A DNA stretch of 64,000 nucleotides from assembly GCF_004118375.1 (NCBI RefSeq), contig NZ_SDHX01000001.1:2979693-3043692 (forward strand). The letters run 5' to 3'. The notes beneath the pieces are model-generated. The model did not search any database. It saw only the letters and a program-made list of their open reading frames with translations, and was not told where the DNA came from. Position 1 is the first letter of the stretch. Each line of letters begins with the position of its first letter. Shown here piece by piece: positions 1-64,000 of this stretch. The position numbers and the translations under genes are program-made. This DNA is from Oleiharenicola lentus. GTDB lineage: Bacteria > Verrucomicrobiota > Verrucomicrobiia > Opitutales > Opitutaceae.

Positions 1-358
1 GCACGGATTCCGTCGGCGGCACCGGCGGCACCGCCGGGATTTCCAGCTGATTGACCGCGCCGCTCTCCAACTGCGGCAGATAGGCTTCGACCGCGGCCCG
101 CACGAGCTGGCCGACGCTGGTGTGCTTGGCGCGGGCAATGCGACGGAGGTTTTGCCGGATCGCGGCGGGCAACCGCACGGAAATCAGCAACTGCGAGGGC
201 TTCAGCACGATCACGTTGGCGAAATCGTAGCGCTCCAGGGCGGTGCGGATGATCGCGCTCACGGACTTGGCCTTGCCGTCGCGGACGGGCTCGCTGATCC
301 GGTCGAGAAACTCGACCTCGAGCTGGATGGGGAACGGGCGGGAAGTTTGGTCGGCCAT
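1..358 (-). CDS. Tandem ribbon-helix-helix (RHH) DNA-binding-like protein, C-terminus beyond window
   Basis: The ATG lies two bases after the stop of the LolA-like gene, so the two are probably co-transcribed. 119 residues are visible. Two RHH-like segments can be read, roughly residues 8-46 and 55-95. Each has a short strand-like stretch (IQLEVEFLDRI; LLISVRLPAAI) followed by two helices with the S/T-x-G/A-x-L/I-I-R-x-A pattern (SVSAIIRTALE; SVGQLVRAAVE). A Pro/Val-rich tail starts near residue 105. RHH folds usually bind DNA as dimers; two in one chain may make a single-chain dimer. No toxin gene is seen beside it, so an antitoxin role is not supported. A transcriptional regulator is the inference; the target is unknown. 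Confidence 0.75.
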   Translation of the reverse strand, partial: MADQTSRPFPIQLEVEFLDRISEPVRDGKAKSVSAIIRTALERYDFANVIVLKPSQLLISVRLPAAIRQNLRRIARAKHTSVGQLVRAAVEAYLPQLESGAVNQLEIPAVPPVPPTESV

Positions 359-360
359 GG

Positions 361-1215
361 TCAGAAGCGGACGACCTTCTCGCCCGGCACCAGGGGCGCG
401 GGGGTGGTCAGGGCGGACGGGCTGAAAACCTCGGCCGCCCAGTCCAAATCGAGGGCGGCGGCACGCACCGTGAAACGGGTCTTGTCGCGGGTGCGGTGGT
501 CGCGCACGTCCACCGCCTTCACGAGCCATTGCTCGCCCACTTTCTTGAGGTCGAGCAGCGAGATCGACTTCAGCACGGTGTTGGCCCGGTCGAGCAGCTC
601 CGCCTGCACCATCGCCTGAAACTGCGTGTCAATCAGCACGCGCACGCCGGTCAGCTCCGCCACGGGCAGGGCCTGTCCGACGGGCGGACGCAGGATGAAA
701 CTGTAGGTCGGACGCCCGCGCACGCGCGCCTGGCCCTCGTAGGTGAAATCCTTCCAGTAAAGGAAGGGCATCTGGAGATCGAAAACCGTGACCCCGGTGT
801 CGGCGAGGGCCTGCCCGGGGGCGGCGGCTTCGACGACCTCACCGTTCACCGTCCACGCGGAAGGCTGCGGCCCGGCCTCGATCAGCCACGCGCCGTCACC
901 GGTCGTGATGCGGGTCAGCGGTCCGGCCGCTCCCGGCGTGCCCAGTAGGGCGCCGGTCACGGTGCGCTCCGCGCCCTTGCGCGGCATGACCCGCAGCTCA
1001 AACGACAGCCAATAGTCGCCCGCGATCTGGGCCTGCCGGAACTCCGACAGGATGCGGGCGCCCTCGGCCTGATCGGCCTTGCCGGAGGCGGCCTTGTCCT
1101 GGGGCTGGCCGAACTTGTCGGCCTGCGCCGGGGCCGAGACGGCCCAGAGCAGGCCGACGGCCAATAAAAAAGCCCGGTGGTGAACCGGGCTTGAAAGCGT
1201 CTTACTTGTTTTCAC
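361..1215 (-). CDS. LolA-like outer-membrane lipoprotein-sorting family protein
   Basis: An exported protein of about 284 residues. The N-terminus has Lys residues, then [20 protein letters not shown], which looks like a signal peptide cleaved after AQA. The rest is beta-rich and matches the layout of LolA-like proteins: early helix '[11 protein letters not shown]', then alternating strands, and a late region with '[17 protein letters not shown]'. Family members bind lipid or lipoprotein acyl chains in the periplasm. I chose the GTG at 1215 because it overlaps the end of secG and gives a complete signal peptide; no ATG is available in the right place. A TTG at 1164 would remove all the positive charge. 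A terminator-like hairpin lies inside the first 20 codons. Confidence 0.75.
1163..1191 (-). terminator. Intrinsic terminator after secG, inside the start of the next gene
   Basis: On the minus strand a perfect 7-bp stem (AGCCCGG / CCGGGCT) with a 7-nt loop is followed at once by TTTTTTATT. It starts 11 nt after the secG stop codon, the usual place for a terminator, but also lies within the signal-peptide codons of the LolA-like gene. It may act as an attenuator that limits expression of the two downstream genes. Confidence 0.7.
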
Positions 1216-1576
1216 CCGGCTGAGGCGTGGCGGGCTGGCTCGTGGCAGGCAGCTCGACCGTCGGCGCGGGGGCCGGCGTGGTCGCCGGAGCGTTGACGGT
1301 GGGCAGGGCGGCGTTTTCAGCGGCCCGATTCTTGGCCTGATGCACATTGGCCAGATAAAGTCCGAAGCTCAGGACAAAGAAGATGATAGCGCCCTTGATG
1401 GTCGCGCCGCTCAGCACGTTGTTGGTCTCGGCACCGAAGGCCGACTCCGTGGCGCCGCCGGCCATGGCCGCACCGATGCCGCCGTCGGTCTTCGCGCGCT
1501 GCATGAGCACGATCATCACCAAAAAGATGGATGTGAGGACCAGGATGAGGGTAAGGACGCCGATAACGATACTCAT
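1202..1576 (-). CDS. secG: Preprotein translocase subunit SecG
   Basis: Small subunit of the SecYEG channel in the inner membrane. 124 residues: membrane segment 1 at about 3-27, then the conserved loop [20 protein letters not shown], then membrane segment 2 at about 58-78. After that comes a Pro/Ala/Thr-rich tail of about 40 residues ending PQPGENK, longer than the E. coli type but common in distant phyla. The ATG at 1576 gives a normal N-terminus. The 3' end overlaps the GTG of the LolA-like gene, so translation of the two may be coupled. No other sec gene is in the window. Confidence 0.93.
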
Positions 1577-1730
1577 AAGGGAGCAGGACTTTCCGACTCA
1601 GACGGGCTTTGTCAACCAAAGTTCCGATTGGACGAGAACAGGCATCGAGGGGGAACCTGCGCACCGCCGCAGGTTATTGGCCGGCCGGTCTCCGCATCGG
1701 CCGCCAGAACGTCCGGAAACCGGGCTAGCC

Positions 1731-2903
1731 TCATTCCCGGCGCTTCGGCAGCTGGTGCCCGTGCTGCACCAAACCCTTCTTGCCGCGGTCGTTGAGCTTG
1801 TCCAAAACCGCGGCCAGTCGGCGTTTCCGTTCGTCGGTCTGGGCGAACATCTCCAGCTGGGTCCCCTGCTCCTCCACGTTGGAAAACCGGACGCTCACCA
1901 GCCGCAGCGGCCGGCGCTTGGTCCAGGCCGCCCGGAGCAACGCCCCCACCAGCGGGTAAAACGGCGCTTCCAGATCGGTCGCCTCGGTCAGGCTGCGGCC
2001 AGCCGTGCTGTTCTCCATGCCCGGGTAGCGGACCTTCACGGTCATGGTCTTCACCCGCTTCCCGTCGGCCCGGATGGCCGGCATGAGTTCGTCGATCATG
2101 CGCTTGGCGATGCGCTCAATCTCGGCGAAGTCGCCGATGTCATGCCCGAATGTCTCCTGCACCGAGTAACTCTTGGCATCCTCGTGGCTCACCTCCACCG
2201 GCCGGTCGTCTTCGCCGCGCGCCATGCGGAGCATCTCCGACCAGCCGCTGCCGAAGAGGTCCTTCAGTTCGCGCTCGGTGCGGACGAACAGGTCGCTGAC
2301 CAACCGGATGCCGGCCTTTTCCAGCCGTTCGGTGCTCTTCGTGCCCACGCCGGGGATGACGCTGATCTTGAGTGGCGCGAGGAACGCGGCCTCCTCGCCC
2401 GGCAGGATCACCGTGAAACCACGCGGCTTGCGGGCCTTGCTGGCGATGGCAGAGACGAGCTTGTTGGCCGCGATGCCAAACGAAGTCGGAATTTGCAGCT
2501 CGTCCCAGATGCGCTGCTGCAACGCCCGCACGCGATTCTCAATTTCCGCGGCCGTCTTGAACCCGCAGGGCCCGAGGTCGAGGTAACCCTCGTCAATGGA
2601 GTTGCGCTGCACGAGCGGAGTGAGCGACTCGCACAGGTCGAACATCTCGCGCGACTTTTTGCCGTAGATGCCCGAGGTGTGCGGCAGCAGTATGAGGTCG
2701 GGGCAGACCTTCAGCGCCAGCTTGGTGGGCATCGGCGTGTAAACCCCGCAGGCCCGCGCCTCGTAGCTGGCCGACGAGATGATGCCACGCTCGCGTCCGC
2801 CCACCGCGCACTTGGTGCCGCGCAGATCCGGCCGCACCGACAGCTCGCACGACACGAAAAACGCGTCGGCGTCGAGGTGGACGATCAGGGGTAGCCCGGA
2901 CAC
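1731..2903 (-). CDS. dinB: DNA polymerase IV (Y-family translesion polymerase)
   Basis: Error-prone polymerase that copies past DNA damage. 390 residues. Motif I is LDADAFFVSCE with metal ligand D11. The catalytic pair is in SIDEGYLD (D104, E105). The helix-hairpin-helix 'VIPGVGTKSTERL' is near 182-194, and the little-finger domain is at about 245-345. QLEMF at 349-353 fits the beta-clamp binding motif. Family members carry SIDEAYLD more often; the Gly here is a mild variant. No umuD or lexA neighbour is visible. The next gene downstream on this strand is secG, about 155 bp away. Confidence 0.95.
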   Translation of the reverse strand: MSGLPLIVHLDADAFFVSCELSVRPDLRGTKCAVGGRERGIISSASYEARACGVYTPMPTKLALKVCPDLILLPHTSGIYGKKSREMFDLCESLTPLVQRNSIDEGYLDLGPCGFKTAAEIENRVRALQQRIWDELQIPTSFGIAANKLVSAIASKARKPRGFTVILPGEEAAFLAPLKISVIPGVGTKSTERLEKAGIRLVSDLFVRTERELKDLFGSGWSEMLRMARGEDDRPVEVSHEDAKSYSVQETFGHDIGDFAEIERIAKRMIDELMPAIRADGKRVKTMTVKVRYPGMENSTAGRSLTEATDLEAPFYPLVGALLRAAWTKRRPLRLVSVRFSNVEEQGTQLEMFAQTDERKRRLAAVLDKLNDRGKKGLVQHGHQLPKRRE

Positions 2904-2952
2904 GTGGAAAGCAGGTTCAAGAGCGCAGCGGGCTGGTTGACCGCGGAGAAGA

Positions 2953-4779
2953 TCAGCCCGCCACCGGCGCGGCCGCCTTCTGCGCTGCCACCCACTCCCG
3001 GATGTGCGTCTCCAGCACGGTGAGCGGGACGGCGCCGTTGCGGAGGACTTCGTCGTGGAAAAGGCGGATGTCGAACTTCGCCCCGAGTTCCTTCTCGGCG
3101 TGGGCGCGCAGTTCCTTGATCTTCAGTTCACCGAGCTTGTAGGCGAGTGCCTGGCCGGGCCACACGATGTAGCGGTCAATCTCGACCACGATGTCGTGCT
3201 CGGACTTGCCGGCGTTGTCCTTGAAGTAATCGATGGCCTGCTGGCGCGACCAGCCGAGCGCGTGCATGCCGGTGTCCACCACCAGGCGGACGGCGCGCCA
3301 CATCTCGTAGGTGAGCTGGCCGAACTTCGCATACGGGTCGGTGTAGAAGCCCATCTCCTCGCCGAGGCTCTCGGAATAGAGCCCCCACCCTTCGACGAAG
3401 GCCGTGTAGCCGCCGTGGCGGCGGAACTCCGGCAGCGCGTCCATCTCCTGCGCAAGGGCGATCTGGTGGTGGTGCCCCGGCACGGCCTCGTGCAGGGTGA
3501 GTGCCTCCATCTCCCACTTCGGCCGCGTGTGCAGCGCATAGGTGTTGGCAAAGAAATAGCCGGGCCGGCCGGTCTCGGGCGCGCCGGGGTAGTAGTAGGC
3601 CGTGGTCTGGGACTTCTCGGCGTAGGCCGGCACGGGCAGGATGCCATAGGGCGTGCGCGGCAGCGTCTTGAAGAGCTTGATCATCTGCGGGTCGGCGCGC
3701 TTGGCGATGTCGCGGTAGGCGCGGAGCAGGTCCTCCTTGTCGGTGAAATAGAACTGCGGGTCGGTGCGCAGGAACACAAAGAACTCCGGCAACGTGCCCT
3801 TGAACCCGACCTGAGTCTTCACGCGCTCCATCTCGGCGCGGATACGTTTCACCTCGGCCAGCCCAATGTCGTGGATCTGCTGCGCGGTGAGATCGGTGGA
3901 AGTGTAGGTTTTGATGCGCAGCGCATACCAGGCCCGGCCATCCGGCAGGTCGGTGGCGGCAATGGTCTGGCGGGCCCCGGGAATATATTTTTCGCGGACG
4001 AACTTCTCCAGGCGCTGGAACGCCGGACGCACTTCGATCGTGTAAGTCTTGGCCGCGGCAGCGCGCAGCTCCAAGCCCCGCTCACCCGACACGGCGGGCG
4101 GCAGGTCCACAAACGTGGCGAGCAGAGGGCTCTTGAGCGGCTCCTCGGGGATCTGGTTGAGAATCTGGGTGGGCACCTCGCGGAGCGTGATCTGCGGCGG
4201 GGTGATGCCCTTGGCGAGGCCCTCCTCCAGGAGTGAAATCACGTTATCCACGACCTGCGGCAGGGCCTGGAGCCGGGCCAGCTGGTTTTCGAAATGCCCG
4301 GCGTTGGCCGCCGACATTCCCCGCAGGAGCTGCGTGGCGTCCTGATGAATGCCGCCCAGCTGGTTGATCTGCTCGAGTTCGCTGGGGAAGCGGTTGCCCT
4401 CGACACTCTCCTCGGCCTGGCGCTTGAAGATGTCGTAGCTCACCCGGTCCACCGGCCCGAGCTGCGTGCGGTCGATGGTGGCCAGCGCCGGCAGGGCGCG
4501 GCCGGCAACTTCCCGGCGGCGGGCGATGGCCTCGCGGGACAGATCGGTCCACTCCCGCTCGTGTCCGGCGTAGCCGACCCAGGTGGCGTATTCGGGATAG
4601 ACCGCCATCGTGTAGGCCCAGTCCGCCTGGAACAACGCGTGCAGGCGCTCGGCCTCGGGGGCCTTGCCCTTGGCGTCGATCACCGCCTGGTAGCGGGCCG
4701 CGAACTCGTCGCCCCGGCCGGATACGAAAGAAACGGCCCCGACCACCAGCGCCGCGAAAAAACGAAGTTTGCCCTGCAT
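2953..4779 (-). CDS. DUF885 family putative exported metallopeptidase
   Basis: 608 residues. A signal peptide is likely (MQGKLRFFAALVVGAVSFVSG), so the protein probably acts outside the cytoplasm. The family hallmark HEAVPGH is at 430-436, inside a conserved helix that continues HHQIALAQE. The second conserved block FVEGWGLYSE is at 461-470. The two His and the Glu of these blocks are expected to bind zinc as in M1/M32-like peptidases, but substrates of DUF885 proteins are mostly unknown. The ATG at 4779 was chosen for the signal peptide; an upstream extension on this strand would cross the divergent folA gene. Only 43 bp separate the two start codons, so the promoters must lie there or within the genes. 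Confidence 0.85.
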   Translation of the reverse strand: MQGKLRFFAALVVGAVSFVSGRGDEFAARYQAVIDAKGKAPEAERLHALFQADWAYTMAVYPEYATWVGYAGHEREWTDLSREAIARRREVAGRALPALATIDRTQLGPVDRVSYDIFKRQAEESVEGNRFPSELEQINQLGGIHQDATQLLRGMSAANAGHFENQLARLQALPQVVDNVISLLEEGLAKGITPPQITLREVPTQILNQIPEEPLKSPLLATFVDLPPAVSGERGLELRAAAAKTYTIEVRPAFQRLEKFVREKYIPGARQTIAATDLPDGRAWYALRIKTYTSTDLTAQQIHDIGLAEVKRIRAEMERVKTQVGFKGTLPEFFVFLRTDPQFYFTDKEDLLRAYRDIAKRADPQMIKLFKTLPRTPYGILPVPAYAEKSQTTAYYYPGAPETGRPGYFFANTYALHTRPKWEMEALTLHEAVPGHHHQIALAQEMDALPEFRRHGGYTAFVEGWGLYSESLGEEMGFYTDPYAKFGQLTYEMWRAVRLVVDTGMHALGWSRQQAIDYFKDNAGKSEHDIVVEIDRYIVWPGQALAYKLGELKIKELRAHAEKELGAKFDIRLFHDEVLRNGAVPLTVLETHIREWVAAQKAAAPVAG

Positions 4780-4822
4780 GGCGCGGCAGCTTTGAACATC
4801 GGGCTTTCGACGCAACCCCGCA

Positions 4823-5386
4823 ATGCCCCGCCCCATCGAGCTCATCGTCGCCTGTTCGGAAAACCGCATCATCGGCCGCGCCGGCCGCCTGCCCTTCGAC
4901 ATCCCCGAGGACAAAAAGTGGTTCCACGACCAGACCGCGAACCAGACGGTGGTGCTCGGGCGGATCTGCTTTGAGACCTGGCCGCGCGTGATGCGCGACG
5001 GCCGCCATCCGGTGGTGATCAGTTCGCAGCCGGCACACATCCAGAAGATCACCGCCCAGAAGGCGGCGTCTGCCCCCGGCGCGGATTCAAACCTGCAGGC
5101 CGCCCGGGTTCCCGCCGGGGAACCGAGCATCGCGGCCAACGTGTCCGATGCGCTCGCTCTCGCGCAAAAGCTGCCCGGTCGCATCATGGTTTGCGGCGGC
5201 CAGCGCATCTACGAGGAGACCCTGCCGCTCGCCGACCGCATCCTGCTCACCCTGGTGCACGCGCAGGTGGAGGGCGACACCTGGTTTCCGGAGTGGCGGC
5301 ACATCGCCTGGCGCGAGAGTTGGAAGCGGGAAGGCGCCGACACCAATTACCGTTATACGTTCTCGATTCTGGAGCGGGTGCGGTAG
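4823..5386 (+). CDS. folA: Dihydrofolate reductase
   Basis: Reduces dihydrofolate to tetrahydrofolate with NADPH. 187 residues. Recognisable parts are IELIVACSENRIIG (strand A and Met20-loop region), LPFDIPEDKKWF (substrate-side helix, with D26 of that block as the acidic residue), TVVLGRICFETWP, and MVCGGQRIYEETLPLADRI (the GG-x-x-I/V-Y NADPH block). An Ala/Gly-rich stretch of about 25 residues near 82-105 makes it longer than typical DHFRs of about 160 residues. No thyA is adjacent. The start is the first ATG, 43 bp from the divergent DUF885 gene. Confidence 0.9.
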   Translation: MPRPIELIVACSENRIIGRAGRLPFDIPEDKKWFHDQTANQTVVLGRICFETWPRVMRDGRHPVVISSQPAHIQKITAQKAASAPGADSNLQAARVPAGEPSIAANVSDALALAQKLPGRIMVCGGQRIYEETLPLADRILLTLVHAQVEGDTWFPEWRHIAWRESWKREGADTNYRYTFSILERVR

Positions 5387-5467
5387 GATCGCCGTCTTTG
5401 CCGGGTCGCTCCTTGGCCCGAACTCGCGCGCGGGTTGCCGCAGGCGACGTCCCCGAGGCACCGAACC

Positions 5468-5490
5468 GCGGGGCTGATGGGCCCGCCTCC
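5468..5490. repeat. 23-nt dispersed repeat, copy 1
   Basis: This 23-nt segment, carrying GGGGCTGATGGGCCCGCC, matches 57179-57201 at 20 of 23 positions and the inverse of 57128-57150 less closely. It sits between folA and a small membrane-protein gene, in a gap of about 145 bp with no coding signal. Confidence 0.5.
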
Positions 5491-5532
5491 CTTCAAGCGG
5501 GGTGCGGGCACCCCACCGCCAACGAGATCACA

Positions 5533-5721
5533 TCAGTGGTCGCAGGCCGTCGTGTCGATGTGCAGCAGCGCGTAGAGCGGGCAGAACCCGACCATCGCGG
5601 TAACCGCCGGCAGCAAGCCGAGCAGGCCCCACCACGTTTCTACGTGGACTCCCCAGAGGCCGATGAGGCAGCCCCCGACAAACCGCAGGCCGACGTCGAT
5701 GGATCCGATGTTGGTTTTCAT
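5533..5721 (-). CDS. YgaP/DUF2892-like small inner-membrane protein
   Basis: 62 residues starting MKTNIGSIDVGLRFVGG, followed by two short hydrophobic segments (about 10-25 and 30-50) and the ending CPLYALLHIDTTACDH. This is the pattern of DUF2892 proteins: N-terminal 'N-G-x-D-R-x-R', two membrane helices, and a C-terminal 'CPLY-x-L-x-x-x-x-T' with conserved Cys. In YgaP such a domain follows a rhodanese domain; here it stands alone. Role unknown. The ATG at 5721 fits the family; an upstream ATG in the same frame would add an atypical polar tail. Confidence 0.8.
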   Translation of the reverse strand: MKTNIGSIDVGLRFVGGCLIGLWGVHVETWWGLLGLLPAVTAMVGFCPLYALLHIDTTACDH

Positions 5722-5835
5722 GGCGTTTCCTTTGTTGCCATGAGCATACCGCCAAAGCCGATGCGCCGCTCCGCACATTTTGGCGAAAAACGGGCGGGGG
5801 CGGACTTGGCGGAGAACGCAGCCGGTGGGCGGGAC

Positions 5836-6363
5836 TTATTTCTTCCGCGCCGCGTGGGCCTTGGCGACCTCGACGTATTTCTCGGCCCAGGCGCGCAGGC
5901 CCATGAGTTCGCTCTCCTTGAGCGAACGAACCACCTTGGCGGGCGACCCAAGGATCATCGAGCCGGCCGGGGCGACGAAGCGCTGCGTGACCAGGGCGTT
6001 GGCGCCGACGATGCAGTGGTCGCCGATCACGGCGCCGTCGAGAATCGTGGCGCCCATGCCGATGAGGCACTCGTCGCCGATGGTGCAGGCGTGGATGATC
6101 GCGCTGTGCCCGATGGTCGTGTATCGCCCCACTTTCACGCCGTAGTCGTCGGCGAGGTGCACCACCGCGAGGTCCTGGACGTTGGATCCCTCGCCGATCT
6201 CGATGGTGTTGATGTCGCCGCGAAGCACGCAGCCATACCACACGCTGCTCAGGGCGCCCAGTTTCACGTCACCCATCACGCTGGCGTTGGGGGCGACGAA
6301 GGCCGCCTGCCGGGTGTCGGGAATTTTGCCCAGGTGCCGGGCCAGCCGTTCAGTGATATCCAT
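5836..6363 (-). CDS. Gamma-class carbonic anhydrase family hexapeptide-repeat protein
   Basis: 175 residues with the left-handed beta-helix pattern of V/I/L-G-x-x-x-x repeats from about 22 to 145 (APNASVMGDVKLGALSSVWY and following). The three His that bind metal in the gamma-CA/YrdA/PaaY group are in place: H69 (VVHLAD), H86 and H91 (GHSAIIH). 'ILGSPAKVVR' and a C-terminal helix close the fold. Members are trimeric and cytoplasmic; some hydrate CO2, many have unknown activity. A tiny membrane-protein gene starts upstream on the same strand, 9 bp from this start codon. Confidence 0.88.
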   Translation of the reverse strand: MDITERLARHLGKIPDTRQAAFVAPNASVMGDVKLGALSSVWYGCVLRGDINTIEIGEGSNVQDLAVVHLADDYGVKVGRYTTIGHSAIIHACTIGDECLIGMGATILDGAVIGDHCIVGANALVTQRFVAPAGSMILGSPAKVVRSLKESELMGLRAWAEKYVEVAKAHAARKK

Positions 6364-6372
6364 GCCCGCAGC

Positions 6373-6522
6373 CTAGGGCTTGTCGGCCGGAGGGCAAACC
6401 TCGGATGCGCGCGCCGGTCGGCTGCCGGACACCCACACGATCAGACCCACCAGGCACCCGGCCGAGATGGCCGCGCCGGCAATCAGGCCGGCCAACAGGA
6501 GGATCAGGTCGAATGCGTCCAT
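6373..6522 (-). CDS. Very small membrane protein, 49 aa
   Basis: Reads MDAFDLILLLAGLIAGAAIS, then GCLVGLIVWVSGSRP and a short polar tail ending ADKP. One long or two short membrane helices fill residues 5-31, with several small residues (Gly/Ala) that would allow tight helix packing. It lies 9 bp upstream of the gamma carbonic anhydrase-like gene on the same strand, so the two are probably co-transcribed. No family is recognised. The reading frame is supported by its clean hydrophobic-then-polar pattern and its spacing; proof needs conservation. Confidence 0.5.
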   Translation of the reverse strand: MDAFDLILLLAGLIAGAAISAGCLVGLIVWVSGSRPARASEVCPPADKP

Positions 6523-6629
6523 GCGGGGTGTGCCGGATTAGACGCGACGGCCGGCGGAAAGTTTCAGCTCAAAAGAAACTCGCGCCCCGTCGGGGGCATG
6601 CTACGAATCAGCGGCACTTCGCCCCGCCC

Positions 6630-7961
6630 ATGGAGCAACTCACCCACATTTTGCGCGGCCTGTTCGGTTATGGCGCGCTCGTCGGCATCGCCGTTCTGCT
6701 CAGCTACAACCGCAAGGCCATCAACTGGCGGCTCGTTGCCGCCGGCGCGCTGCTCCAAATGGTGTTCGCCGCCGCCGTGCTCTTCGTCGGGCCGGTGCGG
6801 GACGGCGTCGAATGGGTCGGCGGCATCTTCGTGGCCCTGATGGGCTTCACCGGCGAGGGCGTGCGCTTCGTGTTCGGCTCGCTCGCCGATCAGGACAAGC
6901 ACGGCGTCGTGTTCGCCATCGGCATCCTGCCCTCGATCATCTTTTTCTCCGCGTTCACCTCGATGCTCTACTACCTGGGCGTCCTGCAGAAGATCGTCTA
7001 TGCCTACGCCTGGGTCATCTCAAAGTTCATGCCGCTCTCCGGTGCGGAGACGCTGAGCGCCTCCGCCAACATCTTTCTCGGGCAAACCGAAGCCCCGTTC
7101 CTCATCAAGCCCTACCTGCCGCAGATGACCCGCTCGGAGATCTTCACGATCATGGTCGGCGGCATGGCCACCATCGCCGGCGCCGTCATGATCGCCTACA
7201 TCAGTTTCCTCGGCGGCAGCAGCGTGGAGCAGCAGGTGTTGTTCGCCACGCACCTCATCACCGCCTCCGTCATCAACGCCCCGGCCGGGCTGATGGTGTC
7301 AAAAATCATCCTGCCCCAGACCGAGCCGATCAGCAAGGACCTCGCCGTCTCCAAGGAAAAGATCGGCTCCAACCTCGTGGACGCCGTCTGCCTCGGCACG
7401 ACCGACGGCCTGAAGCTCGCCGCCAACGTCGGCGCCATGCTCATCGCCTTCACCGCGCTCGTGGCGCTCTTCAATGCCGTCTTCGGCTGGGTCGGCGCGC
7501 CGCACACGCTCACCATCGCCGGGAACGAGATCTTCACCTACCCGGGCTTCAACGGCTGGATCGACCAGGTCACGGGCGGCGCCTTCAAGTCCTTCTCCCT
7601 CGAGTTCATCCTCGGCATCATCTATGCGCCCGTCGCCTGGCTCATCGGCATCGACAGCGGCTACCTGATGCAGTCGGGCCAGCTGCTCGGCACGCGCACG
7701 GTGCTGAACGAATTCGTCTCCTTCCTCCAGCTCGGCCAGATGAAGGCCAACGGCACCCTCACCGACCAGCGCACGATCATCATCCTGACCTACGCGATGT
7801 GCGGCTTCGCCAACATCGTGTCCATCGGCATCCAGATCGGCGGCATCGGCACGCTCGCGCCGAATCAGCGGGAGAACCTGGCCGCCCTCGGCGTGAAGGC
7901 CGTCTTCGGCGGCACCATCGCCTGCTACCTCTCCGCCTGCGTGGCCGGCATGATGATCTGA
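6630..7961 (+). CDS. NupC/CNT family concentrative nucleoside transporter
   Basis: 443 residues, inner membrane. CNT hallmarks are present in order: an N-terminal helix trio, 'FVFGSLADQDKHGVVFAIGI', GQTEAPFLIKPYL at about 151-163 (nucleoside and Na+ site), SSVEQQVLFATHLITASV, NEFVSFLQL in the C-terminal half, and 'TYAMCGFANIVSIGIQIGGI'. CNT proteins import nucleosides with Na+ or H+. The ATG at 6630 begins MEQLTHILRGLFGYGALVG, a normal CNT N-terminus. Neighbouring genes do not suggest a specific substrate. It is convergent with the AsmA-like gene, with about 120 bp between. Confidence 0.92.
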   Translation: MEQLTHILRGLFGYGALVGIAVLLSYNRKAINWRLVAAGALLQMVFAAAVLFVGPVRDGVEWVGGIFVALMGFTGEGVRFVFGSLADQDKHGVVFAIGILPSIIFFSAFTSMLYYLGVLQKIVYAYAWVISKFMPLSGAETLSASANIFLGQTEAPFLIKPYLPQMTRSEIFTIMVGGMATIAGAVMIAYISFLGGSSVEQQVLFATHLITASVINAPAGLMVSKIILPQTEPISKDLAVSKEKIGSNLVDAVCLGTTDGLKLAANVGAMLIAFTALVALFNAVFGWVGAPHTLTIAGNEIFTYPGFNGWIDQVTGGAFKSFSLEFILGIIYAPVAWLIGIDSGYLMQSGQLLGTRTVLNEFVSFLQLGQMKANGTLTDQRTIIILTYAMCGFANIVSIGIQIGGIGTLAPNQRENLAALGVKAVFGGTIACYLSACVAGMMI

Positions 7962-8084
7962 GGCACCGCGACCCAATTGGGGCCGAAAGAGCTCCGGGCC
8001 GCTATTTCTGTGCGGACATCGCGGCCGACGCGGAGCGCAGGGCCCCATTTGTCTTTCGCCCCAGGCCAGGCGCAGCGGTTCACT

Positions 8085-9530
8085 TCAGGGCATGATGGCG
8101 AGGAACCGCTCGACCGCCCCGTTGACGGGATAAGTGAAGGCAACCGGCTGTGCGTCCACCCAGCCGCGCACCACGCAGCGCGCCGTGGTGCCCAGGGGCA
8201 GCCCCGGCGGACGAATTTCGAAACGGCACTCCTCCACGCGCACCAGCACGCTCTGGTTGCCGGCGGCCTTGAACAGCCGTTCCGTCGCGGCATCCATGGT
8301 CGCCCCCGAGCGCACCAGGGCCGCGGCGTTGAACTGAAGGTCCGCCGGCACCCCGGGCAGGGTCGCGAGCTCGCCGGTGGAGATCAGCACGCCGCTTTCA
8401 TCCATGCGGAGCACCAGACGACCCAGCGCGCGCCCGCCCAGCCGCGGCGCCACGCGCGGCGCCAATTCGAACAGTTTGGCCACGCGCAGATCCGCGACCT
8501 TCAGCTCGAGCGTGAGCGCGGTTTCACCGAGCTGGTAGCCAAAGGGCTGCGTCTCCACCCGGCCGCCCAAGGCTGACGCCACGGCCCGACTGACGTTGAT
8601 TTGTTTTCCGTTCCAGAGTCCGAAGTCCAGGTCCAGATCGTCAAAGGGCAATCGCCCCGCCCGCAGCTGCCGCACCTGCAGCCGGCCCGCGGATGTCCGC
8701 AGCTTCCAGAGGTCGGAGAACTCCAGGTCCGCCTCCGCCCCGGTGAGGGTGATGTCCCTCGTCCCGGCCTTGAAGTCCGCCTCCCGCAGGCTGACCCGGG
8801 CGGTGGCGGCGAAACGCTTGGCGGTCACCTTCCCCTCGGCCACGCCGGTCAGCCGGCCGGCCAAGGTCCACGGACCTCCCGGCAGCAGCACGAGGCGCTG
8901 GATCTGCGGCGACCAGGACGCCAGATCGAGCTCCGCGCTATGCACCTGGAAGTCCAGCTCCTGCCCCGCGCGGAGCAGGGTGCCGCTGCCCGCCAGGCGG
9001 AAGCCCTCGGCCTCGGCGACGAGGCTGCCGATCCAAGAAGTGCCGCTCCGGGGCTGGCTCTCGAGCTTGACGGCCACGGGTCGGTCGGGCGTGAGCGCCA
9101 TCCGCACCACCAGTTCGCCCTCCAGCGCAAGCGAGCGGAAGGGCGGCGGCACCGGTTCATCCCCCAACCCGCCGTCCTCATAGGTGTCCCAAACAACCGC
9201 CTGCACGTCGGAATTGTCGAGCGCCACCGGCACGCGGGCGCCTTCCACCTGCACGTCGCCGAGCGAGGCCTGCCACCATTTCTCCCGCACCAGGATCACC
9301 CGTCGGGCGGATACCGGCTGGGAACGGAAGGTGCAGGCCAGGTCCGCCACCTCCAACCGCCACGGGGTGCCACGCACTTCGCCATGCCGGATCTCGGTGG
9401 CCCCGGCCATGCGCAGGACCGAACGCACCACATAGCCCCCGAGCCAGAGCCGCGCCGCCAGCAAGGTCGCGCCCAAGGCCACCCCCGCCGCGACGATCCA
9501 GAACCAGCGGTGGCGGAGGAGCGAATTCAT
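8085..9530 (-). CDS. AsmA/YdbH-like membrane-anchored periplasmic protein
   Basis: 481 residues. A single N-terminal anchor (HRWFWIVAAGVALGATLLAA, about 7-28) precedes a long beta-strand-rich periplasmic part. Repeated strand pairs such as 'LEVADLACTF', 'SLALEGELVVRM' and 'LTLELKVADLRVAKLFEL' suggest the long beta-groove architecture of AsmA, YdbH and TamB proteins that move phospholipids between membranes. The assignment rests on this pattern, not on a sharp motif. The ATG at 9530 was chosen because the membrane anchor follows directly. It is divergent from the TMEM175-like gene, with 95 bp between. Confidence 0.6.
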   Translation of the reverse strand: MNSLLRHRWFWIVAAGVALGATLLAARLWLGGYVVRSVLRMAGATEIRHGEVRGTPWRLEVADLACTFRSQPVSARRVILVREKWWQASLGDVQVEGARVPVALDNSDVQAVVWDTYEDGGLGDEPVPPPFRSLALEGELVVRMALTPDRPVAVKLESQPRSGTSWIGSLVAEAEGFRLAGSGTLLRAGQELDFQVHSAELDLASWSPQIQRLVLLPGGPWTLAGRLTGVAEGKVTAKRFAATARVSLREADFKAGTRDITLTGAEADLEFSDLWKLRTSAGRLQVRQLRAGRLPFDDLDLDFGLWNGKQINVSRAVASALGGRVETQPFGYQLGETALTLELKVADLRVAKLFELAPRVAPRLGGRALGRLVLRMDESGVLISTGELATLPGVPADLQFNAAALVRSGATMDAATERLFKAAGNQSVLVRVEECRFEIRPPGLPLGTTARCVVRGWVDAQPVAFTYPVNGAVERFLAIMP

Positions 9531-9625
9531 GAAGGGGTTGGTCGCGACGCTGATGCCTGGCGGTCCGGGCGACAATCGCGGAAAAACGCTGGCCGTGGAC
9601 CGACCGGCCCGCTTAGCTGCGCGGC

Positions 9626-10352
9626 ATGGCAAGAAACCGCCCGCAGCCAACCTGGCGCGACCGCCTGCCCGGGCGCCGGCCGGAGGATCATTTCCAATGG
9701 CGGGGCAAGGAAGTCTCCCGGCTGGAGAATCTCGCGGACGCCGTGTTCGGCTTCTCCCTCACGCTGCTGGTCGTGTCCACCGAAGTGCCGCGGGATTTCG
9801 CCGGCCTCCAGCAGGTGCTGCGCGGCTTCCCGGCCTTTGCGGCGTGCTTCGCGATCCTGCTGCTGTTCTGGAACGAGCACTACAAGTTTTTCCGGCGCTA
9901 CGGCCTCGAGGATTTCTACACGCGCACCCTCAACTACTTCATCCTGCTGCTGGTGCTGTTCTCGGTCTATCCCCTGAAGTTCCTCTTCGGGGCCTGGCTG
10001 GGCGGCGGCACGCGCATGAACGGGCCCGAAGAACTCTGGTTCATCTACCGGATCTACGGCCTCGGCTTCGCCAGCATCTGGACGCTCTACGCGCTGCTCC
10101 AGGGCCACGCGCTGCGCCGGCGCGAACAACTGCGCCTGAACGAACTCGAGCTGATCTACACCCGCCTGCAACTGACGGAGTTCCGCCTCCAGGTGGCGGT
10201 GTGTTTCCTTTCCGTCGGCCTGACCTATGTGACCACCAAGCCCTGGCTGCCGGGCGTGTGCTACGCGCTGATCGGTCCGCTCGCGGCCTGGAACGGCATG
10301 CGGCACGGCCGGCAGGTGCAGGCCGTGCTCGATCGTCGCAACCAGCCGTCGC

Positions 10353-10360
<8 letters not shown>
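9626..10360 (+). CDS. TMEM175-like (DUF1211) membrane protein, putative potassium channel
   Basis: 244 residues. The family signature sits in the first helix: [20 protein letters not shown] (residues 32-51), comparable to the R-x-x-x-F-S-D-x-V/F-A-I-A-x-T-L-L motif of bacterial TMEM175 channels, here with Leu-Ala replacing Phe-Ser. Further membrane helices lie at about 70-85, 105-125, 145-160, 190-210 and 210-225. Bacterial TMEM175 proteins are tetrameric K+-permeable channels. The N-terminus is strongly basic. The last 8 bp overlap tail to tail with glgP. Confidence 0.75.
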
Positions 10361-12854
<2,494 letters not shown>

Positions 12855-12973
12855 AGGCAGGAGGAGTATCACAAGCCGTGCCAACCGCGCACGCAAGGCG
12901 GGACTGCCCCGTCAGCCAACCTTTGCGGAAAAATGCGCAGGATATAAGAAATCTCGCATCCCCGGGGTGGGAT

Positions 12974-14782
12974 TCAGCGCTGAAACCGGCGCGCAAGCTC
13001 GCCGCGACTCAGCTCAAAGTGCGTGGGCCGGCCGGTGGGGCTGCTGTGGGGCTGCGAGCAGGCAAACAACTGGGCCACCAACGCCATCGCCTCACCCTCG
13101 CCCAGGGTCACGGGCAGGCGCACGGCCTTCTGCGCCGCCAGCCGGGCAAGTTCCTCGCGGGCGAGGTCGGCGCGCCGCTCGTCCAGGCGGCCCTCCCGCA
13201 TCAGCCCGATGATGTCGCGCAGGAATCCCTCGGCATCGGCCGGGTCCAGCCAGACCGGGACCGACTCGATGCGGAAAAAATTCCGGCCGAACTCCACCAC
13301 TTCCAGGCCGTGACGATGCAGAAACGGCAACCGCTCCAAGAGCATCGCGCTCGCAATCGCGTCCAGTTCCACGGGCACGGCAAACAGCAGCCGCTGGCTC
13401 GCCACCTCGCCGATGGCAAACTGGGCCTGCAGCCGCTCGAACCAAACCCGTTCGTGCGCCGAGCGCCGGTCGAGCACCACGAGCCCGCCCGGCGCCTCAA
13501 AAAGCGCGTAGTCACCGTGCGCGGTGTCGAGATAACGCCAGCCCATCAGCACGCCGGGCGAGATTCCCGCCGGACGCAATGCCGTCGGTGCAACCGGACT
13601 CGCCGGCTTGAACGGAGCAACCGACACCCGCGGCGGCGGCACCTGGATTGACGGAGGTGGTGATACCGGCGAGAACGGGCGAAAGGGCTGAGCCATCACC
13701 GGGGACGCGGGCGCCGCAAAGAGGGCTGTCGTCGCCGGCACCACCGGATCACCGGGCATCGCCTCCGCCGTTTCACGCGAACTCGCACCGGCACCGAACT
13801 CCCGCAGCGCTTCCAGCACCGCCCGGATCACAAAGCCCCGCACGGCGCCCTCGCTGCGGAAGCGCACCTCGCGCTTGGCCGGATGGACGTTCACGTCCAC
13901 CGCGGCGGGTTCGAGGTCCAGGAAAAGCACGGCCACGGGATACCGGCCCTTCGCCAGCGAGGTCGCGTAGGACTCGATCACCGCGTAGTTGAGCGTGCGG
14001 CTGTCCACCGGGCGCCGGTTCACGAACATGATCATCTCGTGCCGGGTGGCCCGGCTGACTCCGGGCTTGCCGATGAGTCCGCTGAGCTTCAGCCCGATGT
14101 CACTCGCCGCGACGGGCAGAAGGTCCTGGGCAAGTTGCCGGCCGAAGATCTCCCCCACCCGCTCCTCCAGCGTCGTGCAGACGGGCGACTGGAACAACAC
14201 CCGCCCGTCCTCAATCAGCGTGAACGCCGTCTGCGGACAAGACAGCGCGTAGAGCCGCACGGTCTGGACAATGTGCGCCGACTCCGTCGGGTCGCTTTTG
14301 AGAAACTTGCGGCGTGCTGGCACCGAGTTGAACAGGTGCGACACCGTGATGCGCGTGCCCGGCGCCAGGCCGCATTCGCGCACGTGGACGAGTTTGCCGC
14401 CGTTGATGAGAATCTCCGTGCCCGCCGGATCCTCGGCGCGGCGGGTGCGCAGCTCGAAGCGCGACACGCTGGCGATCGAAGGCACCGCCTCGCCCCGGAA
14501 GCCAAAGGTCTCCAGCCGGTCCAGATCGGCCGTTTCCACGAGCTTGCTCGTGGCATGGCGTTCCAGCGACATCTGGGCGTCGTCGCGGGTCATGCCGCAG
14601 CCGTTGTCCTCGACGCGGATCAGGCTGCGCCCGCCGTGGCTGAACTCGACCTCGATCCGGGTCGCCCCCGCGTCGAGCGAGTTCTCCACCAGTTCCTTCA
14701 CCACGGCGGCCGGACGCTCAATCACCTCGCCGGCGGCGATCTGGTTGGCCACGCGGTCGGTGAGGATGCGGATCGTGGGCAT
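12974..14782 (-). CDS. mutL: DNA mismatch repair protein MutL
   Basis: Links mismatch recognition by MutS to strand removal. 602 residues. GHKL ATPase motifs are intact: E30-N34 region (VKELVENSLDAGAT), DNGCGM at 59-64, GFRGEAV at 94-100 (usually GFRGEAL). The C-terminal dimer domain covers about 410-602. The endonuclease motif of most non-enteric MutLs, DQHA-x-x-E, reads DRRSAHE at 438-444, and the second-block Cys appears as Ala (AAQKAV); the end reads 'PHSSPTGRPTHFEL'. So the intrinsic nicking activity is probably lost or changed. It follows an MFS gene by 42 bp. mutS is not in the window. Confidence 0.93.
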   Translation of the reverse strand: MPTIRILTDRVANQIAAGEVIERPAAVVKELVENSLDAGATRIEVEFSHGGRSLIRVEDNGCGMTRDDAQMSLERHATSKLVETADLDRLETFGFRGEAVPSIASVSRFELRTRRAEDPAGTEILINGGKLVHVRECGLAPGTRITVSHLFNSVPARRKFLKSDPTESAHIVQTVRLYALSCPQTAFTLIEDGRVLFQSPVCTTLEERVGEIFGRQLAQDLLPVAASDIGLKLSGLIGKPGVSRATRHEMIMFVNRRPVDSRTLNYAVIESYATSLAKGRYPVAVLFLDLEPAAVDVNVHPAKREVRFRSEGAVRGFVIRAVLEALREFGAGASSRETAEAMPGDPVVPATTALFAAPASPVMAQPFRPFSPVSPPPSIQVPPPRVSVAPFKPASPVAPTALRPAGISPGVLMGWRYLDTAHGDYALFEAPGGLVVLDRRSAHERVWFERLQAQFAIGEVASQRLLFAVPVELDAIASAMLLERLPFLHRHGLEVVEFGRNFFRIESVPVWLDPADAEGFLRDIIGLMREGRLDERRADLAREELARLAAQKAVRLPVTLGEGEAMALVAQLFACSQPHSSPTGRPTHFELSRGELARRFQR

Positions 14783-14824
14783 GAGAACAGGCGGAAGGTG
14801 CAGAAAATTCCGGCGGGAGCGAGT

Positions 14825-16195
14825 TTATCGTTCGGAGCGCTCGTCGGCGGCCGGCTCGGGCGGACGGACCAGCGACGCCACGATGCGGAACGGCCGGAAC
14901 AGCCAGTCGCCCGCCAAAATCGGATCCACATGGCCGGGCGTTTCTTTCAGCCGGTTGCCGAGCAGCACGAGCAGGCCCGCGCCCACGACGATGAACACGA
15001 AGAAAGCCTGAAAGGCCGTCACATTGACCGAGGGCACCGGCCCACCGCCCTTCAGCACCAAGCCCCACACCATGGGCGCGAGACCGCCGAGGAAGAAGGT
15101 CAGCGCACCATGCAGCGAGACCGGCAGGGCCCGGTCGGCCGCGGGAAGAATCTTGGCCAGGTAGCTGACATTGGCGGAGCCGAACATGCCCAGCGTCGCC
15201 CCCAACAGGAAATACAGCGCAGGCAGCAGAAATGGCAGGGCCGGACGCCAGTGCAGGCCCGCGAGCCAGCCGGCGGCAACCATGCCGCAGAGCACGAACG
15301 CGGCGCGGAAAAAGGGTTTGGCGCCTGTGCGGTCGAGACGAGAACGCATGAACCAGTTGCCCGCGATCACGCCCAGATACTGCACGATGGTGCAGCCCAT
15401 GATCAACGAGGGCGCGATGCCGGCCTCGACCTTGAGAAAGTAGGCCGAGAACGGCACGATGGACGTGGTCACCACGTAGAACAGCACCGCCAGCCAGAGA
15501 TAGGCGCTGAACTCACCGGAGCGAAACATCAGCCGCGGGGTGTCGGCCCAGATTTTACCCAGGCTCATCACGCTGGGCCGCGGGATATCGGGCAGCGAAC
15601 GCAGGCACCGCACCGCGAGCCAGGCTCCTGCGATGCTGAAAGTATACTGCACCGCGTAAGCCGCAGACGGCGGCAGCCAGGTGAAAGTGGCCGCACAAAG
15701 CAGCAGCGTGGCGATGGATGCGGCCCCGCCCATGATCTGATCAGTGGACCAGTATCGTCCGCGCACCGCCTCGGGCACCAGGCCCTGCAGCCAGGTCGTG
15801 ATCGCCGCCGCGCCCACCGACCGGCTGAGCGAGTAGCAAAACATCGCCGCGACCATGGCGGTGACCGACCAGGCGGGCGGGTTTGACACCACCGTCAGCG
15901 CGAGACCCAGCGGAACGAGCAGGAACCAGCTGCGCGCACCCCACCCGGCCATCGTCAACCGTTTGAAGCCCAGCCGCGGCAGCAGCGCCGTCGCCAGCAC
16001 TTGCACCGGCGTCAACAGGAGCGGCCAGCCATAGACCAGACCGGTCTGAAACGAATCGGCCCCGAGGTAGGCCATGAAGAGCACGGTCGGCGTCGCGGTG
16101 GCGACCTGCCAGTTCATCGCGTTGAAAAACGCGAAATACAGGCCCTTCCGGTAAGGACGCAGGGCGGGGTCGCGCTGCGGGAGCAAGGGCAGCAT
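14825..16195 (-). CDS. Major facilitator superfamily (MFS) transporter
   Basis: 456 residues with about 12 hydrophobic helices and a longer central loop near 205-225 ('RSLPDIPRPSVMSLGKIWAD'), as in MFS carriers. The loop between helices 2 and 3 reads LPRLGFKRLTMAGWGARSWF, a loose form of the MFS motif A. The substrate cannot be read from the sequence. It starts 23 bp after argH and ends 42 bp before mutL on the same strand, so argH-MFS-mutL may be one transcript. An ATG directly at MLPLLPQRDPALRPYRKGL gives a normal cytoplasmic N-terminus. Confidence 0.82.
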   Translation of the reverse strand: MLPLLPQRDPALRPYRKGLYFAFFNAMNWQVATATPTVLFMAYLGADSFQTGLVYGWPLLLTPVQVLATALLPRLGFKRLTMAGWGARSWFLLVPLGLALTVVSNPPAWSVTAMVAAMFCYSLSRSVGAAAITTWLQGLVPEAVRGRYWSTDQIMGGAASIATLLLCAATFTWLPPSAAYAVQYTFSIAGAWLAVRCLRSLPDIPRPSVMSLGKIWADTPRLMFRSGEFSAYLWLAVLFYVVTTSIVPFSAYFLKVEAGIAPSLIMGCTIVQYLGVIAGNWFMRSRLDRTGAKPFFRAAFVLCGMVAAGWLAGLHWRPALPFLLPALYFLLGATLGMFGSANVSYLAKILPAADRALPVSLHGALTFFLGGLAPMVWGLVLKGGGPVPSVNVTAFQAFFVFIVVGAGLLVLLGNRLKETPGHVDPILAGDWLFRPFRIVASLVRPPEPAADERSER

Positions 16196-16218
16196 GGCTT
16201 AACCCTGACGGCTGGCGT

Positions 16219-17619
16219 TCAAGCCAGCTGTTTCTGCCAGCGGGCGAACTGGCGGCGAAGTTGTGCCGGGCTTGGCATGCCGGTGCCGGCGCGGCGGGCC
16301 ATGGCCTTGGCCAGATCGAAGGATTCCACCCAGTCCGCCTGATACGCCGGATGAACGGACTGCACGTCGGAGAGAGAGAGTTGGTTGAGGGCCACGCCCT
16401 TCTGCTCGGCGAGTTTGACGACCGCTCCAACCGCATGGTGCGCGGTGCGGAACGGCACGCCCTGGCGCACGAGGTAGTCGGCGAGGTCGGTGGCGAGCAG
16501 CGCCGGATCGGAGACGGCCGCGGCGCAACGCGCGGCCTTTACCTGCATGCCGGCGAAGGTGCCGGCGAGCACGTCAAGGCAGAGCGCCGTCTGGTCGTGA
16601 CTGTCGAAGACCGGCGGCTTGTCCTCCTGCAGGTCGCGGTTGTAGGTCAACGGGAGGCCCTTCGCGAGCGTGAGCAGCGTGTGCAGGTTGCCCTGCAGAC
16701 GGGCGGACTTGCCGCGAATGAGCTCCATCGAATCGGGATTCTTCTTCTGCGGCATCAGGCTCGAGCCCGTGCAAAAGGTGTCGGGCAGATCCACGAAGCC
16801 GAACTCGCTGCTCATCCAGAGAATCAGGTCCTCCGCCATGCGCGAGAGGTGGACGCCGGTCGTGGCGCAGGCGGCGGCGAACTCGATGAACACGTCGCGG
16901 TCGGCGACCGTGTCCATGCTGTTCTGGGTGACGCGGGGCCGGCCCTTGGCATCGACGAAGCCGAGGGTCTTCGCGGTGAACTCGCGGTCGATCGGAAGCG
17001 TCGTGCCGGCGATGGCCCCGGAGCCAAGCGGACACCAGTTCGCGTGGTCGGCCACAACGGCGAAACGTCCGGCGTCGCGCTGGAGCATTTCAAGATACGC
17101 GAATAGATGATGCGCCAGAAACACCGGTTGGGCGCGCTGCAGGTGTGTGTAGCCCGGGATAAGCACGGTCTGGTTTTTCGCCGCGATCGCGAGGATGGCC
17201 CGCTGGGCGTCCGCGATCTTCGCGCTGAGTTCCGCGCAAGCGGCCTTGAACCAGAGCCGCATGTCGGTCGCGACCTGGTCGTTGCGGCTGCGCGCGGTGT
17301 GGAGCTTCGCGGCGGCCGGCACCCGCTGCGTGAGCGCCTGCTCGATGTTCATGTGGACGTCCTCAAGCTCGGTTCGCCACTTGAACTTGCCGGCGTTGAT
17401 TTCGGCGAGGATGGCGTCGAGGCCGCCGTGGATGGCATCACGTTCTTGTTTCGAGATGAGCCCGACGTGCGCGAGCATGGCGGAGTGCGCCTTGCTGCCC
17501 GCGATGTCGAACGGCGCGAGCCGGTGGTCGAAGGAGACGGATTCGCTGAAACGCTGCATGAGCCCGGCGGGACCCGCCGAGAACCGCCCGCCCCACGTGG
17601 CCTGTGCCTGCTTTGCCAT
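16219..17619 (-). CDS. argH: Argininosuccinate lyase
   Basis: Last step of arginine synthesis: argininosuccinate to arginine and fumarate. 466 residues, the normal length. The start [17 protein letters not shown] matches the family N-terminus ('WGGRF'). The substrate blocks [13 protein letters not shown] and '[17 protein letters not shown]' are present, and the signature loop [20 protein letters not shown] carries the catalytic Ser. Not linked to other arg genes here. The gene is divergent from a small exported protein, with 100 bp between the start codons where both promoters must lie. Confidence 0.96.
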
Positions 17620-17719
17620 AGAGGGCCAAGCAACGGCCCGCCGCCGCCCTTGGCAACGCGGAAATGGGCGGGCTTTTCCCGTTTGCCTGCAACCTTCACC
17701 GACACATGGTGACTCAGCC

Positions 17720-18184
17720 ATGATGCGTCGCCCCACCCTGTGCCTGTTGTTGCTGCTGACCGCTGTGTGCGGTGCCTTGTGCGCCGATTCCTCGCAGCCG
17801 CTGGGCGATTGGGATTCCGTGACCGTTGCGCCGGTCAAGACCTCCATTTACGTCGGCAGCGTCACCCTTGTCACCGGGGTCTTTCGCCGGGATGGAGATG
17901 TCTTCAACACGACCTACGAGGCCAAGGTGTGGCCATGGTTCTTCTGGAGCGAGAGCGGCCGCATCAGCATATCCCTGCCGCCGGCCGATCTGCTGCGGCT
18001 GAGCCGGGGTGAGCGCGTCGAGTTCAAGGGCGAAGCCACCAACCACAAGAACAAGCCCCGCCACGTTACCGGCCACGCCGACCGCCTGGACGCCGCCAAC
18101 GGCAAGATCAAGGTGCGTATCGGCGTGGACGACACCGAGATTATCTTTAACGGCACCTATCGCTTCAACAACGCGGTGAAGTAA
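17720..18184 (+). CDS. Small secreted protein of unknown function, 154 aa
   Basis: A clear signal peptide ([22 protein letters not shown]) precedes a mature part of about 130 residues. The mature part is beta-rich: '[24 protein letters not shown]', then a hydrophobic Trp-rich patch '[15 protein letters not shown]', and it ends [12 protein letters not shown]. Cys residues occur only in the signal peptide region. I recognise no family. The start could be either of two adjacent ATGs (17720 or 17723). The three 74-bp-spaced palindromes begin 35 bp after the stop. Confidence 0.7.
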
Positions 18185-18218
18185 ACCCCGAATCGGGACC
18201 GTGCCTCCCCCGGAAGCC

Positions 18219-18392
18219 GAATGTTCGTAATACGAACATTCAGCTTTCATGGGCTGCTGCTCTCACTCGGGCCAAACTTTTGCCGCCTGTCCCAATGTTC
18301 GTATTACGAACATTGTGGGCAAGGGCGAAACGGGGCGCGCAGTGCCACGCCGGAGAAGGTCAGGGCGAAAGTTCGTAATACGAACTTTCGCC
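18219..18392. repeat. Three identical-core palindromes spaced exactly 74 bp apart
   Basis: The core GTTCGTAATACGAAC occurs three times, centred at 18230, 18304 and 18378, so both gaps are 74 bp. The middle copy is in the opposite orientation (central base T). The perfect inverted repeats extend to 18219-18241 (11-bp arms), 18293-18315 (11-bp arms) and 18364-18392 (14-bp arms); the flanks of each are different but still self-complementary (GAAT/ATTC, CAAT/ATTG, GGCGAAA/TTTCGCC). The DNA between them is not repeated. The element lies between two convergent 3' ends, so it is not an ordinary promoter operator; no T-run follows the hairpins. Confidence 0.95.
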
Positions 18393-18410
18393 GGGGAACG
18401 CCCAGGCTGC

Positions 18411-18824
18411 TCAGTCCGTCCAGTGCAGGGTCAGCGGACTTTCGATGCCGGGGTGCAGGCTGTGGTGCACGGGGCAGTTGCGGGCGGCGTGCTCGAGGAT
18501 GCCTTCGGGATCCTTGGACTTCGGAAAGGGCAGCCAGATCTGCACGGCCAGCCGCACGATGCGGCGCGGCTTGTCGGACGACATTTCTTTGGTCACCTCC
18601 CAGCGCACACCGGGGATATCGCAGTTGAGCTTCAGCTTCGCCGCGATGGCCATCGTCGTGACCATGCAAGAAGCGAGCGAGGCCGCGGTGAGATCAGTCG
18701 GTGAAAACGCCGCGCCGCGTCCGTGATTGTCCGCGGGGGCGTCGGTTTCAATAACCCGCCCCGAGGGGCCATGGGTGAGCTGGCAGTTGAGCCCGCCCGT
18801 GTAGATGCCGGTGCTTTTGACCAT
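18411..18824 (-). CDS. OsmC/Ohr family peroxidase-like protein
   Basis: 137 residues. OsmC proteins reduce organic hydroperoxides with two Cys. Both are present: C53 in SPTDLTAASLASCMVTTM, and C117 in ARNCPVHHSLHPGI. N-terminal strands 'GIYTGGLNCQLTHGPSGRVIETDAP' fit the OsmC fold, cytoplasmic. The sequence is closer to the general OsmC branch than to Ohr. The stop lies 18 bp from the last of the three palindromes at 18.2-18.4 kb. No regulator (OhrR type) is next to it. Confidence 0.9.
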   Translation of the reverse strand: MVKSTGIYTGGLNCQLTHGPSGRVIETDAPADNHGRGAAFSPTDLTAASLASCMVTTMAIAAKLKLNCDIPGVRWEVTKEMSSDKPRRIVRLAVQIWLPFPKSKDPEGILEHAARNCPVHHSLHPGIESPLTLHWTD

Positions 18825-18836
18825 GCCGGGAGGGAA

Positions 18837-18866
18837 CCACGAAACACCCGAAAGACACGAAAAAAT
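18837..18866. repeat. 9-nt-period tract, CACGAAA type
   Basis: Units CCACGAAA, CACCCGAAA and GACACGAAA follow each other with a 9-nt step, then a run of A. It lies between OsmC and the LmbE-like gene. No facing inverted copy is seen nearby. Confidence 0.75.
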
Positions 18867-18897
18867 AAACGCCCGGTCTTGCTGGAGGCGGGATACC

Positions 18898-19749
18898 TCA
18901 GGCGAACCGCTGCAGCCGGGCCTGTACGTCGGAGCGAAGGCGATCGAGATGCGCGAGGGTGAATTGCTCGACGGACAGCTTGTTGTCCTTGATCAACGGC
19001 GTGAGATCCATCGCCCAGGTCACGGCGTTCGCCGCGTCGGTCGCGTGCGAGGTGTGGAAGGTGGCGTTGGCCAGGCGACGCCCGGCGATGGCGAGGTCGT
19101 AGCGTTTGCCACCGGCGATCTGGGACTGGAAGGCGCCGATGAGCTTGGCGGCCAGCGCGGGACGGGCGGAATCGTTGAGCAGGACCTTGTCGGTGTCCAC
19201 CAGCCAGTCGAGGTTGCGCCAGACTTCGCAGCCCAGCACACGCTTGGGCCGCTTGGATTTCGGCAGGGAGCGCAGGGCGGCCAGACAGCGGAGAAACACC
19301 GCAACATGGGTGTCGTGCTTGTCGGCCGGGTTGTGGAGATAAACTGCTTCCAGCTGACCGCAGGCGCGCAGGATGGCCGTGAGATCCGCCGTCACGCGGG
19401 ATTCCTTGGCGTCCTTCACCACGGCGCTGGGATGCGCGAGTTGGATGACGGCGGCGTATTTGCCGAGTTTTGCCGCGCGGCGCTGCTCGGCCCGGCGCTC
19501 GGCCTTCATCTCCTCGTCGGTGAACTTGGCAAACTTCCCGGTGCGCGGACTGCCCGCGCCGTCGGTGACCACCACGCCGGTGAAACCGGCCGATTGTTTT
19601 CCATAACAGGCCGCGATGGCCTGGTGGGCCATGATCTCGATGTCGTCCTGGTGCGCCGCGAGACAGAGGTGCGTGGTGCGGGCCAGCGCCTTGGCGACGG
19701 AGCGACCGTCAGGCACATGGATGTCAGCGGCGGGCTGGGAGAAATTCAC
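18898..19749 (-). CDS. PIG-L/LmbE family deacetylase-like protein
   Basis: 283 residues. The metal-binding hallmark is AAHQDDIEIMAH at 31-42 (H33, D35, D36), a common variant of A-H-P-D-D-E. The third ligand block is HNPADKHDTHVAVF. 'FTGVVVTDGAGSPRTGKFA' fits the family's second strand region. Family enzymes are Zn-dependent N-deacetylases acting on GlcNAc-linked or mycothiol-type substrates; the substrate here is unknown. Cytoplasmic, no signal peptide. It stands alone, between two 9-nt-period repeat tracts. Confidence 0.85.
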   Translation of the reverse strand: MNFSQPAADIHVPDGRSVAKALARTTHLCLAAHQDDIEIMAHQAIAACYGKQSAGFTGVVVTDGAGSPRTGKFAKFTDEEMKAERRAEQRRAAKLGKYAAVIQLAHPSAVVKDAKESRVTADLTAILRACGQLEAVYLHNPADKHDTHVAVFLRCLAALRSLPKSKRPKRVLGCEVWRNLDWLVDTDKVLLNDSARPALAAKLIGAFQSQIAGGKRYDLAIAGRRLANATFHTSHATDAANAVTWAMDLTPLIKDNKLSVEQFTLAHLDRLRSDVQARLQRFA

Positions 19750-19762
19750 GCGGATGGTTTAG

Positions 19763-19804
19763 CCACAAAAAGGCGCAAAAGGACACCAAAAGAACACCCG
19801 AAGC
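19763..19804. repeat. 9-nt-period tract, CACAAAA type
   Basis: Units CCACAAAAA, GGCGCAAAA and GGACACCAAA in a row, then AGAACACC. It is a looser relative of the CACGAAA tracts, in the gap between the LmbE-like gene and ymdB. Confidence 0.55.
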
Positions 19805-19834
19805 GTTAGGCCCGCCCGGCAGCCCACGGAGCGC

Positions 19835-20611
19835 TTATCCCCTCACCTGCAGCCACTCCACTCCCGAGGCGCGACCATCGGCCCCGAACTCGACGAGCGT
19901 GGCAGACAGACGGTTGTCGCCGACCGCCACCTCGCAGCGGCGCGGCATGCTGTCGAGGAAACGCCCGATGACCGGCGTGATTTCGCGACCGAGCACGGAC
20001 TCGTGCGGACCGGTCATGCCGACATCGCATTGGAAGGCCGTGTGCCCGCGCAACAGCGCGGCATCGGCCGTGGCCACATGGGTGTGCGTCCCCAGCACCG
20101 CAGTCGCACGTCCCGCGAGGTGCCAGCCCAAGGCCTGTTTCTCCGAGGTGGCCTCGGCATGGACCTCGATGACGGCGCCGTCGTATTGACCCGCCAGTCT
20201 TTTCAACAAGGCATCGGCGCAGAGGAACGGGCACTCCGCCTTCAGGCCCATGAAAGAGCGCCCGAGCACCGTGAACACGAGCAGGCGGAAGCCGTTTCTT
20301 TCCACGATCAGATAATCCCGCCCGGGGCTCGTCGCCGGCAGATTGGCCGGCCGACACACGCGGTCGAGCGAGGCGATGTCGGTCTCAAATCCCTTCTGAT
20401 CCCAGACGTGGTCGCCCAGCGTAATCGCATCCACGCCGGATTCGAGCAGCGTCTTGGCAATCAGGCCCGTGATGCCCGCCCCGGCGGCGGCGTTCTCGGC
20501 GTTGGCGATGACGAAATCGATTCCCCGTTCAGCACGCAGTTTCGGCACGACCGCACCAACGATCTCCCGGCCGGGTTTGCCGACGATGTCGCCGATAAAA
20601 AGCAGGCGCAT
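19835..20611 (-). CDS. ymdB: YmdB/TIGR00282 family metallophosphoesterase
   Basis: 258 residues. The two-metal phosphoesterase blocks are all visible: FIGDIVGKPGRE (D8), IANAENAAAGAGI (N37, E39), ITLGDHVWDQK (D67, H68), VIEVHAEATSEK (H150 area) and 'VLGTHTHVATAD' (H-T-H). B. subtilis YmdB cleaves 2',3'-cAMP and affects biofilm choice; family activity is expected but not shown here. Its ATG lies three bases after the tolB stop on the same strand, so the two are almost surely one operon. Gene symbol is by family only. Confidence 0.9.
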   Translation of the reverse strand: MRLLFIGDIVGKPGREIVGAVVPKLRAERGIDFVIANAENAAAGAGITGLIAKTLLESGVDAITLGDHVWDQKGFETDIASLDRVCRPANLPATSPGRDYLIVERNGFRLLVFTVLGRSFMGLKAECPFLCADALLKRLAGQYDGAVIEVHAEATSEKQALGWHLAGRATAVLGTHTHVATADAALLRGHTAFQCDVGMTGPHESVLGREITPVIGRFLDSMPRRCEVAVGDNRLSATLVEFGADGRASGVEWLQVRG

Positions 20612-20614
20612 GAA

Positions 20615-21790
20615 TCAGGGCGCGAGGTAGCTGGCGTTGCCGGCGTTGCCAAACGCGGCCGGGCTGAGGCGCGTGGCTTTGCCGGACTCGGTGTCCACGA
20701 TGTAGAGCACCTTGGTATTGGCGGCGCGGTAGGTGCAGATGATGTGGCGTCCGTCCGCGAGCCAGACCGGCTCAATGGCGTCGGTCGGCGCCTTGGTGAT
20801 GATCTTGCTGGTGCCGCTCTTCGTGTCGAAGACGGCCGACTGGTAACCGCGGCCCACGCCGGCGGTGAACACGATCTTGCTCGGGTCGGCGGCGCTCCAA
20901 TCGGGCTCAGCGCAGTATTTGGAAATATTGGTCGCCAAGCGCGTGGCGGAACCGCCGCCTACGGGAATCGTGTAGAGCTGCGGGCCACCGGCGGCGTCGG
21001 AAACGTAGAGGATGCGGCCGCCGTCGGGCGAGAAGGTCGGCGAGGCCTCGACCGACTGGTTGTTGGTGAGGCGCTTCAACTGACGGGCGGAGGCGTTGCC
21101 GACATAGACCTCGGGATTGCCCTCACCCGATAGCACCATGGCGAGGCGGGAACCGTCGGGGCTGAAGCGCCCGCCGCTGTTCGTGCCCTTGAAGCTGGCG
21201 AGGAGAGAAATGCGGCGGCTGGCGAACTCGATCTGGTAGATGTCGGGGAAGCTGGTGCGGTAGCTGGTATAGACGATCTTCGAGCCGTCCGGCGACCAGC
21301 GGGGACCGATGACCTGTTTGCCGTCGCTGGACCACTTCACGAGTTCGCCGAAGAAGAGGTCGGAGGTGTAGATCTCGGTCTTGCCCGTTCGCTCGCCGAC
21401 GAAGGCGAGCTTGCCGGCGAACCAGCCGCGCAGGCCGCTGGTCTTGGTCACGGCCACGTCGGCGGCGCGCAGGAGCGCGTTGCGCAGACTCGTGCCGGAG
21501 ACCGTCTGCGTGTGCGTGGTGGAGCCGCCGCGCGCGATGGTCACGGTGACCGAGGTCGCGCCCGCGGGGGCGAAGTTGATCGAGTAGCTCGCGCCGCTGG
21601 CGTAGAGCTTGTAGCGGCCGTGGGCGTTGAAGGCCTGCATCGCGAGGTTTTGCAGCTCGGCGGACGAGGACGTCACGGTGATGCCCATGACATTGGCGTC
21701 ACCTTTGACATCGACGATGCCGATGTCGCGTTGGGCGATGGCGGCGGTGGCGAGGACCAGACCGAACAGGAGGCAAAAAGCGTTACGCAT
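20615..21790 (-). CDS. tolB: TolB-like periplasmic beta-propeller protein
   Basis: 391 residues with signal peptide MRNAFCLLFGLVLATAAIAQ. The N-terminal TolB domain (about 20-140) is followed by WD40-like PD40 repeats from about 155, each with the signature 'SPDGSKIVYTS', 'SPDGSRLAMVLSGEGNPEVY' and 'SPDGGRILYVSDAAGGPQLY'. TolB works with Pal and TolQRA in outer-membrane constriction and integrity. None of those partners is next to it; ymdB follows instead. It is divergent from mrp, with about 115 bp of relatively A/T-rich DNA between. Confidence 0.85.
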   Translation of the reverse strand: MRNAFCLLFGLVLATAAIAQRDIGIVDVKGDANVMGITVTSSSAELQNLAMQAFNAHGRYKLYASGASYSINFAPAGATSVTVTIARGGSTTHTQTVSGTSLRNALLRAADVAVTKTSGLRGWFAGKLAFVGERTGKTEIYTSDLFFGELVKWSSDGKQVIGPRWSPDGSKIVYTSYRTSFPDIYQIEFASRRISLLASFKGTNSGGRFSPDGSRLAMVLSGEGNPEVYVGNASARQLKRLTNNQSVEASPTFSPDGGRILYVSDAAGGPQLYTIPVGGGSATRLATNISKYCAEPDWSAADPSKIVFTAGVGRGYQSAVFDTKSGTSKIITKAPTDAIEPVWLADGRHIICTYRAANTKVLYIVDTESGKATRLSPAAFGNAGNASYLAP

Positions 21791-21905
21791 GGAGGGTGGG
21801 ACGATAAGTAATGAAAAAAGTTCGCGGCGGGTTTTTGTTTTACTCCCCGCTCGCACCTCACAAGGTCAAAACGGCCTTGTTTTCCAAGCACTTTTCCCAT
21901 CCCGC

Positions 21906-22982
21906 GTGACCGCCGACTCCATCAAGGAAGCCCTGAAGCAAGTGAAGTATCCCGGTTTCAGCCGGGACATCGTGTCCTTCGGACTCGTGCGCTCGGCGGC
22001 CTTCGCCGACGGCACGGCCAAGGTCTCGGTCGCCATCACGACCTCGGATCCCAAGGTGCCGACGATGCTCAAGACCGAGATCGAGCACTGCCTGCGCGCC
22101 CAACCCGGCGTGAAGGATGTGATCGTCGAACTCGCGGTCTCCGCCGCCAAAGCCGCGCCCAAGCCCGGCACCGCCAACCTCGGCGGAGGCACCACGCCCG
22201 CCGGCCTGAAACACTCCGTCGCCATCGCCTCCGGCAAGGGCGGCGTCGGCAAATCCACCTTCGCGGTCAACCTCGCCTGCGCCCTCGCCCAGATCCTTGA
22301 AAAATCCGGCCGCCCGGGCCGCGTTGGCCTGATGGACTGCGACATCTACGGCCCCTCCGTGCCGCTCATGATGGGCCTCGGCGGCGCCCGGCCCGAGGTG
22401 GACGGCGAAAATCTCGTCCCGCTCGAACGCCACGGCGTGAAGGTCATGTCCATGGGCTTCCTCGTGGATGACAACACCCCGGTCGTCTGGCGCGGTCCGA
22501 TGATCATGAAGACGATCCAGCAGTTCGTCCAAAACGTGAAATGGGGCGACCTTGACGTGCTGCTGATCGACCTCCCGCCCGGCACGGGCGACGCCCAGCT
22601 TTCCCTCGTTCAGACCCTGCCCCTCGACGGCGCCATTCTTGTGACGACCCCGCAGCCTGCGGCCACCAACGTCGCGCGCAAGGGCGGCCTGATGTTCCAG
22701 AAGGTCAACGTGCCCCTGTTGGGCGTCGCGGAGAACATGAGCTGGTTTGAGGATGCCACCGGCACGCGCCAGCACCTGTTTGGCGAAGGCGGCGGCGCGA
22801 CCATCGCGGAGATGCTCGGCACGAGCCTTCTCGGCCAGGTGCCGCTCTTCCCCGAAATCCGCGCCGGCGGCGACAGCGGCCAGCCCGTGACGGTGAGCGC
22901 GGTGTCGGGCAAACCGGCCAAAGCGTTCCGCGAAATCGCCACGACGCTGCTCAATCGGCTGAAAGTGCCGCACGCGGGTTGA
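21906..22982 (+). CDS. mrp: Mrp/ApbC/NBP35 family Fe-S cluster carrier ATPase
   Basis: 358 residues. An N-terminal MIP18-like domain (about 1-80: 'ADSIKEALKQVKYPGFSRDI') is joined to a P-loop ATPase. Deviant Walker A GKGGVGKST is at 110-118, then 'MDCDIYGPSVPLMMGL' (Walker A') and 'LLIDLPPGTGDAQLS' (Walker B). These proteins deliver Fe-S clusters as dimers. The C-x-x-C usually found after ENMS is missing: ENMSWFEDATGTRQHLFGEG. I chose the GTG at 21906 because it gives the normal family N-terminus; no ATG is near. Confidence 0.9.
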   Translation: MTADSIKEALKQVKYPGFSRDIVSFGLVRSAAFADGTAKVSVAITTSDPKVPTMLKTEIEHCLRAQPGVKDVIVELAVSAAKAAPKPGTANLGGGTTPAGLKHSVAIASGKGGVGKSTFAVNLACALAQILEKSGRPGRVGLMDCDIYGPSVPLMMGLGGARPEVDGENLVPLERHGVKVMSMGFLVDDNTPVVWRGPMIMKTIQQFVQNVKWGDLDVLLIDLPPGTGDAQLSLVQTLPLDGAILVTTPQPAATNVARKGGLMFQKVNVPLLGVAENMSWFEDATGTRQHLFGEGGGATIAEMLGTSLLGQVPLFPEIRAGGDSGQPVTVSAVSGKPAKAFREIATTLLNRLKVPHAG

Positions 22983-23053
22983 CAGGCGCGAGACGACACC
23001 TCTAGCGTTTCGGCACATGACGCTAAAGACGGGCCAATCTCAGCCGACTGGAA

Positions 23054-23368
23054 GTGTCGGAGATTCCGAATATTGTTTCTGAGCGTCCCCGTATGCCCCT
23101 ACCCAGTCCCCAGATTCCCGACAGCGGCGATAACCGAGACTTCGTAAAGCAATCGAGCCTCTACCAGGAGTTTCTGGCCGAACGGGAGGAGATCCTGAAG
23201 CACAAGTGGATCGAGTCCGAACGCCTGGGCTACGACATCGGATTTGAACGCGCGTTGCTCGACTGGATTCGGAAGCATCGCGACAGCTGGCGAGCCGCCC
23301 GCCGCGCCCAACTCGCCGCCGGTGGCACCAGCACGCCCCCGATGCCGGTCGAGGCCAACAAGAAGTAA
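23054..23368 (+). CDS. Conserved-looking hypothetical protein, 104 aa
   Basis: A polar first third (rich in Pro) is followed by 'SSLYQEFLAEREEILKHKWIESERLGYDIGFERALLDWIRKHRDSW' read in parts: two helices with a Trp-rich face. The 'HKW-x-x-SE-x-x-G-x-D-I/V-G' pattern is seen in several small DUF proteins (DUF4032 region among them), but I cannot assign one. No signal peptide, so cytoplasmic. The start may be the GTG at 23054 or the ATG at 23093; the earlier one is given. A two-way terminator follows. Confidence 0.65.
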   Translation: MSEIPNIVSERPRMPLPSPQIPDSGDNRDFVKQSSLYQEFLAEREEILKHKWIESERLGYDIGFERALLDWIRKHRDSWRAARRAQLAAGGTSTPPMPVEANKK

Positions 23369-23375
23369 GCGCCCA

Positions 23376-23415
23376 GCAAAAAGGCCGGTCCCGCGAGGGA
23401 GCCGGCCTTGAAAAT
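23376..23415. terminator. Bidirectional terminator between a hypothetical gene and rpmG
   Basis: A stem of about 12 bp (AAGGCCGG-TCCC / GGGA-CCGGCCTT with one bulged G) is flanked by AAAAA on the left and GAAAATTTT on the right. Read on the minus strand it ends in a T-run, so it fits the end of rpmG; on the plus strand it may also serve the upstream gene. Confidence 0.8.
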
Positions 23416-23460
23416 TTTAGGTAGTGGCGGTGCTCCTAGAGCGCCGCTACAGCCAATCCG

Positions 23461-23625
23461 TTACTTGATCTCCTTGTGGAGCGTGTGGCGCTTGAGGAAG
23501 GGGTTATACTTCTTCTTCTCGATGCGCTCAGTGACGGTCTTCTTGTTGCGCTTCGTGAGATAGCGGGAGGCGGGTTTGCCCTCCTTACGGGCTTCGGTGC
23601 ATTCCAGGGTGACGGTTTCTTGCAT
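23461..23625 (-). CDS. rpmG: 50S ribosomal protein L33
   Basis: 54 residues: starts [16 protein letters not shown], continues [16 protein letters not shown], and ends [16 protein letters not shown], which is the L33 pattern. Only one Cys is present, so the four-Cys zinc ribbon of the Zn-binding form is absent; this is the zinc-independent type. It sits alone, not beside secE or nusG as in many bacteria. The diadenylate cyclase fusion lies upstream on the same strand, with its stop 100 bp before the rpmG start. Confidence 0.95.
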
Positions 23626-23725
23626 GGCTTTAAATGGGTTGGAAGGGTCGAGAGAAAAGCCGCGCGCTAGGCCTGTGCAACCACAATCTTCTTCCCTACA
23701 GAATTCCTGATCAAGGACCGCCCGC

Positions 23726-25078
23726 TCAGGCGTTTACCTTGTTTTCCGTCAAAGGCATCATCACGCCCCGCCGGAAGAGCGTCACCTGGCCGGTGCTGGA
23801 TGAAACCACCAGGGCGATGCAATCGGCCGCGACCGAGATTGCCGCCGCCGCCGCATGCCGGGTGCCTAGCCCGCTGGGCAAGGCATGGTTGAAGTCCGCG
23901 GCCTGGATGAGCGCACCCGCGGCGTGGACCACGCCGTCCCCGCCGATGACAAAGGCTCCGTCGATCGAGGAAAACTCCTTGATCGTCTCATCCATGAACG
24001 GGTTAAGGATGTTGCGATCCTCCTCCTTGTAGCCGTAAAACGGATTTAGCACGAGCGGTTTGGTCAGTTTCTCAACCTTCTCGTGGTCGCCCACGACAAA
24101 CAGGCAGCCAACCGGGCGGCCTTCCCTGCCCTCCACCGCCAGCTCGGTCGCCACGGCGATCACGCGCTCCAAAACCTCGGGTTTCACGTCGGCGGGCAGC
24201 AGATCCGCGTGCCCGCTCAGCAGGGTCGAAAACTCCTTCTCCACGTCAACAATGACGATGGCGTCAAACTGGTTGGAACCGGCCAGGCCGCCGATGCAGC
24301 ACAGGCGGTCCTTGAACGTGATGAAACCGCGGGTCAGGCCGACGAGCACGGCGCTGCGCAGCTGGGCCAACCGTTGGCTGGAAAAGGACCGAACCTGCAC
24401 GCTCTCGTCGAAGCGGCCGGGCCGCGCCTCGCCCTCGGGCAGGTTGCGCGTGACGAGGATGCTCTTGAGCGAGCCCTCGATCTTGGGCGCGCGGATGCGG
24501 CCGGTGAAAACATCGCCAAAGACCATGAGTCCCGTGCAACCGCTGCCCGTGGCAATGCGGCCGGCTTCGCGCAGGACCACACGGTTGAGCCGGGTTTGCG
24601 ATGCCGGCAGGGCCTTGACGGCCACGCCACCAAAGCCGGCGAACAGGAGTTCGTAAAGCGTGTCAAGGTCCGGCGCCTTCAGCAGGCTCTCCACGAAGGC
24701 CGGATCCTTGAACAGTTGGGCCAGGGCGGCGAGCAGCTGCAGGTAATCCCGGGTTTTCTCATCGGCGAGCAGCATCACCACGAGGTGGACCGGCTCGCTC
24801 TCGATCGCGCTGTCGTAACGGATGCCGTAGTGGCTGCGCCCCACGGCTAGGAGGTAACGCCGGTTCATCTTCAGGCGCACATGCGGCATGGCCACGCCGC
24901 CGCCCAGGTAAGTCGTCATCGTGCTCTCGCGGCGCAACAGGCCCTTGAGCAGCGTATCCTTGTTCAGGTCGGGAAAGCGCTCGACCGTGAGATTCAGCAG
25001 CTCGACCAGCGCGCCCTCCAGATCGGCGCTGCCAAGGTCGGCGACACGGGCGCGGGAGATGTATTTGTCGAGCCGCAT
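23726..25078 (-). CDS. PTS EIIA (type 2) domain fused to a diadenylate cyclase (DisA_N) domain
   Basis: 450 residues. Residues 1-150 form a PTS EIIA-2/NtrN-like domain: '[20 protein letters not shown]', then [10 protein letters not shown] with H66 at the phosphorylation position, and '[19 protein letters not shown]'. A middle part (about 160-300) has '[15 protein letters not shown]' and '[18 protein letters not shown]'. The end is a diadenylate cyclase domain: [18 protein letters not shown] with DGA at 373-375, and [17 protein letters not shown] with GTRH at 405-408 (DisA and CdaA have RHR). Such enzymes make c-di-AMP from two ATP. The fusion suggests that sugar or nitrogen phosphotransfer state controls c-di-AMP. 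No membrane segments, unlike CdaA. Confidence 0.88.
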
Positions 25079-25083
25079 GCGTT

Positions 25084-25186
25084 AAAAATTCCAGTGCCCA
25101 AACGCCAAAACCCAAAGCCGACCAACGGAGCGGAGTGAGGGTTCGAACGCCATTTTTGGAATTTGGACCTTTGGCGTCTGGGATTT
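25084..25186. repeat. Facing inverted pair of CCAAA-type 9-nt-period tracts
   Basis: Left arm 25084-25117 carries AATTCCAGTGCCCAAACGCC and more; right arm 25151-25186, read on the other strand, gives ATCCCAGACGCCAAAGGTCC and AAATTCCAAAA. Both have CCAAA words at steps of about 9 nt and can fold on each other around a 33-nt centre. It lies between the cyclase fusion and nuoA. Confidence 0.7.
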
Positions 25187-25205
25187 GCCGCGCTCGGCGC
25201 GGTCT

Positions 25206-25577
25206 TTACTTCTCCCACTCCAAAGCACCCTTCTTCACTTCGTAGAACAGGCCGAGGACGAGCACGCCGAGGAAGAACAGCATCGGGGCGAGAATCGAGA
25301 TGTGGTTGGCGAGAAAGTCGCGATAGACGAAGGTCCAGGGGATGAGGAACACAACCTCGATGTCGAACAGGATGAACAGCATCGCGGTGACGTAGAATTT
25401 CACCGAGAAGCGCGTGTGCGTGCTGCCATCGGAGTGGATGCCGCACTCGTAGGCCGCGTCCTTGATCTTGCTGCCCCGCGCGCGCTGGCCAAGCAGGTGG
25501 CTGGCCGCGATGACGCCGACGGTGATGCCGGCGGCGAGCAGGATCTGGATGAGAAACGGCAGAAAGGCGGAGGACAT
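25206..25577 (-). CDS. nuoA: NADH-quinone oxidoreductase subunit A (complex I, NuoA/NdhC)
   Basis: 123 residues, inner membrane. Three helices at about 6-26, 62-84 and 92-112. The conserved loop KDAAYECGIHSDGSTHTRFS and the acidic helix 2 (FILFDIEVVFLIPW) identify it. It should be part of the 11-14-subunit complex I, but no other nuo gene is near: scpA is divergent on one side and the cyclase fusion lies on the other. Either the remaining nuo genes are elsewhere or this is a second copy. Confidence 0.93.
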   Translation of the reverse strand: MSSAFLPFLIQILLAAGITVGVIAASHLLGQRARGSKIKDAAYECGIHSDGSTHTRFSVKFYVTAMLFILFDIEVVFLIPWTFVYRDFLANHISILAPMLFFLGVLVLGLFYEVKKGALEWEK

Positions 25578-25704
25578 CGGCCCTGAAGGTTCCCTTCCGA
25601 GGGCCCGGATTCAAGCGGAAAGTGGTGCGGCCAAAGGGCAACCGCGACCCCATCGCACCGACTTTTCCATTGCGCCGGCTCCGCTCCGTCCCTCGACTCG
25701 CCCC

Positions 25705-26508
25705 GTGGTTGCCGAAGCCGATTATCGCATCAAACTTCCCGTGTTCGAGGGTCCGCTGGACCTGCTGCTTTTCCTCATCCGGAAAAACGAGCTGGATATC
25801 TACGACATCCCCATCGCCACGGTGACCCGGCAATACCTGGATGCCATCTACGCGATGAAGGAGCTCCAGATCGAGCTCGCCGGCGAGTTCTTCGTGATGG
25901 CGGCCACGCTGATGGAGATCAAGAGTCGCATGCTCCTGCCCAAGCACCAGCAGGCAGTCGATCCCAATGCCGAGGAAGACGACCTCGATCCGCGCTGGGA
26001 ACTGGTCCACCAGCTCATCCAATACAAGAAGTTCAAGGAGGCCGCCGGCCGGCTCGGGCTCATGTCCTTCGAGGCGCAGAATCTCCTGCCCCGCATCGCT
26101 TCGGCCTTCGCGCCGGCCACCGACCGACCCCTGCAGCATGTGGACCGCATCGAGGTCTGGAATTCCTTCAACCTCGTGCTCCGCCGCCTGGCCGAGAAGC
26201 TCGTCGTCGGCGAGATCCACGCCGAACAGGTGACCGTCGCCGACCAGATGGAATACGTGCTGGAGCACATCAAGACCACGAAGTCTTTCGTGTTCACCGC
26301 GCTCCTGCCCGAGCACACCACGCTGCGCCGGCTCGTCGCCACATTCCTCGCCGTGCTCGAGCTCACCCGCCTCAAGAAGCTGCGCATCGAGCAGAACGAG
26401 GCCTTCACCGACATCCTGTGCGTCGCCGTGGAGGAAATCCCGCTTGAAACCCCGGCCGCCCCGACCACGGTGGCACCGCAAGATGAAGAAAGCCACCCGT
26501 CGCCGTAA
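25705..26508 (+). CDS. scpA: Segregation and condensation protein A (kleisin)
   Basis: 267 residues. The start VAEADYRIKLPVFEGPLDLLL is the ScpA hallmark, then 'FLIRKNELDIYDIPIATVTRQYL', and 'EFFVMAATLMEIKSRMLLP'. The C-terminal winged-helix part includes 'FLAVLELTRLKKLRIEQNEAFTDI'. ScpA bridges SMC heads in chromosome condensation. GTG at 25705 gives the canonical N-terminus; no ATG is available in frame nearby. No scpB follows; instead an 84-aa unknown protein overlaps its last 26 bases. Confidence 0.93.
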   Translation: MVAEADYRIKLPVFEGPLDLLLFLIRKNELDIYDIPIATVTRQYLDAIYAMKELQIELAGEFFVMAATLMEIKSRMLLPKHQQAVDPNAEEDDLDPRWELVHQLIQYKKFKEAAGRLGLMSFEAQNLLPRIASAFAPATDRPLQHVDRIEVWNSFNLVLRRLAEKLVVGEIHAEQVTVADQMEYVLEHIKTTKSFVFTALLPEHTTLRRLVATFLAVLELTRLKKLRIEQNEAFTDILCVAVEEIPLETPAAPTTVAPQDEESHPSP

Positions 26509-26737
26509 GCCCAAGCCCGCCCACCTGCTGGGCGTCGGCCTGGATAACAAAGACGGCCACAAGCGCCTCACCTCCGCCGAAGAGTTCACCATCGTCGGCG
26601 GCTCCGAAGAAACGCACGGCCGCATGACCGAGACCGTCATCAAGACCTTCGAGGAACTGAAGACCCGCGGCAAACACCTGCGCACCGTCGAGCCGCAGGA
26701 ACTGGCCGAGATCATCCATAAAGCCACCCCTCGCTAG
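26483..26737 (+). CDS. Unknown basic protein, 84 aa, overlapping scpA
   Basis: Starts MKKATRRRKPKPAHLLGVGL, a strongly basic head, followed by 'DGHKRLTSAEEFTIVGGSEE' and a C-terminal helix pair 'TVIKTFEELKTRGKHLRTV' and 'PQELAEIIHKATPR'. The ATG is 26 bp inside scpA, so translation is probably coupled. It ends 43 bp before trxA. I recognise no family, and ScpB-type winged helices are absent. Its overlap with scpA suggests a linked role, but that is only inference. Confidence 0.7.
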   Translation: MKKATRRRKPKPAHLLGVGLDNKDGHKRLTSAEEFTIVGGSEETHGRMTETVIKTFEELKTRGKHLRTVEPQELAEIIHKATPR

Positions 26738-26780
26738 CCACCGGCTTGCCTTTCGGCGGTCACCCACTTAACTCAAAACC

Positions 26781-27104
26781 ATGTCTGACAAAATCGCCCA
26801 CCTCGATACGAACACCTTCTCCAGCGCCGTCGCCAGTGCGACCCCCACCCTCGTGGACTTCTGGGCCCCGTGGTGCGGCCCGTGCAAGGCGATTGCCCCG
26901 ATCCTCGACGAGCTCTCCACCGAGCTCGACGGCAAGCTGAAGATCGCGAAGGTCAACGTGGACGACAACGGCGAGCTCGCCGCACAGTACGGCGTCCGCG
27001 CCATCCCGACCATGCTGCTCTTCAAGGGCGGCCAGCTCGCCGACACCTTCGTCGGCATGATGGACAAGGCCTCGCTCAAGGCGAAGCTCGCCGGCAAGAT
27101 CTGA
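26781..27104 (+). CDS. trxA: Thioredoxin
   Basis: 107 residues, the normal length. Active site FWAPWCGPCKAIAP with C32 and C35. The cis-proline loop is 'RAIPTMLLFKGG' (P76 area), and the C-terminal helix is 'DKASLKAKLAGKI'. General dithiol reductant of the cytoplasm. It follows scpA and the 84-aa gene by 43 bp on the same strand; a promoter in that gap is possible. A terminator follows. Confidence 0.97.
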   Translation: MSDKIAHLDTNTFSSAVASATPTLVDFWAPWCGPCKAIAPILDELSTELDGKLKIAKVNVDDNGELAAQYGVRAIPTMLLFKGGQLADTFVGMMDKASLKAKLAGKI

Positions 27105-27129
27105 GAGCCATAGGCTCGTTTTCGTTTTA

Positions 27130-27158
27130 GGGCGGAGTCTCCGAACCCCGCCTTTTTC
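27130..27158 (+). terminator. Intrinsic terminator after trxA
   Basis: GGCGG and CCGCC arms enclose a 12-nt loop and are followed by TTTTTCTTT. It lies about 25 bp after the trxA stop. Confidence 0.75.
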
Positions 27159-27273
27159 TTTGGCCGGGCCTGCTTGGACCAAGGCGCCATGTTGAGCGCT
27201 GATGTGTGAGCGATCCAGGTGAGCGCAAGGGCGTTGCGATGCGGCTGCTGAATCGGCTTCTAATTCCTACCAT

Positions 27274-27582
27274 TCATTTCGCAAATGCCAGAATCGCATA
27301 TCCGCCGACTACGCCAGCCAGCGCACCCGCCGAGACAACCGCCGCCACTGCCCGAGCGAGTCTGAATCTCTCCACCTTCCTCTTCTGGAGTATCGCCACG
27401 CAAACCCCTACTATGACCACCAGTCCATTTAGGAGCAGGCCGAGATATACACAGTAGAATGCCAAAATCCCGCCGGTGATTACTGAGTAAGTGTAGAAGA
27501 GGAAATTGATGCCAAGCATCCCGCCGAAGAATCGCGCATAAAAGTCTCTTTCCAATACAGCATTGGATGGAGTCGTGATCAT
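27274..27582 (-). CDS. Small membrane protein of unknown function
   Basis: About 102 residues from the ATG at 27582 (MITTPSNAVLERDFYARFFG). Three hydrophobic helices: 'MLGINFLFYTYSVITGGILAF' region, 'YLGLLLNGLVVIVGVCVAIL', and 'AVAAVVSAGALAGVVGGYAI' near the end, with a basic loop KRKVERFRLAR between the second and third. Its DNA is visibly richer in A and T than its neighbours, which hints at a different history. An upstream extension to 27642 is possible. No family recognised; it could be non-conserved. Confidence 0.6.
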   Translation of the reverse strand: MITTPSNAVLERDFYARFFGGMLGINFLFYTYSVITGGILAFYCVYLGLLLNGLVVIVGVCVAILQKRKVERFRLARAVAAVVSAGALAGVVGGYAILAFAK

Positions 27583-27697
27583 TTGCCGATCAACGTTATG
27601 AGGCCTAGGAGATTTTCCGATTAATTTATTGAGGCACGACAACCCGAAGACCTCCTATGGGTAACGGTGCAACTATTGCGCGAGCATTCCGCTTTTT

Positions 27698-28582
27698 CTA
27701 TTTCCCGATCACCACCCCAACACTCAGCAGCACACCAAACAGCGCCAAATATCCTGCCGTGCGAGCGAGCAGCGCGATCTGCTCTTTCGGATCGCACGAT
27801 GCCATGAGCCGGTGCGTGAGGCGCATAGCCATCATGGTCAGCACGAGCGGCAGCAACACCGGCCAGCGATAGCCGCCGGTCACAATCAGCGCCACCGGAC
27901 ACAGCAGCGCCACGAGGTGCGACAACCCGTATTGCCACACGGCGAACTTTCGCCCGAAGCGCACCACGAGCGTTTTCTTGCCCACCCGGGCATCGGTCTC
28001 GGCGTCGCGATAATTGTTCGCCACGAGGATATTTGCCGCCAGCAGCCCGATGGCCGCAGCGCACGAAATCACATCGGGCGACACGTAACCGGCCTGCACG
28101 TAGAATGTGGCGCACACCGCCACCAAGCCGAAGAAGATGAACACGAATACGTCGCCCAGCCCGTTGTAGCCCAGCGGAAACGGTCCGCCGGTGTAGGCGA
28201 TCGCGCACACGATGCTCACGATGCCGATGGGCAGCAGCACCCACCCGCCCTCGCGCACCAGCAGCAAGCCCACCGCAAAAGCCACACCCAACACCAGCCA
28301 CGTCGCCGCCAGCATCGTGCGGGGTGCGATCAAACCGGCGGCGACTGCGCGCCGCGGCCCGACGCGCGCGGGCGTGTCGGCGCCCTGCACGAAATCGAAG
28401 TAGTCGTTGGCAAAGTTCGTGCCGATCTGCACGAGCAGCGCAAAGGCCAGACAGATGGCCGCACTGCCATAATCCGCCGCGCCATGCGCCGCCGCCAGCG
28501 CCGTGCCGACCATGACGGGGATCACCGCGGCGGGCAGGGTCTTGGGACGTGAGGCTTCGAGCCAGTGACGGACGGAGAACAT
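27698..28582 (-). CDS. menA: 1,4-dihydroxy-2-naphthoate polyprenyltransferase
   Basis: Attaches the prenyl tail in menaquinone synthesis; UbiA superfamily, inner membrane. 294 residues with about 8-9 helices. The N-terminal RPKTLPAAVIPV block is typical of MenA. The first Asp motif is NFANDYFDFVQGAD (N-D-x-x-D), and the second is NNYRDAETDARVGKKTLVV (D-x-x-x-D). It is the last gene of the acyP-ATPase-permease-TPR-menA run, with 12 bp after the TPR gene. No other men gene is in the window. Confidence 0.9.
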   Translation of the reverse strand: MFSVRHWLEASRPKTLPAAVIPVMVGTALAAAHGAADYGSAAICLAFALLVQIGTNFANDYFDFVQGADTPARVGPRRAVAAGLIAPRTMLAATWLVLGVAFAVGLLLVREGGWVLLPIGIVSIVCAIAYTGGPFPLGYNGLGDVFVFIFFGLVAVCATFYVQAGYVSPDVISCAAAIGLLAANILVANNYRDAETDARVGKKTLVVRFGRKFAVWQYGLSHLVALLCPVALIVTGGYRWPVLLPLVLTMMAMRLTHRLMASCDPKEQIALLARTAGYLALFGVLLSVGVVIGK

Positions 28583-28594
28583 GGACCTCCAGCG

Positions 28595-29302
28595 TTAGCG
28601 GGCCCTGACCAACGCTTCAAGTTCCCTGATGCGCTGTTCCACCACGTCGCGCCGCGCCGCCGGATCGTCCGCCGGCAGTCCTGGCAACACGCTCCTCAGC
28701 CACGCCAGCGCCTCGGCCGGACGCCCCAGTTCGCGCAACAGCTCCCCATAAATCCTGGCCGCGTGATAGGGCGCGCCCGATTGCTCGGCGGCGAGCCTGA
28801 AGAGTGCGGCCGCTCCCTCCTTGTCGCCCAGCGCCCGCAGGCGGATGTTTGCCATCTCGAGATAAAACGCCGCCTTGGCCGGATGTCGCGTCACTCCGCG
28901 CTCCAAAAACGCCAGCGCCCGCCGGGCCTCCTCCGCGGCGATCCGCTCCCGCAGCAGCATGGGCGCGTCCGCCGACCGCCATGCCGGAAAATCATACGCC
29001 ATCATGCGCGCAGCGTTGAACCAGAAGTATAGCGGGCGATCATCCGACGCGACGGTCAGTTCGAGCAAGCCCAGCGTCGCCGTCTGGTCTCTCCGCTCCC
29101 AGGCAAGGTTGGCCTTGAGCCAGGCGCCTCCGGCCGCCACTGCCCGCATTCCGCCCAGCACCGCCAGCGAACCGGTGGCGCTGGCGTCGGGCGGAGGGCC
29201 CAGCCTGGCTTCCCACGGTCGCACCAGGAGCAATGTCGCCGGCAGAATAACCGCCGGCAGCCACCGCGCAAAATGTTCAGATCTCCCGGTGCCAGAAAAC
29301 AT
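28595..29302 (-). CDS. Membrane-anchored TPR-like protein of unknown function
   Basis: 235 residues. One N-terminal membrane helix (about 12-30: ARWLPAVILPATLLLVRPW), then helical pairs that resemble TPR units: 'RRALAFLERGVTRHPAKAAF', 'LRALGDKEGAAALFRLAAEQ' and 'ELLRELGRPAEALAWLRSVL'. The TPR part would face the periplasm. It overlaps the permease gene upstream by 26 bp and precedes menA by 12 bp, so it is inside the operon. It may be an accessory or assembly partner of the ABC transporter; this is inferred from position only. Confidence 0.7.
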   Translation of the reverse strand: MFSGTGRSEHFARWLPAVILPATLLLVRPWEARLGPPPDASATGSLAVLGGMRAVAAGGAWLKANLAWERRDQTATLGLLELTVASDDRPLYFWFNAARMMAYDFPAWRSADAPMLLRERIAAEEARRALAFLERGVTRHPAKAAFYLEMANIRLRALGDKEGAAALFRLAAEQSGAPYHAARIYGELLRELGRPAEALAWLRSVLPGLPADDPAARRDVVEQRIRELEALVRAR

Positions 29303-30020
29303 AGGCAGCCAGCCCGGTGAACAATCCCATGAACAACGCCCAATACCCGGTCAGCCCCAGGAGTCCCGTCAGCCCCAGTTTGGTTCCGGCGAGCAAAGGC
29401 TCGGCGTCGAACAGACCGAGATTGGGCCACAGTCGCAGCCACGACAACCAACCCTCCGCCTGCGTGAACGGCCGCAGGTGCGCCACCACCGCCAGCATCA
29501 GTCCGGCGCAGACGGCGAACAGCTCTGAGCCGGCATAACTGCACACGAGCAGGGTCATCGCCGCGACCAGTGTCAGTTTCAGCCACACCAGCGCGCAGGC
29601 CTGCAGAAAAATCGGCAATGGCACAAATGTCGCCCCGAGCTGGGCCTCGCGCACGCCGAGCATGATACCCAGCACCAAAGCCAGAGCCGCGGTGAACAGC
29701 GCCAGCAGCGCCGCCACGCCCAGCACCTTGCCGGCGAGATACTCGCCGCGTCCGACCCGGCGCGTCAGCACGACCGCCGCCAGCCCGCCGTCGAGGTCGC
29801 GATAAGTCAGATGCGCTGTGCAGAGGGCCGCCAGCAATGTGCCCAACAGGCCCATCACACCAAGGCCGAGGTCCGCGATGAACTTCAGCTCGGCCGCACC
29901 GAAATTGAAGGTCCGCAACCAGAGCGCCATCAGCACGAGTCCAGCCCCGGCCACCGACAGCAGCACTGTGAGTCTTAGGCGCAGTGCCTCGATCAGCGTT
30001 TGCGCCGCCACCTGCCGCAT
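29277..30020 (-). CDS. ABC-2-type transporter permease
   Basis: About 247 residues and six hydrophobic helices, starting MRQVAAQTLIEALRLRLTVL, then 'VLMALWLRTFNF'. The cytoplasmic-loop-like part 'VLTRRVGRGEYLAGKVLGV' is typical of ABC-2 permeases (NatB/Gld type). It pairs with the ATPase gene directly upstream. Start choice: the ATG at 30020 gives a normal N-terminus; another ATG at 30065 would overlap the ATPase end. Export substrate unknown. Confidence 0.8.
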   Translation of the reverse strand: MRQVAAQTLIEALRLRLTVLLSVAGAGLVLMALWLRTFNFGAAELKFIADLGLGVMGLLGTLLAALCTAHLTYRDLDGGLAAVVLTRRVGRGEYLAGKVLGVAALLALFTAALALVLGIMLGVREAQLGATFVPLPIFLQACALVWLKLTLVAAMTLLVCSYAGSELFAVCAGLMLAVVAHLRPFTQAEGWLSWLRLWPNLGLFDAEPLLAGTKLGLTGLLGLTGYWALFMGLFTGLAAYVFWHREI

Positions 30021-30051
30021 TCGCCTGATTCCGGTTCCAAGACGATTTTGC

Positions 30052-30822
30052 TCAGGACAGTGCATGCAGTCGCTCGAGGTAAATTTTCTCCAGGCGCGAA
30101 GTCGCCACCGGCGCGCGCTCAAAGGTCCCGAGCAATTCGCCCACCGTGCCGCTGGCCAGCAGGCGTCCCTTGCCCAGCATGGCCAGCCGGTCGCAGACAT
30201 CCTCGGCCTGCGCGAGCAGGTGCGAGGTGAACACGACCGTGCGCCCCTGCGCCGCCAGTTCGCGGATCAGCCGCACCACCGCCAGGCGTCCCTCGGGATC
30301 GAGGCCGCTGGTCGGCTCATCGAGCAGCACGATTTGCGGCTCATGCAGGACCGCCTGCGCCAGACCGAGCCGCTGCCGCATGCCCTTCGAGTAAGACGCA
30401 ATGCGCCGCCCGGCCGCATCGCCCAGGCCGGTCCACGCCAGCACCGCCTCGATCCGCGGCTCCGCCTGCACGTCCGTCAGCGAACTCAGACCGGCACAGT
30501 AGCGCAGAAACTCGCGACCGGTCTGATGCGTCGCGAACCGGACCGACTCGGGCAGGTAGCCGATCCGCGCCCGCGCCGCATCGCTGCCCGCCGGCTCCCC
30601 GAAGATCCGGCAGGAACCGGCCGAAGGCTGCAAGAGTCCCGCCAGCGCCTTCAGCGTGGTGCTCTTGCCCGAGCCGTTCGGCCCGAGCAACCCGAGCACC
30701 TGACCGGCCGGCAGCCGTAGCGAAAGCGTCTCGACCGCGTGCACCGTGCGCCCACCCCAGCCTGCCCGATAGGTTTTGCCAAAACCGTCGAGTTCGACCG
30801 CCCAGGTTGCCCCGCTTCGCAT
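30052..30822 (-). CDS. ABC transporter ATP-binding protein
   Basis: 256 residues. Walker A GPNGSGKST at about 47-55, signature YSKGMRQRLGLAQA, Walker B IVLLDEPTSGLDPEGR, H-loop 'VVFTSHLLAQAEDVCDRL'. The short C-terminal end (EKIYLERLHALS) and overall form match the CcmA/NatA group that works with ABC-2 permeases. The gene begins 2 bp after the acylphosphatase stop and leads into the permease, so the five genes acyP to menA form one run. Confidence 0.93.
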   Translation of the reverse strand: MRSGATWAVELDGFGKTYRAGWGGRTVHAVETLSLRLPAGQVLGLLGPNGSGKSTTLKALAGLLQPSAGSCRIFGEPAGSDAARARIGYLPESVRFATHQTGREFLRYCAGLSSLTDVQAEPRIEAVLAWTGLGDAAGRRIASYSKGMRQRLGLAQAVLHEPQIVLLDEPTSGLDPEGRLAVVRLIRELAAQGRTVVFTSHLLAQAEDVCDRLAMLGKGRLLASGTVGELLGTFERAPVATSRLEKIYLERLHALS

Positions 30823-30824
30823 GG

Positions 30825-31100
30825 CTAGCGGATGGTGAAGCCCGCAAATTGCGGCGAGCGCGTCGCACTCGTTTGCTCCACCTTGCGAATGTGGCCTTCC
30901 ATGCGCTCCTGCACGGCCGCGATGAAATCCTTCACTTCCTGCGCCCGGCCCTCCGCCTCCAGTTGCACGCGCCCGTCAGGCAGATTTTGCACCACACCGG
31001 AAACCTCAAACTCCTTGGCCACCTGCAGCGTCTGGTAGCGAAAGCCCACGCCCTGCACCCGGCCGCTGAAATACACGATGGTATGATAAACCCCGCTCAT
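30825..31100 (-). CDS. acyP: Acylphosphatase
   Basis: 91 residues, the normal size. Catalytic block SGRVQGVGFRYQT with R21, and V-Q-N-L-P-D-G-R-V with N39, are both intact. Splits acyl phosphates such as acetyl or carbamoyl phosphate in the cytoplasm. The ATG at 31100 (MSGVYHTIVYF) gives the standard N-terminus; an upstream start would add 8 residues. It is the first gene of the acyP-ABC-TPR-menA run, and the promoter should lie in the 200 bp up to 31299. Confidence 0.95.
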   Translation of the reverse strand: MSGVYHTIVYFSGRVQGVGFRYQTLQVAKEFEVSGVVQNLPDGRVQLEAEGRAQEVKDFIAAVQERMEGHIRKVEQTSATRSPQFAGFTIR

Positions 31101-31299
31101 GCAGGCAGAAGAACCGCGCGTCACCGGACTGACAACACCCAGTTATGACCTTATTTCAGGCTGTTCCGCGTCGGTGGTCGCGGTCGCGGCGAGGGGGAAA
31201 AGCGCGAAGCGTCAGGCGCGGACAAACGGCGGTCTTTTTATTTGCGTGAAGGCACCCGGCACACATTGTGCAGGGCAACGCCGCAAGGCGCTTCCTTAC

Positions 31300-31983
31300 A
31301 TGACCAATCCTGAATCCGACGGGCTGTTCGACAACGACTGGGACGACTGCGGAGAACTTTCCTGGACCGAGGCTGACTGGCAGAAATACCTCGCGAACCA
31401 AGAGACGGCGGTCCGCGACTACATCAAGTACTACGACCAGTTGCCCGCCTCCATGGACCGGATTGACGAGGCTGCCCGCCGCATGGGCTGGGAGTTGGCG
31501 GCTGACGAAACCCCCGAGGCGCTGGAAGAGGATGAAATCGACCTTGATGCCACCAACGAGATATTCGACGGGCCGTGGGATCCCTACACGCTGCATCGCA
31601 ACCCGGTTTATATCTCCTCGCGCGCCCTTTACCTGAGTCTGATCGCCCACTGGGAGCGCGTGGCCGCACAACCCGGCCGGGTGCCGCCCGCACTCGGCAT
31701 CACGCTGCAGGCCCTCCTCTACCGTGGTCACGAGCAGGCGCTCCAAGCCGTTCAGGCGCTGGAAATGGGCGACTATACGCTCGCCGTCGTGCTCTTCAAA
31801 CGCGCCCTCCAGGAGCTGAACCTGACGCTGGCCCGGCTGAACGAGCCGGACGCCGGTGCCACGCCTCTGGCCCTGCGCTACAAGGAATACGCCACCCCGC
31901 GACTCTTCGACCTGCGCGAGATCTGGCTGCGCGTCATGAACGAGTGCCGCCAGAACCACGGCGGATCAATCCAGCCGGAGTGA
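31300..31983 (+). CDS. Hypothetical acidic protein, 227 aa
   Basis: Starts MTNPESDGLFDNDWDDCGEL and is rich in Asp, Glu and Trp in its first 90 residues ('SWTEADWQKYLANQETAVRD'). The second half is helical: 'YISSRALYLSLIAHWERVAA', 'LGITLQALLYRGHEQALQAV', 'LEMGDYTLAVVLFKRALQEL'. No signal peptide or membrane span. The helical half resembles repeat-type proteins but no known family is clear. It is divergent from acyP and ends 24 bp before a strong terminator, so it is probably a single-gene transcript. Confidence 0.7.
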   Translation: MTNPESDGLFDNDWDDCGELSWTEADWQKYLANQETAVRDYIKYYDQLPASMDRIDEAARRMGWELAADETPEALEEDEIDLDATNEIFDGPWDPYTLHRNPVYISSRALYLSLIAHWERVAAQPGRVPPALGITLQALLYRGHEQALQAVQALEMGDYTLAVVLFKRALQELNLTLARLNEPDAGATPLALRYKEYATPRLFDLREIWLRVMNECRQNHGGSIQPE

Positions 31984-32006
31984 GTCGGAGCAGCCGATCC
32001 GATCCA

Positions 32007-32037
32007 GGGGCGCACATCGGGTGCGCCCTTTTTGTTT
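32007..32037 (+). terminator. Intrinsic terminator after the 227-aa gene
   Basis: Perfect 8-bp stem GGGCGCAC / GTGCGCCC with a loop of about 5 nt, followed by TTTTTGTTTT. Confidence 0.88.
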
Positions 32038-32052
32038 TATGCCCGTCCGCGT

Positions 32053-32130
32053 TTCATTCTGAGCGCAGCGAAGAATCCAGTGATTCGCGACGGCGAATTT
32101 CCCTTGAATCCTTCGCTCCGCTCAGGATGA
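32053..32130. repeat. Imperfect palindrome of the 'TCATTCTGAGCGCAGCGAAG' type
   Basis: Left arm 32053-32077 begins TCATTCTGAGCGCAGCGAAG. The right arm, read on the other strand from 32130, begins TCATCCTGAGCGGAGCGAAG. The arms agree at roughly 22 of 25 positions around a centre of about 28 nt. The same word is known as a common intergenic repeat in many unrelated bacteria. It lies between the 227-aa gene terminator and the uvrB stop and may also end uvrB transcription. Confidence 0.85.
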
Positions 32131-32139
32131 CAGAATAGG

Positions 32140-34158
32140 TTACTTGGCCTTCTTCTTCCCTTTCCGTCCGTAAGCTGCCGGCTTGGCGCCGAGTTTCTTG
32201 TAGTCGCCGGTCTTCAGCGCGTTGATCTGGTCGCGCAGCAGGGCGGCACGTTCGAACTCCAGTTTGCCGGCGGCGACCTGCATGTCGTCTTCCAGTTCGG
32301 CGATCACGGCTTTCACGTCGTCGGCAGACTCGGCGACCGCGGCCTCGTCGTCTCGGTCCTTGCCGTCATACATGCGCAAGCTGGCCTGCACGCCGCGCTT
32401 CACGCTGCGCGGGGTGATGCCGTGCTCGCGGTTGTAGGCGAGCTGCTTCTCCCGGCGGCGGGCCACCTCGTCCATCGTGCTGCGGATGGATTCGGTGATG
32501 TTGTCGGCGTAGAAGATGACGCGTCCCTTCTCGTGGCGCGCCGCGCGCCCGGCCGTCTGCATGAGGCTGGTGGCGCTGCGGAGAAATCCCTCCTTGTCGG
32601 CGTCGAGCACGGCTACCAGCGCCACCTCGGGCAGGTCGAGGCCCTCGCGCAGGAGATTGATGCCGATCAGCACGTCAAAATTGCCCCGGCGCAGGTTGCG
32701 GAGGATCTCGACGCGCTCGAGGGCGTCGATGTCGGAATGCAGGTATTCGACGCGGATCTTCGAATCGCGCATGTAGGAGGTGAGGTCCTCGGAGAGGCGC
32801 TTGGTCAGTGTGGTCACGAGCACGCGCTCGCCGGCCTCCACGGCCTTGCGCACCTCGCCGATCAGGTCCTCGACCTGTCCCTTGGTCGGACGCAGCGTGA
32901 TCTGAGGGTCCACGAGACCCGTCGGACGGATGACCTGCTCCGCGATAACGGTTGAGAGTTTCAGCTCGAACGGCGCCGGGGTGGCCGAGACGTAGAGCGT
33001 CTGACCGGTGATGGACTGGAACTCGGCGAAACTCTGCGGCCGGTTGTCGAGGGCCGAGGGCAGGCGGAAGCCGAAATTAACCAGCGTGGATTTGCGCGCC
33101 AGGTCGCCGTTATACATGCCGCCAATCTGGGGAATGGAAACGTGGCTCTCGTCCACCAGCGTAAGGAAGTCCTTGGGAAAGAAATCCACGAGGCAGAACG
33201 GCCGGTCCCCGAGCTTCCGGCCGGTGAGGTGCAGCGAGTAGTTTTCGATGCCGCTGCAAAAACCCATTTCCTGGAGCATCTCGAGATCGTAGGTCGTGCG
33301 CATGCGCACGCGCTGGGCTTCGAGATACTTCTGCTCCTTCTCGAAGAAGGCCACGCGCTCCTCCAACTCGGCCTTGATGCGCCCGATGGCGACGTCGAGC
33401 TTGCCGCGCGACGTCACGTATTGGTTGGCCGGGTAGAGCTCGAAGCGGTCGATCTTGCGGATCACCGCCCCGCTGACCGACTCAAATTCCGTGAGTGAAT
33501 CGATCTCATCGCCGAAAAACTCCACGCGCAGACCGTGCTCCAGGTAAGCGGGCATCACATCCACCGTGTCGCCGCGCACGCGGAAGGCGCCACGCTTCAG
33601 GTCGTAGTCGTTGCGCTCATAGAGGTTGTCCACGAGGCGCTCCAGGAACTTGTTGCGGTTCAGCGTGGCGCCGCGTTCCAGCACGATGCGCATGGAGAAA
33701 AACTCCTCGGGCGAGCCGAGGCCGTAGATGCAGGACACGCTGGCGACCACGATCACGTCGCGCCGGCTCACGAGCGAACTGGTCGTGGCGATGCGCAGGC
33801 GCTCGATCTCCTCGTTGATGGAGGAATCCTTCTCGATGAAGGTGTCGCTCGACGGCACGTAGGCCTCGGGCTGGTAGTAGTCGTAGTAGCTGACAAAGTA
33901 TTCGACCGCGTTCTCCGGGAAGAAGGCCTTGAACTCCGAGTAGAGCTGCGCCGCGAGCGTCTTGTTGTGCGAGATGATCAGCGCCGGCCGGTCCAGCTGC
34001 GCGATGACGTTGGCCATCGTGAAGGTCTTGCCCGAGCCCGTGACGCCGAGGAGCGTCTGATGGCGGTTGCCCGCGCGGAGCGAATCCACCAGCGCCTGGA
34101 TGGCCTGGGGCTGGTCGCCGGTGGGCTGGTATTCCGCATGGAGTTTGAACAGGGGCAT
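32140..34158 (-). CDS. uvrB: Excinuclease ABC subunit B
   Basis: Damage-verifying helicase of nucleotide excision repair. 672 residues, the normal length. Walker A GVTGSGKTFTMANVI, the beta-hairpin block 'YYDYYQPEAYVPSSDTFIEK', and 'LLREGLDLPEVALVAVLDAD' (motifs V/VI region) are intact. The UVR domain for UvrC contact is near the end (AVIAELEDDMQVAAGKLEFE). A Lys-rich tail GRKGKKKAK closes it. The ATG at 34158 (MPLFKLHAEYQPTGDQPQAI) matches the family. Divergent from gdhA with about 170 bp between. Confidence 0.97.
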   Translation of the reverse strand: MPLFKLHAEYQPTGDQPQAIQALVDSLRAGNRHQTLLGVTGSGKTFTMANVIAQLDRPALIISHNKTLAAQLYSEFKAFFPENAVEYFVSYYDYYQPEAYVPSSDTFIEKDSSINEEIERLRIATTSSLVSRRDVIVVASVSCIYGLGSPEEFFSMRIVLERGATLNRNKFLERLVDNLYERNDYDLKRGAFRVRGDTVDVMPAYLEHGLRVEFFGDEIDSLTEFESVSGAVIRKIDRFELYPANQYVTSRGKLDVAIGRIKAELEERVAFFEKEQKYLEAQRVRMRTTYDLEMLQEMGFCSGIENYSLHLTGRKLGDRPFCLVDFFPKDFLTLVDESHVSIPQIGGMYNGDLARKSTLVNFGFRLPSALDNRPQSFAEFQSITGQTLYVSATPAPFELKLSTVIAEQVIRPTGLVDPQITLRPTKGQVEDLIGEVRKAVEAGERVLVTTLTKRLSEDLTSYMRDSKIRVEYLHSDIDALERVEILRNLRRGNFDVLIGINLLREGLDLPEVALVAVLDADKEGFLRSATSLMQTAGRAARHEKGRVIFYADNITESIRSTMDEVARRREKQLAYNREHGITPRSVKRGVQASLRMYDGKDRDDEAAVAESADDVKAVIAELEDDMQVAAGKLEFERAALLRDQINALKTGDYKKLGAKPAAYGRKGKKKAK

Positions 34159-34331
34159 AACCGGAGAATCTGAGTCAGAATCGGGCAAAAGGCTAACACG
34201 AGCCACTGTCAGCCCTGTGTCAGGAGCCGAAGCTTTGCGCACCACCGTTCAGGCCGAAAGCAAATTGCTTATGACACTAAATCTACCAAGCTGGGCGCCT
34301 AACAAACCGGGCCCCTCCGGCCCCTACCCCA

Positions 34332-35600
34332 ATGTCACTCGAGAGCACCGTCTATCAATCCACTGTCTTCCAACAGGCCTGCCGGCAGTTCGATATCGCC
34401 GCCGACATCCTCCAAATGGACGCCTCCGTCCGGGAGCGCACCAAGCGCCCCCGCCGCTGCGTGATCGTCTCCATGCCCGTGCGCATGGACGACGGCCGCG
34501 TCGAGATCTTCGAGGGTTACCGCGTGCAGCACAACCTCTCCACCGGCCCGGCCAAGGGCGGCATCCGCTTTCACCACGACGTCACGCTCGGCGAGGTCGC
34601 CGCGCTGGCCATGTGGATGAGCTGGAAGTGCTCGCTCGCCGGCCTGCCCTACGGCGGCGCCAAGGGCGGCGTGATCGTGGACACGCGCAAGCTGTCCACG
34701 ACGGAACTCGAGCGACTCTCCCGCCGTTACATGCAGGAAATACTGCCCTTCATCGGACCCAACGTGGACATCCCCGCGCCCGACGTCGGCACCAACGAAC
34801 AGGTCATGGCCTGGATGATGGACACCTATTCGAACCACAAGGGCCACTTCGACCCGGGCGTCATCACCGGCAAACCCATCGTCCTCGGCGGCTCGCTCGG
34901 CCGCCGCGAGGCCACCGGCGAAGGCGTGGCGTGGTTCGTGAAATCCTACCTCCAGGACCTCGGCATCGAACCCGAGAAGACGACCGTGGCCATCCAGGGC
35001 TTCGGCAACGTCGGCAGCGAGGCCGGCCATGCACTCTATCACTGGGGCGCCGAAGTCATCGCCATCTCCGACTACACCGGCGGCGTCTACAACGCCAAGG
35101 GCCTCGACCTGAAGGCCGCCCAAGCCTGGGTGGCGCAGCATAAGACTCTCCAAGGCTTCCCCGGCGGCGAACCGATCACGAACGAACAGCTCATGGAGCT
35201 GGAATGCACCGTGCTTATCCCGGCCGCGCTGGAGCGCGTCATCACCGAACAGAACGCCGGCAAACTGCGCTGCCGCGTGCTCGCCGAGGGCGCGAACGGC
35301 CCGACCACCAACAAAGCCGACGAGATTCTCGCCCAGCGCGGCGACATTGAGATCATCCCCGACGTGCTCTGCAACTCCGGCGGCGTGATCGTTTCCTATT
35401 TCGAGTGGCTGCAGAACCAGCAGAACTACTATTGGACGAAGAACGAAGTCTTCGACAAACTCTACCGCATGCTCGCCAAGGCGAAGGCGTCGGTCGAGGA
35501 GACGAAAAAGAAATATAACTGCTCCCGGCGCACCGCCGCCCTCCTTCTCGGCATCAGCCGCGTCGCGGAGGCGAAGTCCAAGCGAGGCCTGTTCCCGTGA
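34332..35600 (+). CDS. gdhA: Glu/Leu/Phe/Val dehydrogenase (glutamate dehydrogenase type)
   Basis: 422 residues. Interconverts glutamate with 2-oxoglutarate and ammonia using NAD(P). Substrate blocks GPAKGGIRFHHDVTLGEVAA and LPYGGAKGGVIVD (catalytic Lys) are present; the dinucleotide fold is 'VAIQGFGNVGSEAGHAL'. 'NVDIPAPDVGTNEQVMAWMMDTY' is the standard domain-I block. Cofactor preference was not determined. Specificity for glutamate over other amino acids is inferred from length and general similarity. It is convergent with the antiporter-like gene. Confidence 0.92.
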   Translation: MSLESTVYQSTVFQQACRQFDIAADILQMDASVRERTKRPRRCVIVSMPVRMDDGRVEIFEGYRVQHNLSTGPAKGGIRFHHDVTLGEVAALAMWMSWKCSLAGLPYGGAKGGVIVDTRKLSTTELERLSRRYMQEILPFIGPNVDIPAPDVGTNEQVMAWMMDTYSNHKGHFDPGVITGKPIVLGGSLGRREATGEGVAWFVKSYLQDLGIEPEKTTVAIQGFGNVGSEAGHALYHWGAEVIAISDYTGGVYNAKGLDLKAAQAWVAQHKTLQGFPGGEPITNEQLMELECTVLIPAALERVITEQNAGKLRCRVLAEGANGPTTNKADEILAQRGDIEIIPDVLCNSGGVIVSYFEWLQNQQNYYWTKNEVFDKLYRMLAKAKASVEETKKKYNCSRRTAALLLGISRVAEAKSKRGLFP

Positions 35601-35613
35601 GTCGGAAGCCCCC

Positions 35614-37107
35614 TCACAGCACCATGAAGGAGAACACTACGACCAAGGTGGGCGTGAGGGCGCCGAGGAACAAGCCGAGCGGCGACACGCCCTCCGGGAA
35701 ATAGCGCTGCAGGATGGACTGGCCGGCCGGGTTCGGCGCGTTCGCGATGACCGTCAGGCCGCCGCCAGTCACGGCGCCGGCCACCACCGCATATTTCAGT
35801 TCCTCGCTGAAACCGGGCACCAACGTGGCCAGATAGGTGATGAGGGCGTTGTCGTTGAAGGCCGTGAGGATCGTCGCGCCCGCAAAGAGCGGCACTTCGC
35901 CCAGGCTGCCAAGCACGGGTGCGATCCACCAAGCCTGCAACCCACCGTGGATCACCAGACCCGCCAAAAAGAAACCGACGAGCATCGGCCCGCGGAGTTC
36001 CACCTTGCTCTGGTGGTGGGCCGTGGCCTGGGCAAAAGCCAGGTAGAACAGGAATCCGCCGATGAAAAGCACCGGCGTGTGCGCCGCCCAAACCGTGAAA
36101 CCGAGGAACAGCAGATGCACAAACGTGACCCAGGCCGGCACCGGCTCCTCGGCCCGTTCGCCGGAACGATCGGGCGTCTTGAGCGCCAGCAGCTCATTCC
36201 GGAAGGCCAGGAAATAGACGACATTGGAGATCACGATCCCGGTCACCGCGTGCCAGCCGAAGTGGGTGAACATGTATTTCATGTCCCAGCCCCAAGCCGC
36301 CGCGACCATCAGCACCGGCGGCGCGGCAAAGTGCGTGAGTGTGCCGCCAATGGAGATGTTAACGAACAACAGGCCCAGCGTCGCATACATCAGCTTCGGC
36401 GAGGGCTTCAGATCGTAGAACTGTTTGCCGAGCAGCAGCGCAGCAATCGTCATGGCCGCCGGCTCGGTGATGAACGAGCCCAGCAGCGGCGCGATCGTGA
36501 GAATCGAGAACCACCACGCCACGGGCCGGCCACCGCCGAGCGAGGCGACCGCTCTGAGGCACTGCTCGGCCAGGCGCATGACCGGCCGGGTCGAAGCCAG
36601 CGCCATAATCACGACCACGAACATGGGCTCGGTGAAGTTAACCGTGTGCGCAATGTAGCCGACAGTCGTGTCCACGCCCTTGAACCACACGATGGCACCG
36701 CCCAGCACGATCACCCAGATGCCAAACACGGCCTCAACCTCACCAAAGAAATGCAGGATCTGGCCCCAGAAGCTGACTTCGTCCGGCCGACCGTCGCCGT
36801 CACGATCGGTCTGGTTGGGCCGCTGTTTCAGTCGCTCGAGGTGCCGATGCTCGACGACATGCGCCCAGTGGCGGATCTTCGCGGTGGCGAAGGTGTGCAG
36901 CACCGCCAGCACGAAGATCAGCGTCGCCACGACATTGAACGGCTCGGCTGCGGCGCGCGATTTCAGGATATCCAGCACGCCCGCACCCGCCGGATCGGCG
37001 TAGCTGGAGAGCGCGCGGGGAAAATCGCCGGACGGAGCGGCCCCGGCGGACCACAGCGCAGGCGCGAGCAGAAAGAAAAGGAGGCTGTAAACGGTTCGGC
37101 GCATCAT
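35614..37107 (-). CDS. Putative sodium/proton antiporter with an EF-hand-like loop
   Basis: 497 residues. A signal-like first helix (5-22), then about 11 membrane helices. Conserved pieces are 'LLGSFITEPAAMTIAALLLG', 'NISIGGTLTHFAAPPVLMVA', 'TILTAFNDNALITYLATLVP' and 'GGGLTVIANAPNPAGQSIL', which are the features of the 'putative Na+/H+ antiporter' group (Pfam Na_H_antiport_3 type). Between the second and third helices is a loop QTDRDGDGRPDEV (D101, D103, D105, D109, E110) of the calcium-binding DxDxDG type. The start may be either of two adjacent ATGs. Confidence 0.8.
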   Translation of the reverse strand: MMRRTVYSLLFFLLAPALWSAGAAPSGDFPRALSSYADPAGAGVLDILKSRAAAEPFNVVATLIFVLAVLHTFATAKIRHWAHVVEHRHLERLKQRPNQTDRDGDGRPDEVSFWGQILHFFGEVEAVFGIWVIVLGGAIVWFKGVDTTVGYIAHTVNFTEPMFVVVIMALASTRPVMRLAEQCLRAVASLGGGRPVAWWFSILTIAPLLGSFITEPAAMTIAALLLGKQFYDLKPSPKLMYATLGLLFVNISIGGTLTHFAAPPVLMVAAAWGWDMKYMFTHFGWHAVTGIVISNVVYFLAFRNELLALKTPDRSGERAEEPVPAWVTFVHLLFLGFTVWAAHTPVLFIGGFLFYLAFAQATAHHQSKVELRGPMLVGFFLAGLVIHGGLQAWWIAPVLGSLGEVPLFAGATILTAFNDNALITYLATLVPGFSEELKYAVVAGAVTGGGLTVIANAPNPAGQSILQRYFPEGVSPLGLFLGALTPTLVVVFSFMVL

Positions 37108-37149
37108 GGGAGGACTGAGGATTCAGGCCGCGGCGAACCGCAACCGGAT

Positions 37150-37797
37150 TTACGCCAGCAACGGAATCAGATCCGCGAGGCTCTGGATAAAGGCATGCGC
37201 CCCGGCCTTAACCTTGGCGCGCTCGGCATAACGACCGAAGCCCACAAACAGGTCAACCTCATCACGCGTTTCCAGGTCACTCACGCCGTCGCCCACGGCG
37301 ACGACGCGGGCGGGCCGGAACTCGGCCTTGAGCGTGCGGACAATCTCGGGTTTGCCGCCCCTGCGGGTGGCCGGATGCGCGGCGTCGAAGCCCGTGTAAT
37401 TGCCCGCCGCGTCGAAATCCAGCCGCACGGCCTCGATGCGCGCGATGCCCAGCAGTTGCGCCAACGGCTCGATGACCTGGGTGTAGCCGGCGCTGACGAT
37501 GACCGGGGTCCAGCCGGCCGCCTTGAGCGTGGCCAAGGTCGCCACGGCCGTGGGCTCGATTTCGCGGATATACTGCTCGCCGATGGCCGCAGCCTCGGAG
37601 CGTCCCGGGCGGATGATTTCCAGCCGGCGAGCAAAGACCGACTCGAGCGGAATTTTCCCGTCCATCGCGTCGTTGGTCATCTGGGCAACCTGGGCCAGCA
37701 CGGCCGGGCCGCGCAAGCGGGCGAGTTCATCCACGCCCTCGATGGCGCTGAGCGTTGAATCGCAGTCGAGGCAGAGCAGCTTGGTCGGTTGGGTCAC
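37150..37797 (-). CDS. HAD-IB family phosphatase, phosphoserine-phosphatase-like
   Basis: About 215 residues. Motif I is LCLDCDSTLSAIEGVDELA (nucleophile D11, acid/base D13 from the chosen start), motif II 'VIVSAGYTQVIEPLA', motif III Lys in GGKPEIVRTL, motif IV VAVGDGVSDLET. The E-G-V-D-E-L-A block is SerB-like, so phosphoserine is a plausible substrate, but there is no serA or serC nearby. Start: the GTG at 37797 is preferred because the codons further upstream lie in a CACGAAA-type repeat. An ATG at 37818 is possible. Confidence 0.83.
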   Translation of the reverse strand: MTQPTKLLCLDCDSTLSAIEGVDELARLRGPAVLAQVAQMTNDAMDGKIPLESVFARRLEIIRPGRSEAAAIGEQYIREIEPTAVATLATLKAAGWTPVIVSAGYTQVIEPLAQLLGIARIEAVRLDFDAAGNYTGFDAAHPATRRGGKPEIVRTLKAEFRPARVVAVGDGVSDLETRDEVDLFVGFGRYAERAKVKAGAHAFIQSLADLIPLLA

Positions 37798-37870
37798 CAC
37801 GAAACCCACGAAATACACGAAACCCGGAGCTGCCTATTCTTTTTCGTCTGTTTTGTGGATTTCGTGGTGA
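37794..37870. repeat. Facing inverted pair of CACGAAA-type 9-nt-period tracts
   Basis: Left arm about 37794-37823 reads TCACCACGAAACCCACGAAA and onward; the right arm 37841-37870, on the other strand, reads TCACCACGAAATCCACAAAA and onward. They agree at 25 of 30 positions, with an 18-nt centre. The left arm overlaps the start of the HAD phosphatase gene. A ribosomal-protein terminator adjoins on the right. Confidence 0.9.
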
Positions 37871-37871
37871 T

Positions 37872-37906
37872 CAAAAAAACAAAAGCCCTCCGCGAGGGAG
37901 GGCTTC
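37872..37906 (-). terminator. Intrinsic terminator after rpmE
   Basis: On the minus strand, 8-bp stem AGCCCTCC / GGAGGGCT with a short loop (CTCGC), then TTTGTTTTTTT. It lies 24 bp after the rpmE stop. Confidence 0.9.
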
Positions 37907-37930
37907 GGAGAGCGGGACTGACGGCCGGCC

Positions 37931-38188
37931 TTACTTGGCCTTGGCGGCGCCGCGCTTGAACTTCGTGGTGAACTTCTCGACGCGACCGGCGGTGTCCACG
38001 AGGCGCTTCTCGCCGGTGTAGGCGGGATGCGAATCCATGGTCACGTCGCGCACCACCACGAAATAGTCCTGGCCGTCGATCTTCTCGACGCGGGCGGACT
38101 TCATCGTGGACTTGGTGAGGAATTTCTTGCCTGTTCCGATGTCGAGGAAGCAGACGTTGTTGAGGACGGGATGGCCTTCGGTCTTCAC
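37931..38188 (-). CDS. rpmE: 50S ribosomal protein L31, type B
   Basis: 85 residues: MKTEGHPVLNNVCFLDIGTG at the start, then VVVRDVTMDSHPAYTGEKRL and GRVEKFTTKFKRGAAKAK. This is the type B pattern, without the CxxC pairs of zinc-binding L31. The start is a GTG at 38188, 19 bp after the rpmJ stop. Co-transcribed with rpmJ; an intrinsic terminator follows. Confidence 0.95.
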   Translation of the reverse strand: MKTEGHPVLNNVCFLDIGTGKKFLTKSTMKSARVEKIDGQDYFVVVRDVTMDSHPAYTGEKRLVDTAGRVEKFTTKFKRGAAKAK

Positions 38189-38207
38189 GGGAAAAGTAGG
38201 AGGTTAA

Positions 38208-38333
38208 TCAGCCTTGGCGCGCCTTGTAACGCGGCTCGACCTTGTTGATGACGTAAATCTTGCCCTTGCGACGGACAACCTGGCACGCCGGGTGACGCAG
38301 CTTGGCGGATTTGATGGAGGAAACGACTTTCAT
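38208..38333 (-). CDS. rpmJ: 50S ribosomal protein L36 (zinc-free form)
   Basis: 41 residues: [20 protein letters not shown], then [21 protein letters not shown]. This is the L36 pattern of the C-minus type: one Cys only, no C-x-x-C...C...H zinc site, and a 'N-K-x-x-P-R-x-K-A-R-Q-G' ending. It is the first gene of the rpmJ-rpmE pair, 19 bp before rpmE. Confidence 0.95.
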
Positions 38334-38486
38334 AAAGGGACAGAAGAAGGGGACCGCGCGAAGCAGTGTCAAAGGAAAATATTTTTTCTTGGGATCAGGC
38401 GGCGTTCCCAGCCGATCGCGAACCTCCGCGCTACCTTTGAATCGAGTTTAAGCCGCCCTAGCCAAAACCATAACCTGCTGATGGGC

Positions 38487-39050
38487 CTAATTTACGGTCG
38501 GATCGTCGGGCGCGTCAGCCAGCACCCGCAAATCCGGATCGGCATGGGCAATCAGGTGGCGCCAGAGCGGAACCCCGTCGTGCTTCAGCAACCAATCTCC
38601 CTCAACCGGCGTGGGGATCCAGGTGTCATGCTGTAATTCGTTCTCCAGCTGGCCCTGCCCCCACCCAGAATAGCCAAGAAACGCCCGCATGGTGAGCCCG
38701 GGTTGACCGACCAACTCGGTCGCCCGCTCAACTTCGACGCCAAAGGTTAGCTGGAACGCCTGATCGGCGGGTATCCACTGCCAGGTCACGAGGATCAGGT
38801 TCTCCCGCTCCACCGGTCCTCCGGCATAGAGCGGAACCCCCGCCAGGGGACTGGTCGCGAAACTGAGGTTAAGCTCGCCCAGCTGCTTGCCCAGTGGGCG
38901 ATTCAGCACCACCCCCATCGCGCCCTGCGGGTCGTGTCCGGACAAAAGCACGACGGTGCGCCGGAAATTCGGGTCACGCAGCACCGGATGCGCCAGCAGC
39001 AGCTGGCCGGCGAGGCTCGGGGTTTTCCGCGCGGTGCGGCGTTCCTTCAT
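38487..39050 (-). CDS. YqgE/AlgH family protein
   Basis: 187 residues. The family start 'GQLLLAHPVLRDPNFRRTVV' is present, then HDPQGAMGVVLNRPLGKQLG, 'PLYAGGPVERENLILV', and GYSGWGQGQLENELQHDTWI. Structure-solved members have a cysteine-free alpha/beta fold, with no proven activity. A basic 13-residue head (MKERRTARKTPSL) is typical. It lies 25 bp downstream of a dCMP deaminase gene on the same strand, so they may be co-transcribed. Confidence 0.9.
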   Translation of the reverse strand: MKERRTARKTPSLAGQLLLAHPVLRDPNFRRTVVLLSGHDPQGAMGVVLNRPLGKQLGELNLSFATSPLAGVPLYAGGPVERENLILVTWQWIPADQAFQLTFGVEVERATELVGQPGLTMRAFLGYSGWGQGQLENELQHDTWIPTPVEGDWLLKHDGVPLWRHLIAHADPDLRVLADAPDDPTVN

Positions 39051-39075
39051 GGTGCAAAAGCGGCGCCGGGGCCGC

Positions 39076-39555
39076 TCAGAGCTTGATGATCTTCACCCCG
39101 GCATCCCGAAGGATCGGACGCACGAGCGGATCGTTGCGGTAATCCTCGTGGTATTTGATCTCGGCGATGCCGGCGGCCGCGAGAATCTTGGCGCAGTTGA
39201 TGCACGGGTAATGGGTCACATAGGCCGTGCAACCGTCCACACTGGACCCGCGGCGGGCGGCGTCGGCGATGGCATTCTGCTCGGCATGCACCGTGGCCTG
39301 CTCGTGCCCGTCGCGCACCCTTGACTGGTGCGGCGTGCCGGGCAGCCAGCCGTTGTAGCCGGCGGCGATGAGGCGGTTCTTGCGCTCCCCGGCGGAGACG
39401 ATCACGCAGCCGACGTTGAGCCGCTCGCAGTTGGAGCGCGATGCGATGAGTTTGGCCGTGGCCATGAAATACTCATCCCAGCTCGGGCGGTGGGGGAAGG
39501 TCTCGGTGGCCAGACCGATGAGATCGACGGGCCTCGGCTTCTTGCGGGCAGGCAT
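39076..39555 (-). CDS. dCMP deaminase family protein
   Basis: 159 residues from the ATG at 39555 (MPARKKPRPVDLIG). Zn-dependent deaminase fold: 'SWDEYFMATAKLIASRSNCE', HAEQNAIADAA (H, E of H-A-E) and PCINCAKILAAAGI (P-C-x-x-C). Such enzymes convert dCMP to dUMP for dTMP synthesis; the ComE-type homologs look alike. Start: an in-frame GTG at 39564 is possible. It is divergent from the Nif3 gene with 85 bp between, and is followed closely by yqgE. Confidence 0.88.
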   Translation of the reverse strand: MPARKKPRPVDLIGLATETFPHRPSWDEYFMATAKLIASRSNCERLNVGCVIVSAGERKNRLIAAGYNGWLPGTPHQSRVRDGHEQATVHAEQNAIADAARRGSSVDGCTAYVTHYPCINCAKILAAAGIAEIKYHEDYRNDPLVRPILRDAGVKIIKL

Positions 39556-39640
39556 GGTTACCACGGTGCAACCGCGTCCCGGCGAGGCAACCCGTAAACA
39601 CCCGCTTGCGCGGCACCCGGCCGGGCTTCAGTCTCGGATC

Positions 39641-40393
39641 ATGGCATTGCTCCAACATCTGGTGGACTACTGTGACCGGCGCACGCGCCGTCCCTCGTTC
39701 AAGGATTTCCCGGGCGCCCACAACGGCCTGCAGGTCGCCAACGACGGGCGCGTGACTCGCATCGGCGCCGCGGTGGACGCCGGCCTCGTGCCCTTCGAGC
39801 GCGCCGTTGAGCGCGGCGTGGATTTCCTGATCGTGCACCACGGGCTGTTCTGGGGCGGCGTGCAGCCCTTGACGGGGCCGGTCTATGGCCGGTTCGCCGC
39901 CCTCGTGCGGGGAAACTGTGCGGTTTACTCCAGCCACCTCCCCCTCGACGCCCACGAGGAGATCGGCAACAACGTCATCCTCGCCCGCCAACTCGGCCTA
40001 AAACCCCGCCGGCAGTTCCTCCCCCACGAGAACGAGCTCATCGGCTGGATCGCGCCCAACAAATTCAAGCGCAGCCAGCTCGTAGCCCGCCTGGAGGAGC
40101 TTTACCCGCGTGTCGTCTCGATCGAGTGCGGCACCGCTGTGCCCAAGCTCGTCGCCTTTTGCAGCGGTTCAGGCAACGGTGCCGTGCCGCACCTGCTCGC
40201 CGCGGGCGTGGACACCCTCATCACCGGCGAGCTGCGCGAGGAATGGTTCAACTACGCGCAGGAGCACCGGCTCAACCTCCTCTGCTGTGGCCACTATGCC
40301 ACGGAAACCCACGGCGTGAAGGCCCTCGCCGCCGAGCTGGCCAAGAAATTCCGCCTGCCCTGGGAGTTCATCGAGACCGAGAACCCGCTCTGA
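39641..40393 (+). CDS. Nif3-like dinuclear metal centre protein (DUF34)
   Basis: 250 residues. Metal blocks 'DFLIVHHGLFWGG' (H-H), 'CAVYSSHLPLDAHEEIGNNV' (H...D) and 'LLCCGHYATETHGVKAL' (H, E) are those of the NIF3 family, which forms hexamers or toroids with two metals. Related to GTP cyclohydrolase-like proteins; real activity is unknown. The start MALLQHLVDYCDRRTRRPSF matches the family. It is followed by a repeat and then aroQ in the same direction. Confidence 0.87.
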   Translation: MALLQHLVDYCDRRTRRPSFKDFPGAHNGLQVANDGRVTRIGAAVDAGLVPFERAVERGVDFLIVHHGLFWGGVQPLTGPVYGRFAALVRGNCAVYSSHLPLDAHEEIGNNVILARQLGLKPRRQFLPHENELIGWIAPNKFKRSQLVARLEELYPRVVSIECGTAVPKLVAFCSGSGNGAVPHLLAAGVDTLITGELREEWFNYAQEHRLNLLCCGHYATETHGVKALAAELAKKFRLPWEFIETENPL

Positions 40394-40397
40394 ACCG

Positions 40398-40476
40398 ACC
40401 ACGGAAGACACAGAAAACAGCGCATGTATACTTTTCGGATCGCCCCTTCTGTGAATTCCGTGTGTTCCGTGGTTTC
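40398..40476. repeat. Facing inverted pair of CACGGAA-type 9-nt-period tracts
   Basis: Left arm about 40398-40418 carries ACCACGGAAGACACAGAAAA; the right arm 40447-40476, on the other strand, carries ACCACGGAACACACGGAATT and CACAGAA. It fills the whole gap between nif3 and aroQ, ending 6 bp before the aroQ start. Confidence 0.85.
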
Positions 40477-40482
40477 CCTCCC

Positions 40483-40917
40483 ATGAAGAAGATCGCCATC
40501 CTCCACGGCCCAAATCTGAACCGCCTCGGCAAGCGCGAGCCGGCGGTCTACGGCACCGCCACGCTCAAGGAGCTGGAGAAACTCATCCGCGCCGAGGCGC
40601 GCCGGCTGGGCGTGGGCGTCGTGTTCTTCCAGTCCAACCATGAGGGCGCACTGATCGACCGCATCCACGCCCTCGCCGACCGCGGCATCGCCGGCTACAT
40701 CGTCAATTTCGGCGCCTACACCCACACCAGCATCGCCCTGCACGACGCCCTGAAAAGCGTCGCCCCGCTGCCGGCGATCGAGGTCCACATCTCCGACATC
40801 AAAAAGCGCGAGAGATTCCGCCGCCATTCCTACACCGCCGCCGCCTGCATCGGCATGATCAGCGGCAAGGGCTTCCCCGGCTACCTCGACGCGCTCCGGC
40901 AGCTGGCCGCACTCTGA
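40483..40917 (+). CDS. aroQ: 3-dehydroquinate dehydratase, type II
   Basis: Third step of the shikimate pathway. 144 residues, dodecameric family. Catalytic loop HGPNLNRLGKREPAVYG with Y23; 'FFQSNHEGALIDRIHAL', 'YIVNFGAYTHTSIALHDAL' (N-x-G-A-x-x-H-T-S) and 'AIEVHISDI', 'RRHSYTA' complete the site. The downstream nusG-like gene starts 3 bp later, so they share a transcript. The start is the ATG right after a CACGGAA-type repeat. Confidence 0.96.
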   Translation: MKKIAILHGPNLNRLGKREPAVYGTATLKELEKLIRAEARRLGVGVVFFQSNHEGALIDRIHALADRGIAGYIVNFGAYTHTSIALHDALKSVAPLPAIEVHISDIKKRERFRRHSYTAAACIGMISGKGFPGYLDALRQLAAL

Positions 40918-40920
40918 CCC

Positions 40921-41433
40921 ATGGGCCAGCACCTGCCTGACTTCGCCGAACCGCGCTGGTTCGTGTGCCACACCAAGCCGCGCTGCGAAAAGAAATTCGA
41001 CGACCTCGTGGCCCGGGAGCGCTTCGCGCATTATCTGCCGCTGATCCAGAGCGTCCGTCGCTACGGCACGCAAAAGAAGGTCTTCACCAAGCCGCTGTTC
41101 CCGGGCTACGTGTTTGTCCGGATCGAGCCCGAGAAGAAGACCCGCATCTACCAGCAGGACCTGCTGGTCCGCGCCATGCTGGTGGACAACGAAGCGGTCT
41201 TTCTCCGCCAGCTGGAGGACGTGAAGACCGTCTGCGCCTCCGGACTCGAGGCCATGGTCCACCCCCTGATGCGGAAAGGCACCAAGGTGAAGGTGAACGG
41301 CGGCCCGCTGAAAGGACTGGAAGGCCATGTGGACGATCCGGCGAACCCGCAGGGAATCGTCGTGTCTGTGGACGTGCTCCAGCAGGGCCTGCTGGTGCGC
41401 CTCCCCATGGAATTCCTGCAAATTCTCCACTGA
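40921..41433 (+). CDS. NusG-family transcription (anti)termination protein, stand-alone paralogue
   Basis: 170 residues. The NGN domain starts 'RWFVCHTKPRCEKKFDDLV', and KPLFPGYVFVRI at 57-68 is the RfaH/LoaP/UpxY-type 'P-L-F-P-G-Y-V/L-F' block. A KOW segment follows (about 118-140: KVKVNGGPLKGLEGHVDDPA). True nusG normally lies next to secE and ribosomal genes; this one lies between aroQ and a beta-barrel gene, as specialised NusG paralogues often do near surface-structure genes. It probably regulates elongation of particular operons, perhaps the one it sits in. Confidence 0.85.
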   Translation: MGQHLPDFAEPRWFVCHTKPRCEKKFDDLVARERFAHYLPLIQSVRRYGTQKKVFTKPLFPGYVFVRIEPEKKTRIYQQDLLVRAMLVDNEAVFLRQLEDVKTVCASGLEAMVHPLMRKGTKVKVNGGPLKGLEGHVDDPANPQGIVVSVDVLQQGLLVRLPMEFLQILH

Positions 41434-41439
41434 CCTGCC

Positions 41440-42363
41440 GTGCGACCACGCTCCTTTTTCACGCTTTTCACGATCCTCGTCCTGACCGCCGCGGCCCAGA
41501 CCGTGCCCAGCGCGGCCAGCAGCCAAACGCCGCCAGGCGACACCTCCTTCCTCACCAAGGTGCGCGGACTGTTTGACTTCGATCTCCCCGACATCGATCC
41601 GCCCGGGACGATCAAGCTGACCCTGCATCCCCACCTCGGCGACCTCATCCGCCGCGACTACATGCGCGTGGACACCGGTTTTCGCTGGGCGTTGAAGGAA
41701 AACTTCGAAATCAACCCCGAGGCGGCCGTCTATTTCACCCACGGTTTCGGCGGCGGCAACGATGGCTACGGCATCGGCGAGCTCCGTCTCGGCAGCAAAT
41801 ACATCCTCCGCGGCTGGCCCGATCCGGACATGGAAACCAGCGTCTTCGTCAACGTTGAGGTGCCGGTCGGCAGCCCGCCGGTGAACCTGACCGACGGGCT
41901 CAACCACTTCGCCCCGGGTTTCCTCGTGCAGCATCACTCCACGCGCAACCGCAAGCTCACCACCTTTGCCGGCGCCGGCCTTGATCTGGTTTCCGTGAGC
42001 GACATCGCGGGCACTCCTGTGCGTAACCAGCCCTTGGATGATTCGATGAACTTCACCGCCGGCGCCATTTACGACCTCGGTCAGGTCAAGTGGACCTTTT
42101 CCGCCACTTACGCCACCACCGCCGTGCTCGGCGACGTCACCGAGCACTTTCTCTACCTGCGGCCGAGCATGCTTTGGTATGTGCCGCGGAAATACACCTT
42201 CAACTCCAAGACCCAGTGGCTGCTCGGCCTCGGTCTCCGCGCCTCGTGGGGTCCTGATGGCGACGAACTGAGCTTCAACACCCGGGTGCGGGCCGAGGTG
42301 ACCTTCCGGCAGGTCGTCGAAAACATCCGCTCCCGGCGCAAAGAAACCGGCGAAAAGCCCTGA
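41440..42363 (+). CDS. Putative outer-membrane beta-barrel protein
   Basis: 307 residues from a GTG at 41440, 6 bp after the NusG-like gene. Signal peptide MRPRSFFTLFTILVLTAAAQT. Many amphipathic strands with aromatic ends follow: 'FRWALKENFEINPEAAVYFT', 'GELRLGSKYILRGW', 'ETSVFVNVEVPVGS', 'KLTTFAGAGLDLVSVSD', 'VKWTFSATYATTAVLG', 'TQWLLGLGLRASWG', ending with F-R-Q-V-V-E and a short basic tail. No family name found. Located with aroQ and the NusG-like gene, it may be the target of the latter. Confidence 0.65.
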   Translation: MRPRSFFTLFTILVLTAAAQTVPSAASSQTPPGDTSFLTKVRGLFDFDLPDIDPPGTIKLTLHPHLGDLIRRDYMRVDTGFRWALKENFEINPEAAVYFTHGFGGGNDGYGIGELRLGSKYILRGWPDPDMETSVFVNVEVPVGSPPVNLTDGLNHFAPGFLVQHHSTRNRKLTTFAGAGLDLVSVSDIAGTPVRNQPLDDSMNFTAGAIYDLGQVKWTFSATYATTAVLGDVTEHFLYLRPSMLWYVPRKYTFNSKTQWLLGLGLRASWGPDGDELSFNTRVRAEVTFRQVVENIRSRRKETGEKP

Positions 42364-42364
42364 G

Positions 42365-42880
42365 TCAGCGCAGCGTCCAGAGCCAGGCGAGCAGGTGCAG
42401 CGACCCGCAGGCGGCGAGCGCGGCCGCAAGATCATCCGCAACAATCCCCCATCCGCCCGGCCAACGTTGCAGTCGGGCGATGCCCAGCGGCTTCAGGATG
42501 TCGAAAAGCCGGAACAGGCCGAACCCTGCCCCGATCACCGCCCACGGCGGCCAGGCGGCCAGGTTGCCGCTCTGCCAACCGAGGTAAACCAGCGGCATCA
42601 CGATGAACTCGTCCAGATTCACCTCACCGGGATCGCTCCTGCCCATCCGGCGGGAGGCCTCCCCGGTCAGGCCCACCGCCAGGTAGCACAGCGCGAGCGT
42701 GACGAGCAGCGTCGGCACCCAGCCGATGCGCCCGAAAAAAACCAATGTATAAAGCACGCCGGCCAGTGAGCCCCAGGTGCCCGGCGCCGGCAGCCGCTTG
42801 CCCAGCGGACCGAGCGTGGCGAACGCGACCACAAACTTTGCCGGCAGCACCCGCGGCCACTTCGGTTCCGTCAGCCGCAT
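42365..42880 (-). CDS. pgpA: Phosphatidylglycerophosphatase A
   Basis: 171 residues, membrane protein. Removes the phosphate of phosphatidylglycerophosphate to give phosphatidylglycerol. Family features: 'VVAFATLGPLGKRLPAPGTWGSLAGVL', read as F-A-T-x-G-P-x-G-K-x-x-P-A-P-G-T-W-G-S, then DPGEVNLDEFIVMPLV (D-P-x-x-V-x-x-D-E), and 'FRLFDILKPLGIARLQRW' and 'WGIVADDLAAALAA'. It starts 4 bp after pgsA ends, so both PG-synthesis steps are encoded together. The stop abuts the beta-barrel gene on the other strand. Confidence 0.93.
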   Translation of the reverse strand: MRLTEPKWPRVLPAKFVVAFATLGPLGKRLPAPGTWGSLAGVLYTLVFFGRIGWVPTLLVTLALCYLAVGLTGEASRRMGRSDPGEVNLDEFIVMPLVYLGWQSGNLAAWPPWAVIGAGFGLFRLFDILKPLGIARLQRWPGGWGIVADDLAAALAACGSLHLLAWLWTLR

Positions 42881-42884
42881 GGCC

Positions 42885-43484
42885 TCAGTCCAGCACCACG
42901 TGGCCGTGGCGGCGGAAATAGGAATAACCGGATGTGATCGTGAGCACCGCCGAGAGCACAAACAGCCCCAGTCCGGTCCAGTGCACGATGTCGATTGCCA
43001 GCCGCTCGTGGCCGAAAAGGTCGCCGAAATCGCGGGAGAACATGCGCGCGCCCATCAGCCAGCCAATGGCGTTGAGCTGGATGAAGGTCTTCACCTTGCC
43101 GCCCTGGTCGGCCTCGATCGTGATGCCCTTGACCGCCGCCGCCATGCGCATGCCCGAGACCGCAAATTCGCGGCCGAGGATGCAGAGCAGCAGCACCATC
43201 GCCGCGACCTCGTGGCCCATGAAATAGTCGCCCACCACCAGCGCGATCATCAGGCCGATAACCATCACCTTGTCGATGATCGCATCCATGAACCGGCCGA
43301 ACGACGACACTTCGCCACGCGCCCGCGCCACCATGCCGTCAAACCAGTCGGTCAGCGCCGCCGCGATGAACAGCCAGAATGCGATGGTCGCCGCCCACTG
43401 GAATTCGCGGTTCATCAGCCAGACGATGATGAACATCGCCGGCACCCGGGAGACGGTCAGCCAGTTGGCCAGGGTGAAACGCAT
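42885..43484 (-). CDS. pgsA: CDP-diacylglycerol-glycerol-3-phosphate 3-phosphatidyltransferase
   Basis: 199 residues, inner membrane. The CDP-alcohol phosphotransferase signature D-x-x-D-G-x-x-A-R-x8-G-x3-D-x3-D is complete: D46, D49, G50, A53, R54, G63, D67 and D71. 'RFTLANWLTVSRVPAMFIIV' is the standard first helix. Product is phosphatidylglycerol phosphate, passed to PgpA, encoded directly downstream. Divergent from coaD with about 100 bp between. Confidence 0.94.
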   Translation of the reverse strand: MRFTLANWLTVSRVPAMFIIVWLMNREFQWAATIAFWLFIAAALTDWFDGMVARARGEVSSFGRFMDAIIDKVMVIGLMIALVVGDYFMGHEVAAMVLLLCILGREFAVSGMRMAAAVKGITIEADQGGKVKTFIQLNAIGWLMGARMFSRDFGDLFGHERLAIDIVHWTGLGLFVLSAVLTITSGYSYFRRHGHVVLD

Positions 43485-43486
43485 AG

Positions 43487-44059
<573 letters not shown>

Positions 44060-44063
44060 GCGC

Positions 44064-44528
44064 TCAACGCGGCATCCCGACCTGTCTCAGTGCCTCATAG
44101 GTCGCGATGCCGGCGGCGGTCGAGAGATTGAGCGAACGCAACTCGCCGTTGGCATGCGGGATCTTGATCCGGCGTTCGTCCTGCAGCTCCTCATGCAGCC
44201 AATCGGGCGCGCCGGCCTCCTCGTTGCCGAAGACCAGACCATCGCCCTCGGCATAACGCACGTCCCAAAAACCACGCGTGGCATGGGTCGTGAAGAGCCA
44301 GAGTCGCTGCGGCGCGACCGCACTTGCCTTGAACGCCGCCCAATCCGCGTGGTGGTGCACATCCAGCGAAAACCAGTAATCCATACCGGCGCGCTTGAGG
44401 TTTTTGTCGGTGACTTCAAAGCCCAGCGGATGGATCAGATGCAGCCGCGAACGCGTCACCGCGCACATGCGGCCGATATTGCCGGTGTTTTGCGGAATCT
44501 GCGGCTGAAAGAGCACAACGTGCAGCAT
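44064..44528 (-). CDS. trmL: tRNA (cytidine/uridine(34)-2'-O)-methyltransferase
   Basis: 154 residues, SPOUT fold. Hallmarks: 'VLFQPQIPQNTGNIGRMCAV', LVFGNEEAGAPDWLHEEL, and 'IKIPHANGELRSLNLSTAAGIATYEALRQ' read in pieces (N-L-S-x-A-x-x-I-A). TrmL methylates the wobble base of certain tRNA-Leu. Convergent with coaD and divergent from the receiver gene with 90 bp between. Confidence 0.93.
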   Translation of the reverse strand: MLHVVLFQPQIPQNTGNIGRMCAVTRSRLHLIHPLGFEVTDKNLKRAGMDYWFSLDVHHHADWAAFKASAVAPQRLWLFTTHATRGFWDVRYAEGDGLVFGNEEAGAPDWLHEELQDERRIKIPHANGELRSLNLSTAAGIATYEALRQVGMPR

Positions 44529-44618
44529 GCCAAGCCATCATGAGTTAATGCGCTGGACGGCAAGCCGTAATCCATTCACAAATATTCCGCCAACGGGCCG
44601 TGGCACCTCCCAAAACGT

Positions 44619-45068
44619 ATGTCACTCTCGACGAACAAACACGCCGGCAAAATCGTCGTTCTGGTTGACGACGAGTTTTCCTACATCGATCTGCTACAGC
44701 AGCTGCTGAGCGATCACCTCGCCTGCCCGGTCCATGGTTTCACGAAACCCGCAGACGCGCTCCGCGCCATCCCCGGCCTCAATGTCGGGATGATCATTTC
44801 CGATTACCAGATGCCCGACATGAACGGGCTGCAACTCATCGCCGAGGTGCAGAAGATCAATCCCGACATCCCCGCCGTGATGATCACCGCCTACAACATG
44901 TCGTTCACGCCGCGCGAACTCGCGGCGGTGCCGTCACTGAAGGCGATTGTCCGCAAGCCTTTCAAGTGGACCGTCCTCGCTGAGGAAGTCGTGAAGCACT
45001 GGCCCGACCCGCACCCGCCGAAGGTGAAGGTCGTCACGGTGACCGGCAATCCGTTCAAGACCGCCTGA
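44619..45068 (+). CDS. Stand-alone response-regulator receiver protein
   Basis: 149 residues, one REC domain: acidic pair D17-D18, phosphoacceptor D62 in IISDYQMPDMNG, T90 in VMITAYN, K113 in IVRKPFKW. After residue 125 there is a short unstructured tail with Pro and Lys (PDPHPPKVKVV) and no output domain. No histidine kinase is nearby, so it probably works through protein contact with an unlinked partner. The last 14 bp overlap tail-to-tail with thrB. Confidence 0.92.
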   Translation: MSLSTNKHAGKIVVLVDDEFSYIDLLQQLLSDHLACPVHGFTKPADALRAIPGLNVGMIISDYQMPDMNGLQLIAEVQKINPDIPAVMITAYNMSFTPRELAAVPSLKAIVRKPFKWTVLAEEVVKHWPDPHPPKVKVVTVTGNPFKTA

Positions 45069-45993
45069 CGACCCTCAGGCCGTCATTGTCGGCGTGCAGC
45101 GACCGCACGGTCGCGGAAAGCTTATGGGCGGCAAAGGCCCCGACCATCGCTCGCCCGACCTTGGCCGCGTCCTTGGGCCGCGCCACACAGAGCACGGTCG
45201 AACCGCTGCCGCTCAGCCAGCCGGTCAGCGCGCCGGCCGCCACACCGGCCTCGATCGCGGGCTTCGCGCCCGGAATCAGCGGCAGACGATACGGCTCGTG
45301 CAGGAAATCCTTAACCGCGTGGCGCAGCCGGTCGTATTCGCCGGACAAAAACGCCGCGACCACGTAGGTGGCGCTGTTCACGCTCTTCACCGCGTCGAAA
45401 TACGGCAGCTCCTTCGGCAGGATGCCGCGCGCCTTCTTCGTCTCCAGTTCCTGGTCGGGCGAGGCGCAGACAAAGCAGAGTTCCTTGCCGATGGGCTTGC
45501 GCAGCACACCGAGCAATTCGCCCGTGTGCGCATCGCAGCGCGCCACGCAAAAGCCGCCGATCACCGCGGGCGTGGCGTTGTCGGGGTGGCCTTCCAGCTG
45601 GGTGACAAGCGAGCAGAGGTCGTCCTTGGAAAGTTTCGCTCCCGTGAGTTCATTGAGCGCCGCAACCACGCCGGCGCGCAGCGTCACGCTTGAGCCGAGG
45701 CCGCGCGACATCGGCACATCGCCGCGGATGGCGAGCGTGTAGCCGATCTCATCCACCCCGGCGCGCACGAAGAACAGGCCGGCGGCCTCGTCGGCCATGT
45801 CGAGGCCGTGCGTGTCGCTCGGGCCCGCCGGACGCGAGCCGCTCCAGTCGCCGCGCGTGAGGGTGATCTCGTTGTAGATGGAGAGCGCCATGCCGAGCGA
45901 GTCGAAGCCCGCGCCGCAGTTCGACGTGCTGCCGGGCACACGCACGGTGACTTCGTTCGGGAGGCGGCGGGAGCGGGAGGCGGGGGACTTCAT
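45055..45993 (-). CDS. thrB: Homoserine kinase
   Basis: 312 residues, GHMP kinase superfamily. Converts homoserine to O-phosphohomoserine for threonine synthesis. Motif 1 VRVPGSTSNCGAGFDSLGMA, the ATP motif DVPMSRGLGSSVTLRAGVVA, 'LEGHPDNATPAVIGGFCVA' (E-G-H-P-D-N) and GWLSGSGSTVLCVA. thrA and thrC are not in the window. The start ATG overlaps the smpB stop (ATGA type), so translation follows smpB. Confidence 0.92.
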   Translation of the reverse strand: MKSPASRSRRLPNEVTVRVPGSTSNCGAGFDSLGMALSIYNEITLTRGDWSGSRPAGPSDTHGLDMADEAAGLFFVRAGVDEIGYTLAIRGDVPMSRGLGSSVTLRAGVVAALNELTGAKLSKDDLCSLVTQLEGHPDNATPAVIGGFCVARCDAHTGELLGVLRKPIGKELCFVCASPDQELETKKARGILPKELPYFDAVKSVNSATYVVAAFLSGEYDRLRHAVKDFLHEPYRLPLIPGAKPAIEAGVAAGALTGWLSGSGSTVLCVARPKDAAKVGRAMVGAFAAHKLSATVRSLHADNDGLRVVRRS

Positions 45994-46463
45994 CGGCGGG
46001 TGTGGAGGGCGCGGCGGGCTTCGAGGTTCTGTTCGCGTTTTTTGACGTCTTCGCGCTTGTCGAACTGCTTCTTGCCCGTGGCGGTGGCAATCTCAACTTT
46101 CACCAGGGCTTCTTTGAAATACATGCGCAGCGCCACGAGCTGGCGGCCGGCTGTCTCGATTTCCGACACCAGCTTGCGGATCTCGGAGGCGCGAAGCAGC
46201 AGCTTGCGTGGGCGCCGCGGCGAGTGCTGCGCGAGTCCGGCGTGCGAATACTCCTCGATGTAGGCGCCGTGCAGCCAGACCTCGCCCTTCTCGATCCGGG
46301 CAAAGGCGTCGCTGAGCTGGGCCTTGCCCCCGCGGATGGACTTCACCTCCGAGCCGGTCAGCTTCACGCCTGCCTCGAACTTGTCGTGGATGAAATAGTC
46401 CCGCAGAGCCTTCGGGTTCCGAAGCTCGGTGTAGCGGGTGGCATCATGGGACTTGGCGGCCAT
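45990..46463 (-). CDS. smpB: tmRNA-binding protein SmpB
   Basis: 157 residues, the standard length. 'YFIHDKFEAGVKLTGSEVKS', then IRGGKAQLSDAFARIEKGEV, then a C-terminal basic tail KREDVKKREQNLEARRALHT. Needed with tmRNA for ribosome rescue; ssrA is not in the window. Its stop overlaps the thrB start by 4 bp, so the two are translationally coupled. The rpoZ terminator lies upstream. Confidence 0.95.
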   Translation of the reverse strand: MAAKSHDATRYTELRNPKALRDYFIHDKFEAGVKLTGSEVKSIRGGKAQLSDAFARIEKGEVWLHGAYIEEYSHAGLAQHSPRRPRKLLLRASEIRKLVSEIETAGRQLVALRMYFKEALVKVEIATATGKKQFDKREDVKKREQNLEARRALHTRR

Positions 46464-46500
46464 GGTCGTTAGAATTCATGCGCCGGAGCGGCGCGGGCGG

Positions 46501-46532
46501 CAAACAAAGAAGCGAGGCCGGGGCCTCGCTTC
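46501..46532 (-). terminator. Intrinsic terminator after rpoZ
   Basis: Perfect 11-bp stem GAAGCGAGGCC / GGCCTCGCTTC (2-nt loop as drawn, so the last pairs may open), followed on the minus strand by TTTGTTTG. Confidence 0.8.
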
Positions 46533-46582
46533 GCGGAAGTGGAATGGTGGCGGACGCTGATTTCAGCGCGTGTCGCCCGACC

Positions 46583-46783
46583 TCAGGCCGTGTGGAGCTC
46601 GAAGCTGATCTTGCCTTCGGCGACCTCGCGCAGAGCAATGTCCTCAGGGCTGAGCTTCTCGAGCGACTCCACCAGCGGACGGCTGCCGCGCCGCAGCTGT
46701 TTCACGCGGCGGGAAACCACGTTGATCAGGATGTTCGGGTCGTTGATGACTTTCTGGGCTTCGCGGATGTATTCGTCTCTCAT
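46583..46783 (-). CDS. rpoZ: RNA polymerase omega subunit
   Basis: 66 residues from the ATG at 46783 (MRDEYIREAQKVINDPNILI). The helix N-V-V-S-R-R-V-K-Q-L, then 'SLEKLSPEDIALREVAEGKI' (the conserved A-L-x-E-x-x-x-G-K-I block of omega). Omega is encoded alone here, not with spoT or gmk. Earlier ATGs at 46807 and 46834 are possible. A clear terminator follows, and cutA is divergent. Confidence 0.85.
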   Translation of the reverse strand: MRDEYIREAQKVINDPNILINVVSRRVKQLRRGSRPLVESLEKLSPEDIALREVAEGKISFELHTA

Positions 46784-46904
46784 GGTCTGGGAAAATGAAA
46801 GGGTCATAGGTAGGTCGAGCCCCCCGGGGGTCAAGGGCTAATTTGTCACACGCGGGCCAGGATTTTGGCTTTGCGGAAAACCCGGACCCATTGAAACTTC
46901 CGTC

Positions 46905-47243
46905 ATGTTCGTCGCTTGGACCACCACCGCCAACCGGGCCGATGCCGACCGACTTGCCCGCGGTGCGGTTGAGGCTAGGCTGGCGGTTTGCGCCCAAGTG
47001 GACGGGCCCGTCACTTCGCACTATCACCACGAGGGCAAACTCGAGCAGGCCGAGGAATTCCGGGTCTGGTTCAAATACCTGCCGGCCAACGCGTCATCAC
47101 TCGGCGCCTGGGTCCATAACCATCATCCTTACGCGATCCCGCAGTGGATTGAGGTCAGCGCCGAAAACGTGGGCGAAAAATACTTGTCATGGGCTATGGC
47201 GAACTCTACATCCCGACCCTTCACGCAGTCCAAATCACCTTAA
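46905..47243 (+). CDS. cutA: CutA-like divalent-ion tolerance protein
   Basis: 112 residues. CutA1 fold: 'FVAWTTTANRADADRLARGA', then 'ARLAVCAQVDGPVTSHYHHEGKL', read as C-A-x-V-x-x-x-x-S-x-Y-x-x-x-G, 'EEFRVWFKYL' and 'VHNHHPYAIPQWIEVSAENV' (the H-P-Y-x-x-P block). CutA trimers are small, widespread and tied to copper tolerance in E. coli with unclear mechanism. The small basic protein gene follows 14 bp later. Confidence 0.9.
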   Translation: MFVAWTTTANRADADRLARGAVEARLAVCAQVDGPVTSHYHHEGKLEQAEEFRVWFKYLPANASSLGAWVHNHHPYAIPQWIEVSAENVGEKYLSWAMANSTSRPFTQSKSP

Positions 47244-47257
47244 CCAGACACTTTATC

Positions 47258-47416
47258 ATGTCCCAGCATCCCAGTCTCAAGGCCGCCGGCGGCGGCGTGG
47301 TCGTCAAACGCAATGTCCTCAAGCGCTTTGAGCGCGTGGCCCTCCTCAAGAAGCGCGGCCAGTGGAAGGAAGGCGACCGCGTCCAGGGTCTGCGCAAGAC
47401 CAAGGCCGACGTCTAA
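47258..47416 (+). CDS. Small basic protein of the Chlamydiae/Verrucomicrobia family
   Basis: 52 residues: [20 protein letters not shown] then [20 protein letters not shown] and [12 protein letters not shown]. This matches the small basic protein family (TIGR04137 type) found in Chlamydiae and Verrucomicrobia; function unknown, ribosome-associated role suspected. 12 Lys/Arg of 52 residues. The ATG at 47258 gives the conserved start M-S-Q-H-P-S-L. It sits 14 bp after cutA, and a terminator follows. Confidence 0.88.
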
Positions 47417-47439
47417 GCCACCCCACCCCTTTTACCACC

Positions 47440-47470
47440 GGGCAGGATCGCACAACGACCTGCCCTTTTT
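47440..47470 (+). terminator. Intrinsic terminator between the small basic protein and dedA
   Basis: Stem GGGCAGG / CCTGCCC with a 12-nt loop that can add a short inner stem, followed by TTTTT. It ends only 10 bp before the dedA start, so dedA transcription must start close by or read through. Confidence 0.8.
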
Positions 47471-47480
47471 GCTGCCCACC

Positions 47481-48152
47481 ATGCTCGACCTCACGAAGAA
47501 GCTCATCGATTTCATCCTCCACATCGATGTCCACCTCAAGGAGCTGATCGCCGACTACGGCGCATGGACCTATGCCATCCTGTTCCTGATCATCTTCGCC
47601 GAGACCGGTCTCGTGGTCATGCCTCTGTTGCCCGGCGACTCGCTGCTTTTTGCCGCCGGTGCATTCTGCGCCTCCACTCCGGAACACCCCGTCCCGGTGC
47701 TCAACGTCCACCTGATGGCGCTTCTGCTGTTCATCGCGGCCGTGATCGGCGACACGCTCAACTACTGGATCGGCCACAAGGTCGGTCCCGCCGTTTTCAA
47801 GCGCGAGGACTCGATCTGGCTGCGCAAGAAGCACCTCGAGAAAGCGCACGCCTTCTTCGAGAAATACGGCGGCCGCGCCGTCATCCTCGCCCGTTTCGTG
47901 CCCATCGTGCGCACCTTCGTTCCCTTCGTCGCCGGGGTCGGCTCGATGACCTACTCACGTTTCATCGCCTACAACATCATCGGCGGCTTCGTCTGGATCT
48001 ATTTCTTCACCTACGCCGGCTACCTGTTCGGCAACCAGCCTTTCGTGCAGAAGAACTTCAAGCTGGTGATCCTCGCCATCATCATCCTCTCCGTCCTCCC
48101 CATCGTCGTGGAGTTCGTCCGCGAGTGGCTGAAGTCCCGCAAGAAGGCCTGA
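47481..48152 (+). CDS. DedA family inner-membrane protein
   Basis: 223 residues with 4-5 helices. Family features: [20 protein letters not shown] near the first third (E-T-x-x-x-x-x-x-P-G-E/D), [13 protein letters not shown], and [20 protein letters not shown] (R-F-x-P-x-x-R-T-x-x-x-x-x-A-G). DedA proteins are implicated in undecaprenyl phosphate and phospholipid flipping. '[20 protein letters not shown]' fits the standard helix 3 region. Confidence 0.93.
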
Positions 48153-48179
48153 GCTAGCGCGAAGTTTGGGTCAGCCGAT

Positions 48180-48213
48180 AAGGGACCCGGGGTGCCCTCG
48201 CGCCGGTCCCTTT
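48180..48213 (+). terminator. Possible terminator hairpin after dedA
   Basis: Stem AAGGGACC / GGTCCCTT with an inner GGG/CCC possibility, then TTTGAAC. The T-run is short, so this is weak. Confidence 0.35.
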
Positions 48214-48325
48214 GAACGCCCCTACCACAGCCCTCGGCGTTTCTTGCCAAGTGCGTGCCATAAGCGGATTCCCGGTTGCCTCCGCCCGCCCGGCCGTGGC
48301 ACGTTTCCCGCTCCCTTTTCCAACT

Positions 48326-49558
48326 ATGAGCCAGACCAAGAAGAAAGTCGCCATCCTCACCGCCGGCGGTCACGCCCCCTGCCTCAGCGCCGCCACCGGA
48401 CAACTCATCGTCCACTACACGCAGCAGTGCCCCGACTGGGAGATCATCTGCTACCGCTCCGGCTACAAGGGCCTGCTCCTCGGCCAGAGCTACCCCGTCA
48501 CCCCCGAGGTCCGCGCCCAGGCCCACCTCCTGAAGAACTACGGCGGAAGCGCTATCGGCAACAGCCGCGTCAAACTTACCAACGTCAAGGACGCCGTGAA
48601 GCGCGGCCTCATCAAGGAAGGCCAGCACCCGCTCGAGGTCGCCGCCGCCCAACTCGAGAAGGACGGCATCGACATCCTCCACACCGTTGGCGGTGACGAT
48701 ACCAACACCACGGCCGCCGACCTCGCGGCCCACCTCCAGAAACACAATTACAAGCTCAACGTCATCGGTCTGCCCAAGACGATCGACAACGACATCATCC
48801 CCATCCGTCAGAGCCTCGGCGCCGACACCGCCGCCGAGCAGGGCGCGAAGTTCTTCCGCAACGTCGTCACCGAGCTCGGCGCCTCCGGCCGCATGCTCAT
48901 TGTGCACGAGGTCATGGGCCGCAACTGCGGCTGGCTCACCGCCGCCACCGCGCGCGAATACCAGAAGAGCCTCGCCGCCCAGCCGTGGATTCCGGGTCTC
49001 GGCGTCACCAAGCAGCGCTACTCCGTCCACGGCCTCTACATTCCGGAAATGGCTCTCGACATCGAGGCCGAGGCGAAGCGCCTCAAGGCCCTCATGGACC
49101 AGCAGGGCAACATCAACCTCTTCATCTCCGAGGGCGCCGGCCTCGAGGAAATCATCGCCGAGCTCACCGCCAGCGGCCAGGAAGTCGCCCGCGACGCCTT
49201 CGGCCACGTGCGCCTCGACACGATCAACCCCGGCAAATGGTTCGCCGAGCAGTTCGCCAAGAAGCTCGGCGCCGAGAAGGTGCTCGTGCAGAAGAGCGGT
49301 TACTTCGCCCGCTCCGCCCCGTGCAACGAGGCCGACTTCAAGCTCATCGACGCCTGCGTGCTCAAGGCCGTCGAGTGCGCCAAGACCGGCGTCACCGGCC
49401 TCATCGGCCACGACGAGGAGCGCGGCAACGAACTCCGCGCGATCGAATTCCCCCGCATCAAGGGCGGCAAGGCCTTCGACGTCACTCAGCCCTGGTTCCA
49501 GGACCTCCTCAAGGAAATCGGCCAGCCTATGACCAAGGTCGTGCACGTTAAGCACTGA
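48326..49558 (+). CDS. pfp: 6-phosphofructokinase, pyrophosphate-dependent type
   Basis: 410 residues. Phosphorylates fructose-6-phosphate; GGDDTN at 122-127 and PKTIDNDI at 150-157 carry the residues (second Asp of GGDD, Lys of PKTID) that mark pyrophosphate rather than ATP use. The start MSQTKKKVAILTAGGHAPCL matches the long-PFP group; 'GASGRMLIVHEVMGRNCGWL' is the standard substrate block. PPi use makes the step reversible. The upstream 170 bp to dedA holds its promoter. A strong terminator follows. Confidence 0.93.
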   Translation: MSQTKKKVAILTAGGHAPCLSAATGQLIVHYTQQCPDWEIICYRSGYKGLLLGQSYPVTPEVRAQAHLLKNYGGSAIGNSRVKLTNVKDAVKRGLIKEGQHPLEVAAAQLEKDGIDILHTVGGDDTNTTAADLAAHLQKHNYKLNVIGLPKTIDNDIIPIRQSLGADTAAEQGAKFFRNVVTELGASGRMLIVHEVMGRNCGWLTAATAREYQKSLAAQPWIPGLGVTKQRYSVHGLYIPEMALDIEAEAKRLKALMDQQGNINLFISEGAGLEEIIAELTASGQEVARDAFGHVRLDTINPGKWFAEQFAKKLGAEKVLVQKSGYFARSAPCNEADFKLIDACVLKAVECAKTGVTGLIGHDEERGNELRAIEFPRIKGGKAFDVTQPWFQDLLKEIGQPMTKVVHVKH

Positions 49559-49582
49559 GCAGACTCACAGTTCCGAAAACAC

Positions 49583-49610
49583 AAAGGCCGGCATGACGCC
49601 GGCCTTTTGC
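49583..49610 (+). terminator. Intrinsic terminator after pfp
   Basis: AAGGCCGGC / GCCGGCCTT 9-bp stem, 5-nt loop, then TTTTGCTT; about 25 bp after the stop. Confidence 0.85.
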
Positions 49611-49727
49611 TTGCCCCTTGGGCTGGCCTGCCGCAGTAGCCATTCGGGGTCCGCAGCGGAAGCCCTGTGCCGTCCGTCGCCAAGCCTATGGACGGCAGCC
49701 TTCGTACTCACTTTGCTCGGCGAAAGC

Positions 49728-49802
49728 TGGTGCGAGCGCTGGGAATCGAACCCAGATCAATGGCTTCGGAGGCCACTACACTATCCATTGTGCTACGCTC
49801 GC
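49728..49802 (-). tRNA. tRNA-Arg, anticodon CCG
   Basis: 75 nt including an encoded CCA. Acceptor pair GCGAGCG / CGCTCGC, T-arm CTGGGTTCGATTCCCAG, anticodon loop CTCCGAA with anticodon CCG (codon CGG), discriminator A. Folded by eye on the minus strand. Confidence 0.95.
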
Positions 49803-49885
49803 AGGGAACAGGCCGCACAGCTTTCGCCGCTGCTGCGTAAGTTCAAGCTGGTTTTGTGCTCAATCCAGCCGACCCACCGGACCGT

Positions 49886-50036
49886 TTGGCCACAAAAAAC
49901 ACAAAAGGGCCTAAGTCGTAGCGCACGTTTGCGGTGCGGCTCTAGCCGCAGATTGATTGAATCCTGTAGGGTAGGTTTTGGCTCTGGGTGTTGAGCGGCC
50001 CCCTATTTTTGTGCTTTTCGTGTTTTTCGTGGCCAA
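49886..50036. repeat. 150-bp element with inverted CACAAAA/CACGAAA-type ends
   Basis: Left end 49886-49911 begins TTGGCCACAAAAAACACAAA and ends GGGCC. The right end, read from 50036 on the other strand, begins TTGGCCACGAAAAACACGAA and ends GGGGGCC. Between them lie about 85 bp with no coding signal. Both ends share TTGGCCAC at the outside, like terminal inverted repeats. Confidence 0.85.
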
Positions 50037-50287
50037 CCCTGCCTTGTTGATCTCCCGTCCTGACCGGTCTTTTGCGCTTTCTACGCCATTTGAGGCCCAC
50101 CTCTCGCCTTGGACCCGGACAACTGGCCGCTGAGAGTATTCGTCCTCTCTCAACTGCTAAGATGCCGTCAAATCTGTCCCGGAAAACGACCGCTCAACGA
50201 GCGTGTCTGGAGTTTTACCGGTCGCTTACCCGATTCGACGCTTCCGGACTCGCGCCGCACTGAATCGGTGCCGTTATCTCCGGCATC
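50037..50287. other. Non-coding stretch before a small exported protein gene
   Basis: With the preceding element this makes a 485-bp gap after the tRNA-Arg gene. I find no convincing gene, tRNA or hairpin with T-run here. It must hold the promoter of the following gene, but no clear -35/-10 pair is visible. Confidence 0.5.
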
Positions 50288-50713
50288 GTGCTGCTCCGCT
50301 TTTTTCTCCTCTGCCTCCTTTCGGTCACCTCGCTCGCCGCGGAGCAATTTTGGGCGCAGCTGAAGATCGGCACTCCCGCCGAAGAAGCTCTCCAAATGTT
50401 GGGCGAACCGGTGTCCGTCCGCCACGGTCGCGGTTTTGAGACTTGGATCTATGACGACGGGGCCGAGGTGCTGGTGTATCAGGTCGTCGTCGGCTGGACC
50501 GCCCCCGCTGCCAGTGGGATTAAACACGCCAGTCACGATGTCTGGGCGGCCAAGCCGGGTGGCCATTTCCACAAGACCCTTGCCGCCGCAGTGAATAAAG
50601 CGGTCAAGGCCAACGTGCCCGTTACCGCCAAGGCCGCTCCCGTGGCCGCTCCGGCCACCGCCGGCATGGGTTACGAGGAATACCTGCGCACTCGGGTTCG
50701 TCCGAAAGTCTAG
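50288..50713 (+). CDS. Small exported protein, distantly SmpA/OmlA-like
   Basis: 141 residues from a GTG at 50288 (MLLRFFLLCLLSVTSLAAEQ), a signal peptide; the Cys is inside it and not in a lipobox position. 'LKIGTPAEEALQMLGEPVSV' followed by 'RGFETWIYDDGAEVLVYQ' recalls the G-x-x-x-x-x-V-x-x-x-L-G-x-P ... W-x-Y pattern of SmpA/OmlA (BamE-like) domains. An Ala/Pro-rich linker (about 105-125) and the ending YEEYLRTRVRPKV follow. The family link is tentative. Confidence 0.6.
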   Translation: MLLRFFLLCLLSVTSLAAEQFWAQLKIGTPAEEALQMLGEPVSVRHGRGFETWIYDDGAEVLVYQVVVGWTAPAASGIKHASHDVWAAKPGGHFHKTLAAAVNKAVKANVPVTAKAAPVAAPATAGMGYEEYLRTRVRPKV

Positions 50714-50848
50714 GCGGCCAATCGTCCGCCAACGCGACTGCACCCGCCAGCGCACTGCCCACGACTGAGCCGGTTTGAACGCGCCATCGCGCTCTTAGCG
50801 TTCGCATTCTGCTGACCGGGTCGCATTGTGGCGGCACTTCCCCGCCCC

Positions 50849-52198
50849 ATGAACCGCCGCACGTTTGTCTCGTCCCTCGCGCTGGCCGGCGCCGCCGTTG
50901 CCACGTCCCGCCGCCTCCACGCCGCTGCCGCCCAGCCCCGCCTCAAGATCGGATTAATCGGCTGCGGTTGGTATGGCGGTGTCAACCTCGGGGTCTTCGC
51001 CCGCTGCTCCTCGCTGCACGTCGTGGCCATGTCCGATCCGAACCCGCAGGCTCTGGCCAACGCACTCAAACAGGTCGCCGGCATCCAGAGCGAAATCCCG
51101 CGCACTTTCGCCGATTATCGCGAAATGCTCGCCGCCGGCGGCCTTGAGGTCGTCATCGTGGCCACACCTGACCACTGGCATGCCTTGCCCGCCCTCGCCG
51201 CGATGCAGGCCGGGCTGGACGTCTATCTCGAGAAACCCATCGGCGTGGACGTGATCGAAGGCGAGGCCTTGGTCACCGCCGCCCGCAAATACCGGCGCAC
51301 GGTCCAGGTAAACACCCAGCGCCGCAGTTGCCCGCTCTTCATCGAGGCCCGGGAAAAATACCTCGCCAGCGGCCGATTGGGGAAAATCGGCCTCGTCGAG
51401 GCCTACAGTTACCTACAGGCGCGCCCGACCGGTCTTATTCCCGAAGCGCCCGTGCCCGAGGGATTCGACTACGAGCTGTGGGCCGGTCCGGCCCCAAAGC
51501 TGCCCTACCGTGCGCGGTTTGCCGACCGCGGTTGGCGCGCCTTCCAGGAATACGGCAACGGCCAGATCGGCGACCTTGGCGTCCACACCATCGACAAGGT
51601 CCGCTGGCTGCTCGGCCTCGGGTGGCCGGAATCGATTGTGTCCACCGGCGGCATTCTCGCAGACAAGCCGCCCTACTCGGCCACGATCACCGACACCCAG
51701 CGCAGCGTGTTCCGTTATCCCGGCCTCGACGTGAGCTGGGAGCACCGCACCTGGGGCGTCTCGCCGGTCCCGCAACGCCACTGGAGTGACCAGTGGGGCG
51801 CGCGCCTCATCGGCGACAAGGGCACGCTCAATCTCTCAAGCTACGAATACGTCTTCACCCCGGCCGGCAAAGGTCCCGTCGAGGGGCGCAACCTCTTTTC
51901 CGCCAGCGGCGACCTCGCGAATCTCGATTTCAACGGCAACGTCTATGAGGAAACCGAGAACCGCCATGTGCAGGACTTCCTGCGCTGCCGCGGGACGGAC
52001 GAACGTCCAGTCGCCGACATCGAGCAGGGCCACATCTCCAGCGCGATGTGCGAGCTCGCCAATCTCTCCCTCGAAATTCAGCGCCCGGTCACTTACGACC
52101 CCAAGACCCGCACGGTGCCCGGCGACGCCGAGGCCACGCGCCGCCTCGCGCGTCCCTACCGCGGCCCGTGGGAGCATCCTGATCCGGCCAGGGTCTGA
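50849..52198 (+). CDS. Gfo/Idh/MocA family oxidoreductase with Tat signal
   Basis: 449 residues. A twin-arginine leader MNRRTFVSSLALAGAAVATS means it is exported folded, probably with bound cofactor. Rossmann block IGLIGCGWYGGVNLG (about 38-52), then 'VEVVIVATPDHWHALPALAA'-type block (VIVATPDHWHALPALAAMQA) and EKPIGVDV (E-K-P). The C-terminal half has GNGQIGDLGVHTIDKVRWLL. Such proteins are frequent in Verrucomicrobia and usually act on sugars or sugar acids. It is followed by a DUF3185 gene and a DUF1080 gene, a typical sugar-acting set. Confidence 0.92.
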   Translation: MNRRTFVSSLALAGAAVATSRRLHAAAAQPRLKIGLIGCGWYGGVNLGVFARCSSLHVVAMSDPNPQALANALKQVAGIQSEIPRTFADYREMLAAGGLEVVIVATPDHWHALPALAAMQAGLDVYLEKPIGVDVIEGEALVTAARKYRRTVQVNTQRRSCPLFIEAREKYLASGRLGKIGLVEAYSYLQARPTGLIPEAPVPEGFDYELWAGPAPKLPYRARFADRGWRAFQEYGNGQIGDLGVHTIDKVRWLLGLGWPESIVSTGGILADKPPYSATITDTQRSVFRYPGLDVSWEHRTWGVSPVPQRHWSDQWGARLIGDKGTLNLSSYEYVFTPAGKGPVEGRNLFSASGDLANLDFNGNVYEETENRHVQDFLRCRGTDERPVADIEQGHISSAMCELANLSLEIQRPVTYDPKTRTVPGDAEATRRLARPYRGPWEHPDPARV

Positions 52199-52211
52199 AC
52201 ACGCCTTCCCC

Positions 52212-52433
52212 ATGAGAAAAATCATCGCGCTCTTGCTTCTCTCCGCCGGTCTGGTCGTCGCCGTGCTTGGTTACCGGCGCTCCGAGTCCGTCGCCGGGGT
52301 GTCCGACGCCGTCGGCACCAAAATCGCCAACACCTGGGACGGCAAAGTCCGGCAGCCGGACCACGTCTGGTATTACGCCGCCGCCAGCGTGCTGATGCTG
52401 GCCGGCGGCGTGCTCTGGCTCCGCCGCGGCTGA
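52212..52433 (+). CDS. DUF3185-like small membrane protein
   Basis: 73 residues. Two hydrophobic helices: 'RKIIALLLLSAGLVVAVLGY' (2-22) and 'WYYAAASVLMLAGGVLWLRR' (52-72), with a polar loop SESVAGVSDAVGTKIANTW between. This matches DUF3185 (Y-R/K-x-x-x-S-x-x-x-x-V-S-x-x-x-x-G). Starts 14 bp after the Gfo/Idh/MocA gene, so probably co-transcribed. Function unknown. Confidence 0.8.
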   Translation: MRKIIALLLLSAGLVVAVLGYRRSESVAGVSDAVGTKIANTWDGKVRQPDHVWYYAAASVLMLAGGVLWLRRG

Positions 52434-52569
52434 GCCACGCTCGCACCATTTTCAAAACACCGGTCGGTGGAGTCCTAAGCTACCCCGTTATTGCGAGGCT
52501 GGCGACGCCAGCCGCCTCGCCTGACGCCTTGTCAAACCACCCCACCCGGACATCGTCCCCGCCAACCCC

Positions 52570-53352
52570 ATGAAGATCCCCACCCGCTTCGCTTTCGCGC
52601 TGGCCGTCGCTTGCCTCGCCTTTCTCCGCCTCCCCGCCGCCGAAGACAGCTGGATTTCGCTCTTCAATGGCAAGGACCTCACCGGCTGGACGCCCAAGTT
52701 CGCCAAACACCCGCTCGGCGTGAACTACGCCGACACGTTCCGCGCCGAGGACGGCGTCATCAAGGTCGCCTACGACAAGTATGAGAAATTCGACAAGCAG
52801 TTCGGCCACCTCTACTCCAACCTGCCCTACTCGCGCTATATCCTGCGCCTCGAATACCGCTTCACCGGCACGCCGATGGCCGACGCACCCTCCTGGGCCG
52901 GCCGCAACAGCGGCGTCATGATCCACGCCGCCTCGCCCCTCACGATGAGTCTCGGCCAGGAGTGGCCCGTCAGCATGGAGGTGCAGTTCCTCTGCACCGA
53001 CACCAAGGCCGGTCGCCAGACCGGCAACGCCTGCACGCCCGGCACGCACCTCGAACTCGACGGCAAGCTCACCACTGCGCACATCATCGACGCGAAGAAC
53101 AGCACGCTCTCCCCGATGGAAGAATGGATCGCCGTCGAGGTGGAGGTGCACGGCAACGACGAGGTCGTCCACCGCATCAATGGCGTGGAAGTCCTGCGCT
53201 ACCGCCACCCGCAGCTCGATCCCAAGGATGCCGATGCCCAGCGGCTGCTCGCCGCCGGTGCGCCACTGCAACTTTCCTCCGGCCACATCGCCCTCCAGGC
53301 CGAGTCCCAGCCCGTATGGTTCCGCAATATCCGGATCAAGGTGCTGCCTTGA
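52570..53352 (+). CDS. DUF1080 (3-keto-disaccharide hydrolase-like) exported protein
   Basis: 260 residues with signal peptide (MKIPTRFAFALAVACLAFLR...). The domain opens 'WISLFNGKDLTGWTPKFAKH' and includes 'DTFRAEDGVIKVAYDKYEKF', then 'NSGVMIHAASP', 'SMEVQFLCTD' and the C-terminal strand 'IALQAESQPVWFRNIRIKVL'. DUF1080 proteins are lectin-like beta-sandwiches, and some hydrolyse 3-keto-glycosides. Following a Gfo/Idh/MocA oxidoreductase, a 3-keto-sugar route is plausible. Convergent with the helicase, 10 bp apart. Confidence 0.9.
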   Translation: MKIPTRFAFALAVACLAFLRLPAAEDSWISLFNGKDLTGWTPKFAKHPLGVNYADTFRAEDGVIKVAYDKYEKFDKQFGHLYSNLPYSRYILRLEYRFTGTPMADAPSWAGRNSGVMIHAASPLTMSLGQEWPVSMEVQFLCTDTKAGRQTGNACTPGTHLELDGKLTTAHIIDAKNSTLSPMEEWIAVEVEVHGNDEVVHRINGVEVLRYRHPQLDPKDADAQRLLAAGAPLQLSSGHIALQAESQPVWFRNIRIKVLP

Positions 53353-53362
53353 TCCACTGAGT

Positions 53363-54688
<1,326 letters not shown>

Positions 54689-54700
54689 GCGGAAAACGGG

Positions 54701-54937
54701 TCAGCCCAGTTGCACGACCAGCGTCTGCCCGCGCGCGGTCACGCGGTCGCCGACGACGAGTTTCTTGCGCTTCTGCGTCTCGACAACGCCGTTCAGAAGC
54801 ACCTCGCCCGCGCCGATCAGCTGCTTGGCCTCGCCACCGCTCTCGGTCACGCCGCCGAACTTGAGCAGCTGGCAGAGTTCGATGGGAATCTCGCGCACGC
54901 TGACGGCACGAGGAGCGGAAGACTTGGCTTGGGTCAT
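54701..54937 (-). CDS. S4-domain RNA-binding protein (YbcJ-like)
   Basis: 78 residues: 'SVREIPIELCQLLKFGGVTE', SGGEAKQLIGAGEVLLNGVV, ETQKRKKLVVGDRVTARGQT. S4 core with G-x-x-K-x-L-I-x-x-G-x-V-x-L-N-G, as in E. coli YbcJ. Binds structured RNA. It lies 12 bp upstream of the DEAD-box helicase gene on the same strand, so both are likely made together as RNA-handling proteins. Confidence 0.9.
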   Translation of the reverse strand: MTQAKSSAPRAVSVREIPIELCQLLKFGGVTESGGEAKQLIGAGEVLLNGVVETQKRKKLVVGDRVTARGQTLVVQLG

Positions 54938-54950
54938 GCCCGGAGGTTGA

Positions 54951-55375
54951 ACCACAAAGGGACCAAGGCACAAAGCCCAATTCGCAAGGCCGGGGTCACC
55001 ACTAAACCCACGAAGTAAACGAAAGGAATCCGGCGGAGTTGCCCACAGAACACACGGAATACACGGAAGGTTGAATGCAGCGTTCTCTGCGCTCGGTCTG
55101 GTAGCCGCCGTGGGCCGGTCACCGCACCGGCCGCACCCTTGACCCAATTCGTTTAAACGCGGAGATCGCGGAGGACGCGGAGCAATCAGCCTGAGGTGGA
55201 AACCGCGCTCCGTGCGGGTCTTCCGAACAGGCCCCATCAGCCTGCGCAGAGCGTCGGCTCCACCTATCGCCCCCCTCCGCGTCCTCCGCGCTCTCCGCGC
55301 CCTCCGCGCCCTCCGCGTTTCAAAGGTATTTCGGAAGATTATCCCCCTTCCGCGTATTCCGTGTGTTCCGTGGGC
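54951..55375. repeat. Nested cluster of 9-nt-period repeats of four types
   Basis: The 458-bp gap from 54938 to 55395 has no gene. It holds a CACAAAG tract (54951-54975), a CACGAAG/AAACGAAA tract (about 54999-55026), an outer inverted pair of CACGGAA type (55041-55070 against 55350-55375), and an inner inverted pair of CGCGGAG type (55155-55182 against 55275-55320, the right arm with five or six units). Inside the inner pair, AGGTGGA-x-x-CCG...CGCTC pairs again with GAGCG...CGG-x-TCCACCT, so 55155-55320 can fold into one long imperfect hairpin. Lies between the S4 and CvfB-like genes. Confidence 0.85.
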
Positions 55376-55395
55376 AAGCCTGCCTTGACTGTCGC

Positions 55396-56250
55396 TCACT
55401 TCTCCCCGTCCACCGTCGACAGCAAGCTGATGCCATCCGGGTCGATCATGATCTTCCGCTCCTTAAACAAGGCGCCGATGGCCTGCTTGAAGGCCTTCTT
55501 GCTCATGCCAAAGACATCACGAATTTCCTCCGGCAGGCTGTTGTCGTGGTAAGGCAGGCGTCCGCCGCGTGCGGTGAGCACTTCCAATACTTTCTCGCTC
55601 ATCGGCCCGATGCGCCGGTGGCCGGCCTGACCCAGAGCCAGGTCGAGTTTCCCGTCCGGACGAATGGCGCGGATGTAGCCCGGGACCACGTCTCCGACCT
55701 TCAGGGGACCAATGATGTCGGTGTGATAGATTAGGCCGCGATGGGCGTTGTTCACGACCAGGTTGAAACCCAGCGGACTTTTGCTCGCGACCATCAGGCG
55801 GACGGACTCGCCCTCGTGGTAATGCGGCGGTTTCTGGTCCAGTCGGCGGTTGAAACGCGCGCTGGCGATCAGGCGGTCGGTGCGCTCATCGAGCACGACC
55901 ATGACGACCACGCGGTCGCCAAGATTGACCGGACCATCCATCTCGCGCATCGGCAGGAGCAGGTCCTTCTCCAGGCCCCATTCCAAAAACACGCCGACGC
56001 GGGGATTGATGCCCGCGACGCGGAGATAGGCCAGTTCGCCCAGTTCGGCCAGCGGTTGCTCCGTCGTCGCCACGAGACGGTCCTCGGAGTCGCGATAGAC
56101 AAAGACCTCGACCTTCCCGCCCACGACGGCCCCGGTCGGGATGAATTTTCCCGGCAAGAGGATTTCCCCCCGCGCCCCGCCATCCAGGTAAAGCCCCGGC
56201 GCCGCCGAGCGGACGACTGTCAGGAGATTGCGTTTGCCGAGTTGAGCCAT
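55396..56250 (-). CDS. CvfB/YitL-like S1-domain RNA-binding protein
   Basis: 284 residues. Series of S1-like domains: 'GEILLPGKFIPTGAVVGGKV', 'GVFLEWGLEKDLLLPMREMD' (second S1), 'YHTDIIGPLKVGDVVPGYIR' with 'RPDGKLDLALG' (third S1), then a C-terminal winged helix 'IRDVFGMSKKAFKQAIGALF' ending 'KIMIDPDGISLL'. That is the CvfB layout (three S1 plus wHTH). CvfB affects virulence gene expression in Staphylococcus. tRNA-Glu and ndk lie upstream on the same strand. Confidence 0.92.
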   Translation of the reverse strand: MAQLGKRNLLTVVRSAAPGLYLDGGARGEILLPGKFIPTGAVVGGKVEVFVYRDSEDRLVATTEQPLAELGELAYLRVAGINPRVGVFLEWGLEKDLLLPMREMDGPVNLGDRVVVMVVLDERTDRLIASARFNRRLDQKPPHYHEGESVRLMVASKSPLGFNLVVNNAHRGLIYHTDIIGPLKVGDVVPGYIRAIRPDGKLDLALGQAGHRRIGPMSEKVLEVLTARGGRLPYHDNSLPEEIRDVFGMSKKAFKQAIGALFKERKIMIDPDGISLLSTVDGEK

Positions 56251-56300
56251 ACCGCAGTTTGAGCGTCCAAACCGCCCATGAGGAGGTAATTCTGGAGCAA

Positions 56301-56333
56301 TAAAAAGCCCGCATCACCTGGATGCGGGCCTTT
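56301..56333 (-). terminator. Intrinsic terminator after tRNA-Glu
   Basis: On the minus strand, stem GCCCGCATC / GATGCGGGC (9 bp, 5-nt loop) then TTTTTATT, beginning 10 bp after the tRNA. Confidence 0.92.
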
Positions 56334-56338
56334 GAGAG

Positions 56339-56413
56339 TGGTGCCCCCACGGGGAATCGAACCCCGGTTTGAAGAATGAGAATCTCCTGTCCTAGCCGCT
56401 AGACGATAGGGGC
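56339..56413 (-). tRNA. tRNA-Glu, anticodon CTC
   Basis: 75 nt with encoded CCA. Acceptor GCCCCTA / TGGGGGC, T-arm CGGGGTTCGATTCCCCG, anticodon stem GGAGA / TCTTC with loop TTCTCAT, so anticodon CTC (codon GAG). It lies 61 bp after ndk and may share its transcript. Confidence 0.94.
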
Positions 56414-56474
56414 GAAAAACTGAAAGAACAAAAAAGCGCACCCGGCGGCGGGCCGTCAAGCGCGCAGTCGAAAA

Positions 56475-56894
56475 TCAGACGTTGAACAGTTCCTCGGCCT
56501 TGAAGAAGCGGGCGAGCTCGAGCTTGGCGTTCTCGTCGCTGTCGGAGGCGTGGACGACGTTCTTCATCATCTCGGTGCCGAAGTCGCCGCGGATCGTGCC
56601 CTTGGCCGCCTTGCGGGAGTCCGTGGGCCCGAGCAAGTCGCGGACCTTCTGGACGATGTTCTCGCCCTGCAACGCCATCATGATGACGGGACGGGAGCTC
56701 ATGAAGGCCTCGATCTCGGGATAGAACGGCTTGCTGGCCACATGCGCGTAGTGCTCGCGGAGCTTCTCGGGGCTCAACTTGCCCATCTTGCAACCGACGA
56801 TGGTGAAGCCGGCCTGCTCAAAACGGTTAAGCACGTTGCCCACATGGCGTTGTTCCATGCAGTCGGGCTTAAAGATGACGAATGTTCTCTGCAT
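56475..56894 (-). CDS. ndk: Nucleoside diphosphate kinase
   Basis: 139 residues. Active-site block KNVVHASDSDENAKLELARF with H115 (phospho-His). 'TFVIFKPDCMEQRHVGNVLN' at the start, and 'RDLLGPTDSRKAAKGTIRGDF' read in pieces. Transfers phosphate between NTPs and NDPs. tRNA-Glu follows 61 bp later on the same strand. Confidence 0.97.
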   Translation of the reverse strand: MQRTFVIFKPDCMEQRHVGNVLNRFEQAGFTIVGCKMGKLSPEKLREHYAHVASKPFYPEIEAFMSSRPVIMMALQGENIVQKVRDLLGPTDSRKAAKGTIRGDFGTEMMKNVVHASDSDENAKLELARFFKAEELFNV

Positions 56895-56968
56895 ATAAGC
56901 CGCCGAACATAGGTCCGGCAGCTCGTTTGGGAAGCCCGGATTTGAGAAATTTGCAAAACCGATTGGGC

Positions 56969-57201
56969 CCCACGAAACACACGAAAGACACGAAAAGGGA
57001 TCGATAATCAGCGGTACGGCAGGAATCCCAAACTGGCGAATGAACCAACCGCTAATCTGCGCTAATGTGCGCCAATCAAGAAATTGAGTCCGTAATCACC
57101 GGCGCAAGCCCCGGACATTTCACCGACGGAGGCAGGACGATCAGTCCTGCGACATGAGAGCCTCGCACCACTCCAAATGCAGGGCTGATGGCCCCACCTC
57201 C
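56969..57201. repeat. Composite intergenic repeat block (CACGAAA, GCTAAT and 23-nt types)
   Basis: The 341-bp gap between ndk and the photolyase gene holds a CACGAAA tract (56969-56999, three units), a GCTAAT tract (57048-57080: CCGCTAATCT, GCGCTAATGT, GCGCCAATCA), and a facing pair of 23-nt repeats (57128-57150 and 57179-57201) whose arms agree at 18 of 23 positions. A third copy of the 23-nt repeat is at 5468-5490. No gene is seen. Confidence 0.8.
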
Positions 57202-57235
57202 AACCAAACTCGAAACCACCTAATCCCGAGAATTT

Positions 57236-58690
57236 TTACGGACTGGTCTGCTTGAGCGACTTGAGGGCATCCAGCGCCGCCGCTCTGGCTGCTCCGTGAT
57301 CGACAATTGGCTGAGGGTAATCGCGCCCCAACACCACCCCGGCTGCGGCTAGCGCGTGCAAGGGCGCTTCCCACGGGCAATGGATGAACTCCGCCGGCAG
57401 TTTTGCCAGTTCCGGCACCCAGCGCCGCACGTAGGCGCCGTCCGGATCGAACTTTGCACCCTGCAACATCGGGTTGAAGATCCGGAAATACGGCGCGGCA
57501 TCGGCGCCGCAGCCCGCCGTCCACTGCCAGCCGAGCGTGTTGCTCGCGAGGTCGGCGTCCACGAGCGTGTCCCAGAACCAGTCCGCGCCGGCCTGCCATG
57601 AAATCCGCAGGTGCTTCACGAGGAACGACGCCACGATCATGCGCACGCGATTGTGCATCCAGCCGGTCATCCAGAGCTGCCGCATGCCGGCGTCCACGAT
57701 CGGATAGCCGGTCTGCCCCTTTTGCCAGGCCCGCAGCTGCTTCGAATCGGTCCGCCAGGGGAAGGCGCCGAACTCCGTGCGCAAGGGAGCCTCGGGCGTG
57801 TGCGGGAAGTGGAACAGCAGGTGATGCGCGAATTCGCGCCAGCCCACTTCGCTGAGAAACACCTGCGCGCCGCGGCTCGGCGGAAAAATCCCGCTGCCTT
57901 TTGCGGAAGCCTTCACCGCCGCCCACACCTGACGCGGCCCCAGGTCGCCGAAATGCAGATACGGCGACAGCGCCGAAGTGCCGTCCACGTCGGGCCGGTT
58001 GCGCTGCTCGCCGTAGTCTTCCATCGCCGACGCGATAAACTGCTTAAGCCGCTTCTGCGCGCCAGCCTCGCCGGGCTCCCAGACCTTGGTAAAACCCGCG
58101 TCCCAGGCGATCTTGGGCAACAGCGCCAGTTCCGGCAAAACGAGCGAGCGCGGCCACGTCTCCGGTGCAGGCAGCGTGCGCAGCGACAGGCGCACCGGTT
58201 CCTCGACCTTGAGCGAGAGGCAGTGTTTCCAGAACGGCGTGAACACCTGAAAAGGCCCGCCGGCCTTGGTCTGCACGGTGTGAGGCTCGAACAGCAGCGC
58301 GGCGTTGAAGCTCTTCGCCTCCACGCCGAGCCCGGTCTTGAGGTCCTTGTCGCGCGCGATGACGGCGGGCTCGTAGCGGCGGCTCCAGTAAACCGCGTCG
58401 GCGCCGGTCGTCTTGATCAACTCGCGCAGCACCGTCCCGCTCTCCCCGCGTGCGAGCACGAGCCGCGAGCCGCGCTCGCGCAGCGATTCGTCGAGCGCCG
58501 CAAGCGAGTGATGCAGCCACCAGCGGGCCGCCCCGCCCAGCGGCCAGCGCCCCTCCGCGGCGTCATCGAGGATAAACACCGGCACCACCGCCCCGCTTCG
58601 CGCCACCGCCGCCGCAAGCGCCGGGTTGTCCTGCAGGCGCAGGTCCTGCCGGAACCAGACGATGGTGGGGCGAGATGAAACCGATGCCAT
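57236..58690 (-). CDS. Deoxyribodipyrimidine photolyase (cryptochrome/photolyase family)
   Basis: 484 residues. N-terminal antenna domain 'TIVWFRQDLRLQDNPALAAA' (W-F-R-x-D-L-R-x-x-D-N-P). C-terminal FAD domain: 'GWREFAHHLLFHFPH', 'GQTGYPIVDAGMRQLWMTGW', HNRVRMIVASFLVKHLRISW and QWTAGCGADAAPYFRIFNP, all of the class I CPD photolyase pattern. Uses blue light to split pyrimidine dimers. Start ATG at 58690; the MASVSSRP head is short. Confidence 0.93.
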   Translation of the reverse strand: MASVSSRPTIVWFRQDLRLQDNPALAAAVARSGAVVPVFILDDAAEGRWPLGGAARWWLHHSLAALDESLRERGSRLVLARGESGTVLRELIKTTGADAVYWSRRYEPAVIARDKDLKTGLGVEAKSFNAALLFEPHTVQTKAGGPFQVFTPFWKHCLSLKVEEPVRLSLRTLPAPETWPRSLVLPELALLPKIAWDAGFTKVWEPGEAGAQKRLKQFIASAMEDYGEQRNRPDVDGTSALSPYLHFGDLGPRQVWAAVKASAKGSGIFPPSRGAQVFLSEVGWREFAHHLLFHFPHTPEAPLRTEFGAFPWRTDSKQLRAWQKGQTGYPIVDAGMRQLWMTGWMHNRVRMIVASFLVKHLRISWQAGADWFWDTLVDADLASNTLGWQWTAGCGADAAPYFRIFNPMLQGAKFDPDGAYVRRWVPELAKLPAEFIHCPWEAPLHALAAAGVVLGRDYPQPIVDHGAARAAALDALKSLKQTSP

Positions 58691-58849
58691 TGATGATTAA
58701 ACGCATGAGCAGGCGTTGCGGATGCGCCAAAGTTGTTGCGGCGGTCTATGGCCAACGCCGGAGAGCTCGCGACCTTGCGAGCCGGCCCGCCGAAACACGG
58801 GTCCTCCCAGGAAGCCTTGGACGGTCGGTGCGAAGCCCGTCCCGCCCCC

Positions 58850-60361
58850 TCACAGCGCGTTCGCGTAGAGTTCCTCGTAGGCGGCGACCGCCGTCTTCCA
58901 CGAGAAATCCCGGCGCATGGCGCGGCGCTGGACCTCGGCGTATTTCGCCTTGTCGGCGTAGAGCACGAGCGCACGGCGCAGGCCGGAGTTGAAGGCCTCC
59001 TGCGTGGGGGGAAACATGATGCCGGTGCCGGCGGCCGGTTCGACGTCGATGTCCACCACTGTGTCCACCAGCCCGCCGACGCGCGAGACCAGCGGCACGG
59101 TCCCGTAGGCCTGGCTATACATCTGGTTCAGGCCACAGGGCTCGAAGAGCGACGGCATCAGGAAAAAGTCGGAGCCCGCCTCGACCAGGTGGCTCATGGC
59201 TTCGTCGTGCTTCACGCACACGCCAATCTTGTCGGGATGCCGCGCGGCCAGCGCGCGGAGGGCCTCCTCATATTTTTTCTCGCCGCCGCCCAGCATCACC
59301 AAGCGGCAGTTTTCCTTGGCGAAAAAATCCTCCGCGCCGAGCAGCAGGTCGAGGCCCTTGCTCGGCGTGAAGCGGCAGACCATGCCGAAGACCGGCCCGG
59401 TAAAGCCGCCGTTGGCCGCGCCGGCCACGGGCATCGGCGGGTTCGTGTTGCCGGTGCGGCGACGCGAGGGCGGCTTCGGCGCCCAGCCAAATTCCTGCAA
59501 AAGTTTTTCCCGGCAAAGCGCCTTGCCGGCCATATTTTCGACGCTGAATCGGGCGGGCAGGCTGGCGTCGGTTGCGGGGTTCCAAACGGCCGTATCGATG
59601 CCATTGATCAGGCCGTGTAGATCCGCGACGCGTGTGCCGATGATACCGTCCATGCCGTTGCCGAACTCTGGCGTCTGGATCTCCTGCGCGTAGCGCGGGC
59701 TTACGGTGGTGACGAGGTCGGCGAAGACGATGCCGCCCTTCATCATGCACATCTGGTCGTAATACTCGAGGCCGTCGATGCCCATGAGCTCGTCGGGCAG
59801 GTTGGTCAGCGGAAAGGATTTTCTCGGGAAGATGCCCTGGTAGGCGATGTTGTGGATCGTGAAGACGGTCTTGAGCGCGAGCGTGACGCCGTAGCGCTGT
59901 TCGGCGTAACGCAGGAACAGCGGCAGCAGGCCCGCCTGCCAGTCGTGGCAGTGGACGATGTCGGCCTTGAAGTCGGTCAGACGCAGCAGTTCCGCCACGG
60001 CCTTCTGGAAAAAGATGAAGCGGGCGTCGTTGTCGTCGTAATCGCGCTCGCCCGTCCAGTAGGGCAACCGGCGGTCAAAGTATTCCTCACGGCAAATCAG
60101 ATGCAGCGTAAGCCCGGCACGCGGCTTGAGGGTATAAACGTCGCCGGCAAGAAACGCGTCGCCCATCTCGATCTTCAGGCGGTGCGTGAGCTCCGCACCC
60201 TTCGCGTGCGGTCCGTCAAACACCGAGCGGTAGCCGGGCATGAACACGGCGACCTCGTGACCGCGATCCACCAGCGTGCCGCCCAGCGCCGCCACCATGT
60301 CCGCCAAGCCGCCGGTTTTCAGGTACGGGAAGACTTCGCTGGCTGCATGGGCAATTCGCAT
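58850..60361 (-). CDS. glgA: Glycogen synthase (ADP-glucose type)
   Basis: 503 residues, GT5. Start 'RIAHAASEVFPYLKTGGLAD' with K-T-G-G-L-A-D; 'DIVHCHDWQAGLLPLFLRYA', 'TIHNIAYQGIFP', and 'SLFEPCGLNQMYSQAYGTVP' (E-x-x-x-x-x-x-x-Q) are intact. A GC-rich insertion 'GWAPKPPSRRRTGNTNPPMP' near 300-320 is not common in the family. Builds alpha-1,4-glucan from ADP-glucose. glgP lies 46 kb away. Divergent from rnr. Confidence 0.95.
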   Translation of the reverse strand: MRIAHAASEVFPYLKTGGLADMVAALGGTLVDRGHEVAVFMPGYRSVFDGPHAKGAELTHRLKIEMGDAFLAGDVYTLKPRAGLTLHLICREEYFDRRLPYWTGERDYDDNDARFIFFQKAVAELLRLTDFKADIVHCHDWQAGLLPLFLRYAEQRYGVTLALKTVFTIHNIAYQGIFPRKSFPLTNLPDELMGIDGLEYYDQMCMMKGGIVFADLVTTVSPRYAQEIQTPEFGNGMDGIIGTRVADLHGLINGIDTAVWNPATDASLPARFSVENMAGKALCREKLLQEFGWAPKPPSRRRTGNTNPPMPVAGAANGGFTGPVFGMVCRFTPSKGLDLLLGAEDFFAKENCRLVMLGGGEKKYEEALRALAARHPDKIGVCVKHDEAMSHLVEAGSDFFLMPSLFEPCGLNQMYSQAYGTVPLVSRVGGLVDTVVDIDVEPAAGTGIMFPPTQEAFNSGLRRALVLYADKAKYAEVQRRAMRRDFSWKTAVAAYEELYANAL

Positions 60362-60494
60362 GTTGCAACCCTACAACCCCATGCGCACGTTGCGACCAGA
60401 AAATCCCGACAATATCCTGCTCCCGATCCGTCATCGCGAGCCCCGCGCAGCGGGGTGTGGCGATCCATCCAGCCGGTCACGTGGTCCCGTCCCC

Positions 60495-62723
60495 ATGAAA
60501 AATTTCTCCGAACGCTTGTTCGCCCATCTTTCCCGCAAGAACTACGTCCCGACTTCCGCCGAGGCCATCGCCAAGGAGTGGCGCCTGAACACCAAGCAGC
60601 GTCGGCCCTTCCTCGCCGAAGTCGGTCAGCTGGTGCGCGCGGGCCGGCTCGCGCTGATCAAGGGCAACCGCCTCTGCATCCCGCAGGAGGCCGATCTTGT
60701 TACCGGCACGATCAATTTTCGCCAGAAGGGTTCGGCCATGGTCACGCCCGAGCGCCGCGCCACCGAAAACCGTGAGGCCGCGATCTACATCGATGCGGCC
60801 GACACCGGCACCGCCCTCCAGGGCGACAAGGTCGTTGTGCGGCTGCGTTCGCCGCGGGAGCGCGATTTCCCGTTTTTCCTGAAACCCGGCGAGCAGGCCG
60901 GCCGCGTCATCGAGATCCTCGAACGCGGCGCCGCCACCGTCACCGGCACGCTGCACCGTGGCCGCACCTATTTCTACGTCACGCCCGACGACCCGCGCAT
61001 CCCGCACGACATCATCGTGCCCGACCCGACGCGCCCCGGCCAGAACGTGAAGCCGCCCGCGATGGTCGGCGACAAGGTCGTCGTGCAGCTCAATGAGTGG
61101 AAGGAGCGCCACCTCAACCCCGACGGCACGATCACGCAGCGCCTCGGCCGCGCCTTCGAACCGCGCGCCGAACTCGCCGCCATCTACCACAAATACAACC
61201 TCGCGACCTCATTCCCCGACCCCGTCCAGCGCGAGGCCGCCGCCATCCCTCCGGAGGTCAAGCCCGCCGACCTCGTCGGGCGGCAGGATTTCCGTGACAT
61301 CCCGACGTTCACGATCGACCCGGATGACGCCAAGGACTTCGACGACGCGCTCTCCATCGAGTATCTCGACCACGGCGACATCCGCGTCGGCGTCCATATC
61401 GCCGACGTGAGCCACTACGTGAAGCCCGGCACCGCGCTCGACCGCGAGGCCCAGCGCCGCGGCAACTCCACCTACCTGGTCGGCACCGTCGTGCCCATGC
61501 TGCCGGAGAAACTTTCCAACGGCCTCTGCTCCCTCGTCGAGGCGCAGGACCGGCTGACCAAGGCCGCGATCTTCACGTTCAACCGCCACGGCGCGCTCAA
61601 GCACACCGAGTTCGCCAACACCGTCATCTGCAGCCGCAAGCGTCTCACTTACAAACAGGCCTACGCGCTGATGTTCGAGGACAGCCACGACGCCATCCGC
61701 CGGCTGCCCCTCCCCGCCGCGCACCAGACCGGCTCGACCGGCCGGGCGCTGAACAGCCTGTCGTTCGAGGAGCTGACCGAGCTCCAGAAATGGGTGCGCC
61801 AGCTCTGGAGCATCGCCGCCAAACTCCGCCGCGAGCGCATGGCCGGCGGTTCGCTCGACCTCGACATGCCCGAGAACAAAATCTTTGTGGATGCCGAGGG
61901 CTACGCCGACCGCATCGAGCGCATCGAGAATGACGAGAGCCACCAACTGATCGAGGAGTTCATGCTCCTCGCCAACGAGGCCGTCGCCAAACTCACGCGC
62001 ACGCAGCGCCTGCCCTCGCTCTACCGCGTCCACGACGACCCCGACGAGGCGCGCCTCGCCGAACTCCGGCAGTTTCTCGCCACCTTCAGCATCAAGGTCA
62101 GCGATCTCACCGAGCGCGACGAGCTGGTGCGTCTGCTCGGCGTTTTGAAGAACCACCCGCAGGGCTACGTCCTCCGCACCCAGGTGCTCCGGTCCATGCG
62201 CAAGGCCTGCTACCGGCCGAGCCACGACGGCCACTTCGGCCTCAACAAGAAGGACTACACCCACTTCACCTCGCCGATCCGCCGCTACGCCGATCTCGTC
62301 GTCCATCGCGTGCTCGCCGCCTGGCTCGCGAAGCAGCCCGGCTACCGCGCCGCGCACACAGACCAGCTCGCCGAGCACCTCAGCCTCACCGAAATCAACA
62401 GCACCGAGGCCGAGCGCGATTCGCAGAAGGTGAAGCTGATGGAGTATTTCGACCGCGAGACGGAGCGGAAGAAGAAGACCGTCTTCAAGGCCATCATCAC
62501 CGACGTCCGCAACCACGGCTTCTTCATCGAGGTGCCCGACGCCGGTGCCTTCGGCATGGTGCCCATCTCCTCGTTGCGCGATGATTTCTATGTGCTCAAC
62601 GGCCCCGGCACCGCGTTCATCGGCCGCAAGTCCAAGCGCAAGTTCGAGCTCGGTCACCCGATCGAGGTCGTCGTGATGAAAGTGGACCGCCAGAAGCGCC
62701 TCATCGACTTCACCGTGCCTTGA
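60495..62723 (+). CDS. rnr: Ribonuclease R
   Basis: 742 residues. N-terminal winged-helix part 'YVPTSAEAIAKEWRLNTKQR', cold-shock domains, then RNB with IDPDDAKDFDDALSIEYLDH at about 274-293 (metal Asp cluster), and a C-terminal S1 domain 'VFKAIITDVRNHGFFIEVPD'. 3'-to-5' exonuclease that degrades structured RNA and works with SmpB-tmRNA; smpB is 14 kb away. The ATG at 60495 fits the family; a longer in-frame start is out of line. Confidence 0.95.
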   Translation: MKNFSERLFAHLSRKNYVPTSAEAIAKEWRLNTKQRRPFLAEVGQLVRAGRLALIKGNRLCIPQEADLVTGTINFRQKGSAMVTPERRATENREAAIYIDAADTGTALQGDKVVVRLRSPRERDFPFFLKPGEQAGRVIEILERGAATVTGTLHRGRTYFYVTPDDPRIPHDIIVPDPTRPGQNVKPPAMVGDKVVVQLNEWKERHLNPDGTITQRLGRAFEPRAELAAIYHKYNLATSFPDPVQREAAAIPPEVKPADLVGRQDFRDIPTFTIDPDDAKDFDDALSIEYLDHGDIRVGVHIADVSHYVKPGTALDREAQRRGNSTYLVGTVVPMLPEKLSNGLCSLVEAQDRLTKAAIFTFNRHGALKHTEFANTVICSRKRLTYKQAYALMFEDSHDAIRRLPLPAAHQTGSTGRALNSLSFEELTELQKWVRQLWSIAAKLRRERMAGGSLDLDMPENKIFVDAEGYADRIERIENDESHQLIEEFMLLANEAVAKLTRTQRLPSLYRVHDDPDEARLAELRQFLATFSIKVSDLTERDELVRLLGVLKNHPQGYVLRTQVLRSMRKACYRPSHDGHFGLNKKDYTHFTSPIRRYADLVVHRVLAAWLAKQPGYRAAHTDQLAEHLSLTEINSTEAERDSQKVKLMEYFDRETERKKKTVFKAIITDVRNHGFFIEVPDAGAFGMVPISSLRDDFYVLNGPGTAFIGRKSKRKFELGHPIEVVVMKVDRQKRLIDFTVP

Positions 62724-62951
62724 GTGAGCGGGATCTGCTTTTGCAAGGGTTTCGTCGGCATGTGCAGAATTTCGGTCAAACCTGGCCTGGAAGTTTCGGG
62801 CCAAATTTTATTGTGTCGGCTACCGCATTTAAATCGTCGGATACTTTTACACCCAAGGGACTTGATTATGCGTATGAAACGTGAGCTTCGTAAATAGATT
62901 ATTCACATGCAATTTATTATCAGCTAATAACAAATTCGCAATTTCGATGCA

Positions 62952-62979
62952 TTAACTCTGGCCTATGGGTTGCTACAAT
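62952..62979 (+). promoter_or_regulatory. Candidate sigma70-type promoter, nearly leaderless
   Basis: TTAACT at 62952-62957 and TACAAT at 62974-62979 with a 16-bp spacer, in the A/T-rich 265-bp gap after rnr. The ATG begins 10 bp after the -10 box, so transcription would start almost at the start codon. Confidence 0.4.
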
Positions 62980-62988
62980 AGAACTAAG

Positions 62989-63669
62989 ATGAAAAACTTC
63001 AAACTCCTGAGCCTCGCATTAGCCCTTGCTACAGGTACCTCTCTGTCCGCCGCCACCATACTCACCAGCGGCAGTTGGGATGGAGCGAACAAGAACCTCA
63101 ACCACTACTTCGCGGCTTGGGGCGTCGGTCTCGACGTCAACGCCGACCAGATGGCGGGCGACGAGTATTGGCACAGCATTCTGTCCTCCGGCGACAACGC
63201 CGTGATGCTGCTGGAAGTCGCCGGCCACGCGCCGCTGAACACCTTCGGCATTTTCCAAACCGGCCAGAGCGGTATCACGCACACGCAGATTTTCAACGGC
63301 GCCGCTGGTTCGGGCGCCAGCGCCTTGCTCACGGTTCCCACGGGCGCGTTCGGCTTTTACCTCGAATACAAGGGCAAATATTTCTATTCCGATCCCAACC
63401 TGAACGGGCCCATCGGCGGCTACGACCAGCTGGCTTCCTATCAAGGCCCTTTTGGCGGAGTAACCACCGTCGGCGGAGTACTCTGGGACCAGAGCAGCTA
63501 CCTGCTCGCCTGGGAGGATCTGCCCTATGCCAGCTCCGACAAGGACTATAACGATATGGTCCTGATGATCCGTGTGCAGGAACACCAGGTGCCGGACTCG
63601 GGCGCCACCGCGTTGATGATCCTCGGCGGTCTGGCCACCCTGATCGGTCTGCGCCGCAAGCTGCGCTGA
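62989..63669 (+). CDS. VPDSG-CTERM exported protein with DUF4114-like motif
   Basis: 226 residues. Signal peptide MKNFKLLSLALALATGTSLS. 'SSDKDYNDMVLMIRVQ' fits the D-x-D-Y-N-D motif of the DUF4114 C-terminal region. The tail is VPDSGATALMILGGLATLIG followed by LRRKLR: a V-P-D-S-G motif, a hydrophobic helix and a basic end, which is the sorting signal of the exosortase-type system seen in Verrucomicrobia (VPDSG-CTERM). The protein is therefore expected to be exported and processed at that tail. No exosortase is in this window. A strong terminator follows. Confidence 0.9.
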   Translation: MKNFKLLSLALALATGTSLSAATILTSGSWDGANKNLNHYFAAWGVGLDVNADQMAGDEYWHSILSSGDNAVMLLEVAGHAPLNTFGIFQTGQSGITHTQIFNGAAGSGASALLTVPTGAFGFYLEYKGKYFYSDPNLNGPIGGYDQLASYQGPFGGVTTVGGVLWDQSSYLLAWEDLPYASSDKDYNDMVLMIRVQEHQVPDSGATALMILGGLATLIGLRRKLR

Positions 63670-63688
63670 CTTTAGTACGAATATATCC

Positions 63689-63720
63689 AACCGGCAGCAC
63701 TTCGCGTGCTGCCGGTTTTT
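63689..63720 (+). terminator. Intrinsic terminator after the VPDSG-CTERM gene
   Basis: ACCGGCAGCAC / GTGCTGCCGGT, an 11-bp perfect stem with a 5-nt loop, followed by TTTTTG. Confidence 0.93.
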
Positions 63721-63807
63721 GTTTGGTCGAGTGCGCTGACTTGCGGGGAATACCATCCGGTTTGCTTTTGCAGCGGCTGCGCCTTTTCTGGCGTCTCTCC
63801 CGCCATC

Positions 63808-64000
63808 ATGAAACATTACGACTTCGCCGACCAATTCCGCACCCTCTACGACAAGGCCGCCAAGCTCTACGCTGCGGGCAACTCTGACCAGGCGTCCTAC
63901 TTCACCGCCGCCGAAAAGGCCTTCCTCGCCGCCAACGGCATCACGGTCCAGAACATGTTCGACTACGCTGAGGACCACACCAACTACGGGGAACCCGGCT
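63808..64000 (+). CDS. Partial CDS, conserved-looking protein running off the window
   Basis: The first 64 residues are visible: MKHYDFADQFRTLYDKAAKL, YAAGNSDQASYFTAAEKAFL, AANGITVQNMFDYAEDHTNY, then GEPG. A helical, no-signal start. No stop before the window end. It begins after the terminator of the VPDSG-CTERM gene. No family recognised. Confidence 0.65.
   Translation, partial: MKHYDFADQFRTLYDKAAKLYAAGNSDQASYFTAAEKAFLAANGITVQNMFDYAEDHTNYGEPG

Follow-up and report, generated by a model that had tools for sequence, protein, structure and literature searches.

The name DacD, given to a class of diadenylate cyclases (DACs), reportedly comes from the 2013 review by Corrigan and Gruendling, and the 2023 census of DAC architectures by Galperin is said probably to list an EIIA-DacZ_P-DAC architecture. 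In E. coli, EIIA-Glc controls adenylate cyclase. As in the system proposed below, a nucleotide cyclase is governed there by an EIIA of the PTS; the difference is that the E. coli EIIA stands apart from the cyclase as a protein of its own, and that cAMP is what is made. The proteins listed as DacD are from Lacunisphaera limnophila, Coraliomargarita, Puniceicoccaceae and Opitutae (PMC6741144); the passages concerned give the class no architecture, activity or regulation. According to the same paper, archaeal DacZ has a predicted PK_C fold, a fold that in pyruvate kinase binds fructose-1,6-bisphosphate, and the activity of H. volcanii DacZ was measured and is Mn-dependent (PMC6741144). On the PTS side, PtsN, the EIIA of the PTS-Ntr, acts on K+ transport in several proteobacteria by protein contact (PMC13104625); its unphosphorylated form activates kdp in E. 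coli and rhizobia (PMC9239096), the opposite form being given as active in Pseudomonas putida (PMC13104625). Finally, kimA and kdp of bacilli are under the control of c-di-AMP riboswitches, which have also been predicted ahead of K+ genes in other phyla, the Verrucomicrobia among them (PMC6488665).

The window, i.e. the whole stretch of 64,000 nucleotides of Oleiharenicola lentus that was analysed, carries at 23726-25078 of the minus strand an ORF of 450 aa with an ATG start (ORF translation); read in the same frame, the plus strand of this interval contains stops. The protein was aligned with its relatives as 131 distinct sequences including the query, leaving aside L001 and L002 (which duplicate the window protein), matches below 85 bits (CdaA-type) and identical repeats, and keeping a few fragments (L100, L102, L103 and L154). 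Counts over 126 rows refer to the sequences that cover at least 400 of the 450 positions. The features of the locus are as follows.

23726..25078, minus strand: complete cyclase gene, EIIA - DacZ_P - DAC, 450 aa; stop codon at 23726-23728
24644..25018, minus strand: PTS_EIIA_2 domain, EIIA-Ntr-like, residues 21-145 (Pfam and model fold)
24881..24883, minus strand: H66 codon (checked), expected phosphorylation site; H in 122/126 rows
24224..24589, minus strand: DacZ_P domain, pyruvate-kinase C-terminal fold, residues 164-285 (Pfam and model fold)
23762..24139, minus strand: DAC (diadenylate cyclase) domain, DacZ type, residues 314-439 (Pfam and identity to DacZ)
23954..23962, minus strand: DGA motif, residues 373-375; D and G in 126/126 rows, A in 112/126
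23855..23866, minus strand: GTRH motif, residues 405-408; R and H in 126/126 rows
23795..23803, minus strand: SSS where CdaA has SEE, residues 426-428; S426 in 126/126 rows, S428 in 125/126
25206..25577, minus strand: nuoA, NADH-quinone oxidoreductase subunit A, 127 nt upstream of the cyclase gene (Pfam Oxidored_q4, E 1.7e-31)

The EIIA-diadenylate cyclase fusion announced by the original prediction is real. Pfam recognises PTS_EIIA_2 (PF00359) at residues 21-145 (E 9.8e-23, 81.2 bits, cut-off 27) and DAC (PF02457) at residues 314-439 (E 1.2e-22, 80.1 bits, cut-off 27); the latter is the significant match within residues 300-450 on which that prediction had made itself depend. The motifs also stand where it had placed them, as checked in the translation: the ten-residue stretch with H66 ([10 protein letters not shown]), DGA at 373-375 and GTRH at 405-408, followed by A409. 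The DisA DNA-binding domain that it had described as absent is indeed missing, the Pfam scan of the 450-aa protein giving no match to the DisA C-terminal domain. The middle region, which it overlooked, holds a third domain, DacZ_P (PF21755), at residues 164-285 (E 1.8e-17, 63.6 bits, cut-off 27.4), called a "probable sensor domain" by Pfam. The three domains occur together in 54/54 members of a family alignment composed of the window protein and 53 of 80 named loci. Hydropathy shows one peak, with a mean of 1.92 over 19 residues starting at residue 409; it belongs to the DAC core, where it follows the RH motif and precedes the next strand.

A chance or mispredicted ORF was rejected in view of the three domains found in 54/54 chosen relatives, of M at position 1 in 94% and of R at position 11 in 99% of the 126 rows. 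A mobile origin is unsupported: the DAC region (161 aa) has no phage match, and its plasmid matches are two Haladaptatus dacZ genes. The Rfam scan of the window returned two tRNAs and nothing else; at the locus, the scan for sigma-70 promoters gave none, and there were four terminator-like sites for 2.7 expected.

We consider it rather probable that this protein is a cyclase of the DacZ type, gated both through phosphorylation of its EIIA and by the pyruvate kinase-like domain, and that it serves K+ homeostasis. The original prediction holds for the fusion, H66, the relay proteins and the likeness to EIIA-Ntr; it missed DacZ_P, and neither its worry about RHA nor its claim that no known class fits survives as stated.

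The cyclase was found in 52 of 57 genomes, a sample that includes the own genome of the window; the copy of G047 is split between contigs and that of G048 has an internal stop. No match appeared in G041, G050, G052, G053 and G054, three of which are at most 80% complete. G053 is an Opitutales genome, 95% complete, without match to the cyclase sequence. In a wider sample of 240 genomes of the phylum, 39 in the Opitutales and 201 outside, the fusion is carried by 37/39 Opitutales genomes. Beyond the order, it is present at full length in G059, G089, G203 and G277, three of which have a second DAC match, and as a partial match in G160 (among the matches listed). The same fusion, which the original prediction had proposed to look for in other Verrucomicrobia, is found both throughout most of the sampled order and in four genomes outside it. 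The 80 named loci, out of 130 relatives, overlap with the numbered genomes; those named below phylum belong to Opitutia/Opitutales, e.g. Lacunisphaera, Opitutus, Didemnitutus, Ereboglobus and Puniceicoccaceae, and the rest are labelled no more closely than Verrucomicrobia, Verrucomicrobiota or bacterium.

A profile search for DAC in the own genome gave a single match, the fusion protein itself. More generally, exactly one DAC match was obtained in 35/39 Opitutales genomes, the exceptions being G267 and G216 with two and G054 and G190 with none (among the matches listed). The second match of G216 (L100, G216:C1:3446839-3447618) is a frame of 300 aa without detectable EIIA part. Outside the Opitutales 195/201 genomes have a DAC match, in frames mostly near 290 aa (among the matches listed). 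The CdaA-type DACs of these other Verrucomicrobiota were compared over 15 of 30 loci, those recognised by motif search. They share the DGA and G-T-R-H motifs with the fusion, a likeness that is partly by construction since the motif search itself imposes DGA and RH; they differ from it by RHR and SEE, which the search did not impose and which are present in 15/15 loci. In most of the sampled Opitutales genomes, the EIIA fusion takes the place of a CdaA-type DAC.

Because the fusion is the only DAC match in these 35 of 39 genomes (among the matches listed), the DacD class is very probably this same family: judged by taxon and by sole-DAC status, the class name DacD probably already covers it. 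That no known cyclase class fits, as the original prediction had it, was too strong a statement, given that Opitutae proteins are listed as DacD (PMC6741144) and that the middle domain is in Pfam. The literature searched, of which coverage was partial, yielded no description of an EIIA-DAC fusion, and we make no claim that the architecture is unpublished; nor did it yield a test of the regulation of this family.

The full-length AlphaFold model, computed with 54 aligned sequences, has a mean pLDDT of 76.8 and a pTM of 0.60, and the arrangement of the domains in it is therefore unreliable. For the middle domain (residues 150-292 modelled alone, pLDDT 77.6), all 50 of the matches listed are pyruvate kinases, with Z from 13.1 to 11.7 and rmsd from 2.9 to 3.9. 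Among them is 1f3x_A, of which only the C-terminal part, 404-530, is covered by the alignment (Z 11.7, rmsd 2.9, 117 aligned). The presence of DacZ_P with a pyruvate-kinase C-terminal fold implies that a metabolite may be a second input to the protein, and the middle domain probably binds a small one.

The fold of the EIIA part is closest to EIIA-Ntr. Among the matches listed, the top four are all EIIA-Ntr (Z 21.3 to 19.8), led by 1a6j_A (Z 21.3, rmsd 1.8, 147 aligned), and EIIA-Mtl comes behind (1a3a_A, Z 16.0). With proteobacterial PtsN the domain shares the fold, the active-site histidine, a regulatory-looking PTS and a likely link to K+. It differs in that PtsN is a separate protein acting by contact, whereas here the EIIA is joined to a second-messenger enzyme. 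A type-2 EIIA with H66 as active-site residue had been proposed at the outset, and the alignment bears this out: the position is H in 122/126 near-full-length rows, and in 124/129 ungapped ones across all 131. The four exceptions have S in L089 and L090 (G193 and G219), Y in L094 (G039) and R in L088 (G160), the N-terminus of the last being poorly readable. The genomes of all four carry an EI match; L089 and L090, with a serine despite EI, are a natural test of the purpose of phosphorylation.

The relay proteins are widespread. EI was found in 51/57 genomes, HPr in 53/57 and HPr kinase in 53/57, and the own genome has all three, with one EI match and one HPr match. EI was not found in G014, G020, G042, G047, G049 and G050, nor HPr in G006, G014, G042 and G044, the HPr search being confined to genomes other than G193, G219 and those of other classes. 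The HPr kinase search can miss, since it gave no match in the control, B. subtilis, a species that has this kinase. The EIIC permease family PF02378 has a match in 2/57 genomes and none in the own genome. Thus the PTS of the Opitutales looks mainly regulatory, as far as PF02378 alone can tell. A sugar-transport role was rejected on these counts, within the limit that PF02378 is the sole permease family covered, mannose-, galactitol- and sorbitol-type permeases lying outside the search. The PTS-Ntr-like setting of the original prediction agrees with a genome that has EI, HPr and HPr kinase, no PF02378 permease and an EIIA whose best fold match is EIIA-Ntr. The own genome also contains an additional, separate EIIA-like frame.

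These data make it plausible that H66 is phosphorylated and gates the DAC. The EIIA domain could instead be a docking module, whose unphosphorylated form binds partners, or serve assembly alone, H66 phosphorylation not gating an otherwise active DAC and the main input being the metabolite at the pyruvate kinase-like domain, which we regard as unlikely, albeit the least unlikely of the alternatives. This would account for the replacement of H66 in four members whose genomes have an EI match and for G042 (93% complete), which is without EI, HPr and HPr kinase matches and nevertheless keeps H66, i.e. a phosphorylation site with no detectable relay. It would also be in line with proteobacterial PtsN, which works through contact (PMC13104625), and with two archaeal DacZ proteins that have no EIIA domain in a class of proven activity. 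It accords poorly with a histidine kept in 122/126 rows, and with an EI gene that adjoins the cyclase gene in G203.

The neighbourhood of G203, a genome of another class, consists, after the cyclase gene, of a convergent EI gene and then an amino-acid permease fused to PTS_EIIA_2 and, before it, of a radical-SAM gene, a zinc-ribbon protein fused to PTS_EIIA_2 and pntB. At this locus (L200) the two PTS_EIIA_2 fusions, at 7277-8119 and 12881-14716, flank the cyclase gene, EI lying between cyclase and permease. It is possibly a PTS-controlled gene cluster. G277 has a similar gene order without EI, judged by length and N-terminal resemblance, the Pfam scan having covered the cyclase only. Pfam recognised nothing in three genes next to the cyclase gene of G089.

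The c-di-AMP riboswitch RF00379 scores above cut-off in 9/57 genomes, and the four of these nine that were rerun by cmscan with the same model were all above cut-off again. A kimA-like gene follows the riboswitch in G003, G012, G036 and G052, and follows a below-cut-off match in G004, where the above-cut-off copy reads off its contig. The KimA-like protein of G012 (L215) matches the PDB KimA 6s3k with E 2.5e-62; the NCBIfam scan of three KimA-like proteins gave no match. In G023, a one-contig genome whose single DAC match is the fusion cyclase, the riboswitch is followed by kup. In G016 a Band_7 gene and then kdpA come after it, in G021 a Band_7 gene with no K+ gene identified behind, and in G034 one gene and then a kimA-like frame, both by sequence likeness. 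The Band_7 (SPFH) gene that comes first in G016 and G021, with a similar-looking gene in G034, may belong to K+ uptake. The riboswitch loci are L226, L214, L215, L227, L230, L216, L228 and L229. G052 is 50% complete, and no cyclase was detected in it. The cyclases of the riboswitch genomes have RHA and SSS in 6/6 displayed, and also in G021.

No riboswitch above cut-off was found in the other 48/57 genomes (stricter-filter scan), nor any c-di-AMP riboswitch in the own genome, where 78/82 candidates were scored, and 47/82 under stricter filters. The 7TMR-HDED domain, which occurs in the c-di-AMP phosphodiesterase PgpH, is present in 31/57 genomes; the own genome has no such PgpH-type match.

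A nuoA gene is the same-strand upstream neighbour of the cyclase gene in 74/80 loci, with gaps of 6 to 522 nt (median 54.5), and in the window at 127 nt. Of the six loci without it, the cyclase gene of L152, L163 and L166 starts at most 263 bases from a contig end, and L165, L171 and L181 are real absences. Beside the window nuoA (25206-25577), no further nuo gene stands out among the listed ORFs, part of which were scanned. It is possible that nuoA is an operon partner of the cyclase gene, and co-transcription could then mean that c-di-AMP reports a redox or proton-motive state rather than serving K+. We hold this link to respiration to be improbable. Besides the conserved nuoA, it would draw on the proximity of the cyclase gene to pntB in G203 and to a similar-looking protein in G277; against it, the genes after the riboswitches of relatives are K+ genes wherever they were identified, gene order within one order can persist by shared descent, and in the window the gap to the putative operon partner is 127 nt.

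Among the matches listed for the DAC part of the model are 2fb5_A of B. cereus (Z 16.3 and rmsd 5.6, with 159 aligned), DisA of M. tuberculosis (9y9y_H, Z 15.7 and rmsd 2.6, with 131 aligned) and CdaA-AMP (8c4n_B, Z 15.3 and rmsd 2.9, with 131 aligned). The DAC is of the DacZ subtype. Its identity to one haloarchaeal DacZ reaches 34% over 183 aa (pairwise E 3e-28), RH-x and S-x-S are common to both, and a PK_C-like domain, with the pyruvate-kinase-C-like fold, stands directly N-terminal to the DAC as in the DacZ superfamily. It departs from archaeal DacZ, alias CdaZ, in that two archaeal proteins have an N-terminal DACZ_N (PF19294) and no EIIA. With the archaeal DacZ equivalog NF041371 the protein scores 110 bits for a cut-off of 430, over residues 239-440 only; the NCBIfam models of CdaA, DisA, CdaS and CdaM give 22 to 32 bits for cut-offs of 189 to 225.

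The active site keeps D373, R407, H408 and S426 invariant in 126/126 rows. Residue 409 is A in 107/126 rows, residue 428 is Ser in 125/126, and residue 427 is E in 9/126. The metal-holding Glu that CdaA has in its SEE motif is thus absent, with Ser at 428. Among the ten active-site residues listed for L. monocytogenes CdaA are Asp of DGA, Thr, Arg and His of GxRHRxA and, from SEE, the Ser and the second, metal-holding Glu; the third residue of RHR is absent from that list (PMC7288161). At the same places RHH and SES are read in two haloarchaeal DacZ proteins, which hence also have Ser at the 428 position, and E at the 427 position. Since they have these residues and H. volcanii DacZ is proven active, the departures at 409 and 428 belong to the DacZ subtype, and the SEE Glu is a CdaA feature whose replacement by Ser does not exclude activity. 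On sequence, S427 is the remaining special feature relative to the two haloarchaeal DacZ. The doubt that the original prediction drew from RHA in place of RHR was right about the residue and is largely removed as a sign of inactivity, given RHH in haloarchaeal DacZ and a third residue outside the CdaA ten. Decay of the DAC from RHA was likewise rejected, the change being family-wide. That the DAC is catalytically weak or dead and the protein a sensor of c-di-AMP or ATP, for which the change of the third RHR residue and of both SEE Glu in most members would speak, is the least probable alternative, very improbable in view of RHH and SES in the two haloarchaeal proteins beside an active H. volcanii enzyme (PMC6741144), of the four invariant residues, of the fusion as only DAC match (among those listed) in G023, a c-di-AMP riboswitch genome, and of the 7TMR-HDED domain in 31/57 genomes. 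On our reading the protein would be a soluble DacZ-type diadenylate cyclase making c-di-AMP from ATP.

In the reading that we favour, the EIIA-Ntr-like domain would be the terminal acceptor of a regulatory PTS, phosphate passing from PEP to EI, HPr and H66; its phosphorylation would thus follow the supply of PEP. The middle domain, with the fold of the pyruvate kinase allosteric domain, would bind a small metabolite, and the two inputs would jointly set the output of a C-terminal DAC dimer. c-di-AMP would in turn control K+ uptake, in some relatives via riboswitches before kimA-like, kup and kdp genes. As to direction, our guess is that unphosphorylated EIIA lowers cyclase output and K+ import is favoured, in line with the action of PtsN on kdp (PMC9239096). 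Several observations go against this reading: H66 is lost in 4/126 rows despite EI, G042 has H66 without a detected relay, G047 (95% complete) has no EI match, the own genome is without riboswitch or 7TMR-HDED match, and the CdaA metal Glu is Ser.

An EIIA and a pyruvate kinase-like sensor on the only DAC found in most sampled Opitutales could tie the energy state of the cell to its potassium balance. We put forward tentatively, at rather less than even confidence, a more complete version: a PTS that lost sugar transport, at least of the PF02378 type, became a signalling relay acting chiefly on the one enzyme with which the cell makes c-di-AMP, the PEP/pyruvate node being read twice, as EIIA phosphate and as a metabolite on the pyruvate kinase fold, and c-di-AMP setting K+ uptake. 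Candidate inputs for the control of c-di-AMP synthesis are here built into the sole DAC match of a genome, which brings the question of control within reach of purified EI, HPr and cyclase. Should this version be true, it would provide a function for a PTS in which no PF02378 sugar permease is detected. It would also unite in one polypeptide two ways of controlling K+ that have mostly been studied in separate bacteria, by the PTS-Ntr in proteobacteria and by c-di-AMP in Firmicutes.
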